Shown here in pieces: positions 1 to 64,000 of a stretch of DNA of 64,000 nt. The stretch is from Fragilariopsis cylindrus CCMP1102 (Eukaryota; Bacillariophyta; Bacillariophyceae; Bacillariales; Bacillariaceae): NCBI GenBank assembly GCA_900095095.1, contig FMBT01000291.1, forward strand, positions 496,001-560,000, read 5' to 3'. Positions within the stretch are counted from its first letter, which is position 1; each line of letters starts with the position of its first letter. The notes under the pieces are model-generated. The model was not told the origin of the DNA. It did not search any database and saw nothing but the letters and a program-made list of their open reading frames with translations. Made by a program: the position numbers and the translations under genes.

Positions 1-1013
1 GTTGACATCCGCACGTTGCTGTTTTCATCGAATGGGTATGTTTTACGATTACTCGATGAACCGGATGTGGGTGATTTATAACTATTTCTGTTGTTGTTGT
101 TCTCGGTACTGTTTCTTGAATTGTGTTTCTCCTTCTTCTCCTTCCCTAGAACAGCTTTGTTTCCCTTGGTTCTTTTAACAACAGCAGGTGCTGCAGGAGC
201 AAACATAAGATCCATTTTATCATCTCCTAAACCTCCACCATCGAAGGCGTAGCTATCACTCGGTTGACTATTATAAGAGAAAAAGAAAAGAACGAAAAGG
301 AAAGAAGAATTAGTATAACATCGATTGACAGGTGAGAATGAATGAATCGCTTTCACGATAGAAATAGAAATAGTAATATCAATATATTAATTATATCAAT
401 CACTGCGTTTGTTTTGTTTGTTTTGTTTTGCTTTCTGAACTTACCCTGCAAATCCTGCAATTGTTTGTAAAAGTTTAGTTCCTTCAAGATGTGATTCAGC
501 ATCGGTAGAATAGGCTAAAGAAGATGCTACGGACATACCTCCACCAGGTGCCCAACCACGTTTCTTTTGTAATTCATCCATTGATGTACATCCCTCCTTT
601 TTAATAAATTCTTTTAATTGATCTGAATCCTGTAAGTCTAAGACTCTCATTATATCCGCAAAGCTAGAATCAGTGGATTCACCGGCCGCTGATCCACCCG
701 ATTGTACTGAGGATGTGGCCGAGTATGTCAAGGATGCAGCACCATCGGTATGGTCGGTATCTTCACTGGTGGTTCTACGATGACGATTATTACCACCCTT
801 TCTACCACCACGTCCTGTTGTTCCTCCAGAACCAAAATTTGTATTTGAAGAACCACCAAATGAAAAGGTTGGTTGTGTCTTGGTGGTTGTTGATGTCATT
901 TCGTCGGAAGTGAAGTTATAATTGTCTTCAGTAGTGTTGCTATTATTTTGTCTTCTGTTGCTAACAGCAGTGGTACTAGTATTGCTCGCCCTTCTAAAAC
1001 TATTTCGTGGCAT
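1..1013 (-). CDS. Low-complexity protein of unknown function, 3' part beyond window
   Basis: I do not recognise the family. The first exon starts at the ATG ending at 1013 and encodes 190 residues rich in Ser, Thr, Asn and Gly. A short ordered stretch near residues 120-160 contains FADIMRVLDLQDSDQLKEF and a helical look. The exon ends with a GTAAGT donor (G at 444). An acceptor (TAATAG) at 269-268 follows a 177-bp intron. Splicing restores the frame (…GFAG-QPSDSYAFDGG…) and the reading frame stays open to base 1 with Lys/Asn/Ser-rich sequence, so the gene continues outside the window. No signal peptide or membrane segment is visible. A nuclear or RNA-related role is possible from composition only. 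Confidence 0.7.
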
Positions 1014-2711
1014 CTTGTTATATATATCCTCTATTGTACTGGGAAATTATTTTACTGATAGTTATTCGTTTCTTTATTTGTTTCCTTAAAGAGAATAGAA
1101 ACGGAAAGATTCACCGAACAAACGTTTCAACGTATTGCGGCACTACTTGTATGACGGATAAAGGCTCTACTGCGGAATTCGTATTTAAACTGAAACAACT
1201 ATTCTCCTTTACTTTGTTATAGTTTGAATGGTTGGTACCGTATGGTAATAGCTCTGTTTCGTAGAAGAGACTGGGGCCTTGACATGTAGCTGACTAAGAT
1301 AACTAATAGAGTCGACACAATACTGTAGAACTATACTTCAAGAAGTAGCAATAAAGCAATACAGTACACTGTACTCCTCTAATAAAAAGTCTAACGATTG
1401 ACGTGATTAATTATTTTATTTTTGTTTGTCAATAATGCGAGATTTTTGTCGCATTCACTCGATACACATAATTCTTAATATCACTTTTGTAAGGCGCGGT
1501 TTCAGCACAATTGCAGCACGTCTTGTAAATAGAAGCGTTTCCTTGCGTTGAATATGCGCAAGCATAGCCATCATCGGAGTATCGGCAGCACATTTATGTA
1601 TATACAGTCGTACTTGCAGGCAGTGTTAGGAGCACACGTGTTCTTCGCGGAGAACACACTACTCACAGCGGGAATTTATGAATTCTGTTCACCTATACCA
1701 TTGTACTATGATACACATAGCCTACAGTAGCTTATTCATCTATCTATAATAATGAACTACATATTCTTCCATCCACTGTCATAATGAACAAGTCAAAACT
1801 TACAATTGATAGTGCCATCATTCTTTTGTGCCTCTTCTTTTTTGATGATTCATTCATTATTCCCAACATTATATTATATTCTTGAATGTTGTTGCTGCTG
1901 CTCTTCATTATTACTATTACATTACATCTGATTAATGTAGAAACTAAGACCACCGGGGTTTCATATCCAAGTCCTCACAATAATGAAAATATCATTGTTG
2001 TATCATAGCGGCCTCCATAAGTTCTTTTTACGAAGAAGAATAAGACTTATAAAATAATAGGTAGGTACCTACATATATGCCAGTACTAAAGGAAACAAGT
2101 AACTAGCAATTCGATTCGATTCAATTCAATTCATATCATTTCGATTCGATTCGATACAGTCCGAATTATGTTCAATCATTATTTTTCTTCTCCTCCTCAC
2201 TACTTCTCATTTAATTCTGTTGTTAGCAGAAAGGAAATATCCACCGCCATCCATCCATATATATATATGTATATATAATATATTACATACATAATGCCCA
2301 GCCTATCTACTACTCTTATTTCAAGTACATTCGATCTTTACGCCATAAATACCTCAGACTAATCCAATCAGCGACGGCGATATGAAGAACCTTTCAGTCA
2401 CACTTATTCATACACGAAAGCTCAGTCACATCCACACCTGACTTCAATCAGGCCCGGGAAGTAGTCGCGTCGCGTCAAGTGTCAACCTTCGATCACAATA
2501 TATATCTAAGCGAATGGAATACGCTAATCTCTTACTTTTCGTTTGCTACCATATGTCCTAACGCAGCGTTTAACATAAGGTAATAGCAACAATCTTCTTG
2601 TAAGCACAATAACAGTTCGGTTGTCGATAAAGTACGACCCAACAACAGAGGGAGAGAGAAGAAGAAGAAACGAAGAAGAGAAAAAGAGAGATATAATATA
2701 TTACATACATA
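1014..2711. other. Intergenic, with diverged repeat copies
   Basis: No convincing gene. It holds the first copy of a ~250-bp dispersed repeat (1729-1985, second copy 4160-4430), an ATTCG/ATTCA-rich simple stretch (about 2108-2160), and a duplicate of the leader of the next gene (TATTACATACATAATGCC at about 2281 and again at 2699). Short ORFs here lack coding character. Confidence 0.6.
1729..1985 (+). repeat. Dispersed direct repeat, copy 1
   Basis: About 250 bp that match 4160-4430 at roughly 90% by eye, with small indels in the GCTGCTGCT run. Shared landmarks are CTGTCATAATGAACAA, ACAATTGATAGTGCCATCAT and CATCTGATTAATGTAGAAAC. The two copies flank the gene at 2712-4022. The copy could be the downstream flank of a lost tandem duplicate of that gene, or a non-autonomous element. 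Confidence 0.75.
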
Positions 2712-4022
2712 ATGCCCCGCATTGATAAGAATGGTAACATTATTCATCACGACGACCGCCGCCGGTCTTCGATTGTTTTGACGAAGGATACCAGAATTGG
2801 AATTGGAATAATTGTTTGCTTTTTATTATACTTTTACAACAATTATTGGAATGATCCTTTTCGGAATGGTAAAATTCCAGCAAGTCAACGACAACCCACC
2901 GAACACGAGCAGTTATTTATCTCCGATGATCTATCCTTCGTACGGAAAATGTCAGACCCATTAACCGTAACATACTTTCAACGTTTCCTGCAAAGTACTT
3001 TCAAAAATGATATCGTCAGCAACAAAATGACAGAAGAAGGTAGGAAAATAATCGAAGAAATCGAATTAAAACGTGCATTTGAAGAGCGTATTGACTACGG
3101 AGGTATTGACGGTCACATCGCCGAAAAAATCAATTGGAATGACAATGAATCGATTCGAACGACCCGTTGTGCTACAACTCGATCGGCAATCTCGGCATAT
3201 TTCTGTGGAAGGGCCGTAGCAACGAACAACGATGTAGCTTTAGGAAATACGAATTGGAAAGGCTATAATTATGGGACTGCCTCTTTGAAAGAATATATCC
3301 AATGCCGGTACTATGGATACAAGAACAAGAACAATTATAACAATAATAGTAATAGTAATATTATCAAAAACAGTGATGATAATAATAGAAGTAAAGATAA
3401 TAATAATAATAAACACCATCGTAGATCGGTATACCGAATCGGAATTGGTTGCACAAAAGAGTGCAGAGGCTTTGCACATGCCTTTAGTATTGTGGCACAA
3501 CCCGATGGAAATTTCATTTGGTTGCAATCATTTGTTACGTTCTACTCTTTATCGACGTGGATGAAGAAAAAGGATGCGAGGAAAGAATCAGGACTAAGCT
3601 ATCGTCTTACGTTTCAGGAGTTAATGGACAAACTTGATACGATCGACCGTCTTATGAAGTCAAGTATATCCTTTTGGTCACCCGAATCGAATAGGTACTA
3701 TAAAGACCTATTCAATGTCGACCAGAGTGACAATTTGTTACGGTCAATCCGTGCCAAACGTTGGAATCCCGATCATCCACTTGATGTCTTTACATGGGAC
3801 GAAGCTTGTGAATATCCTCTTCCTTCTAATAATACTAGTACGAAGAATAACGACGTTGACGTTGACGTTGACGTTGATGACGATAATAATTTATTTTCGC
3901 CGTGGAAGGATCCGTGCCTACGGTATGACATGACTGGACAAATTGCTGTTATTCGAAAAAAGATGGATGATCTTAAAAATTTCAGGGATGATGATAATGA
4001 TGATGAAGTCAAGGAACTTTAG
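2712..4022 (+). CDS. Single-pass type II membrane protein, unknown function
   Basis: A single-exon ORF of 436 residues. A short basic cytosolic N-terminus (residues 1-28) is followed by one hydrophobic segment (about 29-44, GIGIIVCFLLYFYNNYW), then a long, probably lumenal region with conserved-looking Cys/Trp positions. Asn/Lys homopolymers sit around residues 203-240 and an Asp/Val repeat near 380. It is flanked by two copies of a ~250-bp repeat, and its leader is duplicated about 420 bp upstream, so the locus has been locally duplicated. I do not recognise the family. The N-terminus MPRIDKNGNII recalls small ER selenoprotein K starts, but nothing else fits. Confidence 0.8.
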   Translation: MPRIDKNGNIIHHDDRRRSSIVLTKDTRIGIGIIVCFLLYFYNNYWNDPFRNGKIPASQRQPTEHEQLFISDDLSFVRKMSDPLTVTYFQRFLQSTFKNDIVSNKMTEEGRKIIEEIELKRAFEERIDYGGIDGHIAEKINWNDNESIRTTRCATTRSAISAYFCGRAVATNNDVALGNTNWKGYNYGTASLKEYIQCRYYGYKNKNNYNNNSNSNIIKNSDDNNRSKDNNNNKHHRRSVYRIGIGCTKECRGFAHAFSIVAQPDGNFIWLQSFVTFYSLSTWMKKKDARKESGLSYRLTFQELMDKLDTIDRLMKSSISFWSPESNRYYKDLFNVDQSDNLLRSIRAKRWNPDHPLDVFTWDEACEYPLPSNNTSTKNNDVDVDVDVDDDNNLFSPWKDPCLRYDMTGQIAVIRKKMDDLKNFRDDDNDDEVKEL

Positions 4023-4737
4023 GAAAAACGAAACCAGAAAGAATGACTATAAAATAAATAGTGGGTCATGCATATACGTATACATATAAATATATAATTG
4101 AAATGAATCTTTGCATAGTAAAGCAAAGATTTAATTTAAGGGTCGAGGCAGAAGTAGTAGCCAATTCATTTATCTACAGTATAATAATGAACTACAGCAC
4201 TGTACATTTTCTTCCATTCACTGTCATAATGAACAAATCAAAACTTACAATTGATAGTGCCATCATTCTTCTGTGCCTATTCTTTTTTGATGATTCATTC
4301 ATTCCCAATATCATATTATATTCTTGAATGTTGCTGCTGCTGCTGCTCTATATTACTACTACATTACATCTGATTAATGTAGAAACTAAGAACACCAGGG
4401 TTTCATATCCAAATTCTCATTAATATTGTCATTATGTCACCAGCGGCTAATAAGTGATCAGCTAGATCTCACCTACTGTAGTTAGGGTTTGTTTGTGCTT
4501 GCCGGTATGGAAATTTTATTATTTCATCCTCATTCTTGGGGGGAGACGGTTGTTTCGATTTTTTTGTGTCAATTTTTATTTGCGCTCGGATGGAACAAGA
4601 ACGGATTTTAGAATTATCTTCTTGTATCTTTTATTGTTGTCATTCTTATATTTCTGTACCAGGTATGATGAATAGAATTCATAAAACATATCATGATCTT
4701 TTCCGCAGATGCAGTCTACTATTTTCACTGTAGAATA
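4023..4737. other. Intergenic with repeat copy 2
   Basis: Contains the second copy of the dispersed repeat (4160-4430), then AT-rich upstream sequence of the aldehyde dehydrogenase gene. Short ORFs at 4493-4733 are not supported. Confidence 0.6.
4160..4430 (+). repeat. Dispersed direct repeat, copy 2
   Basis: Partner of 1729-1985, same orientation, lying in the 3' flank of the gene at 2712-4022. A short insertion (GCACTGTACATTTT) and a longer GCTGCT run distinguish it from copy 1. Confidence 0.75.
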
Positions 4738-6426
4738 ATGTCTCTTTTCTTAATTATATTCCTCTCGTTGTCAATTATCACAGTAGCGACTGACAATAAT
4801 GTGGAAAAAAGGCGGGACGATGGATCATTTGATATTGTTAGCTTGATTTCAAAACTCCCAACAAATAAATTCTACATTAATGGGACTTGGGTAGAACCAA
4901 CATCAACGACAAATTCATTTCCTTCATCTTCTTCGTTTCAAAAATTATTCGTTGATGTTGTGGATCCATCTGAAGCGGAAACAATCGCACAAGTAGCATT
5001 GGGTGGTCCGCAAGATATTGATGATGCTATCATGGCAGCCAAAGATGCTTGGATCGGATGGTCGTACTATACGTCATCAGAAGAACGACAGCGTTTGGTA
5101 CGAAAGTTAGTACAAATATTTCATACTCGGATTGAAGATATGGCACAATTAATTAGTACAGAAATGGGAAGTCCTATTGATTCATCTCGTTCATCTCATG
5201 TATGGGGAGGGATACATAATATAAATAGTGCCTTAGAAATGATGGATGACTTTGAATTTGAACGGTCACTTCCAAATATCCATGAAGATATGGGACAGAA
5301 AAAACATACAACAATTCTTTACGAACCAATTGGCATTGTTGGGATGATCACACCATGGAACTGGCCATTGAATCAAATCACACTTAAAGTTATACCAGCT
5401 TTATTGGTAGGCTGTACATGTATCCTAAAACCATCTGAAGAATCACCTCTTTCTGCTCTATTGTTTGCAGAAATGATGCATGAAGCGGGATTTCCTCCTG
5501 GTGTATTCAATTTGGTCAATGGTGACGGCCAATTGACAGGTGATGCATTGACAAAGCATCCAAGCGTTGATATGATTTCATTCACTGGTTCGACTCGTGC
5601 TGGTAAACAAGTTGCGAAAAATGCAGCGTTGAGTCTAACTCGAACTGCCCTTGAATTGGGAGGTAAAGGTGCTCTTTTGATATTTGCTGATGTTAGTACA
5701 GAATGGATGGAAGAAGTTGTTATAAATAATATAGAAAGTGTCTTTTATAATTCTGGACAGAGTTGTAATGCAGCCACTCGGATGTTCATCGAACAACCGT
5801 ATTATGACATGGCGATTAATATTGCAAAGAATGTTGCCCAAAATAGTCCTGTCAATTCTGCCCACCTAGAAGGAGAAGATCATATAGGACCCGTCGTTAA
5901 TTTACATCAATTCGAACGGATACAAAATTATATCCAATCTGGTATCGATGAGGGTGCAATGTTGATAAGTGGTGGAACTGGTCGGCCAGAAAATTTGATA
6001 ACAGCTAATGGTTATTACGTCCGTCCTACACTATTTGCCGATTGTACAAGTTATATGACCATAATGCAGGAAGAAATGTTTGGTCCCGTACTATGTATTT
6101 CAAGTTTTGTATCTGAAACTGAAGTATTGGATCTTGCCAATGATACACCATACGGACTAACTAATTATGTTCATACTCGGAATGCCAAACGTCGACGGCG
6201 GATGGGACGACTATTACGATCTGGAATGGTCGAAATGAATGATGCATACGGAGATTCTGGAAGTCCATTCGGTGGAGTTAAGGGTAGTGGTTACGGTCGA
6301 GAGAATGGAATTTATGGTTTAGAAGAATTTTGTATCGTGAAGGCAGTAACTGGATATGATGAAATGGATGATGATATACTAGAAGAAGAGATAGATGATT
6401 ATGATGAAGAGGAGGCAGAGCTCTAA
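4738..6426 (+). CDS. Aldehyde dehydrogenase family protein, probably ER-targeted
   Basis: NAD(P)-dependent oxidation of an aldehyde to a carboxylate; the substrate is not predictable. I chose the second in-frame ATG at 4738 (562 aa) because it begins a clean signal peptide (MSLFLIIFLSLSIITVA); an upstream ATG at 4693 would give 577 aa. ALDH signatures in order: the PWNWPLNQ cofactor motif, KPSEESPLSALLFAEM, SFTGSTRAGK, the general-base Glu306 in ELGGKGALL, the catalytic Cys343 in GQSCNAATR, QEEMFGPVL, and the closing SPFGGVKGSGYGRENG. The protein ends in a long acidic tail (DEMDDDILEEEIDDYDEEE) that is unusual for the family. Single exon. Plant-like betaine/aminoaldehyde or general aldehyde dehydrogenases are the closest types. 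Confidence 0.93.
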   Translation: MSLFLIIFLSLSIITVATDNNVEKRRDDGSFDIVSLISKLPTNKFYINGTWVEPTSTTNSFPSSSSFQKLFVDVVDPSEAETIAQVALGGPQDIDDAIMAAKDAWIGWSYYTSSEERQRLVRKLVQIFHTRIEDMAQLISTEMGSPIDSSRSSHVWGGIHNINSALEMMDDFEFERSLPNIHEDMGQKKHTTILYEPIGIVGMITPWNWPLNQITLKVIPALLVGCTCILKPSEESPLSALLFAEMMHEAGFPPGVFNLVNGDGQLTGDALTKHPSVDMISFTGSTRAGKQVAKNAALSLTRTALELGGKGALLIFADVSTEWMEEVVINNIESVFYNSGQSCNAATRMFIEQPYYDMAINIAKNVAQNSPVNSAHLEGEDHIGPVVNLHQFERIQNYIQSGIDEGAMLISGGTGRPENLITANGYYVRPTLFADCTSYMTIMQEEMFGPVLCISSFVSETEVLDLANDTPYGLTNYVHTRNAKRRRRMGRLLRSGMVEMNDAYGDSGSPFGGVKGSGYGRENGIYGLEEFCIVKAVTGYDEMDDDILEEEIDDYDEEEAEL

Positions 6427-6732
6427 CGTCAGTAGGTATGTTTTTAGTTGACACATTCTAGATACTCTGCTCACGAATCAATCTACTCTATTACATACAG
6501 TATTCGTACTGCATCATCTCATACTGTACGTCTAATGATAGTCAATTTTAAGATCTAGTACATAAAAAAATCTTAATTGATAAAATCTATTACAACATCG
6601 TTTTTCATTTCGTCCGTCCTTTCCTCCTTCAATTCATTCATTGGTTAATTTTATAATTCATTACATATTTCTTTTTCAATCAAAAGAATGATGAGGAAAC
6701 TTTGTATTATTATTTGTTCTATTTTGTTTTGT
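6427..6732. other. Convergent 3' intergenic region
   Basis: Between the convergent 3' ends of the aldehyde dehydrogenase and V-ATPase E genes. AT-rich, no gene or repeat seen. Confidence 0.6.
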
Positions 6733-7724
6733 TTATTGAACTTCTGGGAACAAGATAGCACGAATCGAAGGAAGTAATTCTTCATAGACAAGAGTTAGAC
6801 GAGAGCCCATGGTATTGTCACAGACAATCTTTCCATTCAATGCAGTCATTAAAATACCACCGTGAGTCGTTTCAAGTAAATCCATAGAATTATCGGTATT
6901 CATTGTAACGTTAGGTACTAATACTATACTCGATTCTCTCTTCATGATTTCAACATATTCCTTCACGGCAGCAGGAAGGACCTTTTTGACAGTAGCTGCA
7001 TCCTCCGTGCGGCAATAAATAATACAATCCATTTCCTCAATCTTGATCAAGCATTGGACGATTAACTTTTGTAGTAGTTGTGGATAGTTTGCTCCACGTG
7101 CCACCACCGCACACTTCGCACCGGCTTCGGCCACCAGTGTATTCAAAAAATCATCACGAATTTTCATCTTCTTGAAACGGCAGGAACCGATTTCAGCCGA
7201 ACGAGCAATACGTTCTTGAATTTCATGATCCTTTTCCTTCTTGGTAAATTCATCTTGGATGCTAAGTTTAGCTTCATGGACAAGTGTTTGCTTTTCGAGG
7301 TTGAAGTCATGTTCCGTCTATATTTATTCACATTTTTAAATTATTGATACATAAATTCACATAGAGTAATGTAATAATATAAGATAGAAATGTACGTTAT
7401 AAAGGTAAAGATATTTGTTGTAAAGAGAGTAGAAGGCAGAAAGAGTTGAGTTAGTTAGCTTAGGTTGTTGGCGAAGGAAACGTAACATCAAAAATAATAC
7501 GCTAACGGATCGATTTTAATCAATGACTACTACTCCCAGAAGTGCCGTATAGATATAGCTAGTGCATTACATTACGTCGTTGAACATATATATTTCTATT
7601 CTCTCGTACGTTGAAAAAGATTCATATATACTATTATACACACCTTTACACGAATTTCGTTAGCCTTTTCATGTGCCTCTTGGAGGATGAAATTGACCAT
7701 CTGTCGGATCTGATCGGTAGCCAT
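6733..7724 (-). CDS. V-type H+-ATPase subunit E
   Basis: Peripheral-stalk subunit of the V1 sector, which links the catalytic head to the membrane rotor; it acts on vacuole or other endomembranes. Two exons. Exon 1 (7724-7644) encodes 27 residues beginning MATDQIRQMVNFILQEAHEK, the typical N-terminal helix. A 326-bp intron (donor GTGTGT, acceptor TATAG) leads to exon 2 (7317-6733), starting TEHDFNLEKQTLVHEAKL. The Lys/Glu-rich helix continues through KIRDDFLNTLVAEA, and the globular C-terminal domain ends in TLVYEELLPSIRAILFPEV. Total 221 aa, the usual family length. Phase 0 splicing and the match over both exons make the model firm. Confidence 0.94.
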
Positions 7725-8719
7725 GGTTGCAGATTTTTTCTATTTACGTTTACTGGATACTAGTTTAGAGAGAAAAAGGAAAGGATTATAAAGTAATACC
7801 TTTGTGGAAGAATTGTAATGAGAGAGAGAGAGACGTACAAAGCTCAAAAGTGGCGAAGCTGTAGTTTAAGATCTGTGTTATTCATACTAACGTTGGAAAA
7901 TCGCTTGCTTTGAAATCGACAGCAGTTCGAGCTGTTAAGCGATGTGATGACTCTCAATTGCGACAAATAATCGCGCCGGACCAGCTACATCGTCCGTCGA
8001 GGATAAATTACTACGGTGAACTATCCTACTAGCGTTAAAAACGAATGATAATAATGAATATTTTTGTCATAAACCTTCTAATGATTGAGTCAAATATCGT
8101 GAAGCTATATCCACCGTGAATAAATTTTGATAGACGGAAGAAGTATATCGCGCGATACGCGTAAAAACAAACGCTTGAGTAACAACAACGGCTCTATTTG
8201 CTTTTTTTTCTCGATACTGCGTCGTACTCATGCCGGCAACGGGCTTATCCGCCCAACAAGCCAACAATTTTTTCTTAAAAATTAAATTCCTCTCACCAAC
8301 GTACTAACATGCACTGGGTTACTTTAACATTCAGAAATTCGTCATTGCGAAGGTTTTGCACGCTACATTTTAAACTTCGTTAAAAAAAAATTGAATAGCA
8401 CGATATTTACTAACAACAATTTTTTTTTAATTCTGCAGCATAGATTTACCTACAAATACTAGCTACTGTAGGGTCCTTCCGAAGTCAACAACAAAAACAA
8501 TCTTGTCGGGTATCGTAGTCGGCGTGTATTGAGTGAAGGCGTAGAGTAAATATTTCGAAAGAGAAGCCGGGGTGTGTTCAATTTTTGTTCGGCTTGGGTT
8601 TAGTTCTTTTATTGATACCGGAAATTTTTATTTTCTATTCGGTACGATAACGATAGATACACACAATACACAATACTATATTTATATATATACTACAGTA
8701 TATAAAATACAATTATAAA
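7725..8719. other. Divergent promoter region
   Basis: About 1 kb between the divergent V-ATPase E (-) and PH-like (+) genes. It is AT-rich with T/A runs. The ORF at 8067-8267 has no coding support. No RNA gene recognised. Confidence 0.6.
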
Positions 8720-9886
8720 ATGACCAGACCGACGGGACCACTTGGGATAGATCCATTGGCTTTTAGTTTTGCATTATTTGGGTGCTTATTATTATTTGTG
8801 TTATATCTAATTTTACCAAGAGCTTTACGAAAACAATACTTTGGAGCATACCCAAGACGTCATGCATGGTCTGCTCGATCAAGAGTGCGGAGAGGTCGAG
8901 GATATGGAGACGTAAGTTATTTTTAAACAACAAACACATTTCAACAGACATGTAATTATCTTAATTCTATATAATCAAAGATATCAAAAACATTAATTTT
9001 ACAAATTCTCAATTCAATTTTCGTTTTGTTTTTTATTATATTATTGCAGCACTCCTTGGGAGGAGGATCCATAACCGGGGCATCTTCTGTTGCTACTGGG
9101 AACACATTCGGTACCCACGGACATCCAACATCTCATCGACAATTACAAGGTGTGGGATTAGGCGCGAGTCATTCCATAGCAGGATCAACAGTAGGAGGTA
9201 ATACCGCCTACTCCAACATGACTGGACGTCGTGGATTTGATGAAGAACAGGTGGTGTTTGGTGGAGGGAATGGTGGTGGCCAACCAGGTGCACAACAAGC
9301 AGGAACAAATCAAATGTTAGACATACAACAGAATGAAGAAATTGTTATTTCCGCTGCCATGCAACAATTAAGGGATCCAGGCGTATTGATCGTTGCCCAC
9401 GGTAGTAGGGGGAAACCAAAGACGGTGCGATTGCAATTGACAGAAAGTGCCGTCACTTGGAGGACAGAAACGCGGAAGAAGGGAAGTGCAAAGGATGCCA
9501 AACCTAAAATGGGCAAATTGCACCAAGTTCCCTTGAGTCATATTATGTATGTCGATGTCGGAAAACAAACAACGGCCTTACGGAGAGTGGAGAATGCTAG
9601 TGTTAGTGACGCACTTTGTTTTTCACTCCTCACAAAGGAGGGATCGTTGGATTTAGAGGCGAACAGTCCTCGCGAACGTGATGCATTAGTAAGTTGCTTT
9701 TCGTTAGTATTAGATGAGGTTCATGCACAAAATTGGAGAGATATTTACCGTGGACCTAGCTCGGATATGCCAAGTTCGTTCGATGAGGTCGATCAGCAGC
9801 AGGCACAACAGCAACAACAACAACAAATGTCATCCCATCAGCAGCAGGCACAACAAAGACAACATGATCCGGCAGCCGGTCGATGA
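8720..9886 (+). CDS. N-terminally anchored protein with PH-like domain
   Basis: Two exons: 8720-8911 (64 aa) and 9050-9886, joined in phase 0 across a 138-bp intron (GTAAGT…TTGCAG), giving 342 aa. Residues about 15-34 (AFSFALFGCLLLFVLYLIL) form one membrane segment, followed by an Arg-rich stop (RRHAWSARSRVRRGRG). After a Gly/Ser-rich linker, residues about 165-290 look like a pleckstrin-homology-type beta barrel: GVLIVAHGSRGKPKTVRLQL, LHQVPLSHIMYVDVG, SLDLEANSPRERDALVSCFS. A Gln/His-rich tail closes the protein. A lipid- or protein-binding membrane adaptor is my inference. No catalytic motif is seen. Confidence 0.75.
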
Positions 9887-11299
9887 TCTAAAACGCTCCA
9901 TACTTAGTCTTCATTGCCAGCAGGCAGGAGCAATAATGATGATGAAGTCATTTTATCATACAGGCAGAATCCACGATTACTACACTACCGACTGGCGCCA
10001 CTATAACTTACTCACATGTATCAATATAATTTATCGGTTGTCTACGTCTATCTTGTTGACAAAGATGCATAAACATTATTTGTTTCCATAGTAAAAATAA
10101 TAATTGATTACTCTATTGTTATTTCGTGTCTTCTAAAAAGAATATTTCTGAGTCGCAATATAGAACATTATTTAGTTCCTTGTAAGAATGCTTATCATAC
10201 AAAATTATTATTGTGTTATACTTTCAACGCAAAATTGATCAAAATGTGTGATTTTACCCGTGGTGTCAAGTATTAATTGGAAAGAACAAAGTTCTGAAGT
10301 AAGTATCGCGAACTTTGTTGCTTATTCATGTATCGATTTGCTTGTGTTTATCTTAAAAAAATTCAGGTAGTCGAAGATCATCTGTGTATCAGAAGTAGTA
10401 ATGAAATGTAGTTTGTTGCTTTGAAGAAGCTATTGCGACGACACTCCTATAACTTGGCGGTGATTTAGAGATGTAAGCATACGTCGTCCAACTACATAGT
10501 CTTTTGGAGTACAGTAGTAGTATTGTTTGTCCCTACAACGATGCTGTTACGAGTAGCACCAGTAGTTGCTGTAATTGCATTACGGGTTTGACGACAACTT
10601 GCGGCAGAAGAAAAATGATTCCTAGCAAGGATCGTTGGAATCCATTCTTTGTAGCACACCCTCAAGGGCATATACACGACGGAGGTAATCAAGTTCTATG
10701 CTTGCTTTCATTTCTGTAAGCTTCAATTCAAATTCATTAGTCATTGAACCCATACGATTCTTCATTATTTCCATTTGATTCTTGACATTCTCGAATTCGA
10801 TTTGAGACGATGATTCAGTTGGAGCTTGCTTTGGCTCGTTTGCTTGAAAAAATCATGATGAAAGCACACAATGTTATCGTTGCCGCTCTTCTTCGTCTTC
10901 TTTCCACCGACACATCACTGGTATTGCCGGCATTATCATCATCGTTAAACTGTCAATGATTTAATTTACTACTGCATATATTATGTTCAAAGATAAGAGA
11001 TTGGAAAATATAGACACTAATTAAAAATCAAGGCATACAATAATTGGTAGCGATTATTTATATTACACCTTTTTATAATAAGAAAATAATCTTTGGAATA
11101 TAATAGCTATCGAATATATATGGTAGGACCTACAACATATTCAACTACTTGACTCGTATCAGCACTCACTACCATTTATGTGTAAAAGAGTATGACGAAA
11201 GATCAAGATCAAAAACCACAAACCCAGGCATATACAGTATCTAAACAAAAACAAAGTACAAGATCATCCCAAATCGTCCTTCATTTTTTTCACTTTTCT
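9887..11299. other. Intergenic with a probable gene remnant
   Basis: Holds the coiled-coil remnant at 10622-10949 (listed separately). Otherwise AT-rich, without supported genes. The ORF at 10492-10692 (-) overlaps the remnant in another frame and is not supported. Confidence 0.5.
10622..10949 (-). pseudogene. Possible remnant: basic/TM plus coiled-coil fragment
   Basis: On the minus strand an open frame after a possible acceptor (TTGACAG at about 10950) reads an acidic stretch, then VERRRRRAATITLCAFIMIF, resembling a basic patch plus a membrane segment. It breaks at a TTTTTT run near 10845. Another frame then continues as QANEPKQAPTESSSQIEFEN and a heptad-like helix (VKNQMEIMKNRMGSMTNEFE) to a stop at 10622. 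The two parts fit as one protein with a 1-nt shift in the T run. No start codon is evident. It may be a decayed gene, or an exon of a gene I cannot assemble. Confidence 0.35.
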
Positions 11300-13192
11300 T
11301 TAAACATCAAATTTTTCAAGGTCACCCTTCCAACCACCAAACGTATTGTAGGATGAATCAGCTCCAACGGCTCCCGATGCCGCTGCTGTTGTGGTATATG
11401 CATCATCGTAGGCAACATCATCCTCCAATGTTTCATTTTCAATACAAGAAGATAAGAAGCTCTTGGACCGTAATCGTCGTGCACTTAATGCTCCGACAAG
11501 AAGAGCCATGACGGCTACAGTCGCAATAATAATTGTTTGATCTTGAGACGTCGATGATCCCCATGCCTGTGGCATAATAGATGCTCCTAAAGGAGTAGAT
11601 TCTGATAGTAATACCAAGTCGGGATTACTACTGGCCACCCCAACAACGGCACTTTCAGATCCATTAGTCGCTCCTAGTAGAGGAGCAGATTTTGATAATA
11701 ACAACTCGGGGGGATTAATGACTGCTGCTTTAACAACGTTAATGTAGTCTGATGCTGTGGTAGAGGTACTGGCAGCAGCTCCAGCTCCTGTCCCACTACT
11801 ACTACTACTACCACTACCTAGTATCGGTGGCTGAACATAAATAGGAGCAGCCTGTTGGTGTAGCTCTGTCAGGGGGATAGCGTTACCATAAGCATCGTAT
11901 ACTAATGTGGGTAGTTGGAGGATGTCCCCAGTCTGTGACATCGTAGTATCCTTGGGATCATAAAAGTAAACAGCTTGTTTGGATGGAGAACCCTGCAACA
12001 ATTGATCCTGAATAATTTCTCCAGCAACGGACGACGTTCCGGTTGTTGTTGAATCGGACGACATCTGCAGTTGCTGCTGCGGTTGTTGTTGCATAACAAC
12101 GTTGTTGCTATTGTTGTTATCCGTGAGACCTGCTGTACTCGTCGTCATAGGTTGCTGCATTGCCGTTTGGATAGCATAATCAGTAGCAGCAGCAACAACA
12201 GTATTATCGAGACTTGCAATAGGGATCTGTTGTTGTTGTTGTTGCTGCTGTGCTGTTAAGACTTGCTGAGGTTGAACTGCCGTGTACGCTGCTGCTGCTG
12301 CTGCTTGCTGCGGTGCAGGTACTTGTACTGGTTGCAAGATTTGTTGTTGATTACTAGTACTCCCCAAAGGAAAGACCGGAATCTGTTGACCTTGTGGCTG
12401 CAACGGAACTGCCTGTTGCTGATAGTTACCAGTCGCTGTAACGAACTGACCTGCGGCTGGCATTGATTGTTGTCCTCCAATGACATTCAACGTTGATCCC
12501 GCCAACGGTATTCCTTGTAACTGCTGCTGCTGCTGGGGTACCATCATCATTGTATTCCCATTTACATTATATATAAGGTTACCTTGATTGTCTTGAAACT
12601 GCTGCTGCTGCAGCTGCTGTAAGTCTGTGTTGTCTGATTGCATGCTGTACACTACGTTCGGTTGCACATAGTTATTATTATTATTATTGTTATTCGAACC
12701 ATTACCAAACATCCGTCTTATCCCCCGTCGTTGCGATTGTTGTCTAACATTACTTTTGTTGCTACTGTTGGTATTACTGTTACCATTCCGTTGTTGTTGT
12801 GTTTGTGCTACTTGATGTGTATGTGTAGTAGCAAACATAACAGCTGCTACACTCCATAAAACTAAAACAACTACAGGAGATAAAAGTACAGCTCGCATGG
12901 CCCACTTAACGAATGAATTGTTATCTTGTAACTGTCTTCTTCTTTTCAGAGAGGTAAAAGGTAATTCTGCGTAGGGTGGGAAAGAAGCTGTTGGATTATT
13001 ATGATCATCTACGCTCCCATGAGGACTAGAAAATGGACCATAATCTGATGGATTACGTCTTTGTCTTCGCGTGGTAGTGTTGCTGTTATTGTTGTTGTTA
13101 TTGCTGCTGGATCCACTAGCGCTACCGGTGGAATTGGTTCCGTATGATCCACCATTTGTTGTATGCGCTTTGAAATTCAAAGGACCCGACAT
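11300..13192 (-). CDS. Gln/Asn-rich protein with two membrane segments and GDLEKFDV C-terminus
   Basis: Single exon, 630 aa, family unknown. Residues about 1-90 are Ser/Asn-rich. One membrane segment is near 95-120 (MRAVLLSPVVVLVLWSVAAV). A ~400-residue Gln-rich, low-complexity middle follows, then a second membrane segment near 555-575 (TIIIATVAVMALLVGAL) followed by RRLRSK, and a short tail ending YNTFGGWKGDLEKFDV. The same layout and a matching C-terminal end (SGDYLDRFDV) occur in the gene at 49638-50666. The two therefore define a family in which both ends may be cytosolic and the Gln-rich loop lumenal. A sorting or docking role for the tail is inference. Confidence 0.8.
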   Translation of the reverse strand: MSGPLNFKAHTTNGGSYGTNSTGSASGSSSNNNNNNSNTTTRRQRRNPSDYGPFSSPHGSVDDHNNPTASFPPYAELPFTSLKRRRQLQDNNSFVKWAMRAVLLSPVVVLVLWSVAAVMFATTHTHQVAQTQQQRNGNSNTNSSNKSNVRQQSQRRGIRRMFGNGSNNNNNNNNYVQPNVVYSMQSDNTDLQQLQQQQFQDNQGNLIYNVNGNTMMMVPQQQQQLQGIPLAGSTLNVIGGQQSMPAAGQFVTATGNYQQQAVPLQPQGQQIPVFPLGSTSNQQQILQPVQVPAPQQAAAAAAYTAVQPQQVLTAQQQQQQQQIPIASLDNTVVAAATDYAIQTAMQQPMTTSTAGLTDNNNSNNVVMQQQPQQQLQMSSDSTTTGTSSVAGEIIQDQLLQGSPSKQAVYFYDPKDTTMSQTGDILQLPTLVYDAYGNAIPLTELHQQAAPIYVQPPILGSGSSSSSGTGAGAAASTSTTASDYINVVKAAVINPPELLLSKSAPLLGATNGSESAVVGVASSNPDLVLLSESTPLGASIMPQAWGSSTSQDQTIIIATVAVMALLVGALSARRLRSKSFLSSCIENETLEDDVAYDDAYTTTAAASGAVGADSSYNTFGGWKGDLEKFDV

Positions 13193-13954
13193 CTTATTCT
13201 TATCACTGACTTAATGCTATGGTTTTTCACTTAACAAGTACAATCACCCGCCTCTTAGAATCAATCAGTAATTGAAATAATGATTATTGGCGATCGATTG
13301 TGTTTGTTGAGGTCTCTATTTTTCTCTCTCTCTCACTCACTTACTTCCTCAATTCAATCACCGATGGTATTGATTTCCTTTCAGTTTTCAGTTGTCTTCT
13401 TCTACTGTAGATACAGTTTAGCTTGATATACTGTAAGTTGCATCAAAGGAGTTGCAGTCAATAATAAGAGCTTCCGCATGTGCTTTTTGTCACGGGAAGT
13501 TGGCGAGAATGTCGGACAAAACAAAAAATAGAGCACGATAAAAACACCAATAACACGCTTGCTAACAGCGTGATCAGAGACCAATTTTCAACCAACGCAC
13601 TTCCACGAGCAAGAGTTGGACGTGCCCAAATATAGGCTCAACGGAGAGAACCAACACGAAAAAATCAATTCAAAAAAGTATTTTTGTTTGCACGCGAGTG
13701 AGTCAAGCACTACTAGTGAATGAAACAACTCTGGGATTGAAATTCTTTCTTTGTGTTTTTTCGACTCAATTCTGAAAGGCGTAAGAGATTTCGACCCAGA
13801 GAGGCGGACATGATATTGAATATTCACTCCACAGTAAACGGTACCACAAAACAAATTCTTGCATCTTAGCACAGCAACGTTAGCCTACTATAATGTTGTA
13901 TCTTCAACAAAGGAGCCAAAATCGTTCGATATACAAATTAAAATAAGATACATC
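13193..13954. other. Intergenic
   Basis: Promoter side of the Gln-rich gene (TC-rich stretch near 13320) and sequence ahead of the glycosyltransferase pseudogene. No supported gene. Confidence 0.6.
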
Positions 13955-14923
13955 TAATAGCAACAGCTCTATAAAGGATAACTTTCAAGATGTTGTTCTT
14001 TTAGTGTCCAGTAATCATGCTTTTTATAAACATGCTACAGAATTGGGAATATCTTGCTCAAGAACTTAATATAAAATGGATTGTATTAGCCTTGGATGAT
14101 GATCTGTATGATGAACTTGGTTCCAGAACGAGCGATCGCACCGGGGAATTTCTCAGTGTTGGTTTGTCAGAGCTTTAGAAAGGAAGAATTCGGTAAACTA
14201 GTATGCAACAAAATGAGAATGGTACAATCGATAGCACAAAATTGTGACGTGGACATTGTATTTACAGATGTTGACAATGTTTTCTTTAAGAATCCATTTG
14301 AGTACAATTTCGGCCGTCTTATTGAGTGTCAGGTGTATGAATATATCTACCAATCGAACTATCCACCTAATGATGGAAAGGCTGGTACCGATCGATGTAT
14401 GTCTACATGGTAATCCAAGAAATATAGGCAACACAACCTTCTATTTTTTTAATCGCAAGAGTGAATTATTGAACGAAACATTTCAAAATACACTTCGTAG
14501 ATGTGAAGAACCCGAGAATAAATTAGATGATCAAAAATTGTTTGGGAAGAGCTATATTATGGAAGATAAATAAGAGTCGTCCCAAAGGAACATTCCATCA
14601 CTGTGACCATTCTGAGCACTTATATCCCTCGACTGTCGACTTGAAGAAGCAGAAGAAGCAGAGGAGGAGAAAGGTGTCACAGCATGCTGCATTCAACTAC
14701 TGTTGTTTGGACCCATATTACTACCCTACAGGAAAACACGATCCCAGTGAAGGTCCAATTAATCAGGACCCGATTACGTATCATGCCAATTGGGTTCTAT
14801 CGTACAAAATGGAGGTACACAAACTTATCTTTAGTCGATGGGATCACCACGGCTGGAATGAATCGCGCTTTCTTGGTAAGCATGGCGGTCTTCTTGGCAA
14901 AAGGGGAAACTATAAATTTATAA
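13955..14923 (+). pseudogene. Broken nucleotide-diphospho-sugar transferase (DxD family)
   Basis: Pieces of one glycosyltransferase-like protein lie in order but in shifting frames. These are DVVLLVSSNHAFY (about 13993-14030), then LQNWEYLAQELNIKW and VLALDDDLYDELG, and next EEFGKLVCNKMRMVQSIA with the metal-binding DxD motif in IVFTDVDNVFFKNPFEY. HGNPRNIGNTTFYFFNRKSE and NKLDDQKLF follow, and finally YCCLDPYYYPTGKHDP with ITYHANWVLS. At least four frame breaks are needed (near 14025, 14170, 14390 and 14545). The fragments belong to the family of secretory-pathway sugar transferases with a Cys-Pro-Leu-type C-terminal block. No start codon is found at the 5' end. The gene is probably dead. Confidence 0.8.
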
Positions 14924-15501
14924 AGTGGTTTCAAGAACTAGTTACGGTCGGTCGATCTAATCAACTTTTTATTCTTGTTAAAACCAACCACTCTACAGTA
15001 TCCAGCTTATTTTGCATACAATGTAGTAATTTTTTAATAGTCAAATTTTCGTTGATTTAAATGGATTAACTTATATGGAAGCTTATTAGTCGCCAAATAT
15101 GTAATAAATCAAAAGACTGTCCCGACACATCATAGATGATGAGCATCATTGCTAGCAATTTTCAATATTCTTAAAAATAAAGAAAATCTCAAGTAAAACA
15201 ATGATTCGACCTTCGTGGCACACAATAACACCATAATATTTTTTGGCGCGGAATATTGATATTTACGACATTTTTCACGACTTGCTTACTAAGCTTGTTT
15301 CGGATTGATTGACTACAATAAGGATCTACCTACCGTTGTTGCAAATCAAGAAGTGTGTTGGGATAGATATAAAGCCAGCATTTGATTACCACCATCAGTA
15401 TCACTGGCCCGAATTCTGAGAAGGATAGAACAGATTGTACCGAAAAAAGGGCAGCGAGTAAGTGAGGGATAGATTCGACGATCGATATACTTAGTATAAG
15501 C
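14924..15501. other. Intergenic
   Basis: No gene or repeat recognised; upstream region of the ARM-like gene. Confidence 0.5.
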
Positions 15502-16629
15502 ATGAAGAAAGAACGTCAGTCGAAACGTCGACGTTCTACAGAAGATGATAATCGATACCCAGATGTAGTTGTTTCTGCAGTTTCAGCCGATCAACCTTCA
15601 TCATTACAAGTAGTACAACCAATATTTGCAGACAACTACGTACCCACCCCTCGGGATATTTCGAATTTACTCGGCAAAATCGATGATCATCATTCCTCAC
15701 AACAAGTGGGTGCAGCATTAGAAGCATTGAACCAATTAAACGAATGGTCAAAAAAGGAGGAGATCAGATCGATAGTGTTGGAAACTTTTTTCTGCTTTGG
15801 TGGGATTGCAAGAGTTCTTGGCTTTCTAAATTCTACCATGCAAAATAGGAATTGCGTCATCGGTAGTACAGAATTCCTTTCATTTATTCTTTCATTTCGA
15901 TGGAATGCATTAGAGGTGAACAAAAACCTCGCGATTGAAATGGCGAAGATGATTGTAAGATGTAACGGAATCCAGGTTTTACTTCGTGCCAGTCATGAGT
16001 ACACGGTCGGGAATAGGATTTCATCTGCCACGAAACACATATGGATTGCACTTGGTAGAACAATAAATGGAACGCGTAAAGTCGTCGACAAGAAGGAAAC
16101 GATTATTTGTATCCTCAATCATGCTACTAATTGCATTTCAAAACTCGAAGAAATTGAAAAACAGCAGGACAATGGATGGACTATGGATGTTTTCCAGGCA
16201 GTGCTTTATGCTATGGCAAATACAATCAAAGACGATCGCATAGGAAGGGAAGAACTGAAACAGACAAATATCGTACCGGTGTGTCTAAAAGCTTTGAAGA
16301 ATGATTGCCTAATTCGTAACGAAGACGTAGTGATGTTTACTTTGGGAACCTTAGCCATCTGCTCAAGAAAAAAGGCACTTACGAAGAAAAAAGAATTCGA
16401 ACAGTTGTTGCCTACATTGGTGCATTGTATCGGGTATTTTCGAGAAAATAATCAAATCATATCATTTGTCTTATCGCTTCTCGAAATTGCATGCGGAAAG
16501 CTTCCGAAGAAATCAATGGAAGACGCTGGTGTACTTGAAGCTATTTCAGCTGCAATTTTGAAGCCTGGTCCTACTAGTGAAGAAACCAAAGAAAAGGCAC
16601 GTAGCATAATGAGAGCGATACTGAAATAG
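15502..16629 (+). CDS. ARM/HEAT-like helical repeat protein
   Basis: Single exon, 375 aa. A basic N-terminus (MKKERQSKRRRSTEDD) could act as a nuclear signal. From about residue 50 on, the protein is alpha-helical with repeats typical of armadillo-like proteins: QQVGAALEALNQLNEWSKKE, IARVLGFL, GIQVLLRASHEY, VFQAVLYAMANTI, IVPVCLKALKND, VVMFTLGTLAICSRKK, ISFVLSLLEIACGKL. It is probably a scaffold for protein binding. No enzymatic motif is present. Many proteins of this build occur in diatoms, and I cannot assign a specific role. Confidence 0.75.
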   Translation: MKKERQSKRRRSTEDDNRYPDVVVSAVSADQPSSLQVVQPIFADNYVPTPRDISNLLGKIDDHHSSQQVGAALEALNQLNEWSKKEEIRSIVLETFFCFGGIARVLGFLNSTMQNRNCVIGSTEFLSFILSFRWNALEVNKNLAIEMAKMIVRCNGIQVLLRASHEYTVGNRISSATKHIWIALGRTINGTRKVVDKKETIICILNHATNCISKLEEIEKQQDNGWTMDVFQAVLYAMANTIKDDRIGREELKQTNIVPVCLKALKNDCLIRNEDVVMFTLGTLAICSRKKALTKKKEFEQLLPTLVHCIGYFRENNQIISFVLSLLEIACGKLPKKSMEDAGVLEAISAAILKPGPTSEETKEKARSIMRAILK

Positions 16630-16853
16630 TTAATAAAAATTTAACTTTTAGTAATGATAATAATGAAATGGTTTCAATCTCAATGAAGAATCCCTTCATT
16701 TCAATTTCATATTGATAAAGAATAGTTGTTGGCTAGCTAGCTAGAACAATATTGACTATGACAGAATAATAAAATACAAAATAAATCAAGTTTTTTAATT
16801 GTTAACGATGTTCACCGTTGAGCTACTAGGTTATTTATACGTATTGTATGAAG

Positions 16854-19800
16854 TTACATTACAGAGCAAATTCCTTTATCGAGTGCATCGTTTATTGCAA
16901 TTGTATTTTCAACACGACTGTTCTTATGTTTCTGTGCAAGTCTGACAATCCAGTCATGTTCGAGTGCGTCCTTGGCAGTGATCCGTTCAGTGGGATCTGC
17001 TTTTAACATTTGTCCTACCAAATCACGAGCCTCGGGCGATATTCTACCCCATTCACTTCTGGGAAAATCCACTTCGGCATGCTTATTTGCCTGAATCAAT
17101 TCCTTTTCATTTTCGCCATAGAATGGTTCGTACCCGCATAGCATAACATATAGCGTTACACCAGCCGAGAAGACATCCACTTGATTCCCGTACCCTTGTC
17201 CAGCCTTAGCCATTAATATCTCTGGAGCGACATATCCAGGTGATCCACAACGTCCTCGTACGAGACCATCAAGACCGACTAATGTAGACATACCAAAGTC
17301 ACCAAGCTTCACTGACGTTCCGTACTTAGATTCGTTGGTCATGAAAATATTAGCAGGCTTAATATCACGATGTGCAATACCTATTTGTTTCATGTTTAAC
17401 AGACCAACTAGGATATCTCGAACAATACAGCCCGCCTCTTCCTCTTCAAGTACACCCTTCGAAGAAATGTATTCGAACAAGTCCTTTCCATCAAGAAGTT
17501 CCATTTCGATAACAATGTTATCAGAAGTTTCAAAAAACCCATGCAGTTGCAAAAAATTGTTGTATTTAGTACCAAACGTTGCAGTCAGAGTTGACTGTAC
17601 AGCTAATTCTCGTACTATCGTATCGCATCGTTCTCGTCCCTTTATAACGAGTTTCCAGAATTCGTTTTTATCAATGATCTTAAGGGCACAATTATTTTTG
17701 TTGCTGTTACGATTACGAGATTGCTCTTCTTGTTGATCAGATCGCTCTTCTTTTCCTCCTCCTCCGGATCCCTCGTTCTTATACGAGTTGTGAGTTGTTG
17801 TTCGTCGTCGAGCGGGATATATTGAAGCGTATCGACCAGTTCCTATCGGTTTATCTGTATCGAATTCCCATATGTCTTTAATTTGTAACTTAGCGGCATG
17901 GTTAAGGCATGTTATCCAATGATCTCTTTCATACCGATTTTGGACACGGATCATAAGTACTCGATGGTCGACCTTAGCACAAGGACTTGCATAGAAGTGT
18001 AATTCTAACGCATCTTGAAAGTCTTTATGCGCATATGCCATAGCGTTTTGTAGATGAGCGATCCCCCGTGGTAGAGTCGCTAACGGTGTACCCAAATCGT
18101 ATTCAAATAAGTAATTATGTCGTAATACTAGCTTACATGAAGACCATTTCCCGTACGTTAGATGATATTTGTCACCAACATACGTCATATGGGCTTCTCC
18201 TAATAAAATTTTACCATCCGAAGTGGAAGCATCAGTAGTAGTTCTAGTTGCAGTATCATCACCAGAAGCAGTAGCCTCTGTTGCTGATTGAGTCGACGAA
18301 CCGGTCAGAGTTTTGATTGTACTTAATGGACATGATGCCAAGGCGGCAGGTGCGATTAGATAGCGTCGACCTTGCATCCATGAATCGGCACCTTGGATAG
18401 GTTTTAACAACCGTATCCCACCACCCTTACCGTAATTATTCTTGATGGAACTATTCTGTTTTAATTCATCGACAGTCTCGAGGTGTGGGAGTGATTTACT
18501 GAATATCGAGGTATTAGAAACAGGATCATTATCATTACCTTCTTCTCCAGAGATAATAAGTTGTCCTTCTATAGTATCATTAACAGTACTGGTACTTGTT
18601 GTACCGGCATAAAAATAGGGCTGTTGCTGTTGATGTTGTCTTCCCCCCATTAACATAGCATTATGATGTGATACATAAGAATTATGCACACTACCAACAA
18701 GATCAAGATTTGATGCTTTATTATTACCACCAGAAATAAACGGACTAACAATTGAATCCCCTCGTCCATATTCAGAAGAATTATGAATTTTGGTAAAAGC
18801 CTTTTTCGTTTCTGGGGATGCTGCAAGTTGTTGCTGCTGCTGTTGGTTAGTGTTGTTGTTATTGTAGTGTTGAAACATATTATTATATGATGCAGAGGAT
18901 CCTGAAAAGACTGTAATAACATCTTCTCCGCCAAGTAACTCATCTAAGCTTTCTGGTGGTTCTGTGATACCACAGGTATTATTTGGTGGTGATAGTAGCT
19001 GTTGTTGTCCGTTATCATCGTCGTCATTGTCTGAGTCGTCTAGATTAAGTCCAACATCGTGGTTGTTATAATCAGTTAATGACGATGGTATTCTGTAATG
19101 ATTGCTGGGAGGTAGTAATGTGTTGCTGGGAGGTAATAATGTCGGTGCCATCATCATATGATGCTGTTGAGTTGCTGAATTGTTGCTACTATTGCTGCTG
19201 CTGTATGCAAATGCACTTGATCGAATTCGTGGTTGTTGTTGTGATGGTGATTGTGACTCCAGCCACTCAGACTGCGGCTGAAGTTGTGTCAAAGATGGAG
19301 CTGATGCATTACCAAGAGGTAATTCAACCCCTTCATTGTTAATTGGATTGACAAGCCAATCTATTGTAACTGTTCTATTTATATGCTCCTGTTGTTGAGC
19401 GGCAGTGGAGGGAGTAGTAGTAGCAGAAACAAATGCATTAGCAGCAATGTTGTTGAACATTTGTTGTTGTTGTTGTTGATGATGCTGTTCTCTTTGTATT
19501 ATTCCACGACGAAGAGAATCGGTTGCAGTAAAATTAGATTCTGTAGGAACGGAAGAAGAAAATGAATATGGCGAAGGCTTGTGCTGGTGTTGTTGTGGTT
19601 GTGGTTGTTTCCATCTTGATGTTCCATTATTCCCCCATCCTGTTGTTGTCTGGTATTTTGGAGAATTATCAGGACTCTGTTGACCGTGACTCGTCGTTGT
19701 TCTTGAAGTTTGCGAACTAGCTCTTTCTAATTTTAATTTCGATGCCGCCGTTGCCATTCCCTTTCGTAATGGTACATCTAATTCATCCATAGATTTATGA

Positions 19801-20618
19801 CCACGATTGAAGAATGATCGGCTATTACTACTGCCGTTACTCTTATTACTCTTGTTGCTGCTACGGCTATTATTACTGTTATCATCATGGACGTTACCGT
19901 TAGCGGCGTTATTACCACGTTTTGACGATGAAAACATCGACGTAAGACCACTAGGCTTATTACTATTATTATTCATACTATTCATATTCTTATTCATACT
20001 ATTCCTGGAAACGAATCGTCTTGATCCAGGTATTAATGAGAATGACGATTTTTTCTTGGATCCTTTCAATCCACCACCACCACTTGGGCTCTTACTGGAA
20101 CTTGTTGAATGTTCGTCGTTATTGTTGTCGAGTTGTTGATGTTCTGCAGTGGGTATAGTTGTTATACTACTAGACGGAGAAGATGACAATGTCGGTTGAT
20201 TTCTTCCTCTAAGGAATAAATTGAAGGCCCCTTCCCATCGTTTTCTATTAGGTGACCCACATGGAGACGATGATGGAAGGATCATTGGATCTTCGTCAAA
20301 GTCGTTCGCCGTGTTCGTTGTTGCAGATCTAAGACTACTTGTGCCGCCTGTATTTATAGCCGCCGCCGTCGATTTTGTCGACGTCCCGTTATTATTAGCG
20401 TTGTTGTTGCTTATCTGAAAATGCTGAGACGATCCATTCATGGTAAGAGATGAACAGGATGGGGATCGTTTGAATTTTCCTAGTTGTGCACGTGATTGTG
20501 ATTGAGATTGTGAATGTCGACTAGGTCCAGTGCTTATAGCAGCAAGTGTAGATGACGTACTATGATTAAAATCATCTATGCTGGAAGTAGTCGTTTCGCC
20601 CATTAAAGATTTCATCAT
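16854..20618 (-). CDS. Ser/Thr protein kinase with PH domain, CAMK/PKD-like
   Basis: Single exon, 1254 aa. About 800 N-terminal residues are Ser/Asn/Gln-rich and disordered. A PH-like domain follows (about 805-910; TYVGDKYHLTYGKWSSCKLV … HRVLMIRVQNRYERDHWITC), then the kinase domain (about 916-1225). The kinase has a Gly loop (IGTGRYASIY), Lys980 in CALKII, catalytic Asp1085 in AHRDIKPANIF, Asp1107 in LGDFG, then GSPGYVAPE and VDVFSAGVTLYVMLCG. All catalytic residues are present. A ~40-residue low-complexity insert separates the Gly loop from the Lys. A PH domain directly ahead of a CAMK-type kinase resembles protein kinase D, so membrane-recruited signalling is likely. Long Gln and Asn runs may vary in length between strains. 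Confidence 0.92.
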   Translation of the reverse strand: MMKSLMGETTTSSIDDFNHSTSSTLAAISTGPSRHSQSQSQSRAQLGKFKRSPSCSSLTMNGSSQHFQISNNNANNNGTSTKSTAAAINTGGTSSLRSATTNTANDFDEDPMILPSSSPCGSPNRKRWEGAFNLFLRGRNQPTLSSSPSSSITTIPTAEHQQLDNNNDEHSTSSSKSPSGGGGLKGSKKKSSFSLIPGSRRFVSRNSMNKNMNSMNNNSNKPSGLTSMFSSSKRGNNAANGNVHDDNSNNSRSSNKSNKSNGSSNSRSFFNRGHKSMDELDVPLRKGMATAASKLKLERASSQTSRTTTSHGQQSPDNSPKYQTTTGWGNNGTSRWKQPQPQQHQHKPSPYSFSSSVPTESNFTATDSLRRGIIQREQHHQQQQQQMFNNIAANAFVSATTTPSTAAQQQEHINRTVTIDWLVNPINNEGVELPLGNASAPSLTQLQPQSEWLESQSPSQQQPRIRSSAFAYSSSNSSNNSATQQHHMMMAPTLLPPSNTLLPPSNHYRIPSSLTDYNNHDVGLNLDDSDNDDDDNGQQQLLSPPNNTCGITEPPESLDELLGGEDVITVFSGSSASYNNMFQHYNNNNTNQQQQQQLAASPETKKAFTKIHNSSEYGRGDSIVSPFISGGNNKASNLDLVGSVHNSYVSHHNAMLMGGRQHQQQQPYFYAGTTSTSTVNDTIEGQLIISGEEGNDNDPVSNTSIFSKSLPHLETVDELKQNSSIKNNYGKGGGIRLLKPIQGADSWMQGRRYLIAPAALASCPLSTIKTLTGSSTQSATEATASGDDTATRTTTDASTSDGKILLGEAHMTYVGDKYHLTYGKWSSCKLVLRHNYLFEYDLGTPLATLPRGIAHLQNAMAYAHKDFQDALELHFYASPCAKVDHRVLMIRVQNRYERDHWITCLNHAAKLQIKDIWEFDTDKPIGTGRYASIYPARRRTTTHNSYKNEGSGGGGKEERSDQQEEQSRNRNSNKNNCALKIIDKNEFWKLVIKGRERCDTIVRELAVQSTLTATFGTKYNNFLQLHGFFETSDNIVIEMELLDGKDLFEYISSKGVLEEEEAGCIVRDILVGLLNMKQIGIAHRDIKPANIFMTNESKYGTSVKLGDFGMSTLVGLDGLVRGRCGSPGYVAPEILMAKAGQGYGNQVDVFSAGVTLYVMLCGYEPFYGENEKELIQANKHAEVDFPRSEWGRISPEARDLVGQMLKADPTERITAKDALEHDWIVRLAQKHKNSRVENTIAINDALDKGICSVM

Positions 20619-21415
20619 ACTATTGCCGGCGAATCACACACGATGTAGGACTACTTTCGCTTTAGACTTATCTGGTACTAGCTAATTACACAGGTCGGTC
20701 TAAGAAGCGAGACTAGCACGCCTCTTCTTATTTTGTTGGAGCTTCCTTTCTTGTTGCTCCTAATGCGAGGGGAACTTTCTTCTTGGGTAGTGAGTCAATA
20801 CAGGAAGCGTTCAATGACAAGGAACCCTTCATACATACTTGCACAAATAATAAATAACTCGTCGTGTTTACAATGTAATGATAATAATGCTCCGTTTCCT
20901 TCTGTCAAATTGGGGGCACACTACCACAGCCCTACAAAATCTACCGAATTAAGAATTCTTAGAATACTGTAGCAGTTGAAAGAGAATATGTGAAGGAACA
21001 AAGTTCCGAACTTTTGTAACGAACCTCTCACTCTAAAACATTGACAATCATTATTATAGCCCATCATGAGTGAGTCACGACCCACGACCCATTATTAGAA
21101 TTCTAGAACAGTTTTAGTCGAATGAATCGAATTGAATCGAGTCGTGTTCAAAATTGAAAAGTTAGAGTTAGGGTTGTGTAAAGTATCTTTTCCGTCACTA
21201 TTATTCTAACGATTGATTGGATGGAATGACCTCTTCTTCGTCTTTCTTTGACACCAAATTTAAATTTCGTTCTTTTCAAGGTGTTTTATGAAGTCTGAAA
21301 GATCGAGAACTCGAACATTATTGTCGCAAAACATACCTTGTACTAGTACTCACATTATTTAATCTTGGTGCTCTCACGACTGTACAAGAATTTAAAAGAA
21401 AGAAGCTATACCAGA
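20619..21415. other. Divergent intergenic region
   Basis: Upstream of both the kinase (-) and the CBS-domain gene (+). No gene, RNA or notable repeat recognised. Confidence 0.55.
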
Positions 21416-22241
21416 ATGAGGTCACTCCAATTTGCACTATCCATGCTATATTTAGCTAGTACCTCTGCGTTTTCTACTGAACATCATCATCGTGTATTCG
21501 TCTCGACACCAACGAAGCCGAATCTTCGCAAGGTTAAAGATTGCATGGTAAGGTCATCATTACGTGTGTCTGTGTCTGCGTCTGCGTCTGTGTAACTTAC
21601 CTAAGGAAACGATATCATGATGGCACTCCTATCATGCTCTGCCTAGTTTGTCTTACAACACCACATTGTCCTCTCATTTCATCTTGTGTATTGATATTAT
21701 CATGATTTGCGATTTTTCGTTGATATTGTTATTTGTCATTTTGTATATTTTCGCAAAACAGACCCCCAGTCCAATAACACTCAAAACCACCGACAAAGTT
21801 GATGAGGCCATTGTTGTTCTATTAACCGGAGGATTTAATGGAGCTCCAGTCGTCGATCCTGTAACAAACAATTTGGTTGGTTGTGTAAGTGCATTTGATT
21901 TTATACAAAAGGAAGAAACAGGAGCGGTACTACCATTCGATATAGAAGATCCAGAAGAGCAACAAAGAATGATGGTCGCAGCACGAAAGATTGTTGCGAC
22001 AACCGTTGGTGAATTGATGACGGATTCAGCTTTGACTGTTACTATGGGTACGAGTATGAGAGACGCTGCAGAGCTTTTAACTAGGGAAAAAAAGCATCGA
22101 CTGTGTGTTATAGACGACAACAATAATCTAGTAGGTATTCTATCATCTTCAGACGTAATGAGAAATATTGTTGATGTTCTTCGGGCTTTACCCGAAACGT
22201 CGTCAGCGGTACCTACTGAAGAAAAAGTTGTATCTGAATAA
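21416..22241 (+). CDS. Plastid-targeted CBS-domain protein (CBSX-like)
   Basis: Two exons: 21416-21547 and 21762-22241, joined in phase 0 across a 214-bp intron (GTAAGG…AAACAG), giving 203 aa. The join creates the start of a CBS motif, KDCM-TPSPITLKTTDKVDE. The N-terminus MRSLQFALSMLYLASTSAFS is a signal peptide ending in an ASAF-like motif, the diatom plastid-entry signal. Two CBS repeats follow: AIVVLLTGGFNGAPVVDP … GCVSAFDFIQ, and VGELMTDSALTVT … HRLCVIDDNNNLVGILSSSD. CBS pairs bind adenosine nucleotides. Plant CBSX proteins regulate plastid thioredoxins, so a redox or energy-sensing role is plausible but inferred. Confidence 0.88.
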
Positions 22242-22497
22242 ATTGAAAGACAGTTTTGAAAAGAAAATAGTAATAATAATAGTACTATGGTAAAAAGGGC
22301 AGCAATTCGACAAGACTCATTCGTCATTCACTTATTTATTATTGTTACTCCTACTAGTCTGAGTACAACTGAGAGGAAATCATCTTTGCACATATATTAG
22401 ACTAAAAATTAAACCATCCAATGACTTTTCTTTCCTCCTCTCTCTTCGTCTTCTTCAGAAGTAATGCTTCTACCACAACTCGTATTATTTGACAAAC

Positions 22498-25400
22498 TCA
22501 TGGTACGCCAAAAGTATCAAGCTCGTGGTTGCATCTATTGATGTATGTAAGGTCGGGGTACCCATAGTTTTCGGTGCCTCCATTTAATTTGGTTTTATGG
22601 TGGATGGATGACCAAACGACTTGATTTCGTTCGCCACTAGTCATGGAGGTTCCAACCGTAAATGTAAGACCTCGACGGAATGCTTCCTGTAAGCGGTATG
22701 ACAAGCCGATTCCCTCTGAAGTGTATGGAATGAACGCCGTTCGACTTGCACTGGAATGTCGTTGTCCCGGCTCCTCGTGATAGTCCTTTTGCATTCCGGC
22801 AAAAATTTCATAGTCGATTACGATCGTGCTGTAGTTTTTAGATCCTTCACAGTGTTTTGATTTGTCAATCGTCACTGTCATAATACCGGAAGGCATCTTT
22901 CCTCGGATTGTATCTTGCGGGCTCCGGCAGATGGGACAAAGGTGGCTGGTAGCTAGCATTGGTATAGCACAATCTTTGTGAAATTCGTGCCCGCAGGATT
23001 TTAACGCTACTTTTTTAGAACTAAGATTATAAGTGCAAACACAAATAGGGCATTTATCCTCAATGTTGACACAATGAATACCAACATCAATACAAAGCGC
23101 CGTTAGATCAACCTTATTGAAAGTGGCAGGTGCTTCGTAAGCAATGATCTGGGGTGTGTATACAAGTTTAGGCATCTTCTTTCTTGCACGACTCTTGACA
23201 TTGCATCTACGATAGTTGACCCTATCAGCACTCGATTTAAGCCGAGTATTCTCATTCCTGTGAAAATAATCTTCCACGAGGCACTGGAGCTTTCGCTCAA
23301 ATAGTCTCAAACGAGCCAAACCTTCTTGGCTGGTTGAAAACTCTTCAGCCGGAAATTGAATTACGGGAAGACACTGAGAGCAATCTTTTAGAACTAACAG
23401 ACTCGGTCTCTTCCTGCTTGTAATAGAATCGTTTCCATTGTCATAACCTCGTCCAGCCTCCTTTGCATCCATTGATTCTCCTTTCAAGCGTAGCACCATC
23501 AACCCAACACTTCCATAGTCTGAAAAGGAGTGTGCATCGTTAGCCGTGTATATTCCTTCGCCATATCGTGACCCATTGTAATTACTTGAGATTTGTTTTG
23601 AACTCCGCTCCTTTTGATTCAATAGTCCGTCAGTTCTGATACGGTTTAAGTACTCCGGTTTCGTGTAATGATATCCTATGTCAACTCGACGACATTTGTC
23701 GTCGCTACAAAAAATTCCTGCCGAAGAAAGATGCGCTCTGCCAAAAAGACGAGATCATCATTAGCCAATATCTTTAACGGACAATCATTTCCTTTATTAC
23801 CCTGACAATAATCTTCGAATCGTAATTCATCAAAAGATCTATCAGCATATTGGTGCATGGCTAAATAGAATGCAACCTGATGTTTCTGCTTCCGTCTTGC
23901 CGCGATTGCGCTTGGATAGGAGCAACCCGTGTTCCAGGTTCCCTCACCTGTAGTGGTGGAAGGGGACCGAAGGTTTGTATGGGTGTGCCAAACATTCCTC
24001 CAGTAGCTTGAGGATGTCCTCCAAAAGCATGAGTTGTGGTTGTTCTGCCAAATTCTCCTCCAGCTCCAAAACCACTGGATGCAGCGGGTCCTGATCCAAA
24101 CGGACTAATTGCTGCTGCTGGTTGTCCACCGAAACCTGTGTTGCTTATGTTGTTGTTGGTGGTGTGGAACTGCCTTCCAAAGACCGTCGATAAAGTAGAA
24201 GCAGCGCCAATACCAATGGATGCATTATTTTGAATCCCCCGAAACCCTCCTCCAAATGGCGAAGGTGACAGTCTTACAATGATAGAACATGAAGGAGATG
24301 GTGTTGCATTGCCAAATGTTGAGGTCGGAGGCACTGAACCTCCATCGAATGGAGGTTGTTTAGGATTACTGTTTGCATTTGAAGACGAAAAAGCACCAAA
24401 AGTTGATGAGGAAAGAGCCTGAGCCTGTCTTCCAAAACCTCCTGGTGGTGCGGATGCCGCCGTTGCAAACGGAGACTGCGATTGAGCAGCTAAAGGAGCC
24501 CCAAAGGCACCATTCGGTACAAGAGTAGTGTTGCCCCCGAACGGTGACGAATTTGCGAAAGCTCCTGATGAAGCAGCAGCCAATCCAAAGGGACTACTTC
24601 CTACCGCTGCTTTTTCAACGAGATCAGTGTTGTTGCTGGATCGCCCTCCAAAGCCCGTCGATGTAGCGGGATCTGGTGCTCCAAACGCTACTGTCGATGC
24701 AGACAAATTTCGACCATAAAAGACTTCTAAAGGATTCCGGATTTGGTACTTCGATGCTAAACTTCGAAATAGCTCCGTCTCTTTCCCCTTCAGACAAAGA
24801 AAAATAATTTGTAGTAACCTGCCGTGTGAGAGTAGATTATACTTATACATTATATACTACTGATTCCTAAAACAATAAGATTACACGTACCTTGTACTTC
24901 TTTAGAATACTTTTCAATTCCACTAGCTTATCGGGATCTTGCTGTTTATAAATTTTCCGAATCATAGCCTCGTAATGAGGTACGATATCGTTGTTACCAA
25001 ATACCAGTGGAGATGAAAGGTAATCTTTATTCTGAAAGTCCCAGACTAATGTCTGTAGATCTTCGACAAACCTCCAGGCTTTTGACAATGCGAACTTCAT
25101 TTCATTTTCTTGATCGAATTTCAGTCGATATGAGCGGGCTAAGAAGTCTTCGTTGCTGTTGGGAAATGAGACTGGTTGTGTTAGTAGGCTGCTTCCTCCA
25201 TTTATAGGCTTCGACGACCTTCGAGCTTTGTTGGATGGGAGCGATGGGTATGGAGCACATAGAGTTGGAGCTTTTGCTGAAATCGGTGGATATCGAGCAT
25301 AATTACTATGAGTATTTTTTCTCTGTTTACCTTTCTGTACCCTCATCGGTATTACTGGGTTCAATGGTATCATTCTCCGATTGTTCGTGATTTTTTTCTT

Positions 25401-25592
25401 TGGTGGATATGGAGCACAATCACGACCATCATTCTCCGATTGTTCCTGACTTCTTTCTTCGACCACTTGAGAGTGATGCGGAACAAGAATTTGTTGTATT
25501 AAGTGAAGCATGAATAATGCAACTATCGCTGCCCACCATTCTTCAATGCGAGGAACGAAATGGTTGACAACCCGATGAATCCAAACCCACAT
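22498..25592 (-). CDS. FG-repeat / ART(PARP)-like / RING-Deltex (DTC) fusion protein
   Basis: Predicted 945 aa in four exons: 25592-24891, 24787-23948, 23876-23801 and 23717-22498. All splices keep phase; introns are 103, 71 and 83 bp. Residues 17-40 contain a membrane segment (WWAAIVALFMLHLIQQIL). FG repeats fill about 250-510. VAFYLAMHQYADRSFDELRF then EDY resembles the Nup98 element next to GLEBS. An ART/PARP-like fold (about 545-660) shows GYHYT with His556 and RYGEGIYTAND. A RING (762-803; CPICVC … CGHEFHK … CPIC) and a Deltex DTC domain (811-945; YSTIVIDYEI, FTVGTSMTSGE, His912/His913 in SSIHHKT, YGYPD) follow. RING-DTC ligases ubiquitinate and bind ADP-ribose. The RING-DTC call is strong and the ART call moderate. 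The fusion depends on the 83-bp intron; otherwise these are two overlapping genes. Confidence 0.72.
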
Positions 25593-26449
25593 GGTTGATA
25601 ACGTCTACCTGACAGGATGAGAGACAGTTAGTCTTCTGATGATAACAGAACGAGGCTGCGTTGTTACACAGCACGATATTCTATTATGAACGAGATAATT
25701 TTTGTTTTGTTCAAGTTTTTGTGTGTCCGGTTTTGAGGTGAAAGCGTTATTCGTTGCGTAGGATAAAAAATAACGTTGTAATAGTAAAAACTAAATTAGT
25801 ACAGTAAAATGGGGAAGGAAGATTAACATGGACTAATAATAATGGTTCAGTTAGTTCAACAAATAATGATAATGATACATATCACAAGGGACAAGGGTAT
25901 AATAATCTATTCAAAGATAGGGTAATCCCTCACCACACACACACAGCATGTTTAGCTAGCCCAGATGATTTGTTTGTGCAATATATTCAGATGACTTCTT
26001 TTGCGCAACATGTTGGTTGTTGTTGTTCTAGCAGTTATTTTATAACTTGTTAGTAGCGTAGCATTAGCAACGGTGCAAGCAGTGTGGTGTACTGAAATAT
26101 CTCCACTATTATTTCTAATGAAGACTTAGTTAATAGACTTTTATATAAGCAATCCTTCTCTTCAACACAAACAACATGCCCAACACATCCATCCATTCAT
26201 TCATTCATTCATTCATTCATTCATCAGCAATGTAGCAGATATCTCATGTGCATCTTGCATATATATTCTGATGTTTATGTTCTTTAAATAGTTGGTAGAC
26301 AGAGAATGACAGAATATGAGGGGTGGTTACTTTTGTATGTAAATTGCAATATAGAGAGGAGGAGGAAAAAGATAGATGATGAACTAAAATAAATGCCCTA
26401 CAAAATAGAACAGATATTTAAAGAAAAATTAGGACAAAAAATAAAAACC
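25593..26449. other. Intergenic with ATTC microsatellite
   Basis: Upstream of the FG/Deltex gene. It contains a CA run (about 25933-25945) and an (ATTC)n tract at about 26193-26224. No gene recognised. Confidence 0.6.
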
Positions 26450-26455
26450 AAAAAA
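26450..26455 (-). terminator. Pol III terminator of the 5S gene
   Basis: Six T residues on the minus strand, overlapping the last base of the 5S gene, the normal polymerase III stop. Confidence 0.75.
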
Positions 26456-26574
26456 GAACATCACCTGGAATTGATTCCAATGTAGTCCCCCAACGTAGTA
26501 CTAACCATGCTCGACCATGCTTAACTTCGCTGAGCAGATTGGAAGTAGTGCTGACATGTTGGTATGGTCGTTCT
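26455..26574 (-). rRNA. 5S ribosomal RNA
   Basis: 120 nt read on the minus strand. The ends pair (AGAACG with TGTTCT). Core signatures are in the right order: CGACCATACC near the 5' end, TCAGCGAAGTTAAGC in the middle, then GGTTAGTACTACGTTGGGGG and ATTGGAATC. These include the internal polymerase III control boxes. A T6 run directly at the 3' end serves as terminator. It is a single dispersed copy in this window, away from other rRNA genes. No disabling change is visible, but I cannot tell whether it is expressed. Confidence 0.9.
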
Positions 26575-27260
26575 CTCGTTTTCGCCTGATTTTGATGTAT
26601 ATGGTAGTATGTTCTGGCATAGGACTATACAATAATCGTGTTAGATACTATTTTTTATTTTGGGGCTAAATCATTTCTTTTCACTAGTACTGGCTACATA
26701 AGTTTCTACATGAAAGACTTTACATGGACTAAATCACCTAGGATCCGGGTGGACTATCCTACGAAAGTCTAATTAGTACTCAAAAAGCTCAAAGCAATGG
26801 ATTACTTAAATTAAGAGAGAGAGAGAGAAGTATATATTTAGATTTGTGAGTTTTATTTATGTCTACGGTGCATTGTGAATTGAGCTCAATCTACATTCAA
26901 ATGTTTGTTTGGAATATTATAATGTCTGTACCATGTTCAAATGTTGATAATAATATGTGTGTAGTTTTGCTTAAATTTGACCAGAAAAATCAGATTTTCA
27001 TTGATTCCAGCGAGGAAGGCAAATTTTTGAATTCTTGTGACAAAATCAAGATCAGATGCCAAAAAACCACAACTGCGACAATTAGTCGGAGAAACACTCT
27101 TTAAATATGGAAGGGTCATCCTTGCCAGCCATTGGATCATTGAGAACTTGATTCCTGGATGGCATAACGTTTTACTGGCAGTAAAAGAATGCTGCTTTCA
27201 AAAGTTTGAACTGAAAAACATGCCAAAACTGAAATCAATTGGTTGACTCTGCAGTTACGT
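26575..27260. other. Intergenic
   Basis: Upstream of the 5S gene and 3' flank of the next minus-strand gene. A GA run is near 26815. ORFs at 26859-27246 have no coding support. Confidence 0.55.
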
Positions 27261-28439
27261 TCATATTAGCTTAGATGTTTCCTCTGCATCCAGTATAGCG
27301 TCTGCATGCCAATACGAAGCTAGCTTGAGCCTGCTTGTGATCGTACCCATGTCCATTGCGTGCAGTCGATACGTTTCATCGATAGCAAGCGTCGAGTGGG
27401 AGGAGAAAGCCGCCCAGCTAATTGCATTCATTTGTTTCCAGGATAACAACGGCTTCTCTTCTCCAGAAGAACTATCATATAAGTATCCCTGAGAGTCAGA
27501 GTCAATAGCAGCGCGATACGCTTTATGGAAACGACCCTGACGTGTCTCTTCACACTCCTCGTCATTATCATCATCGTCATCATCGTAATTCCCACTATCA
27601 TAGTTATTCGTGAGACTTTTAAGAAATACGCTTTGCTCTATATCTGATACATTTCCAATCAAATCTACAACATCTCGAGCCATTTTATTTGCGTCCTCTA
27701 AACTATAGTAGATTTCCTGATCATCAAATTGTTCCTCACATTCGCAGGTTACAGTTAATGATCTATTCTCAGTGCTGGAACTTTCATCATCCGGAAAAGT
27801 AGTAGTAGTATCGTGATCATCTTCTTTGTCTAATATCGTTCGTACTGATGCTCTTCCAACTGTTTGTGCTGTACAGAAGATACCGAAGTCAACACCCAAA
27901 TTCATATTATATTCAGTTATTTCCATCAGTTGTATTGTATTCATCATAACATCATCTCCATCTTCCTCTCTGATAATGAAACCCAATCCAAAAATACCAT
28001 GATTGCAATCAATCGCTTGCTGAAAAAGTCGTAATTCATCTCTACTGTGGAATTGGAAATATTTTTTCTCTCCCTGCAAAGTAACTTGATCAGATGGAAC
28101 AATGATAGTATGTATCTGCCTCGTCGTGGATATAGTAGTACTTCCATTATCAGAATATAGCACTAGATCATCATTGTTTGCGATGTGATAATCGGCGTCT
28201 CGCCATCCAGAGATTCCATTTAATCGAGTCAGCGGACTCGTCGACGCTACGGTAGACAGGGAGCGGGTTGATTTTCCTGTGTTAAAATTCGATAGACCTG
28301 AAAACCCGGATGCGCATCTATCGGTTATCAGGAATAGAAAAGTACACCAAACCAAAACCAAAACTTTTTTAATCGTCGTCATACTTTTATTATTGTTCTT
28401 CTTGTTTATCCTCTGTACGCTTGTTGAACAAAGCATCAT
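27261..28439 (-). CDS. Plastid-targeted protein, possibly Lon N-terminal-like
   Basis: Single exon. The first in-frame ATG is at 28439; the ATG at 28382 gives the better signal peptide (MTTIKKVLVLVWCTFLFLIT), which is followed by CASGFSG, an ASAF-like plastid motif. The mature part has an order resembling a Lon substrate-binding domain: HTIIVPSDQVTLQGEKKYFQ, RDELRLFQQAIDCNHGIFGL, QLMEITEYNMNLGVDFGIFC, and TVGRASVRTIL. An Asp-rich linker and a helical C-terminus (KQMNAISWAAFSSHSTLAI) follow. No protease or ATPase domain is present, so if the assignment is right it is a stand-alone Lon-N protein. The plastid location is better supported than the family. Confidence 0.65.
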   Translation of the reverse strand: MMLCSTSVQRINKKNNNKSMTTIKKVLVLVWCTFLFLITDRCASGFSGLSNFNTGKSTRSLSTVASTSPLTRLNGISGWRDADYHIANNDDLVLYSDNGSTTISTTRQIHTIIVPSDQVTLQGEKKYFQFHSRDELRLFQQAIDCNHGIFGLGFIIREEDGDDVMMNTIQLMEITEYNMNLGVDFGIFCTAQTVGRASVRTILDKEDDHDTTTTFPDDESSSTENRSLTVTCECEEQFDDQEIYYSLEDANKMARDVVDLIGNVSDIEQSVFLKSLTNNYDSGNYDDDDDDNDEECEETRQGRFHKAYRAAIDSDSQGYLYDSSSGEEKPLLSWKQMNAISWAAFSSHSTLAIDETYRLHAMDMGTITSRLKLASYWHADAILDAEETSKLI

Positions 28440-29509
28440 GGCATTGAATGTATGCGATAAACGAATTTTGTCCAAATCATTGCAAGTAACTTATAATCAC
28501 TCAGGCAGAATTCTGAAATCCCAGAGCTACTAGTATGAGCTGGTTCTTTGCGTTGGTTGTAGCAATAGTCGTACTATGTATTGGGAAAAGCGATATTCGT
28601 GTCAAAGTCGTGTGTTATTACTAACAGCACGTATGTTTTTCGTGGTAATACAGTATTTCATTTTCTTCATCTTCGCATTGACGCATAAAAGAACAAATTC
28701 TTCATACCGACGCAAGAACGATGACGGAGGGGGGTGATGATTTTTAACAATAATTATCGTTCTTTTTGCGAATGAATCATTCTTCTTTACCGATGACGTG
28801 GGCTACGCGTGTGGGAAACGCGTCGAAAACTGGGACTAATTATTTTGAAATAGCAAAAGCACGCAGTTTACTGGTCCATTCAATTCATATAAGGTTTCTG
28901 AACAAACTAGAAGTACAGTATAGACAGATAGCTCCTAAAAATTTGAATAAGATGAAGTATTTAGAGTAAAAATTTTCCATATCAAACTGGAAAACAATCT
29001 ACCGGCGAGTAAGTAGTATTTTTGGCCAAAATTGCCTGTGTTTTTCACTATTTAAATCATGGTTAATATAGTCTCTACCAAATCAATATCAGTACACTCC
29101 TGAAACAAAGGTAGGTCAAAGTAACTACACTATCTTCTTCCTTATATGTAATAGAATAGATTGTTACATTACTATTAACACTTTTGAGCATGTTCTCTTT
29201 GATTTATTAGACACTCCATACAGTAGTGCTTTTCCTCATAGATTTTTTGTTTATTTCACGTAAAATGCGTGTATTATTGGACGTCCCAGTTTTCCACGCG
29301 CGTAGTTAGTGGGGGGAAATGATTTTTTACAATTATCGTTCTATTTTTGCGAATGAATCATAGTTTTCAGTCACGTCACACAGTCTTTTCTGATTTCTAT
29401 GTCTGAATCCTTCGCGTTACGGTAAAAGTAAAAAAGATTCGTTGACACCATGACTATGACACCATGGGCGGTATGAAGCAAACAGGAAAGACGCAAGTAA
29501 TCAATTATC
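28440..29509. other. Divergent intergenic region with repeat pair
   Basis: Contains a ~50-bp direct repeat (about 28732-28783 and 29310-29360) and, just inside it, inverted segments (about 28799-28843 and 29271-29309). No gene recognised. Confidence 0.6.
28732..29360. repeat. Direct repeats enclosing inverted segments
   Basis: Both direct copies contain GGGGGG, ATGATTTTT, ATTATCGTTCT and TTTTGCGAATGAATCAT. Between them CTACGCGTGTGG … GAAAACTGGGAC (28802 on) is mirrored on the other strand by CTACGCGCGTGGAAAACTGG (from 29309 downward). The arrangement suggests a decayed ~600-bp element or a rearranged promoter. The identity is imperfect. Confidence 0.5.
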
Positions 29510-30559
29510 ATGTTGGAGGCTATTGAAAAATCGTTAAAGGAGGAGTTCTCAGACTCGACCGATGCCGAGTGCTATCGGTTTGTACGTGCAGCTGAATCAC
29601 TGTACAAGAAGACCAGGAAAAGTAATAGTGAGAAAGAGAAGCTCATACATGATACCGCAAGTCAGAAGCTGGAGGAATATCTTGATTGGAGAAGCTTACA
29701 TGGACTTGATTACGACCAACCAGCTAAAGATAAAGATGATTCGTCTGTCTGGGAATGGGCTGTACGAAAGGCATTGTTTGTGGAAGAAGAAAAAAAGCGT
29801 CAAAAAGAGCAGGCAAAAAGAGCCAGCCGCAGTAGTAGTAGTAGCTCCAAGTCGACAGCAAACAACAATAAAAATTTGGTTGATTATGATTCACATATAG
29901 ATATTGCAGTGGAAGAAGAAAAAGAAGGCGGAGAAGGAGGAAAGACCAGTGAGCAAACTAACAATATTCGTGATGGTGGTAGTGAAAGAAATAATAATGA
30001 TAACAATAAGAATAACAAATCAAAAACTCTTCCTCAACTTATTTTCAGACGCACTGACCCTAACACGGGTAAAGTTCTTCAGGATAAGAATGGTACAGAT
30101 CTAATCCATGTTTTAGCAGCAAAGATCGATAGATTCGCTGCCAGCAACGAGACATGGGCAATGGCAGTTGCACTGTACATTGATTTTTACGTCGATAGAA
30201 ATTCCAAATATTCAGCATCGATATTTGTTGACGCAAGAGCAGGTGAGGGTTGGCCGAATCCGAAATTAATAATGGGTGTGTCGTTAGTAGGTCAAATCGT
30301 AACTGAAATTGAAAAGCGTCATCCGGGACGTTGCAAGACGTTAATCATATTTCCATTACCTCGAGCTTTGACGATGATTTGGGGATCTGTCAAAGGTTAT
30401 TTTTCTCCTGAGATGAATGAAATGATGATTGTTTGTTCCGGTCCATCTACCTTGGGCTCCCCCCTTCCTAAGAAAATGCTGGAGATATACGTGGACGGGG
30501 ATGTTATAGACATCTTAGAAGAGTATCGAATCGATTTATATAGTCCAAAGAAGGAATAA
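29510..30559 (+). CDS. CRAL-TRIO / SEC14-like lipid-binding protein
   Basis: Single exon, 349 aa. An N-terminal helical part (about 1-100) has the CRAL-TRIO-N look (YRFVRAAESLYKKTRKS … WRSLHGLDYD). Next is a Ser/Asn/Glu-rich insert (about 100-180). The SEC14-type lobe covers about 190-345: IFRRTDPNTGKVLQDKNGTD, ALYIDFYVDRNSKYSASIFV, then DARAGEGWPNPK, RCKTLIIFPLPRALTMIWGS and VKGYFSPEMNEMMIVCSG. Family members bind and exchange phosphoinositides or other lipids between membranes. The ligand here is unknown. No membrane segment or targeting peptide is seen, so a cytosolic place is likely. Confidence 0.82.
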   Translation: MLEAIEKSLKEEFSDSTDAECYRFVRAAESLYKKTRKSNSEKEKLIHDTASQKLEEYLDWRSLHGLDYDQPAKDKDDSSVWEWAVRKALFVEEEKKRQKEQAKRASRSSSSSSKSTANNNKNLVDYDSHIDIAVEEEKEGGEGGKTSEQTNNIRDGGSERNNNDNNKNNKSKTLPQLIFRRTDPNTGKVLQDKNGTDLIHVLAAKIDRFAASNETWAMAVALYIDFYVDRNSKYSASIFVDARAGEGWPNPKLIMGVSLVGQIVTEIEKRHPGRCKTLIIFPLPRALTMIWGSVKGYFSPEMNEMMIVCSGPSTLGSPLPKKMLEIYVDGDVIDILEEYRIDLYSPKKE

Positions 30560-30895
30560 TATTAATGGTAAGAAGGCCTTGCCGAATAATCATCTCACGA
30601 TTTCTTCCAGCCCTTCTATTTATTCTTTGTCAGACCCAAGATTGCACCAAACGAAATAAAGAAGATACAACAGGATGACGCATGCGCTCTTGCATAGCTA
30701 CTATAACTATATCTCTTATTGAAGTTACTGCTAATATATTATTAAAAATATAGATTATTATTTGTACAGCTAACTAATGTTAGAATTTTTATGTAAAGTA
30801 AAACTACTACTTCGAGAGGATAATAATAATCTTCAGAGTAGTGGTAGTGGGATTTTTTTCGTGTTATAAATAATTCATTCATTCGTTCATTCTTC
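30560..30895. other. Convergent 3' intergenic region
   Basis: AT-rich 3' flanks of the CRAL-TRIO gene (+) and the next minus-strand gene. No gene seen. Confidence 0.5.
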
Positions 30896-32468
30896 TCATG
30901 ATAGCATACTTGATACGGGAGAATCATAATTACCAAGTTCAGAACTACCGGTTGGTGCCAGTTCGATGTCACGATCGCGATCGCCACTACTACGACTCTT
31001 ACTACGTCGTGATGATGACTTTGATCGTCGACTTCTTTTACTACTCTTCTTTTTCTTTCTTTTTTTCCTATCTGACTTTTTATGTTCTCGTGTTGCACGT
31101 GCCTCTTGTGCTGCCGACTTTGCTTCACGACGTTTCTTTGCTAACCTTTACGGTATGCATGTATATCTTCACTTAATACACGAAAAAATCCACGCAAGCC
31201 ACCACCATTGGATGCCATCCGATCACGATTCTGGACGTGATATCCAAAAATTAAAAAGAATATACCCATAATAACTAATAGCGAACTTAATATATGCATT
31301 GGTGCTTTCAATTTCATATTAATAACAGCCCATTTGGGTGACAGTCCATGTGCGACAGCACGTAACGCGTAATCATAACTTGCTTTTTTACCATAAGGAT
31401 CAGGACAACCATTGGGATACATATTCAGATCACAGGACCATGATATTTTAATAATTGTGTGGCCATTTGATTTGAACCAAAATTACGTCCCCATATCCTA
31501 TGACAACCTAACCGACCCATTTGACGATTATATTGATTAAGTGGATCAATTATATCATAAAAGTCTGTTCCGTGACAATAATCACTTTGAAATGTTGCCA
31601 TTGCAAATTTCCCTTGTGCAGTACAACCCATTGTACTTGACATATAATTATCCTCATCAACAACACAATCAGCATTAGATGTATTATATCCATCTTGATA
31701 GTTTGAATTATAATACGAATCTGTATATTCTTGATCATAGTATACAGTAGGATTCTTATCAAGTGCTTGCAGTAAAGTATCAGCACCACCATACGTAAAG
31801 AATGAATTAATATAATTTCCACGTGAACATGACATTAAACTAATATGATTTGCTGGTATACCATATAATGAAAATGCAACATTAGCACAAAAATCTTGTG
31901 TCCTTGCTAAATACCATTGTTCGTCACCATCTCTATCTTCACCGTCATCATCATTCTTATCAACAGCACATTCAGACCAACTGTTATTGTTTGTGATTTG
32001 AACGTGGTGGTGGTGGTGTGGTGTGTACGGTGCGGTGCGGTATGAAAAAAACCAAATTTAAAAGATGAGGTGAGTGAATGAGAAAATTTAATTTAATTTA
32101 ATTTTAATTTAATTTTAATTTAATTATTAATTTAATTTATAATTTAATTTAATTTATAATTCAATATAATTGAATTTCAATTGAATTGAATTGAATTGAA
32201 TTCAAATTCAATTCGAACTACTGTGTACAAAATTTATAACTTACACACAACCATGGATTTTAATCCATAATGCTTGATATTGATCTAAATCTTCTAATAC
32301 ATCCCGTGCATCGATCCAATATTTAGATAATTGATTTGCTGATACCGTTGATCGTTCTCCATGTACCGATCCGACGAATGTGACAAGGAATAATATGGCT
32401 GTACTAGTATGGACGACGTAGCAGAACAGACAATCATCATCGGCGTGTGTGTACTGTATTTGATTCAC
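30896..32468 (-). pseudogene. Secreted/type I membrane protein gene with frame breaks
   Basis: The first visible exon (32468-32245) has a signal-like segment (AILFLVTFVGSVHG) and KYWIDARDVLEDLDQYQALW. No ATG is present in that frame, so an upstream exon or a damaged start is implied. A ~240-bp AT-rich intron (GTAAGT…AACAG) then leads to WSECAVDKNDDDGEDRDGDE and DFCANVAFSLYGIP. A Cys-rich lumenal domain ends in a frame break near 31440 (AAAA run). It resumes as SWSCDLNMYPNGCPDPYGKK, a membrane segment (HILSSLLVIMGIFFLIFGY), and a second break near 31145, then a Lys/Arg/Ser-rich cytosolic tail to the stop at 30896. Both breaks need one extra base. It may be a young pseudogene or carry sequence errors. 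Function unknown. Confidence 0.6.
32085..32215. repeat. Low-complexity AATTT-type tract inside an intron
   Basis: About 130 bp almost entirely of A and T in shifting TTTAA/AATTG periodicity, lying within the intron of the gene at 30896-32468. Such tracts are prone to slippage and to assembly error. Confidence 0.85.
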
Positions 32469-33225
32469 GTAAGGAATACGATTTATAGTTTAGCTTACTA
32501 CTGTAACGATGAAGATGCTTTTTGTCGGGGTGAAGAGCAGATGAATGAATACTAGTAGATAGAAGAGGTCAATGGTTGCTTTCAAGTTGGAATGTAATAA
32601 TACTGCAAATAAGAGCATCGCTCTTCGGGTAGTATGTGGTAAGCACGTGTGAAGTGAGAGAAAAAGAAAAAAAAAGATAGTCCACATACCCTAAAACCAG
32701 TTTTCCGCGGTACTAACCGCAGTAAAAAATGTTGTGTGAAGAATTCAAAACCAAAAAAAGAGCTGACCCGAGTGGATCATTGCGTCCAATGCATCTAAAT
32801 AATTTGTTTCCGTTCCGAGCGGGTAAGTTTGTCCATCGCGCGAAATCAGTTGAAACGCCTATATAGTATCTGCCATGTCGGAAGCGGCTAAATGTTATAT
32901 CAAGCAAGCCCAGAAATGCATCCGTTGCTCATAGTAGTAGTATCTCCTACTTACTACGTATTATTAGTGTGCTTGAAGTAACATGGCTAATGCAGGTGCT
33001 TTCGACGAAAAATTCTCTAAATTTTAAAACGCCCAAACAAATGAATTCAACGATACTGGATCGGACTGAACATAACTGGACTGTCGTTCGGATACAACTT
33101 ACTCTACTTGAGTAGCTAGAGAGATTATAAATCATGACAAATTTTGGAAGAAAACAACTGCATATCAATCATAGAAGGAACGTCCACAATCCGTATCATC
33201 GTCGATTTTTAGTGCTACGGGAACA
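32469..33225. promoter_or_regulatory. Divergent intergenic region between two secreted-protein genes
   Basis: About 760 bp between head-to-head genes, presumably holding both promoters. The ORF at 32490-32687 (-) begins with hydrophobic sequence and could include the missing 5' exon of the left gene, but I cannot prove it. No clear TATA or other motif is called. Confidence 0.4.
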
Positions 33226-35041
33226 ATGAAATTCCTTATTGCTGCTACTGTTGCTGCTGCCGTGTTACTTACTGGTACAGTAGATGCTACAAGTGATAGT
33301 AATACTGCTTCCACGACTCAAACAGCAACGACGACGACTACAACATCTAACAATAACGAAAGTAGTGGTAGTAGTAGTAGCAGTAGTACCCTTAGAATTA
33401 GTAAAGGTAGGCTAGCAGAATCTGCGTATTTTCAACAGCAACAACAGCAGAAATATCAATTCGAACAGCAACAGAAGTTCCAGAATAACAATAGAAATAG
33501 TAATAAAAAGAACAAAGAAAAATATGCAATTCCCATCAGAAATGATGATCAGTGAAGAAGATTTACCGATTAATGATCCTCAAAATAAATGGCAATCTTT
33601 AAATAAAGATGTTGAATTTATACCAGCGGATGGTATTTCTTCTGATGTTGTACAACGATTCTTAGAACAAGGTGATTATTCCTATAGTTATGGTGAAACA
33701 GAAGAATCGGCGTATGGTGGTATGTCAGGTATGGATAAAGTATATGATGTTGAACCATTCGCATATGGTGTTGACGAATATGACGAATATCAACAGGCAT
33801 GGAGATTAATGGGTTTTATTATTGATTGTAATCCAATGGTTGATGATGATTATTATGAAAATGGTGGCTCGGGTAGTGGTGATCAAGGTACAGAAGATGG
33901 TTGTTCACGATACGTACTTTGGGCGGCGTATGTCGATTTGGATTATGAAGGTGGAGGGATTGGTGAATACCAGCACTGGAATAATACCTCCAGTCAATGG
34001 GATACATCCGCTTGTCAATACAGTGGTAGTGATCGATGTGCTAAGATGGATTGTCATCTAGAGAATACACATTTTGCATTATTAGGATTCTTTAAGCATA
34101 AATCGTATGATGATTGGATGGAACAATTATTTAAACATGAAGGGATATGTGTTTGGAACGATGAAGAATATGCATTCATGTCGAATGCACGTGAGGCATG
34201 GCCACAGGGTTGTATCGATACATACACAACATCATCGGATGGTACAACAGAAATTTACTATGATGTCAAACCCATCCAAGGTGGTGATATTGAAATTGGT
34301 TTATATACTGACACGCAATGTATTAAGGAATACCAATCAACTGGAAGTAGTGATCCAATTTCCGTTGAAAACATACTAGGAAATTTCTTTGCAGATGTCG
34401 ATGGGAGTGGTGATAATGACAATAACTATGATTTTAGTGACGATACACTTGATGAATCCATGAGCCGATGGTCTTCTGCATTTGCAAAATTCCGTGTATG
34501 TCAACCATGTGTCGCATACGACCTAGAAAACATTGATGGAACTAAATTCTACGATGATGATGGAGGTGGTGGTGGAGATATGTTTGATTGTTATGACGAT
34601 GCGGATTACACTAATGTGAATCAGGTACGTACACATACTTATTTATATTGAATTACCTCGACGAACCTTTTGCTTTTTTCTATCTGCATCTAACCCCTTG
34701 TTCATCATTCTTCTTATCATTCTTTAAACAAAAACCAAACCAATCATTAGTGTATGAAATTTATGGCAAAGACAAACATGAATACTGCAACATTCCGTGA
34801 TATGTCACTGGGAAGATATCAAGGAACGCTGGTGGCAACTCAAATGAATGGTATCGCAAACAGTAGCACTAAAAACTGGCGCAGAGAGGCATGGTCTAGT
34901 CGATTTACGTATTTGTTTTTGGTTGTTGCACTTAGTTTCTTCATTTATGGTGCAGTTTTTTTCTATAAAGCCAAGGTTGCAACCAATTACAGTCCAACCT
35001 TTGGTTGGACCAATTTCAAGGAACCTCTTGTCATGACGTGA
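33226..35041 (+). CDS. Secreted/type I membrane protein with Cys-rich acidic lumenal domain
   Basis: Signal peptide MKFLIAATVAAAVLLTGTVD starts at 33226, followed by Ser/Thr and Gln-rich sequence. The frame stops at 33555, while the next frame (open from about 33524) carries the main domain. Either a small intron (for example GTAGGC near 33409 to ATCAG near 33540) or a frame break joins them. The lumenal part is acidic and Cys-rich: LWAAYVDLDYEGG, DRCAKMDCHLENTHFALLGF, FRVCQPCVAYDLENIDG. An intron (34625-34750, GTACGT…CATTAG) is followed by CMKFMAKTNMNTATFRDM, a C-terminal membrane segment (YLFLVVALSFFIYGAVFFY) and a short tail. The build matches the divergent neighbour, so a common ancestor is likely. 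Function unknown. Confidence 0.7.
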
Positions 35042-35293
35042 GAACATAACTGATTCTCTCCCTAAATGAGACGTGACAACTAAAAACCTTAATTATATCA
35101 TACTCGACTGAACTAGCCACAGGTATTGAATAGTAGTGATGTCGGGTATGATGACTCTGTATTATAGCTTGTGAAAACAAGACTGCTTCTTTGCCTATTA
35201 GATAATAGGTTAATTATTTAGAAAAAAACACAACTGTTACTAAATGAGTAGTAGAAAATCTTGTGACTTCGAATGTCACGTAAATCCTCCATT

Positions 35294-36861
35294 TTAGAGT
35301 ATAAATTTATCGTAAAACTTGTCGTCGTTGATTGGAACCTCTGACCGCATGTCATACGTCTTGTGAATCACATCCAAAGAGTCGGCGATTCCTACCGATG
35401 TGTCATTACAAAATCAGTTTGTTAGAAAAAGAAATGTGTTCAGTACGTGACGTATCCAGGAAAAATACGGCTGTTAAGTAAAATAACAATAAACAACTAG
35501 CGTACTCACCCTCAGTGTATTGGCGCATTGGTAGGACGTAAAATGGCTCCTCGATCTCTACACCTATATCTTCGATGCTTAAAACAACATATGAAAGTAG
35601 GACGGAAAATGGAAGAGTCCAAATTGGTCCAGTAAGTGGATACATTGCCAATGGTAGAGTCAGACTCCATAAACTCATCAACCTGATTTGAGGAAAAATA
35701 TGTTTTGCAACAACAGTAAGAAACACAATAATAAGTATGTATCAGGAATGAGTTGAGATTTTTGAGTCAAAATAAATTTCAATCCTTTTGAGTCTGATAA
35801 ACATACCGGCTTGTATTCGTAGTAAATGTTGTAGGTATTGGAGTCCGAAGCAGACGCTCACAGGAACCCAATGATGACATAAGGTTTTGAACCTGACTAT
35901 CCATATCAACGCAGTAGATTGGCTCAATAGCAGGTTGACTATCGAAAATTAGTTTCCGTATGCATGACAAAATCATCAATGGAACATGAGACCCTGATTC
36001 ATACGTCATGCAGATTTTTTCGAAGTCTTTAACAGCAACATAATTATTACCATCACACTGTTCGTCGTTTTCAGAGAAGAATATTTCCCTCATTTCATCC
36101 TTAAAAGCATTATTTAATTTTACCTTTAATTCAGGATCAGAACTCGAAACCCTATAGTATCCTCCTTTTGTGTTGAGGTGGAAATGCAACGCAACTGCGA
36201 ATGATTTTAGGAGTGTTTTCATTCGTTGTTTGTTGTTATTTGTCAGGAACATACAACTTTTACCCATCAAACCACGAGATACGGTGTTGACCTGACCAAG
36301 CACTTTCCTTGCCTCGTTCCAGCGATCATAACTTGCATTCAATCGAAACCCAGCAAGAACCGATATTGCCAATGAAAATGTCGTGAACGTAGTTGTATCG
36401 AAGTAAAATACGGGTAGAAGATCGTACGTCATCATCTCGTTGTAATAAGTCAGTCCAGTAGCAACGCTGGCAGTCAAAAATAGATCTGGAAAGATAAGAC
36501 GTTGGATTGATGCGCAGCGAAAAACCTCAAACAAGTTACGTAGATGACGACCAGGAGCCTTGTGGTGCTTCCATTTCGCGGGATCGTAATTCAAATCCCT
36601 GGGGGGCTCTGATCTATTCTTTCTAGCAATTCGAGAATCATTAGGTCTTTTGATATGATATAGACTTGGTCGCAGTTCGGATCTTTCGTCACGTCGAATA
36701 AATAGCGGCGGATCCTTCGACGAGGTGGATTCGGAGGCTACTCTACGGATACTGATGTTGTTAAAAGAATTGTACAATAGAGGTTGGATTGCGTGATCAG
36801 CACACCGAACAAACCTTTTGTGAATGATGGGCAGAGTCGAATTACGAAGTAAAATTGACAT
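35294..36861 (-). CDS. Bestrophin-like anion channel
   Basis: Three exons: 36861-35807, 35682-35510 and 35391-35294, with all junctions in phase (donors GTATGT, GTGAGT; acceptors AATCAG, CGGTAG), giving 441 aa. Family signatures are LNASYDRWNEARKVLGQVN, CERLLRTPIPTTFTTNTSR, PLTGPIWTLPFSVLLSYVVL and the hallmark SIEDIGVEIEEPFYVLPM. Bestrophins form pentameric Cl-/HCO3- channels. In algae and plants related proteins sit in thylakoids and help set ion balance or bring bicarbonate to the pyrenoid. The N-terminus (SILLRNSTLPIIHKRFVRCA) is basic and could be an organelle presequence, though no ASAF motif is seen. The location is therefore uncertain. Confidence 0.9.
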
Positions 36862-36984
36862 GGTATCGCTGTAGATGGTAGTTCAAAATTCTTCAGTAGA
36901 ATAGATCGTTTTATCGCGAAAAGAGAGAACTGATCGTCGACTGCATGTAAGTCGAATATATTCGAGTGTGGAAGTTCTCTCTAT

Positions 36985-37190
36985 CTTGTAACTTACCATA
37001 TCCAATACTGAAATCGCACGGCTTATTATGCGCGCAGGTTTTTTTAGTACGGTCTATCGTGGAAAATACAACCAGAGAGTTGATTTTTGTAGATAATGTA
37101 CAGTACTGAATACTTGTACAGTATCATGCATGACGCATTAAAAATACAACTACTGTACTTCCTCCGAGTAGCGCACATTGTCCACGGGGA
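36985..37190 (+). repeat. Direct repeat flanking the MAPEG-like gene, left copy
   Basis: Shares AATACTGAAATCGCAC, GCGCGCAGGTTTTTTTAG, AGATAATGT and GCATTAAAAATACAACTA with 38400-38555 in the same orientation. Together the copies enclose the MITE and the MAPEG-like gene. The left copy sits directly upstream of the bestrophin gene. Confidence 0.7.
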
Positions 37191-37317
37191 TAAGGGCGAT
37201 AATATTTAATGCGCTAATGCACGCTAAAAGAAGCCTCTTTTTGCAGGAAAAAATGCAAGATAGAAATTTACGCGACAAAATCACTGATCGTCTACTTTTG
37301 AAGTAAGTTACTGTAGG

Positions 37318-37629
37318 TCTGGAAGGAAACGTATCAAGTCTTAATCACGGATAGCCGGCGACTTAACGTTTTTAAAATATAACGGTCGTGGCTGAATCGC
37401 GGCTGAACCATGGCGGAACCATGGCTGAATCGATTCAGCCATTATTCAGCCATGAAAAATAATAGTTACTATTAAGCTACATAAATGGAAATATTCATGG
37501 CTGAACAATGGCTGAATCAATTAAGCCAAAGTTCAGCCACGGTTCCACCATTGTTCAGCCATGACCGTTATATTTAAAACAGCAAGTCGCCGAAATAACG
37601 ATTAAGTCTTGGTACGTTTCCTTCCTGAA
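37318..37629. mobile_element. Foldback MITE
   Basis: About 310 bp with long imperfect terminal inverted repeats. The left end reads TCTGGAAGGAAACGTATCAA, GTCTTAATCACGG and GGCGACTT … ATATAACGGTC. The right end read backwards gives TCAGGAAGGAAACGTACCAA, GACTTAATCG and GGCGACTT … ATATAACGGTC. The arms exceed 100 bp each and the centre carries many GGCTGAA / TTCAGCC motifs. No coding capacity. It is a non-autonomous DNA element of hairpin type. I could not define target-site duplications. Confidence 0.85.
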
Positions 37630-37701
37630 AGAATAAGTTTTTAATGTACCGGTATTCGAGTGTGAAGTTGTCTATCTTGCACTGGTACCATAGCTCATTC
37701 A

Positions 37702-38319
37702 CTAATAGGTGTCAGAGATAAAAAGACACCGAACCGCATGGACGGCCGATGCCATGAGCATGACGTTGGACAAAAAGTACGCCGGAATGGTATATTTGCT
37801 CAATCCAATGTCCTGCAACGAAGTGGCACCGGCCGCATTGCGGTACGCGGTTGCATAACCACGACGAAGAATGGCCCACAGCAATGTCATAACACCGGCG
37901 ACGCGGCCATTGACAAACATGGCACAACTGATCGATCCGACCAACAATACTGGCAATTGTTCGACTTGATTCGTTTGGACTCGTTGGGCAAGATGGACCA
38001 GTTCGGGGACTGGTTTGGAACAAATTTGGTCGTAGCTGCGGTCCAAAAGATTGGCCTCGTGTTTGGCAAGGCCCACAGCCATGCAATCCCATAGAGAGTA
38101 ACTGACCAAAAAGCCACAAATAACAATCATGACTGGGGCCAATTCTTTGGCGATATAGTCGGGCAACGTTCCAGGTTCTCGTCCGGCAAAAAACGACAGG
38201 ACACAACCCAGGACAATGTATACCATTAAAATGGCTGTTTTGCTGGGTGCCGGCGATTGTGCCATATTGTTGGGGTTCGAAGTAGTACTGGTGGCGGTAA
38301 TACTGTGGTTGGCGGCCAT
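37702..38319 (-). CDS. MAPEG-like membrane protein
   Basis: Single exon. The ATG at 38319 gives 205 aa; an upstream TTG is ignored. There are four hydrophobic stretches (TAILMVYIVLGCVLSFFAG, APVMIVICGFLVSYSLWDC, LLVGSISCAMFVNGRVAGVM, IPAYFLSNVMLMASAVHAV). The MAPEG-type core RVQTNQVEQLPVLLVGS is followed by GVMTLLWAILRRGYATAYR. Family members are small glutathione-dependent or eicosanoid-related membrane enzymes of ER, and algal homologues are uncharacterised. The gene is visibly more GC-rich than its neighbours, has long open shadow frames on both strands, and is enclosed by direct repeats and a MITE, suggesting recent relocation or transfer. Confidence 0.78.
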   Translation of the reverse strand: MAANHSITATSTTSNPNNMAQSPAPSKTAILMVYIVLGCVLSFFAGREPGTLPDYIAKELAPVMIVICGFLVSYSLWDCMAVGLAKHEANLLDRSYDQICSKPVPELVHLAQRVQTNQVEQLPVLLVGSISCAMFVNGRVAGVMTLLWAILRRGYATAYRNAAGATSLQDIGLSKYTIPAYFLSNVMLMASAVHAVRCLFISDTY

Positions 38320-38399
38320 TTTCAATCAATCGTCGATAAACTTTAAATATTGGTCGAGAAGTAAATAATATTAGATAATTGTTGCATATACATGTATCG

Positions 38400-38555
38400 A
38401 ATCAGTACTGAAATCGCACAGCTTATTGCGCGCAGGTTTTTTTAGAACGGGCTATTATCGTGAGAAATAGATAATGTGCTGAATTCCTATCATGTACAAT
38501 GTACAGTATGGCGCATTAAAAATACAACTATTACCCTTTTTTACTACAGTACGCG
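38400..38555 (+). repeat. Direct repeat flanking the MAPEG-like gene, right copy
   Basis: Partner of 36985-37190. It lies immediately upstream of the homoserine dehydrogenase reading frame, whose start codon is not evident. Confidence 0.7.
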
Positions 38556-38619
38556 CATCGCGCATTTATCGAATCTATCATAAAAAGCAAAGTGTACATA
38601 TTATGATCATGGCAGCTAA

Positions 38620-39839
38620 TCAAGGGAACAAGAACTTGTTGTAGCCGTAATTGGTTACACAGGTGGTGTTGGAGGATGCCTGTTGGATGCAATGAAAAAG
38701 ATCGGGATTTCTCCATATGCATTGGTGCGATCATCTACCATGAAAGTAGGATGTGGTGGTGATGGTGGATCTTCCACCGAGGAAGTTCCTACCGACTATA
38801 AGGCACTGAGCGCCTATTTATTAAAACAGAATGGTATTCCTGTGATAGCGGATGTAACAGCTTCAAGTTCTGTACAAGAACATTATCAGGAATGGTTAGC
38901 CGCTGGTATATCAGTCGTGACTGCGAACAAAGGAATTTTTGCTGGATGCGAAAACAAATATCAGTCTCTTTTGACAGCAGCAAAAGAAGGTCAATGTCGC
39001 CTCCTTCACGAGACAACTGTGGGAGCTGGTACGTACCATATTTGGAATTGAAGTTGTAATTATTGTTGATTGATTGACTGATCGATTGCTCGTATACTGT
39101 GATGTTATTATAAATCCAATACCGTATGCTTACATCGTCGTCTTCGTGATTGATTCGCAATATAAATAACTGATTGAATAACTATCGATGTATCTATCAA
39201 TCCATTTGAAATATAACAGGGCTACCAACTCTCGGAACCCTGGAAAGCTTGAAAGCTTCCTCTCACGATATTCACACGGTGGAGGGTATCTTGAGCGGGA
39301 CACTCGCATTCGTATTGGGTCAGGTGGCCGGCGGGAAGACAAGTCTTTCTCAAGCTGTGAAAGAGGCGAAGGAACTCGGCTATACAGAACCTGATCCCCG
39401 TGATGATTTGAATGGAATGGACGTAGCACGAAAGGCAGTAATCTTAGCTCGATTAGCTGGTATGAAAGGCGTGGAATTGTCTGGAATGACAATCGAAAGT
39501 TTGGTACCAGAAAGTCTTCGCAGTTGTAGTGTAGACGAATTTATGGCCAAGCTTAGCGAACACGACAAGTCGATGGCAGACCGCGTTGCGAAAGTAGAGG
39601 AGGCTGGAGGGAGATTGCACTATGCTGCCAAAGTTGACGTTAAAGAACAGAAGGTCGAAGTGGGTATGCTATCCTGCGAAGCAAGTCATCCATTTAACAA
39701 TGCAGGACCTGATAATATGGTAGCGATAACAACCAACTTTTATACACGACCATTAGTAATCCAAGGTGCAGGAGCTGGGGGAGAAGTAACAGCAACTGGT
39801 GTATTAGCAGATATTTTGCAGTGTGCCAACCAGCCATAA
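38620..39839 (+). CDS. Homoserine dehydrogenase (start not resolved)
   Basis: NAD(P)-dependent reduction of aspartate semialdehyde to homoserine, in the threonine and methionine pathway. Exon 1 is open from 38620 to 39028 and includes the Rossmann start AVIGYTGGVGGCLLDAM, VIADVTAS and VVTANKGIF. A 191-bp intron (GTACGT…AACAG) leads to exon 2 (39220-39839). The join reads ETTVGAG-LPTLGTLESLKAS, followed by VEGILSGTLAFVLGQV, ELGYTEPDPRDDLNGMDVAR and a C-terminal part with VIQGAGAGGEVTATGVLADI. The enzyme core is intact. No aspartokinase domain precedes it. An in-frame stop lies just before 38620 and no Met occurs before the nucleotide-binding motif, so a short upstream exon is missing from my model. 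Confidence 0.88.
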
Positions 39840-40171
39840 TAGCTCTTAAAAAAATGATGATGAATATTATAAAAATTACGATACTTATAAAAATTGCAGA
39901 CATTGTTGATACTACGTATTTGAACTGAATATTTTTATTTGCTTAGATTTTATTGTATTTACGTAATCTATGTATAATATGCCATGAAATTCTTATCTAT
40001 TACTTGTTACATATATATTATATAGCTATAGCTTGCGGAGTATGTATGTACTTTTATACAGTACAATAATAATTGATAATAAACGATGTCAACATCGAGT
40101 CAACATACATGAAAATGATAAATAATAGATAATAACGACAACATGTAATGGTAGTACATATTATAACTTCA
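39840..40171. other. Convergent 3' intergenic region
   Basis: AT-rich, nothing recognised. Confidence 0.5.
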
Positions 40172-41080
40172 TCACATTGTAGCAGTAGCATTTGCAGGAA
40201 CCAAGGTTGCACTGTCGAAAACATTGGTAGTGGTACTGTCACTATCCAATATTTCTTGGACTGCATTTTGCATCTCCTTTTCAGGTGCAACAGAAGTTTT
40301 AGCTGACCCAGCATAAACTGATAGGATAAATGTCCATGCAAGACCGGCAACTGATAAAAATGGAATCTGAAGATCTTCTTGTATGTATCCAAATTGAACA
40401 AATTGAACAGGTATCCAAAAAAGTAAATTACGTTTCATGAGAGGTAGAAAATTTTCCTTTGCTCTTGATAATGCTTGTGATGATGTTAATCCTTGGATTG
40501 CACCCGTTACTGTAAAGAATGCAGGATAATACAGGAATGGTACAATACCCAATTGGGATGATAATGTTTGTTCCATAGCAGCTAATTGTGATGTGTCAAT
40601 AATATTATTGTCTGGAAGAATAGATCCAAGATATTGTCCATGACATGTAGCGACAATAATTGGGAATGCAAAATGTTGTAATGCACGGTATGCCATATCA
40701 AAGACAGCGAACGAGGCCCCCCGAGCCTTGTCGTATTCAAAAACACTATCCTCATCTTCATCATTCTTGGTCGCCGTTTGTGTTTGAGCGATAGCATCCC
40801 CACAAACAGCTAATGTCGCCCCCGTCATCATTTTAGTTGGTAATGGATGATTCTTCAATAATTCCTTATATCCAGATAGTGGATCGAATGATTCGGTCAA
40901 TGATGCGATAGTGAAAGAATTCGCATTCTCGTTCACATTCGCAGTATGATGTATAGTAGAAGCAAAATCTATTGTTGATTGGATATGTTGATGAACATCA
41001 GGAATACTAAAGCATGTTGTGACAACGACCGTCGTAGTAAATGACGAAACGAAAAGGAAAAATGTGCTTTTTGCAAACAT
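40172..41080 (-). CDS. Mpv17/PMP22 family membrane protein
   Basis: Single exon, 302 aa, longer than the usual ~180-230 because of an N-terminal extension. That extension begins with a signal-like segment (TFFLFVSSFTTTVVVTTCFS), suggesting ER or plastid entry. Family signatures are YKELLKNHPLPTKMMTGATL, VCGDAIAQTQ, YDKARGASFAVFDMAYRAL, HGQYLGSIL, and the C-terminal block ENFLPLMKRNLLFWIPVQFV, QFGYI, then AGLAWTFILSVYAGS. Members are four-helix proteins of mitochondrial, peroxisomal or plastid membranes, some forming channels. The substrate is unknown. Confidence 0.88.
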   Translation of the reverse strand: MFAKSTFFLFVSSFTTTVVVTTCFSIPDVHQHIQSTIDFASTIHHTANVNENANSFTIASLTESFDPLSGYKELLKNHPLPTKMMTGATLAVCGDAIAQTQTATKNDEDEDSVFEYDKARGASFAVFDMAYRALQHFAFPIIVATCHGQYLGSILPDNNIIDTSQLAAMEQTLSSQLGIVPFLYYPAFFTVTGAIQGLTSSQALSRAKENFLPLMKRNLLFWIPVQFVQFGYIQEDLQIPFLSVAGLAWTFILSVYAGSAKTSVAPEKEMQNAVQEILDSDSTTTNVFDSATLVPANATATM

Positions 41081-41851
41081 TGTAGTGTAGTCGTTGTTTC
41101 TGTTGTTGTTGTTGTTGTTGTTGTATTGTTATTGTATTATTGTTGTATTATTGTTGTACGTGTGATTGGCGCAACGACGGGATCTGTAATGTAATTCTGT
41201 CGGCACGTCTACTTACTGTATAACTAAATGGTTGTGACGATAATAGCACTACCGTATATTCAATCTACATTTTATCTTGATTGCTTTCATCGTAACTTTA
41301 CTGTACCGGCACAATGTATCCGATCCCTCAAAAAACCTGGTTTCTTCTTCAAGTCAATAATAAACACACTATAAACCCTGTGACGTGATCTCGCAACTTC
41401 CAGTGTCTTCCTGAAGCGACGATGATTGCAGCTGCAGATTATTTTTGATAGGTCGAGAAAACTTGAACATATCACAATTTACTTATCGATTTATTTTCGC
41501 TTGCATTTTCAATCCTCAATTTACGTGGTAGTAAAAACCAGCAAAATGAAAGCGTGCGGCTTATATAAACTCGAGCGCGCGGTTAGTTCTGCCGACAGCC
41601 ACAAATTATTAGAGAGATCAAAAACAAAAAAATAAAAATCTAATCTTATCTCAGAGCAGTATACTTAATTCTTGTACGGAACAACAACAATACATTCTCA
41701 ATGGCCCACCTTAAAAAATCAAAGGAAAGTAATAGCTCCAACGATTGTCACCCAAGCAACTACAGTACATTAAAGATAATTAATCACCTTCCGTTGCGCT
41801 GATTCTCCTCTCTCCTCTCTCTCCTGTTCAATATAAAAATACCCTTCAATC
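41081..41851. other. Divergent intergenic region
   Basis: A (TTG)n-like tract near 41100-41160, then AT-rich sequence upstream of NOP16. TC-rich just before the NOP16 start. No gene seen. Confidence 0.6.
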
Positions 41852-42412
41852 ATGGTGAAACACGGAACAAACAAGAAACGACGATCTGGACGAACTGGAA
41901 AAACTAAGTTAAAGAATAGAAATAATTTCACACGATGGGATCCAAATCTTCATAAGAATATAAAAAATGCTACTATTCGTGAACATTGGGATCCAAGCAA
42001 ATCTTTTACAGCGAATCTATCTGCTATTGGACTCGTAGCAAGACCAAACGACGATGTAATGAATTTGAATCCACCATCTCAACGTCAACAACAAAGTATT
42101 GAGGAACAAGGTAGTGATGTACCCAATATAGTCGAATTATTTGACATACCCGATTCAGATTTATTGACACAACAAAACCGAGAGAAGCGTTGCGTCCTTA
42201 ACGAAGAGGATCAAATATATATTGCTAAATGTATGTCAAAATATGGAGATGATTATACGAAAGCATTTCGTGATATTAAGATCAATTACATGCAACACAC
42301 TGAAACGCAGATACGTAAACTTGGTGCAAGATTTTTACTTCTAACTCCTGAACAAAGGCTTGTTGATGTTCCAAAAAAAGTCAAAGATTTAATTCTAGCG
42401 GATGATGCATGA
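41852..42412 (+). CDS. NOP16-like nucleolar ribosome biogenesis protein
   Basis: Single exon, 186 aa, normal family length. Basic N-terminus (MVKHGTNKKRRSGRTGKTKL), then the NOP16 hallmark TIREHWDPSKSFTANLSAIG. The C-terminal part reads VLNEEDQIYIAKCMSKYGDD, YTKAFRDIKINYMQHTETQI and RKLGARF. NOP16 acts in the nucleolus in assembly of the large ribosomal subunit. Nothing unusual is seen. Confidence 0.93.
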   Translation: MVKHGTNKKRRSGRTGKTKLKNRNNFTRWDPNLHKNIKNATIREHWDPSKSFTANLSAIGLVARPNDDVMNLNPPSQRQQQSIEEQGSDVPNIVELFDIPDSDLLTQQNREKRCVLNEEDQIYIAKCMSKYGDDYTKAFRDIKINYMQHTETQIRKLGARFLLLTPEQRLVDVPKKVKDLILADDA

Positions 42413-43592
42413 AGATAATAAGGAATATGGAAGATTAAGATATATTAATTAATAATATGAATACTAATTGTACAATGTAATACCAAAAAATGCTCCATGG
42501 GGGTTCTAATATGATGGATGGAATAAACTGGTAATTTGTAGTCGTTTTCATTCCCTTCCTTCTTTTTGTTTTGATAACATATTAATACTTATACAATTAT
42601 TTGTTGGAAGGTCAAGCTAAATTACAAGATTCAACCATAACTACTTAGATAAATCGTAATAGAGGTAACTTTTTAGAGACAAAAAAAACACTGTATTCAA
42701 TAGAAAGACAACCAGTATCCACATTCTTTTCCTGAAGTTGAACTGGATAGGTATTAAGTATTATTAATCCTCATGTTTGAAAAAATGGAAAGCAACCTTA
42801 AGTTCCAAGGTGAATCAGCAAATGATTTAATTATATGGAAATGATTCCCACAGTTTTTCCTTTTAATTGCTACTCAAATATTCATACATTGAGTGGTATG
42901 ATCGATGCACCTCTAATGAATAATACACACAATTAAGTATACTCATTCAATTGGATTGGATGAGGTATAGTAGATGATTTTTAAGTAAGAAAAGTAGTAG
43001 TAATAAGTGTCAAAGAACAAAAAATGACTACAGATATGCAATAACAACAGCACCATCAATACACTTTTCTTTTCAAATCTAAGTTCTTCCCATTATTCTT
43101 GTGCATTATATATACTGTAAAGGGGTAAGAGGAATTATACTATTATTATTATTAGTTTTAAATCTATCTAATAATGGATGTTGTGATCTACGATACGATT
43201 AGTACGACTAACTGAACGAATTGGTGCAATTTGCGCGATTTCCAAAATCCGACTTCAACGTGAGAGGCAACGGATTTTTTGTGGAAAAGAATTAATTCAT
43301 GTCAATAATTTTTGAGAGGAATTGATGTCATTGGTCGTTGCTGCTTTTTGACATCAAAAGATCTCGATATCAATAGATTGTAAATACAGTACGACGTAAT
43401 TCGACGTAGAGATAATAGTAGAGATACTAGAAATACTAGTAGAGATACCAGTATTTTCATTCCTGAATAAAATAGCAGAAAGCAGAATACAGTGCATTGC
43501 TTTGCTCTCATAATTCTCATTTTGCATTGTTCAAAACAATCACCCTCGACTCTTCGCCTATCTCCCATTTATCAAAACAACAACTTTCCAAG
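42413..43592. other. Intergenic
   Basis: About 1.2 kb, AT-rich. No gene, RNA or clear repeat recognised. The ORF at 43302-43568 (-) lacks support. Confidence 0.55.
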
Positions 43593-44245
43593 ATGCGTAA
43601 GTTGTCGTCTCGTTCCTCCTTCTTGCTATTCGCTCGCTCTCCCTCTCTCTCTCGCACACACACACACACACACTGCACTCATCTCGTCTCGTTGGCTTTC
43701 TCACTATTCTTATACTTGATTAATCATTCGGTTCGCTCTCTCTCTCTCACACCACTCACTCACTCACTCACTCACACAGCAACCGGTACTAACAGTCAAG
43801 GGAATTCTTACAAGTAAGTTTTGCTGTTGTGTATTCAAAGACATTTGTTTTTCTTTTCTTCATTTTGAGACTATTTGATATTGTCGAGTACATCCTTCTC
43901 ACTTTATTTCGATCTTTGTTGACATGAAATTACAGTACTCCAGGAGGTACAAATTCTGGTGATAGTTCCTATAGTTGTAAGATACTTTTACTTTATGTGG
44001 AGGAATGCTATTATATTGTTGCCTTTCCGTATCGTCCCTTTTTTCGATCTTGTTCCAACCCTGATATCTAATATTGCCTTTTCTTTTTCTTCCTATTATA
44101 TTTTCTAAACTTGACATTCAATTCAATAGATTCGAACAATGATGGAAGTTACTATTACTCCAACGACAACGGGTCGACATACCACAGCAGTAGTTCTGGT
44201 AGCAATACTTACACTTCTCCTAGTGGGCAGAGTTCAAGTAAATAA
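43593..44245 (+). CDS. Small Ser/Asn/Tyr-rich conserved-type protein, four exons
   Basis: Assembled from tiny exons: 43593-43596 (ATGC only), 43780-43813, 43936-43976 and 44130-44245. All introns are GT-AG and phases fit, giving 64 aa. The product starts MPTGTNSQGNSYNTPGG, continues SGDSSYSYSNNDGSYYYSND and ends TYTSPSGQSSSK. Repeated SYYYSNxDGSTY-like units suggest a small disordered protein. I recall similar short proteins in fungi and other eukaryotes, but no function. Intron 1 holds CT, CA and CTCA microsatellites. The first coding exon of only four bases is unusual and shared with the gene at 47906. Confidence 0.8.
43640..43778 (+). repeat. CT/CA/CTCA microsatellites in intron 1
   Basis: Runs of TCTC, ACACAC and CACT within the first intron of the small gene; they may serve as part of the pyrimidine tract. 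Confidence 0.8.
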
Positions 44246-44622
44246 AGGAAAAATGGAATATCTTTGAATTGCGAGAAAGACAAAAGTTTCTTCCGTGATC
44301 CTTTTTCTTTCCATCCGTGTTGACTGATATCGAGATCGATCGGCAGCATCGCTTTCTTCCTCGATTCAAGAATATATTATACTTAAAATCAAGTAATAAG
44401 TCTATTTCTGGAGTGATATCTCATAACATTATCTTTTTAAATAAACTTAAGTAAAAATAAAGTTACTGTAAACTGAATCTTGGCCTATTTGTATACGATT
44501 CGATAGTTCTTATATGTATGTACATATACATATACATATACTAACCATTCTAACATCCACTGCTATGAGGGATAGTAGATGATTTATTTATTTTTGCTTC
44601 ATTTATGTTCATGTTTATTTTA
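44246..44622. other. Convergent 3' intergenic region
   Basis: AT-rich with a TATACATA-type short tract near 44515-44540. No gene seen. Confidence 0.5.
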
Positions 44623-47133
44623 TTATTTCTTCTTGTTGTTCATTTCATCCATTTCTTGTTCGATAGTCTTTGTTGTTAATATACGTTCGATGTTTCCTTC
44701 ATAGGCCTGTCCAATAAATGATTTGCCCTCATTATATTCTGCCAAAGCCTCCCGTGGATCTTTCCCAGCTATAATCTTCTGTTTCGATGAATTACCGTCA
44801 CTTATCATTTGCTTAAACATTATATCGGAAGTATTATAGATATCCTTCGAAGGTTTCTGGGGAATGCGCTGCGCAACAGACTCTCTATGCTCTTCCTCGC
44901 TACGTTGCTTCTTGCTACTACGTGGTTTGTCAGTACTGAAAGGGGTAATGAATTGGGAGTAATGATCTCTTCGTGTCGGATAGCAGTTCCGGGGGGAGGG
45001 GCGCGTGATTTATATATATCTTGAAGCTCATCTTCGATATTCTTGCGTTTCCGTCGACGGCTACTTGTTAAAAGAATTCCTTTCTTAGACCAATCGGTGG
45101 AATACCAGATTTGGAATCCCTTCGGAGTTGTAACTAGGATCTGGTTCAGTTTTTGGTGCCAAGAGAGACTCAAGATGGAATGCCCAGTATCTGTATCTAG
45201 GACAGGCAAAGAGTAGATAGGCGTCAGGGATTTATTATTCTCCAGTTTCTGTGCTTCTTTAGATATGATGAATATTTCAAGGCTACTACGAACTACTCGA
45301 CTATTATTTTCGTCCCTTGTACTGGTAGCTATACATAATACTTTTCCATTCGGAGAAAATGCCATGGTGGGCGTGCTGCTATTGACATCATCGTCATGAA
45401 GAGGCAGATTGACGAATTTCATCCATGGCGGAGTAGAAGTCGAAAGTTAGAGGCTGTATTCCATACCGTTACCTCTGTTTTTGTGCGTACTGCCAATTTG
45501 GTTTCATCAACTGAATATACCAGACTCACAATAGAATATCCGTCTTTGCTACCTAATAGTGCTGGTGATGCTTGGACGGATTGCTGTGGTCGAAGTTTGG
45601 AAACAAGTGGATATTTGTATATTTGAAGACTCCCACATTCAGTACCGATGGCAAGTGTATTTGTCGATACGGCCAAGCACGTAGGGATTGTCTTTCGACC
45701 TGTCCTCAAGTGTTTGATCACCACCACATCTGAACAATTTAGCATACCAAAGAGAACTTTCCTTTATCGATATTCCAAGATCTCATACTTCCATCACGAG
45801 ACGTGGTAAAAACAATAGATTTGTGCAGTGGGTGCCATCCAACGCTTGTTACGGCCGCTGTATGACCAATGGTTTTTGAGGGATCACGTACGTAAACGTC
45901 TCCACGAACAAATTTAACGAGTTCTTGTCCATCACGGTCGAAAACTCTACATTGAGATGAGCCAGTCCCAATCAGTATCGAAGAACCGTCAGCGCTATAT
46001 GCCATACTCAGAATGGGATACCCATCTTCCACTATACCATTAAAAAAAGGTACAGGATCTAGAAGATTGTACCCAGCAAAGTCATAAAGTTTCAAAGAGG
46101 AGTCCATACTTGCTATGGCAAAGCGGGAACCCGTCGGATCCATGACGGCACATGACATGGCAGATGATTCCAAAACAGCCATATCAGTACAGTCTGTAAG
46201 TGGTAGACGGTAATTTTCCAGAACTTTTTTCCTATGAGGTGAACATTGTTGATTATTCTGTGAGGCGGAAATAGTTGTAGACGATGAATTTTCTCTCCCG
46301 TAGACGACAAATTCGTTTGATTTTCCTCGGTGAAAGATGGCACGAACTTCGTGTAAGTTGGTTTTTGTTCTAGCGAAGACATCATAGCGGCAATTTCTGC
46401 TTGTCTTCTTGCCCGTCCTGTTAAACCAGCATATTGGTCTTCTTCTTCTTCTTCCGTTTCTTTCTCTAAGTTTGCATTTTTATTACTATCACTTTCATTG
46501 TGACGGTCTATTTCCCCTTCCGGTGCTTCATTATTCGTCGTTGTTGTTTTTGTTGTTGTTGTTTGTGTTGGCTTCCTCATGTCACCGTCACTAATTTTAC
46601 TGTTGTTGTGTTGGTCGTCGTCGTCGTCATCATTATTACTATCTTTTCCTCCCATCGAACGGTCAAAATTGGATTTGCTTTCCAAATTGAATCGTATCCC
46701 CATTTCTCAATCGTACCGGTGTCTTTGTCTTTATTTTCTTTTGATTTATGAATGTACCAGCTTTGGTTTCTAAATCAAAAACATACAAGTCCGGTCGTTG
46801 TTGTTGTTGTTGTTGTCGTATCGTTTTCGTTTCCGTGTTTGTCGTAGAATTAGAAGCAGAAGCAGACGACGTTGATGTGCTACTGTTGCAATTAGTGTAA
46901 TAATACAGCAATGCATGTTGACGACTCAATGATTTGTGTGTGATTCGGATATCACACGACGAGGCCTGACGACCAACCACAAGGGCGTTACGATTCGAAA
47001 TAACTTGTGACGATTTACCAATTTCGATGGTATTGGTATCATTATTATCGGGAAGCGCTAGAACTGCTGACGGATAAGAAGAGCAATGTGTGGTAGACTT
47101 TTCAGGAATTCCTTCGAATAACTGTAGATTCAT
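44623..47133 (-). CDS. FHA + WD40 protein, WDR70-like, with several frame breaks
   Basis: N-terminal FHA domain (about 47000-46670): ALVVGRQASSCDIRITHKSL then SRQHALLYYY, DLETKAGTFINQKKI and RLRNGDTIQFG. An acidic linker has GLTGRARRQAEIAAMMSSL. A WD40 propeller follows: SCAVMDPTGSRFAIASMDSS, LKLYDFAGYN, ILSMAYSADGSSILIGTGSS and LSWHQKLNQILVTTPKGFQI. The C-terminus matches WDR70 (DPREALAEYNEGKSFIGQAY … MDEMNNKKK). The frame changes at about 46690, 46322, 45758, 45425 and 44940. Four of the breaks look like loss of one base, mostly in A/T runs, and no other stops occur. It is either a recent pseudogene or sequence error. WDR70 acts in chromatin and DNA-damage response in animals and yeast. Confidence 0.75.
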
Positions 47134-47905
47134 TTTGCCGGTGGTGATATGTTTCGATTACAAACGTGTTTCTGTTCCATAATATTAGTATGTAATGACA
47201 ACGGTGATGAGACTTCTTGTCGACGGTATTGTCTGTTGCTTTGTTGCTTTCACATCCAATCCTAACAATCGTTTTGGAGTTGAATACGAATACAGCGTAC
47301 AAAAAGAAAAAAGAAAAAATGTATGTTTCTAGATCATTAATTCACGCGGGATTCGCAAGAATTTCTTTTCTTCAGTACGAGACAGAACTATTTTTGTCGA
47401 GTATTAGTCGAGTCGTGACGATACTACTTCCCCGTGCAACGCATAATTATTGCGAGATATCGCTTTTGAAGCCATAAAAGGACGATTAACCTTACAATAC
47501 ACTCACAAAATAAGAAAACAAAAAAGTGTTCAACCACATGCTATATTTATGTTGTGCAAATTATCTCGTCAAATCCCGCGCGAATTATGCGTGGCACGGA
47601 GGTAGGAGAAGGTGAACACAAAAAACACACCGCGCCTCCTTCCTCTCACGTTGAACGTACAACGTAGTCGTAGTATTTACAGGCCATACAATTGTGTATA
47701 AAACTGACACCTGACAACTGACAACTCAACGATAACAACATCAATCTACGAATAAACGACGGCTAAGACTTCTGTTACTACGACTACACTACTACTACTA
47801 CGACTATTCACAACAACTACTTTCCCCAGTCGATAGTATCCCTGACCTTTCTATTAGAATAAAAAGTTACTTCTTGCAAAGTTTCTATACCTATAATCAA
47901 TCAAT
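47134..47905. other. Divergent intergenic region
   Basis: Promoter side of both the FHA-WD40 gene (-) and the repeat protein gene (+). An ACTACTACTACG-type stretch lies near 47785-47805. No gene seen. Confidence 0.55.
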
Positions 47906-48608
47906 ATGGGTAAGTTTAAAGAATTATGTGCTGTGCATGTGCTGTGCTGTTTGAGCTCGTGTTTTGTGTTTTTATTTCATCTCATTCTTTGTTTTTATTC
48001 TCTTCCTATGATCTTTATTCAGCGGAATTAATGTTTGGTTTGGGTCAGACAAAGAAGAAGAAGGAATCGGAGGCTAAAGTTAGAACTACGAAAGCAAATT
48101 TAAAGGATGTAAATATCACGGAAACTATTGAATCGAATGTAAGAGGTGTACAACACAACCGGGAAAAGAGTGAGAAGGCAACAGCAAGAACCACAAGGAC
48201 CAATCTTCGTGATGTAAACATAACAGAGACTCTTGAAGGGAGTATAAGAGGTAGTCAACACAATCGGGAAAAGACTGAAAAGGCATCAATAAGAACCACC
48301 AAGGACAATCTGAAGGATGTTAATATCACTGATACAATTGAATCTGATGTAAGAAAAGAACACAATACACGTGAAAAGGATTGGAAGGAAACGGGAAAGC
48401 AGCAAAAAAAGAGCAATACGAACTTTGATATGGCCCGTAAGTGAAACGAAAACGAATGAATTCAATTTTTGTCTAATTTCTTTTTTGAACTATATTGTCA
48501 CCATATTATGATTGAGAAATTTTGATACTCACACTATACTGTACATTATCCTTGACTGTATTATTTTTGTCGTGATTGCTTTTTTCAGGAGCACTTTTCA
48601 ATAATTAA
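47906..48608 (+). CDS. Small charged protein with three tandem repeats
   Basis: Three exons: 47906-47909 (ATGG only), 48023-48436 and 48589-48608, GT-AG introns, phases fit, 145 aa. After MAELMFGLGQTKKKK come three ~38-residue repeats, each with a variant of RTTKANLKDVNIT, (E/D)T(I/L)E(S/G) and HNREK: VRTTKANLKDVNITETIESN, ARTTRTNLRDVNITETLEGS, IRTTKDNLKDVNITDTIESD. The end is NFDMARALFNN. No signal or membrane segment is present. The repeats are charged and helical-looking, so a binding scaffold is possible. I do not recognise the family. Confidence 0.8.
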
Positions 48609-49637
48609 ATGAGATAAGATTGTTACTGCATGTGATTTATAATGTGGACCGACGACTATGGGAATTAGGATAAAAAGAAGAAGAGATAAAGGAAAATAAG
48701 AATAATTTAGAGTTCGCAATATTCTGATAATACACAGCATTGAATATAAATTTGAAGGAGCATTCAGAACTAGATTTGCGTGGTTATAAATATTAGCTAT
48801 TCATACTAGAAAATCATAATTATTATTTTTGCGTCTTCGATATTCTTTAACATCTAGAGGCTAACTGGGAGTAACACATCTGGCAAAATGTTATACCCTC
48901 AATTGTTAAAGTTCTTATACTATCTATACAATTGTAAAAAATGCATCAGAAGTTTATCCACAACTTCTTCCGTGCCCAACGTAATTAGGACCTGTGTCAA
49001 CTTTTGTATGACATGTTGTTAATCTTCAATGCAACAAGGTTCTTATTCTTGTTACACATCAAGTGTAAATTGGATTGTGCAAGCAACAGGAGAAAATATG
49101 ACTGAATATGGAGTTCAAAAAGATGTTCACTGATTACAATGCTATTATTTCCATATTATGGTTCACTGCACATATCCTAGTCAGATATGGGACATACGGA
49201 TGAGATACAGGTATTATAATCCTCCATAAATAGGAACTGTGCCATATTGATTGAGTGAGTCATGGATGGTATCGTGACCATTATTGCACCTATTTCGCTA
49301 CGATCGATTTGCTTCTCAATTCGTATGGAATCCAAGCGATAGCGCGCGGTAAACGAAACATCGATCGATCGAATCCATCACGGGCACAAACAAAAAAAAC
49401 CTCCCATCACAAAATCGTGGCGACAACAGAAAATCTCCTTCACGACTTGCCTGCTGGGCTCAATGCAGGTAAGCAAAACGAAACAGCAACAAAAACACGG
49501 AGCAAGACATTTCACTTTCATAGTATTTGTCTGAAACTTCATCGCTCGTCATCTCAGTAAAAAGGCATTTTAAGTGATACATATCGTTGTACCTGGCAAA
49601 TAATCATTATAATAAAGCATAGTAGAAAGACTAAAAC
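48609..49637. other. Intergenic
   Basis: About 1 kb, AT-rich, no gene or repeat recognised. The ORF at 49255-49560 has no support. Confidence 0.55.
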
Positions 49638-50666
49638 ATGGGACGTCGATACCGATACGGCCATAGTAGCCCTCACGATGCAAGTCCTCATTATGGGATG
49701 CTAAACTTTCTCATAGGACTTGCAGTTTTAATTTGCCTTTGGAACGTGTGGACAGCGCCGTCGCCAGATACAGATACATCCTACGTAACAAACAATAGTC
49801 AAAAATATTCTTACAGTAGCAACGATGGTCGAATGAGAATGAATTCGGGAAAGGAACAAGAAGAACAACAGCAACATTCGAATCAACAGGACGAAATGTC
49901 ATACTCTGCGTCTTTGAGTGATGGTAGTAGCAGGGTCAAAGATCCTTACCTGAAAATGTCATCCTCCGGAAAAACAACTGATTCTCTCATGAAAAGCCAG
50001 CAATTGCGATTGATTCCGACGACATTGATAGATGGACATAAAGTAATCGTTTTGTCGCCGTCGATCGCTCATAGACTACGACAAGAGGAAGATTCTCACA
50101 CTATGAATGGCTTTCAAGTGAGAGCACAGCGTCAACGTCAGCAGCAACATCAGCCAAAGCAGTCGCTTCAAAATGTTCAGACTGTACCCGCAACTTTCCC
50201 ATTGGCATCCACGAGCGATAACCTACCCAAGACGAGGACCTTGCCGAGCAAAAGAAGCTTATCCGAATATTCATCTTCGAATAACATTCATAAGTCACAG
50301 CCAGTCCAAAATCCTACATGGTCGTCATCGTCGTCATCTCCCAGAAATATTGGCAATAATTCATCCGCAGAACATTCGTTATCGTCATCATCATATAACC
50401 GGGGTAACCGTCGTCCTTTGCGCTGGTCACACTTTATTTACGCTACTGCAATTTCTTGCTCCTTATTGGCTGGTGGGGTCTATGCAAAGCGTACATTGGA
50501 GCGAATTGATCGTTGGGAACAGCTTTCTAAGGAAGATTCCTTAGCGTTTAATATTGCATACACAACGACGACAATGGACACTTATAGTGACGTGAGCTAC
50601 GGATCTTTCGGTTCTGTTTCAACTACTGATTGGTCGGGAGATTACCTCGATCGCTTTGACGTATAA
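49638..50666 (+). CDS. Ser/Gln-rich protein with two membrane segments and GDYLDRFDV C-terminus
   Basis: Single exon, 342 aa. Basic start (MGRRYRYGHSS), a first membrane segment near 20-40 (MLNFLIGLAVLICLWNVW), a ~220-residue Ser/Gln-rich loop, and a second membrane segment near 268-288 (FIYATAISCSLLAGGVYAKR). A short tail carries TYSDVSYGSFGSVSTTDWSG and ends in DYLDRFDV. The layout and the end match the 630-aa protein at 11300-13192 (WKGDLEKFDV), so both belong to one family. Function unknown. The loop may be lumenal and the tail cytosolic. Confidence 0.8.
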   Translation: MGRRYRYGHSSPHDASPHYGMLNFLIGLAVLICLWNVWTAPSPDTDTSYVTNNSQKYSYSSNDGRMRMNSGKEQEEQQQHSNQQDEMSYSASLSDGSSRVKDPYLKMSSSGKTTDSLMKSQQLRLIPTTLIDGHKVIVLSPSIAHRLRQEEDSHTMNGFQVRAQRQRQQQHQPKQSLQNVQTVPATFPLASTSDNLPKTRTLPSKRSLSEYSSSNNIHKSQPVQNPTWSSSSSSPRNIGNNSSAEHSLSSSSYNRGNRRPLRWSHFIYATAISCSLLAGGVYAKRTLERIDRWEQLSKEDSLAFNIAYTTTTMDTYSDVSYGSFGSVSTTDWSGDYLDRFDV

Positions 50667-51316
50667 ATTCGCAAGATGATCATCGATAAAGAGTGAGATC
50701 CACAGGATTATGAATACTTTTGTTTGTATATTACATAGTATAGCTTCCAATTCATTTCTTCCTGTTAGCAGGTAGTCAATTTCGTTAATTGATATGAAAA
50801 TATCTTTCCTAAAATTAAACAGCTATACAATTTTTTCTAGATTCATTACATTTCCATATCCACATACCATCAATAAAACTACAGCATTTAATGTACCATT
50901 TATCTTTTACAATAGCACACATGTTCGATTCGAGACGATCTTCTCTACCATGCATTGCTCTTAGCTGGACGAAATTTAAAATGTCTAGGGCTAGCTTTAC
51001 ATTCTACCATTATTTTACAAGACAGAGAAATATGGATCAAATAGATGATCTGAAATATTTTGTTACTGAGTCATATTAAAATGGATGTCTCTTCTCTATG
51101 TTAATAAAAGTTCATAAGTTCATAGTCGAAAATAGCTACTATAGATTTGAAAACAAAATAATACATTTAAATAGCTCTTCTCTCAGACAACAAAAACAAT
51201 AATTCATCCTCCAACTTTTATTTCAGAGATAATAACGATTTTTTGCGCAAATCTCTCTGGACTGCGTCCATCTATCATCAGCTATATCTTGCGTGTGCGT
51301 GCGTGTGTGTTTTCAT
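50667..51316. other. Convergent 3' intergenic region
   Basis: AT-rich; a GTGTGC-type tract near 51293-51310 at the 3' end of SQD1. No gene seen. Confidence 0.55.
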
Positions 51317-52988
51317 TTAAGGCTCGACCTTGTCCTTTACATCATCCTTTAGTTTAATTGAACTTGGATCAAGATCGGCACATTCTTCGGCTCGTGCTTT
51401 GTTCCAGAAGGAGGCGGGAAGAATCATTTTAGGATCGCATCGACTCTTGTACTTTGTGACGATTGCTGTCACTTCGCTGAACAAACCATCCTCTGCATCT
51501 AAGGTAACAGGATCGAGACCCAAACTGCAGAATTTTCTATTGGAAACATCTAATTCATTTTCGGCAGCTTCCTGGCGAGGGTTAGGAATGCACTTAGCTT
51601 CAACGCCCGTCAACTTGGCCACTAGTTCGGCGACATCACGGACTCGACATGTTTCGGCAATTTGGTTAAAGATTTCGACACGGTCGCCCGTCGCAGGTGG
51701 GTTATTGATAGCGAGTTCGATGCATTTGGCCGTATCGGTAACGTGAATGAATCCTCGGGTTTGACCGCCAGTTCCGTATACAGTAAGTGGCACACCCATG
51801 GCACCTTGCATGAGGAATCGATTTAGGACAGTACCGTAATCTCCATCATAATCGAATCGGTTGATCAAACGTTCGTCGAGAACGGTTTGGGGGGTGTTTG
51901 TTCCCCAAACAATACCCTGATGTAAATCAGTGATACGAAGTTGGTCGTTCTTTTGATAAAATTGCCAAAGGATCGCATCCATACACTTGGTTGCATGGTA
52001 GACAGATCCGGGATGGGCAGGATGCAAAATGTTGGCTTCTCGTCCGCCTGGAAGTGTTACGTCAATATATCCTTCGGGGATTTCTCCTCCCGATGTACCG
52101 TATCCGTAAACACCCATGGTTCCCAAGTGAACGATGTGGGCATCAACGTCGGCATCGATGATGGCACAGCACAGGTTGTTTGACCCTCCAACATTATTGT
52201 CGACTGTGTATCTCTTGGTCTTGGCATTTTTCTGAGAATAAGGAGCCGCCCGTTGTTCGGCAAAGTGGACGATCGAATCAGGTTTTTCGTCCTTGATCAA
52301 TTGCACGAGAAGATCATATTCTTTGGCAACATCGATGTTGTGAAATTTGATTTCTTTTCCAGAAACTTCCTTCCAAGCCTGAACACGTGTCTGTTTAATA
52401 ATTTAATAAATTTAAGATTATCGTATCATAAAGTTGTTGTTTTTTTTAATAGTTCATTTTTCGTTCCATGTCGTTGACACACATAAAGAAAGACCGCAAT
52501 TCCATCGATTTCGGATGCAAAATAAAATGATGTTAGTACAAATGATTAAGATATAAGATATATAATACAGACCCCAGATCCCAGAGAGTGTGAAATGTTC
52601 TCTTCCTTTCGTCTGCTACATTCGGTTGGCAATCGAACAGCATAGAACGGTAATATATATATATATATAAATATATAACACTCACCTCAGGGCTGGAAAT
52701 AGGAGTCAAGGAATCACATCCCAAATCAAGATCGATCTTTCTTCGGCTTAAATTGTCTACGATAACGACATCATGGCCTTGATCTGACAAGTATAACGAT
52801 GTCGGCCATCCACAGAAACCATCTCCACCCAAAATAATGACCTTTTTCTTTTCGGCTGATCCATTAACACCATTTTCAGCATGTACGGCAGTTGTTGACG
52901 TTGCAACAGTTCGACTGCTAATACTAGCTGGTGAGAACGATGTCGCTACAGGTAGCAACACTGCAATTGCTGTGTAGAAGAGTTTCAT
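51317..52988 (-). CDS. SQD1: UDP-sulfoquinovose synthase, plastid
   Basis: Makes UDP-sulfoquinovose from UDP-glucose and sulfite for the thylakoid sulfolipid SQDG. Two exons: 52988-52686 and 52390-51317, phase 0, intron 295 bp (GTGAGT…AAACAG), 458 aa. The signal peptide MKLFYTAIAVLLPVATSFSP has an ASAF-like site (TSFS), as expected for plastid entry. NAD-binding VIILGGDGFCGWPTSLYLS is followed by VDNLSRRKIDLDLGCDSLTP. The SDR catalytic YxxxK is in VYHATK. Other matches are EQRAAPYSQKNAK, LGTMGVYGYG, RFDYDGDYGTVLNRFLMQGA and LTVYGTGGQTRGFIHVTDTA. Length and motifs agree with plant SQD1. Confidence 0.95.
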
Positions 52989-53679
52989 TATGGCGGTTTA
53001 TGGTGTGTTCTGTTATGTTGTAAGTCACTCCGATACAGTAGAGGATGTACAGTATGTGTCGACACGAGTTAATTAAATGACATGTAATAAGTATTCTCTT
53101 CTTTTTGCCAGCTTACACAGTACGCACATGAGCAAGTTGATGTTCAGAGCAATTGATACACATCATACGGTACTACTACCGTACATTTTGACTTGAATTT
53201 AAAAATGCGATAAAAGAGCGGTTTTAACCCAATGCGCGCCAACTTTGTCGCTATGACTGACGAGGAGCAGACGACACAGATTCGAAAGAAGATTCTTCTT
53301 GTGTAAACTCCTCGTGGAAGCGATAGTCGTACGAGTAGTACTCCAGGGGTACCCCTAAATTCCGGAATTTTATTTGAAAGAGCTACTCCCCAATACCCAC
53401 TTTTATGTAGTACAAAGTGTATAGAACTTCTGTGTGCATTCAACGGCAACACTCTGTAAATTACTTTGGAATGAAAAACAATATCATACAAGTGTAGGGA
53501 ATGGCAAAATGATGGAGATATCGTAGCTAGCTGATCGTGTGAACTGAGTAGAAGACATTCTATTCATACATTGAGTAGCCATACATAAAGAGATACAGTA
53601 AATTCAAACACAATATTATAAATTGATATTATTGTATTTGCATATCTGCTTTGTATTGGTTAATATTTTTAATACTACC
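52989..53679. other. Intergenic
   Basis: Promoter side of SQD1 and 3' flank of the RBR gene. A short palindrome-rich patch (AGTACTCCAGGGGTACCCCT) lies near 53337-53356. No gene seen. Confidence 0.55.
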
Positions 53680-55470
53680 CTAATCCAAGTATTGAAGGGC
53701 CATAGCTAATTGTTCGTCAGTAGTGTCGACTATATATTCTTCATCTTCTTCTTCTCTTTCTTCCCAACAATGATGCGTACCGTAAAAGGGGGGGAATAGT
53801 TCCATGCCACATTCATAACAAAAATGTGTCGCACAGTTGAAGCATTTCATATGGAAACAACCCTCACTCCGTTCTACACCAGTTTGACAGTTAGGACAGC
53901 GTTGTCCATATTCCAATATGTATTGTAGAGCTGCTCCGTCATGCTGGCAGAATTGCGTGTAGGAGACCATCCACGGATATTTGGTCTCACATGCTTCTTG
54001 CTGATGTTTCGGTGCGGCCATGTAGCGACGACAAAACTTCAGTATTCCTTGGGGCTTACAATTTAATCTATGATTCGATATTCTATTCTGTTCTATGGTC
54101 TCTTGTACCTGTCTATTCGTTTTACTATTTGATTTGATGCAGTAAGTAGTATTATCCTCGTACACTCTACTCAAACAAAGCTCGCACCACGTCTTGTTGC
54201 AGTTATCACAATATACTAGATATTCCAACTTCGATGACAATGATTTCGTAGCTTTTGCCTTACCAGTATCAACAACGCCCTTTCGCCGACGCATACTACC
54301 AAGTGCTCCACAACTTTTGGTTGCTAAGCACCGATCGAGAGACCATGCGGGTGGATTGCATAAGTCACGGTACCAAGCTTTGACTTTATCCATATCTTCT
54401 CCACTCAAAAATTGTTTGCAGTAGCTCAAAATTGGTAATTCGCGTTTACATGACTCGACAGGACAAACAAATGGATTTGTTCGATGTTGCTTTAAATCGT
54501 CCACCTTGAATTTGAGATACATGTCAAAGCAATCACGACAGACGTAATGTTGACAATAAGGTAGGACGATCCCATCACTGTACAAAGCAGAATCATCGAG
54601 ACAAATGGGACATGTGGTTTTGTAGAGATCCTTCCAATTCTGAATCAAGGCATGCCGACCAAATTCGAGAGTGGAATTAATTTTGGAACGATCAAAATTC
54701 ATTTTTGAGGTCTTTTTTTTCTCCTTATCTTTCTTATTACCGCTTACCTCTTTCTTTGTGATGGCTTTTTCTAATTTTGCAGCTTCTTTCTGGGGATGTA
54801 AAAGTATTCCTTGAGTTTTATAGTGCATCAAATCCATCTCAGGTGGTAGTATGACGAGTTGATAATCTGGAAGATGCCGATCGACATATGTTTTCCAACT
54901 GTTGGAGGTATTTGCAGTATTCGTAGTAGCAGTTGGAAAAGAAGAAGCATCATTAGTACATCCAGAAATAGTGGTACTTGCTTTGTAATAGAAAGACATA
55001 GCATTGTTTTCGAGGAATTCAATGACGCTAAAAGACATATAGTCTTCTTGCAGAATGGTATTGCATTTTTTCACAAGAGAGGAACGATATCTTTCCTTGT
55101 CTGAAACTGGCCACTCAAGAGGATAGTACTCCCAAATCAATCTAAGATTGGAAGGACCTCCTTGCTCATCAGTGCTACTGTTGTTGCTGTTGCTGTTGCT
55201 GCTGTTGTTGCGAGAAAAGTATAAAAAATCACATTTGATGATTGGTGGCAACGCAATTGTGAAGTATCGAAAGCAACCGTCATTATTAACGAGCCGAGCG
55301 AACGCAACTTTATTGGAAGAAAGAGTGATATATGCTGTTCCACAAAATCCATCATTCGGAAACAATGATGCAACCAGTTTCACTTTTCGTTCGTCGTGTT
55401 GACTTTCGTCGTCTTCGTCAGCAGCATAAATCGCACACAAGCAATCCCAATCATCATTTGTCGTCGTCAT
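53680..55470 (-). CDS. RBR-type E3 ubiquitin ligase with RWD-like domain (RNF14-like)
   Basis: Single exon, 596 aa. The N-terminal ~200 residues look like an RWD domain (FTIALPPIIKCDFLYFSRNN … LRLIWEYYPLEWPVSDKERY). RING1 is near 285-345 (CPICLDDSALYSDGIVLPYC, HYVCRDCFDMYL, CPVESC). The IBR carries YLVYCDNCNKTWCELCLSR. RING2 has CPNCQTGVERSEGCFHMKC and FCYECGMELF. The Cys in EGCFHMKC is in the place of the catalytic Cys that accepts ubiquitin as a thioester in parkin/HHARI-type ligases. A C-terminal acidic stretch and a UIM-like end (DEQLAMALQYLD) follow. RWD plus RBR is the RNF14 layout. Ligase activity is well supported; the substrate is unknown. Confidence 0.92.
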   Translation of the reverse strand: MTTTNDDWDCLCAIYAADEDDESQHDERKVKLVASLFPNDGFCGTAYITLSSNKVAFARLVNNDGCFRYFTIALPPIIKCDFLYFSRNNSSNSNSNNSSTDEQGGPSNLRLIWEYYPLEWPVSDKERYRSSLVKKCNTILQEDYMSFSVIEFLENNAMSFYYKASTTISGCTNDASSFPTATTNTANTSNSWKTYVDRHLPDYQLVILPPEMDLMHYKTQGILLHPQKEAAKLEKAITKKEVSGNKKDKEKKKTSKMNFDRSKINSTLEFGRHALIQNWKDLYKTTCPICLDDSALYSDGIVLPYCQHYVCRDCFDMYLKFKVDDLKQHRTNPFVCPVESCKRELPILSYCKQFLSGEDMDKVKAWYRDLCNPPAWSLDRCLATKSCGALGSMRRRKGVVDTGKAKATKSLSSKLEYLVYCDNCNKTWCELCLSRVYEDNTTYCIKSNSKTNRQVQETIEQNRISNHRLNCKPQGILKFCRRYMAAPKHQQEACETKYPWMVSYTQFCQHDGAALQYILEYGQRCPNCQTGVERSEGCFHMKCFNCATHFCYECGMELFPPFYGTHHCWEEREEEDEEYIVDTTDEQLAMALQYLD

Positions 55471-55716
55471 CTTGGCATCATTATTATTGCTGGACTGGGG
55501 GGCGGGAAGAAAGAAGATATTCTAAGGTATCATAATCATGTAGACGTTGTAATTGTTGTTTGTTCTAACATTGCCACTCAATTATGATCGTTCAAGCCAA
55601 GTACAATTGTGTTTATTCTTGATGATTCTTTGCTGTGTTGGTTGTTTTGTTCAGTTTCATGTTGTTTTGCGTGTTTGTGTTTTCTGCTTGTGTTTTGTCT
55701 GTGTTTGATATAATAC

Positions 55717-55962
55717 TATTAGTACTCCCCTATGCTCACGTTTTTTTCGCGCGCGATGACACGAGTCGTTAGACGAGTGGCGCGTGCCGAAAATACGACA
55801 ACGAGTATACCGAAATGGAAAGACGAGTGGAAATACTGGACTTTGACGGGGACGAGTGTAGGCATTTCTTGGCCAAACGAGTCCAAGTCAAAGCCAGTAT
55901 GGACACAAGTCTTTCCATTGCTGTATCGAGTTGGAGTTAGGGAGTATGGGGGGTACTTGTGT
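55717..55962. repeat. Foldback repeat at the left end of the element
   Basis: AGTACTCCCCTATGCTC (55721) mirrors the reverse of GGAGTATGGGGGGTACTT (55941). Inside, ATGGAAAGACGAGTGGAAAT at about 55815 mirrors the reverse of the segment near 55900-55920. It may be a separate ~240-bp MITE or the outer arm of the large element. Confidence 0.55.
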
Positions 55963-56074
55963 TAGTTTTGGTGGTCGAGTAGAAGTTACAAGTCGTAAGC
56001 GCAAATCGGCGTCTCAGTGGACTAGTAGATTTTTGCGTGATCTTGTGAAGAAAAAAGTATTTTTCTGATCATGT

Positions 56075-56374
56075 GCAAGTATTTCTTAAAAAATTGATTG
56101 AGGGCGACTAAAAATAAGCTTTTAACTAGTAAATGCGTGTGTATTTCCAAAAAAGTATTTTATTTTGTGCACGTGCAAGTATTTCTAAAAAATTGATCGA
56201 GGAGAACTAAAAATAAGCTTTTAACTAGTAATAACACGTGTATTTCACAAAAAGTACGACATTTTGGTGCACGTGCAAGTATTTCTAAAAAATTGATCGA
56301 GGAGAACTAAAAATAAGCTTTTAACTAGTAATAACACGTGTATTTCACAAAAAGTACGACATTTTGGTGCACGT
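56075..56374 (+). repeat. Three tandem copies of a 100-bp unit
   Basis: Units start at 56075, 56175 and 56275 (each begins GCAAGTATTTCT and ends near TGCACGT); units 2 and 3 are identical by eye and unit 1 is diverged. A partial fourth start is at 56375. Lies between the left inverted end and the recombinase gene. Confidence 0.9.
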
Positions 56375-56758
56375 GCAAGTATTCGTGTCTTATGTCTTGG
56401 TACTTAGGGGTTGACGTTGATTCAAAGGTTTTTAACGAAAAATTCAAATCGTGTTTCAAACCGTGGACAGTTACTGTTACTTAAGCAAATTTTCATTTTT
56501 TCGCGCCACTCCCGCTTCTGTTTGCGTACTCTCAACAAGTCACGATTGAAATATTTGACCTGCCACCTCCTTTAACACGCAACAACGCGTCTTATTTTCT
56601 AAAAAAAACAATTATGCAGTGTTTCTTGCAGTGTTTTTTTATACTAGACGTTGCTAGTTGTAGGCTCATAAAAAAATATTTTCCACACTTCAAAACCCAA
56701 ATTCACTATATTTCACTACTACTGGTACGTTATTACAATTCAATTGACTTGATTAACC

Positions 56759-59700
56759 ATGGAAGTTGACGACGATGATGATGACTGCTCTATATGCATT
56801 AGCTGTTGTACTTGCAGTAGTGCTAGCACCACCGATGTTAGTTGGGTTGGTTCCATTCTCCATGATTTCGCTATTGTTATCACTGATAAAAAAACAAAAC
56901 AAGTTAGAAAAAATAGGGGAGGGTCATTCCGCAATGGGATTTGTTATAATAACTCTCATGTTGATCTAACCAACTCTCCTCCTCCATCTCCATCATCCTC
57001 AGTTGAATTCGTTCGAGTTACTCCACCCTCTATCGGATCAGTCATATACGAGTAAGTTAATCTTATTGTTTTGATATTGATTCTGTATTGTCGTTATTAT
57101 GATTCGATTCTATTATTTTCATTCAACACTCACTCATCTCTTCATTCATTTATTCTTATCATCACAGCGATTGTACTGGAACTGATACCAATCAAGATTT
57201 AAGTACCTGTGATTTCATTAAATCAATTCGCGACAGAAGAAGGTAATTATTCGTCGTCGTCGTGGTCGTTTTTGTTGTTGTGTTGTTGTCGTTGTTGTCA
57301 TTCTTTCAATCCCTGGTTCTGTAATATCTAATCCTTTTTTTGTTTTTTATTTCATTATTCTAATCTTATTAACAAAAGAATTCAGTCAACCATGGCGCGT
57401 TCTAAGAAGAAGAATGATTCTGCTATCGATTCTGATACTGAATTTGATATCTATGATATCGATTCTGATGATTGTCAAGATGACGACAACGCTCTACCTC
57501 TAACCAACGAAGATGCGTTCAACAATATCTTCCGTGGTGCGACTACACTGCCTCCTCGCATTCGGAATAAGCCTCAACGCCATTGTGCTTCTCCTACTCC
57601 ACCTCTTACATCGAAGAAGAAGAATACGAAGAAGAAGAAGCCTGCTCCGTTGGTCAATTCCTCTCGCACCAATCAGAGTAATAATAATAATAATACAAGC
57701 AAAATGAAGAAAAGAACACGCAAATCATCGAATGCTTCTATTGCACCGGCACCACTATCTTCAGTTGCGCCTCTCTCAAGTCTTGCGACAAACGTCCTGC
57801 CCGTCCAACTGCCAGGCCAACTATCTACATCCGGCCCAAATGGTGCGTTACTGTCTTTATTATCATGTGTCGAGCAAACCGATCCTTCATTTTGATTTTG
57901 TTATTTCTATTGCTCACATATTGCTTCCATCCTTCATTTATTTTAAATCAATTTTTTCAATTTTGGTAATCAATATTTGGATATTGCATTTGATTCCTAT
58001 TCTGCTACCGGTATTGATACTGCATCATCTATCTTGAATACATCCACCGCCTACATTCCACCAATCACTATTCCAATCACAACCTCCACATCTGTTGCCG
58101 TCACATCAGATGCTTGTACTGCCACCACATCCGTTCACGATCCAACAACAGGCTCCTTTCCAGCTGCTACCACAACCGGCGCATCTATGTCAACTGTCGG
58201 TCCATCCGGTACAACGACAGCCGGTACAACAACAGTCGTCGCACCTACTACTACTACTGCGTCCGTTTCGACTACAGCCGGTACAACAACAGTCGTCGCA
58301 CCTACTACTACTACTACTGCGTCCGTTTCGACTACTACTACTACTACATCAGCCGTCGCTGTTGTTACACCATCCAAAGATCCTTCACAGTTTGTTCTAG
58401 ATCCTGTAGAAGCACAAGAATTTCATGGAGCTACAGACGATAGAAGTATTCCAATCGGTGATTTTCTTCGCAAGATGCAAAAGACTGTTAACATCTATGG
58501 AGATGATACCGACATGATCAAGGGTCTTACTTCCAATACAAACAAGCATGAAACAGCAAAGCTTCAGGTAATATATATATCATGTTTTAATGCTTTGTTC
58601 GTTATCTATTTATTAATTTATATCATTTGTCTCACAAAATTTCGTCTTCCTCCACTTTATTACGATTCGATTTACAGATTGAAGCTCGATTCTTTGCTTC
58701 TCTTCAGACTAATGAGACCCTCAAGCATCTCTCCAAGTATGTCAAGGATCCACTCTCTCACATTGACACTATGATACGACAGTTATATATCTTCTGCAGA
58801 GGGGTCATTACTCGCGACAACTATGAGATCTTGAATACTTGTTCTGGTATGGTTCTCCAAATCATTTGTCAAGCTAGCATTCGTCGGTGTTGATCTTACT
58901 GATGAGTGTACCTTGGTTAGAGCTCAATATCAACCCAACACTGTCGCCAAGTCATTCAGATGCTTATTCGCTGTCTTCAAATCGAATCAAGTTATGTTTA
59001 GTCTTGCAAAAGACTTTCTTGGAAAGGGTATGTGCTATATATTGTCGTCTTTGTGGTTGTTGTGGTCTTGTCGTATGTATGTGTGTATGACGTTGCTACA
59101 ACAACTTGTTTCTATTTCACCTGTGCCCCCCTAAGCAACATGCTATTAAGGGTCAGCTAACAAGCTGAATAAGTGGCTGGTAGTTAGAAACAAGCCATCC
59201 GACCATCCCGCCTGTCAATGGAATGGGGTTTGTTTTCAGCAGCCTGCCGGTTCCATTATTTTATATATACGGATTCATCTCACTTTTTGTTTGTGTTGCT
59301 TCTTCATTTTGCAAATCTATTTTCATATCTATCAAGGCGGATTCTGTTCATGGTGGAAGCGCAACTTCGGTGTATGTGAAGAAATCGATACAACGTATGG
59401 TCACAAGCCCAACGAGGCTACTTGGGATGTGAACTTTCGATTGAAGCGTCTCGCTTGTCATGAAGACCCACTCCATCCGTTTCAAGTCTTTGATGCGTTG
59501 ATGAATGTCATCAACTACCCAAACTATATCAGAGTTCTTATTGAAGAAATCAAAGTCTGTTGTTGCTTACGGGCTGCTAAGGAACCAGCCTACATTGTAC
59601 GCGACAACTGGGAGTTCTTCACTATCACTGAAGGTCATTTCAAAGGCACTCCTGCCTGTCGTCTCAAATCTGATCACTCTGGACAGAAGAATAAAGCACT

Positions 59701-61734
59701 CACTATCTCTAATCATACTGCAATTGATAATCTCAAGAATGTGCAACACCTTCCTATCCTCAAGACCAACAAGAAGTTTGATACGTATACTATGATCAAA
59801 AGGCAACTGTATGAGTTCCTTCCTCCGGATGAGCATATTCATGGTCCAGCTCGTATCTTTCGGAAAGAGGCATCCGCGAAACAGATCAAAGTAAGTATAT
59901 TTTTGTTTATGTTGTCGTCGTTGTTCTTGTTGGGTATCTTGGTTGGTCTTGTTGATGCTGTTGTTATTATCGAATGTTATAATTTTAATTCAATTATCTC
60001 ACTTCCAATTTTTGTTTGATATTTTATTTTTCTTTATTTAGGATTGGAAAGCATTGATAGGGAACGACTGTACTTGGAGAGCGAATCCAAATGCATCCAT
60101 GGTCATTGGTGAAAATCAGTACAGTCCTATTTGTGTTAGTCTTGCTACCGACCTTGGCTACACCAATCCTAAAACCAATACTGGTCAAGGGAATCGTAAG
60201 GCTGGTATTAGTTTGATTGGCAACTCCGGATGTGGTCCTACTACCATGTTGGGTGCTACTCGTCATTCAACACTTGAAACTGCTGCTGGTACCTACCACG
60301 AAACCAACATGGAAGATCAACTTCGTGCAGGGTTGGCTGTACAAGGAACTACTGCCTCGCAAATCACCGGGGATAAACCACGATGTTCGTCTGTTCCTAT
60401 TCCGCTGCAACAACCATGTCCGTTTGACACCAACACCATCCATTCTCCTGCATCTTTCGATGGAACCATTGATTCTACTACACGACCTACAAGCTTTGCT
60501 CGGGTTGACTCTCTTAATGGTCCTATTATCAACCGAGGTACGTCTCCTTATGTAACATTGCATACCCCCCTATGTATCCTATACTGTATTCCGAAGTGCC
60601 ATCTCTTGAGGCACGAGGTCCGTATCTATTTATAACTCTTCCATATCATATTTTTAACTCACTTTTTCTATCTATCCTCTCTTCATTTGCAATCAATCCT
60701 CTAGGTCGGAGCAAGTCAGTTGGGGATCCACCTCCTAAACTTGATTATGATATGACTGATGAGGAACTTAATCTATTTATTGAGGAAAGAAAACAGCTTC
60801 AACGACCTGCTCCTATCAAGCCTGTTCTACAACAAGATCATCAGCAACCAATCCGTCGTGCAACTGATGCTGATAGGTCTATTGATGACCAAATTCGTCT
60901 ACTACAGCAACAAAAACAGGTGAATCGTCCGGTCGAGTCTCCTCTACAACATCAACAGGTAGTACATCGGCAACCATATCAGCCTCCTCTACAACTTCAA
61001 CAGGAAGCACATAGGCAACCATATCAGCGTGCTGCACCTGTTCAACGCTCGTATCCGTCTCCTGAACAGCAACAGTATCATCGTCGTCAGTCCTATCAAC
61101 GTCGTCCTGATGCCGAATATCATTCACGTGATGCCTATCATGCCAGTGATGCGTATCATGCACCTTCTCCACCTCATCATCGTGCAGGAAGATCTCATGA
61201 TGCTATTGAAGACCAAATTCAATCTCTGAGACGACGACAGCGTGAAGAACAGTCGTATCCTCCACAACTGTCTCCTCCACCACAACAGTATTATCATGCA
61301 CCTGCACGAGCTCATGATGCTATTGAAGACCAAATTCAATCTCTACGACGACAGCAACAGAGTGAAGATCAGTCGTATCATCCTATCCGTGTCAAGTCTC
61401 CTCCGCGTCGACAACAGCACCATCATTTCGATCCATATGATCCTTATGATGCTGCTCCTCAACAAGCTGCCGATCGGATCGTCCTCCACAACAGGAACCA
61501 ATCTATCAGCAGAGTACTAGTCACAGTACTAGTCACGTTGCCCGTATGTCTTATTCTCCTGATCAAGGTAAACAAATGGAATATACTGTATCTCATCAGG
61601 TTACTCAACGACCTCCTCAACAGTTTGCTCGTCTACCACCACCATCTGGTTCTGAATCGTACCATCAACAACGACTACAGTATGAAGAGAATCCCCCTCA
61701 ACCACGTTCTACTACACACTATCGTCGTCGTTAG
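56759..61734 (+). CDS. Tyrosine recombinase of a mobile element (frames interrupted)
   Basis: Nine or so exons by GT-AG and phase: 56759-57051, 57168-57242, 57379-57842, 58110-58567, 58678-59026 (one frame break near 58850), 59337-59890, 60042-60537, 60705 to the end (break near 61470). The N-terminal part is Asp/Lys-rich (MARSKKKNDSAIDSDTEFDI) and the middle Thr-rich. A helical domain carries IEARFFASLQTNETLKHLSK. The recombinase core reads NPKTNTGQGNRKAGISLIGN, then MLGATRHSTLETAAGTYHET, i.e. the conserved RK, HxxR-like TRH and Tyr positions of the family. The C-terminus is Gln/His/Tyr-rich with two copies of HDAIEDQIQSLRR. Two frame breaks suggest this copy is inactive. Confidence 0.7.
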
Positions 61735-62219
61735 GGTGTTATATGTACTTCATTCATTCATATACGTTGTACATGCAAGCACATTCATCTTTCAAGCCCA
61801 TGGATGTGTGTACATACTGTATTTTTCATTGCAAGTCGACGAATTTTACTTTTTTCGTCTCTACAGGTTATGAGCCCATTGCCAACCCCCTTGTTTTACT
61901 AGCACGTTTCCATGTGCTATTTACTGGGTACGACTATGCACTCGCTGGAGAGGTGCTCCATGCAGTATTTTCATGTGGTTCCGAGTTGGCGTGGGCATTT
62001 ATATAGCGATTTTGTGCTATATATCTGCAGTTGTTCGAGTCAGAAATATTGCTAGTTGTTTTAGCTAGTTAATTTAATAGAAATACTTTAACCCGCTTTA
62101 TTTACTTAGGATATTTGGCGCATGCCAAATATTTACTTAGGCGCGCGCGACACGTGCTTCTACTCGACCACCAAAACTTACCGTAATACGAGTATTCCTA
62201 CTAGTATTAGTATTAGTAC

Positions 62220-62571
62220 GACTTAGAAAATTATTCGAATAAAATTGAAGTTTCCTTGATCCCCCATCGCTTTTTTTTTTTGCTGCGTGTATAATTGTAG
62301 CAAAAAAGCAACGCAAAACTCACGGAAACAAAAAAATTAACGCGAAAGCATTGCGAAGTTTCAGGGCCTGGCATTTCTTTGATGGTTCTTTACCCAGACC
62401 GCCATTAAGATACTTTGGAAGACTTGTAACTTACAGTATTGTAACACAAAAATGATCTAAAGGACAAGCAACACCCATAAAGCAAAGGAAAGAAAAGAAT
62501 AAAAGGAAACTCTCGACATATTCAAACAAAGAAAAGACCTTCTTTCGTTAACTTAAAATTCGTTCAAAAAT
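62220..62571. other. Intergenic, promoter of the right-edge gene
   Basis: AT-rich with a T10 run near 62271. No gene seen. Confidence 0.5.
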
Positions 62572-64000
62572 ATGATTCATCGCCGTGGTCCTAATAATCC
62601 CATCACCTCTGACATTCCATCGGGAATTGATCCTCCCGAACCATCTGCGAGTAGCAGCACAAATTTCACTAACCAAAATGGTAACGGGGATAATGGTTTG
62701 AGAAAACGTCGTAAGGTCCGACGGAGCAGGAATACTACTGGTAGCTGGACGAAACGATTGGGCCGTATCCTAACCGATGAGGATTCGTTAGTCACATTAA
62801 TTCAAATTACGAGTGCAATCATTATACTTGGATGTTCCGTGACCCTGATATTGCATTTTTTTGGTACTGGAGACGACGAAGTTGGAGTAGGTAGTGGTTG
62901 GAAGAACAGTCTACTAGTAAAGTCGAATTGGATGTTCCGGCCGAAAACAATGCACAAAAGACGTCAGAATATCAGATATCAACGGAAACGTGAGGGAAAT
63001 GGATTGTACACACGAGTTGATATGGAACCGTCTGATTTGTACACGATTCCTGATTCATTGCCATTTGTTGGAGACAAGTCTGATCAATATGCTCAATTGC
63101 GTTTAGACTATGATAGCATGAATTTGCCCCGTGTAGAACAAAAATATAAATTCGAAACGATGAAAATGGAAACTGATATTACTGACAACAACGACAACAC
63201 CGGTGGCGATGATTCGTTACCACCCCCCTATGATATTCACAATTGTCCAGCAGAACCACATAAAAATTATCCGTATGCTTGGAATCTGTTACAAATTTTA
63301 GATCATTGGAATCCTGACGATCCCGCTGTTCCGACAGATCAAAAGATCTTCCAAGGACTTTGTGTATTTGATTACAATAAAGACTATGAAAAGGCATTAA
63401 ATTATCGCAAAAAGGAAAAACCCTTCGTGGTATCGAATGATCCTCAAGTTCAGGACACTGCCAAACGTTGGAATGCACCAGGATTTTTGGATAGAATGTT
63501 AGGTGATGTGATGCACCGTGCGGAATTTTCCGAATCGAATCATTTTATGTATTGGAACGCAGGTAGACAGATGCGAACACAATCGAAAAATCAGCATCCG
63601 GATGGTCGTGGTAGCGTGGATGGAAAGAAGATGTCAAGCTGGCAACAGCCGACTACGATGATGCGTATGAAGTATCAAGACTGGTTATCACATGCTAATT
63701 TAACGGAGGGGGAAACCGTGGGAACACATGATCCACATTATTACTTTCGATTAATTGGTTGCGGCGAGACAGGTCCAATGGGTGAATGTGATAAGGGTAG
63801 TAGCGAATACCTATTTGATGAATTGCCTTTTTTCCAACCGAAGGAAAATCTGTACATGGTCGATCCGCTCGAACAAAAGGGTATCCATTGTCGCTTCGGT
63901 ATGAATGGTGTTATTGCCGAAAACCACTTTGATCAGAGTAGGAATGCAATCGCCGTCATGGGAGGAGAACGGCGTTATATATTAGCCCATCCCAATCAAT
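62572..64000 (+). CDS. Type II membrane cupin/JmjC-like protein, partial
   Basis: The frame is open from the ATG at 62572 to the window end (476 codons) and continues beyond. A ~70-residue basic cytosolic N-terminus (RKRRKVRRSRN) is followed by one membrane segment (TLIQITSAIIILGCSVTLIL, about 80-103), then a lumenal domain. Near the edge, HCRFGMNGVIAENHFDQSRN and AIAVMGGERRYILAHPNQ match the cupin_8/JmjC metal site, with His-x-Asp in HFD. Such 2-oxoglutarate/Fe(II) proteins hydroxylate proteins. A Golgi or ER location is inferred from the anchor. The second metal His should lie outside the window. Confidence 0.85.
   Translation, partial: MIHRRGPNNPITSDIPSGIDPPEPSASSSTNFTNQNGNGDNGLRKRRKVRRSRNTTGSWTKRLGRILTDEDSLVTLIQITSAIIILGCSVTLILHFFGTGDDEVGVGSGWKNSLLVKSNWMFRPKTMHKRRQNIRYQRKREGNGLYTRVDMEPSDLYTIPDSLPFVGDKSDQYAQLRLDYDSMNLPRVEQKYKFETMKMETDITDNNDNTGGDDSLPPPYDIHNCPAEPHKNYPYAWNLLQILDHWNPDDPAVPTDQKIFQGLCVFDYNKDYEKALNYRKKEKPFVVSNDPQVQDTAKRWNAPGFLDRMLGDVMHRAEFSESNHFMYWNAGRQMRTQSKNQHPDGRGSVDGKKMSSWQQPTTMMRMKYQDWLSHANLTEGETVGTHDPHYYFRLIGCGETGPMGECDKGSSEYLFDELPFFQPKENLYMVDPLEQKGIHCRFGMNGVIAENHFDQSRNAIAVMGGERRYILAHPNQ

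Follow-up and report, generated by a model that had tools for sequence, protein, structure and literature searches.

Human Deltex ligases can ubiquitylate PARP-attached ADP-ribose, the writer of the ADP-ribose and the ligase being separate proteins in the available excerpts of two reports (PMC7615817, PMC12000418). ADP-ribosyltransferases (ARTs) joined to parts of the ubiquitin machinery on one chain have been published as well, namely the U-box-PARP of Dictyostelium and the UBCc-PARP6/8 fusions (excerpts of PMC4245714). The gene described here, from the diatom Fragilariopsis cylindrus CCMP1102, appears to place a PARP-like ART, a RING and a Deltex C-terminal domain (DTC) on a single chain that also carries an insert derived from nucleoporins. 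The window, i.e. the whole stretch of DNA that was analysed, is 64,000 nucleotides long (contig FMBT01000291.1, positions 496,001 to 560,000), and all positions given below are those of the window. Its minus strand from 25592 to 22498 holds one gene composed of exon 1, an intron and exon 2, with the following features.

24891..25592, minus strand: exon 1, 234 codons, phase 0 (open frame; homology with P0003 over its N-terminal half)
25538-25482, minus strand: N-terminal hydrophobic segment within exon 1 (hydropathy)
24788..24890, minus strand: intron 1, GTACGT...AAG (splice sites read; P0003 codes both flanks in one frame)
24202..24593, minus strand: FG repeats, part 1, like the GLE1-FG-CCCH gene of the genome
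23791..24142, minus strand: FG repeats, part 2, and GLEBS, like the Nup98 gene of the genome on contig C81
23791..23935, minus strand: GLEBS (RAE1/Gle2-binding) element, PF21240, broken in frame near 23862
23715..23768, minus strand: conserved pre-ART stretch DDxVFLAERxxxxQ (family alignment consensus), up to the second of the frame breaks, near 23715
23260..23685, minus strand: predicted PARP-type ADP-ribosyltransferase fold (AF2 model, Foldseek, VIA-align, alignment counts)
22924..23055, minus strand: RING-H2, C222 C225 C241 H243 H246 C249 C260 C263 (PF13639, ligand counts)
22504..22902, minus strand: Deltex C-terminal domain, DTC (PF18102)
22498..22500, minus strand: stop codon (open reading frame)

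Exon 1 encodes the hydrophobic segment, a long basic linker and a helical-looking region with the KAWxFV stretch of the family, in that order. A preliminary description of this DNA, made from its letters, had placed a membrane segment in the gene. The hydrophobic stretch is indeed present at the N-terminus (best 19-residue mean hydropathy 1.85, residues 19-37), a candidate membrane segment by this hydropathy value. The intron from 24890 to 24788 is well supported because the homologue P0003 encodes both sides in a single frame. Exon 2 runs from the intron to the stop at 22498 and encodes the FG repeats, the Nup98 GLEBS, the conserved pre-ART stretch, the ART-like domain, the RING-H2 and the Deltex DTC. 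The stretch 'HYEAMIRK...KETELFRSLASKY' (25000-24720, minus strand), found whole in P0003 and in part in P0015, is a small module with no fold assigned between the N-terminal part and the insert. Around the gene, a 5S rRNA match lies about 0.9 kb upstream (26453-26575, minus strand; Rfam 56.3 bits), a frame with a CBS domain adjoins the gene (21621-22241, plus strand), and a frame of 1259 codons at 16854-20633 (minus strand) includes a protein kinase domain.

The window copy of exon 2 contains two single-base frame breaks, one near 23862 and the other near 23715, and the preliminary description had joined the FG repeats and GLEBS to the ART by phase-matched introns. The homologues contradict this, as P0125 and P0123 are continuous at both places and P0006 is continuous at the second. 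P0125 (784 aa) has an open frame all the way from the FG repeats through the DTC; 763 of its residues align with the window, with 746 identical (98%) and 0 gaps, a comparison made with this one protein as the representative of a 33-sequence cluster. Each of the two breaks falls on a single residue of that alignment, and the pre-ART stretch is uninterrupted in P0125, P0123, P0006 and P0001. Introns at 23947-23886 and 23800-23718, which restored the frame on paper and stood in the initial model, were dropped because they would remove coding that is translated in P0125, P0123, P0006 or P0001; the former was rejected also because the stretch aligns with uninterrupted Nup98 coding.

As to the origin of the breaks, an assembly or sequencing error is likelier than a true change in the strain. 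In one haplotype-like pair of contigs from the same genome (C166/C562), the 9442 aligned bases hold 26 one-base indels and 15 mismatches, which looks like residual sequencing error; in another (C60/C803), 9676 bases hold 44 and 230, respectively, i.e. no indel excess. A partial second copy of the gene on contig C271 (L041, 1-1028) holds exon 1 and the start of the FG repeats without most of the stretch that contains the start codon and the hydrophobic segment. It differs from the window mostly by indels, and as a check from a second haplotype it stops, at the end of the contig, before reaching the breaks. P0123 itself stops short within the ART, so some natural copies of the gene may be damaged. 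Two adjacent genes, a decaying pseudogene or an assembly artefact could in principle mimic such a locus; the two breaks, the C271 copy with its indels and missing start, the premature end of P0123 within the ART and the contig pair without indel excess would all suit that explanation. Nevertheless, P0125 is stop-free, gapless and nearly identical to the window, and P0001 is stop-free across FG repeats, USP8_dimer, ART, RING and DTC. As regards the architecture, the explanation is strongly opposed by these two proteins, and we regard it as very improbable. The domains and their order are found on one chain, as translated, in P0125, and the single-chain reading is followed from here on.

At the ligase end of the chain, a RING followed by a Deltex DTC had been recognised earlier, and both lie above their Pfam cut-offs (PF13639, 36.0 bits, cut-off 27.3; PF18102, 140.6 bits, cut-off 25). 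The window has 8 of 8 zinc ligands of the RING, each position being kept in 38-40 of 42 family rows. In the DTC, H372 (22602-22600; residues of the ART, RING and DTC are counted from 23715) aligns with His582 of DTX2 and E398 (22524-22522) with Glu608; the respective columns hold His in 35 of 40 rows and Glu in 36 of 41. This His-Glu pair of DTX2 has been proposed to activate the hydroxyl of ADP-ribose (excerpt of PMC7615817). With a DTC, an eight-ligand RING just ahead of it and the His-Glu pair, the predicted protein has the marks of a Deltex ligase.

Upstream of the RING, an ART/PARP-like segment had been named from its motifs, with structure prediction and Foldseek suggested as a check. 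The motifs are present, and the predicted fold agrees with them in being PARP-like. The AF2 model (pLDDT 90.2, pTM 0.85) of the ART-only segment brought up PARP-type structures in 50 of 50 Foldseek rows and 50 of 50 VIA rows among the matches listed, and its TM-scores to PARPs, only 0.41-0.54, mark a distant match. The putative triad consists of H16 (23670-23668), Y56 (23550-23548) and L106 (23400-23398), as placed by sequence alignment and not by superposition. In the family alignment, the His and the Tyr are invariant wherever a row has a letter. The column of the catalytic Glu is variable, with Glu at one of two adjacent positions in 19 of 41 rows and absent in the window. PARPs carry Gly directly after the triad His; among the 41 rows with a letter at this place, 40 have Tyr and one has Trp, and the ART is for this reason termed PARP-like and not filed as a proven PARP.

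The profile searches of the ART gave weak matches. The PARP profile of Pfam had no match in the window ART itself, and PF00644 matched 7 of 15 family ART rows with a best E of only 0.0078; one of the 15 rows matched Tox-ART-HYD1 slightly better (E 0.0023). An origin from bacterial-type ARTs was considered and set aside, Tox-ART-HYD1 (0.0023), Exotoxin A (0.0096) and DarT (0.02) each being matched by one of 15 rows; the fold searches list PARPs and are still compatible with these families. When the ART profile was run against PDB sequences, no clear PARP was found: two biliverdin reductase chains (E 0.007) and one DarT (0.041) ranked ahead of PARP13 (0.13). The biliverdin reductase Rv2074 has no His in the triad-His column and its match does not reach the Tyr, and it was taken as a chance match. 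By model and alignment together, the gene encodes a predicted ART fold of PARP type.

It is possible, if in our estimate unlikely, that the ART is catalytically dead or is a scaffold that binds NAD+ or ADP-ribose, placing substrates or sensing NAD+, with the RING-DTC as the sole enzyme. The absence of Glu in the window clade and the Tyr in place of Gly would fit a scaffold, and the invariant His and Tyr of the triad speak against it, as does the Glu found at PARP spacing in the C59 paralogue, P0030, P0045, P0055, P0057 and P0059. Excerpts from the literature likewise fall on both sides: for PARP9 and PARP13 a lack of activity is reported (PMC9149570, PMC10810221) and the RING-DTC of DTX3L ubiquitylates NAD+ and ADP-ribose on its own (PMC10810221), whereas active mono-ARTs usually carry Ile or Leu instead of the Glu (PMC9149570). 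The Leu of the window triad is of the latter kind, and an active mono-ART remains our preferred reading.

The ART-RING-DTC arrangement recurs among diatoms. A first family search returned 130 proteins, and among the best 120 of these 130 many span 92-100% of the ART-RING-DTC region; a further search returned at least 70, some of them longer, and most of the matches are metagenome proteins. Both ART motifs occur in 12 of 13 organism-named diatom proteins and in none of 9 named proteins of animal or fungal source (the latter a single fungus), the thirteenth diatom protein (P0062), without both motifs, being a 350-residue piece. The diatom sources of the arrangement include Mayamaea pseudoterrestris, Cylindrotheca closterium, Chaetoceros tenuissimus, Thalassiosira exigua and Bacillariaceae sp. 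The search for the same architecture in other stramenopiles, which the preliminary description had proposed, was thus answered by named diatoms. Its idea of a one-protein arrangement in an alga was upheld, with a correction of its extent: FG-GLEBS-ART-RING-DTC stands on the chain of P0125, and ART-RING-DTC extends beyond one alga to at least five named diatom sources. By motif test, at least 67 of 175 fetched proteins combine ART, RING and DTC (P0138 and P0049 uncounted); a looser pair of ART patterns gave 88 of 175, and a first, too strict pattern gave 2 of 175.

A tree was built from 52 RING-DTC rows, after P0014, P0142 and P0163, which lack the motif used for cutting, were dropped from 55. 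It separates the diatom-type family from P0173 and a pair of animal proteins (100/99) and clusters the window with P0125, P0001, P0003 and P0002 (100/97), with bootstraps that were not fully settled. The genome has further DTC genes on C59, with a Glu-bearing ART, and on the contig pairs C60/C803 and C166/C562, for both of which no ART match was reported. The C60/C803 loci (L010/L011) have two tandem RING-DTC units, and the C166/C562 loci (L012/L013) encode a long acidic protein with RING-DTC. P0168 and P0169 join RING-DTC to what we take, from the Pfam accessions of a precomputed list, to be WGR and WWE domains. A viral origin was dismissed: when viral contigs were scanned with the family alignment, the 27 pattern matches included no relative.

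At the DNA level the FG part of the insert is a mosaic, C664-like over 24593-24202 and C81 Nup98-like over 24061-23791. Within it, 24593-24246 shares 79% DNA identity with the GLE1-FG-CCCH gene on C664, which 24272-24202 matches as well, and 24061-23791 shares 73% with the Nup98 gene on C81, as matched also by 24142-24095; in the C81 gene, FG and GLEBS lie within one exon. The C664 gene (L042, 2-2188) combines in one frame GLE1 (PF07817, 80.1 bits) with FG repeats and a zinc finger of the CCCH type, i.e. a GLE1 and NUP42-like fusion. The FG repeats reported from the letters hold up, with 17 FG in 308 residues where the composition would predict 3.7, and the 'Nup98-like ELRFEDY' element is a match to the Nup98 GLEBS: PF21240 scores 25.7 bits in the window (E 1.2e-5, just below the Pfam cut-off of 27), 31.3 bits in P0123, and just below the cut-off in P0125, which reads through the element broken in the window. 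The changes of the GLEBS core from Nup98 are, by eye, mostly amino-acid changes, and constraint on the GLEBS is therefore unproven. Nup98 has a C-terminal autoproteolytic domain, for which Pfam scans of four window pieces and of P0125 gave no match. The presence of FG and GLEBS without this domain marks the protein as an enzyme carrying a piece of Nup98 and not as Nup98. Judged from these comparisons, the insert is of nucleoporin origin.

Relatives differ in this insert. P0003 and P0015 are without it, and in P0001 its place is taken by FG repeats together with a USP8_dimer domain. This domain (residues 157-241, 31.3 bits) occupies the position of the GLEBS in the window and is thus a further capture at one and the same site. 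P0138, which is outside the window clade and whose ART lacks its start (cut), has FG repeats and three GLEBS between ART and RING (PF21240, 95.2 bits). On the 52-row tree, the distribution of GLEBS calls for two changes, well-supported branches force both, and 0 of 200 bootstrap trees permit a single change, the rows being labelled by motif and some of them also scanned with Pfam. The two changes on the tree, along with the different position of GLEBS in P0138, point to GLEBS having been gained twice in the family, on two branches. FG-rich linkers between ART and RING are also seen in P0140 (Mayamaea), P0049, P0170, P0022 and P0137. Over 65 ART-RING linkers (without P0001 and P0125) there are 38 FG and 19 GF against 15.7 expected, with 27 of the 38 FG in five members. 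The 60 N-terminal segments show no FG enrichment (FG 15, GF 14, expected 12.9), and FG enrichment as a general trait of the family is suggestive only. The repeated capture of FG and GLEBS suggests that contact with the nuclear pore or RAE1 is useful to ART-RING-DTC enzymes.

Integrated decoys are known from plant immune receptors, and by analogy the nucleoporin piece might be a bait: factors with which viruses or parasites attack RAE1-NUP98 would be caught by the copied GLEBS, ADP-ribosylated and ubiquitylated. We consider this improbable. A GLEBS whose place in the chain differs between two distinct branches, one copy with three GLEBS and an insert region that varies among relatives, up to the USP8_dimer of P0001, would suit a bait; no diatom virus factor is known to bind RAE1, and this counts against it. 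In excerpts of published work, several animal viruses target RAE1-NUP98 (PMC12666860) and antiviral roles are ascribed to PARP9:DTX3L (PMC10810221), whereas the expression of diatom Deltex genes is tied to sexual reproduction (PMC12618581). A ligase induced in sex or meiosis that remodels nuclear pores or proteins of the nuclear envelope could also be proposed, tentatively and as a rather unlikely reading. Deltex family members are up in sexual reproduction of four diatoms, in an excerpt that names neither the Deltex genes concerned nor the presence of an ART (PMC12618581). The hydrophobic N-termini of the window protein, P0010 and P0036 and the FG-rich ART-RING linkers of several members would agree with such a role.

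The reading that we favour, with moderate confidence, is an E3 from a diatom ligase family that combines on its single chain modification by a mono-ART, ubiquitylation of ADP-ribose by RING-DTC and targeting to the pore or RAE1 by the insert. The ART, with its mono-ART-like H-Y-L triad, would most likely attach a single ADP-ribose to itself or to a protein bound by it. The DTC would bind this ADP-ribose while the RING holds the E2, and the RING-DTC would then ubiquitylate the ADP-ribose, or a lysine nearby, in cis; human DTX2 and DTX3L act in this way on ADP-ribose that comes from another source. The FG-GLEBS insert and the hydrophobic N-terminus may recruit the protein to the nuclear pore or RAE1/Gle2. 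We infer the ADP-ribosyl transfer, the ubiquitylation of ADP-ribose in cis, the binding of RAE1 and the location at the pore or envelope. The wider notion, that diatoms possess immune-like or quality-control ligases in which a mono-ART and a Deltex module in cis write ADP-ribose-ubiquitin and repeatedly capture host FG/GLEBS modules as integrated decoys or guards of RAE1-Nup98, a gate under attack by several animal viruses, seems to us quite doubtful.

In the literature searched, no description was found of an ART-Deltex chain or of GLEBS in a ligase. Every part is of a known kind; the pairing with Deltex, the nucleoporin insert and its repeated capture are new to us. A natural single chain with writer and ligase would be evolutionary evidence that both steps belong together, and would offer a compact enzyme for testing action in cis. 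Likewise, the capture of Nup98 pieces on two branches links ART-Deltex ligases to the nuclear pore and RAE1. The family also bears on the published picture of diatoms with few or no PARPs (excerpt of PMC4245714).

Among the known systems, human DTX3L-PARP9 consists of two proteins in animals as against one chain here. Its ART partner has macrodomains, for which the window pieces and P0125 gave no match in Pfam scans; the window protein may work alike and is not filed as such. The triad of PARP9 is Q-Y-T and differs from the H-Y-L of the window. The PARP9 entry of a published motif table is blank (excerpt of PMC9149570). Human DTX1 and DTX2 share the RING-DTC, and the window protein has an ART and a nucleoporin insert in place of a WWE domain, for which Pfam scans of it and of P0125 gave no match. 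The mono-ART PARPs (PARP12, PARP10, PARP14, PARP15) are the best fold matches to the window ART and share an H-Y-hydrophobic triad with it (motif table in PMC9149570); they differ in that the window ART is followed by RING-DTC, has Tyr for Gly and is too weakly similar for Pfam. The FG and GLEBS resemble those of the genome's own Nup98 in DNA, but sit in an E3 ligase. Like the window protein, U-box-PARP and UBCc-PARP6/8 combine an ART with ubiquitin machinery in a single polypeptide, with a U-box or an E2-like fold in place of RING-DTC and, in the excerpts at hand, no mention of a nucleoporin insert. P0173 (a eukaryote, JGI) has PARP (PF00644, 48.9 bits), RING and DTC on one chain, but clusters with two animal Deltex proteins and not with the diatom family, and is a separate PARP-Deltex fusion.
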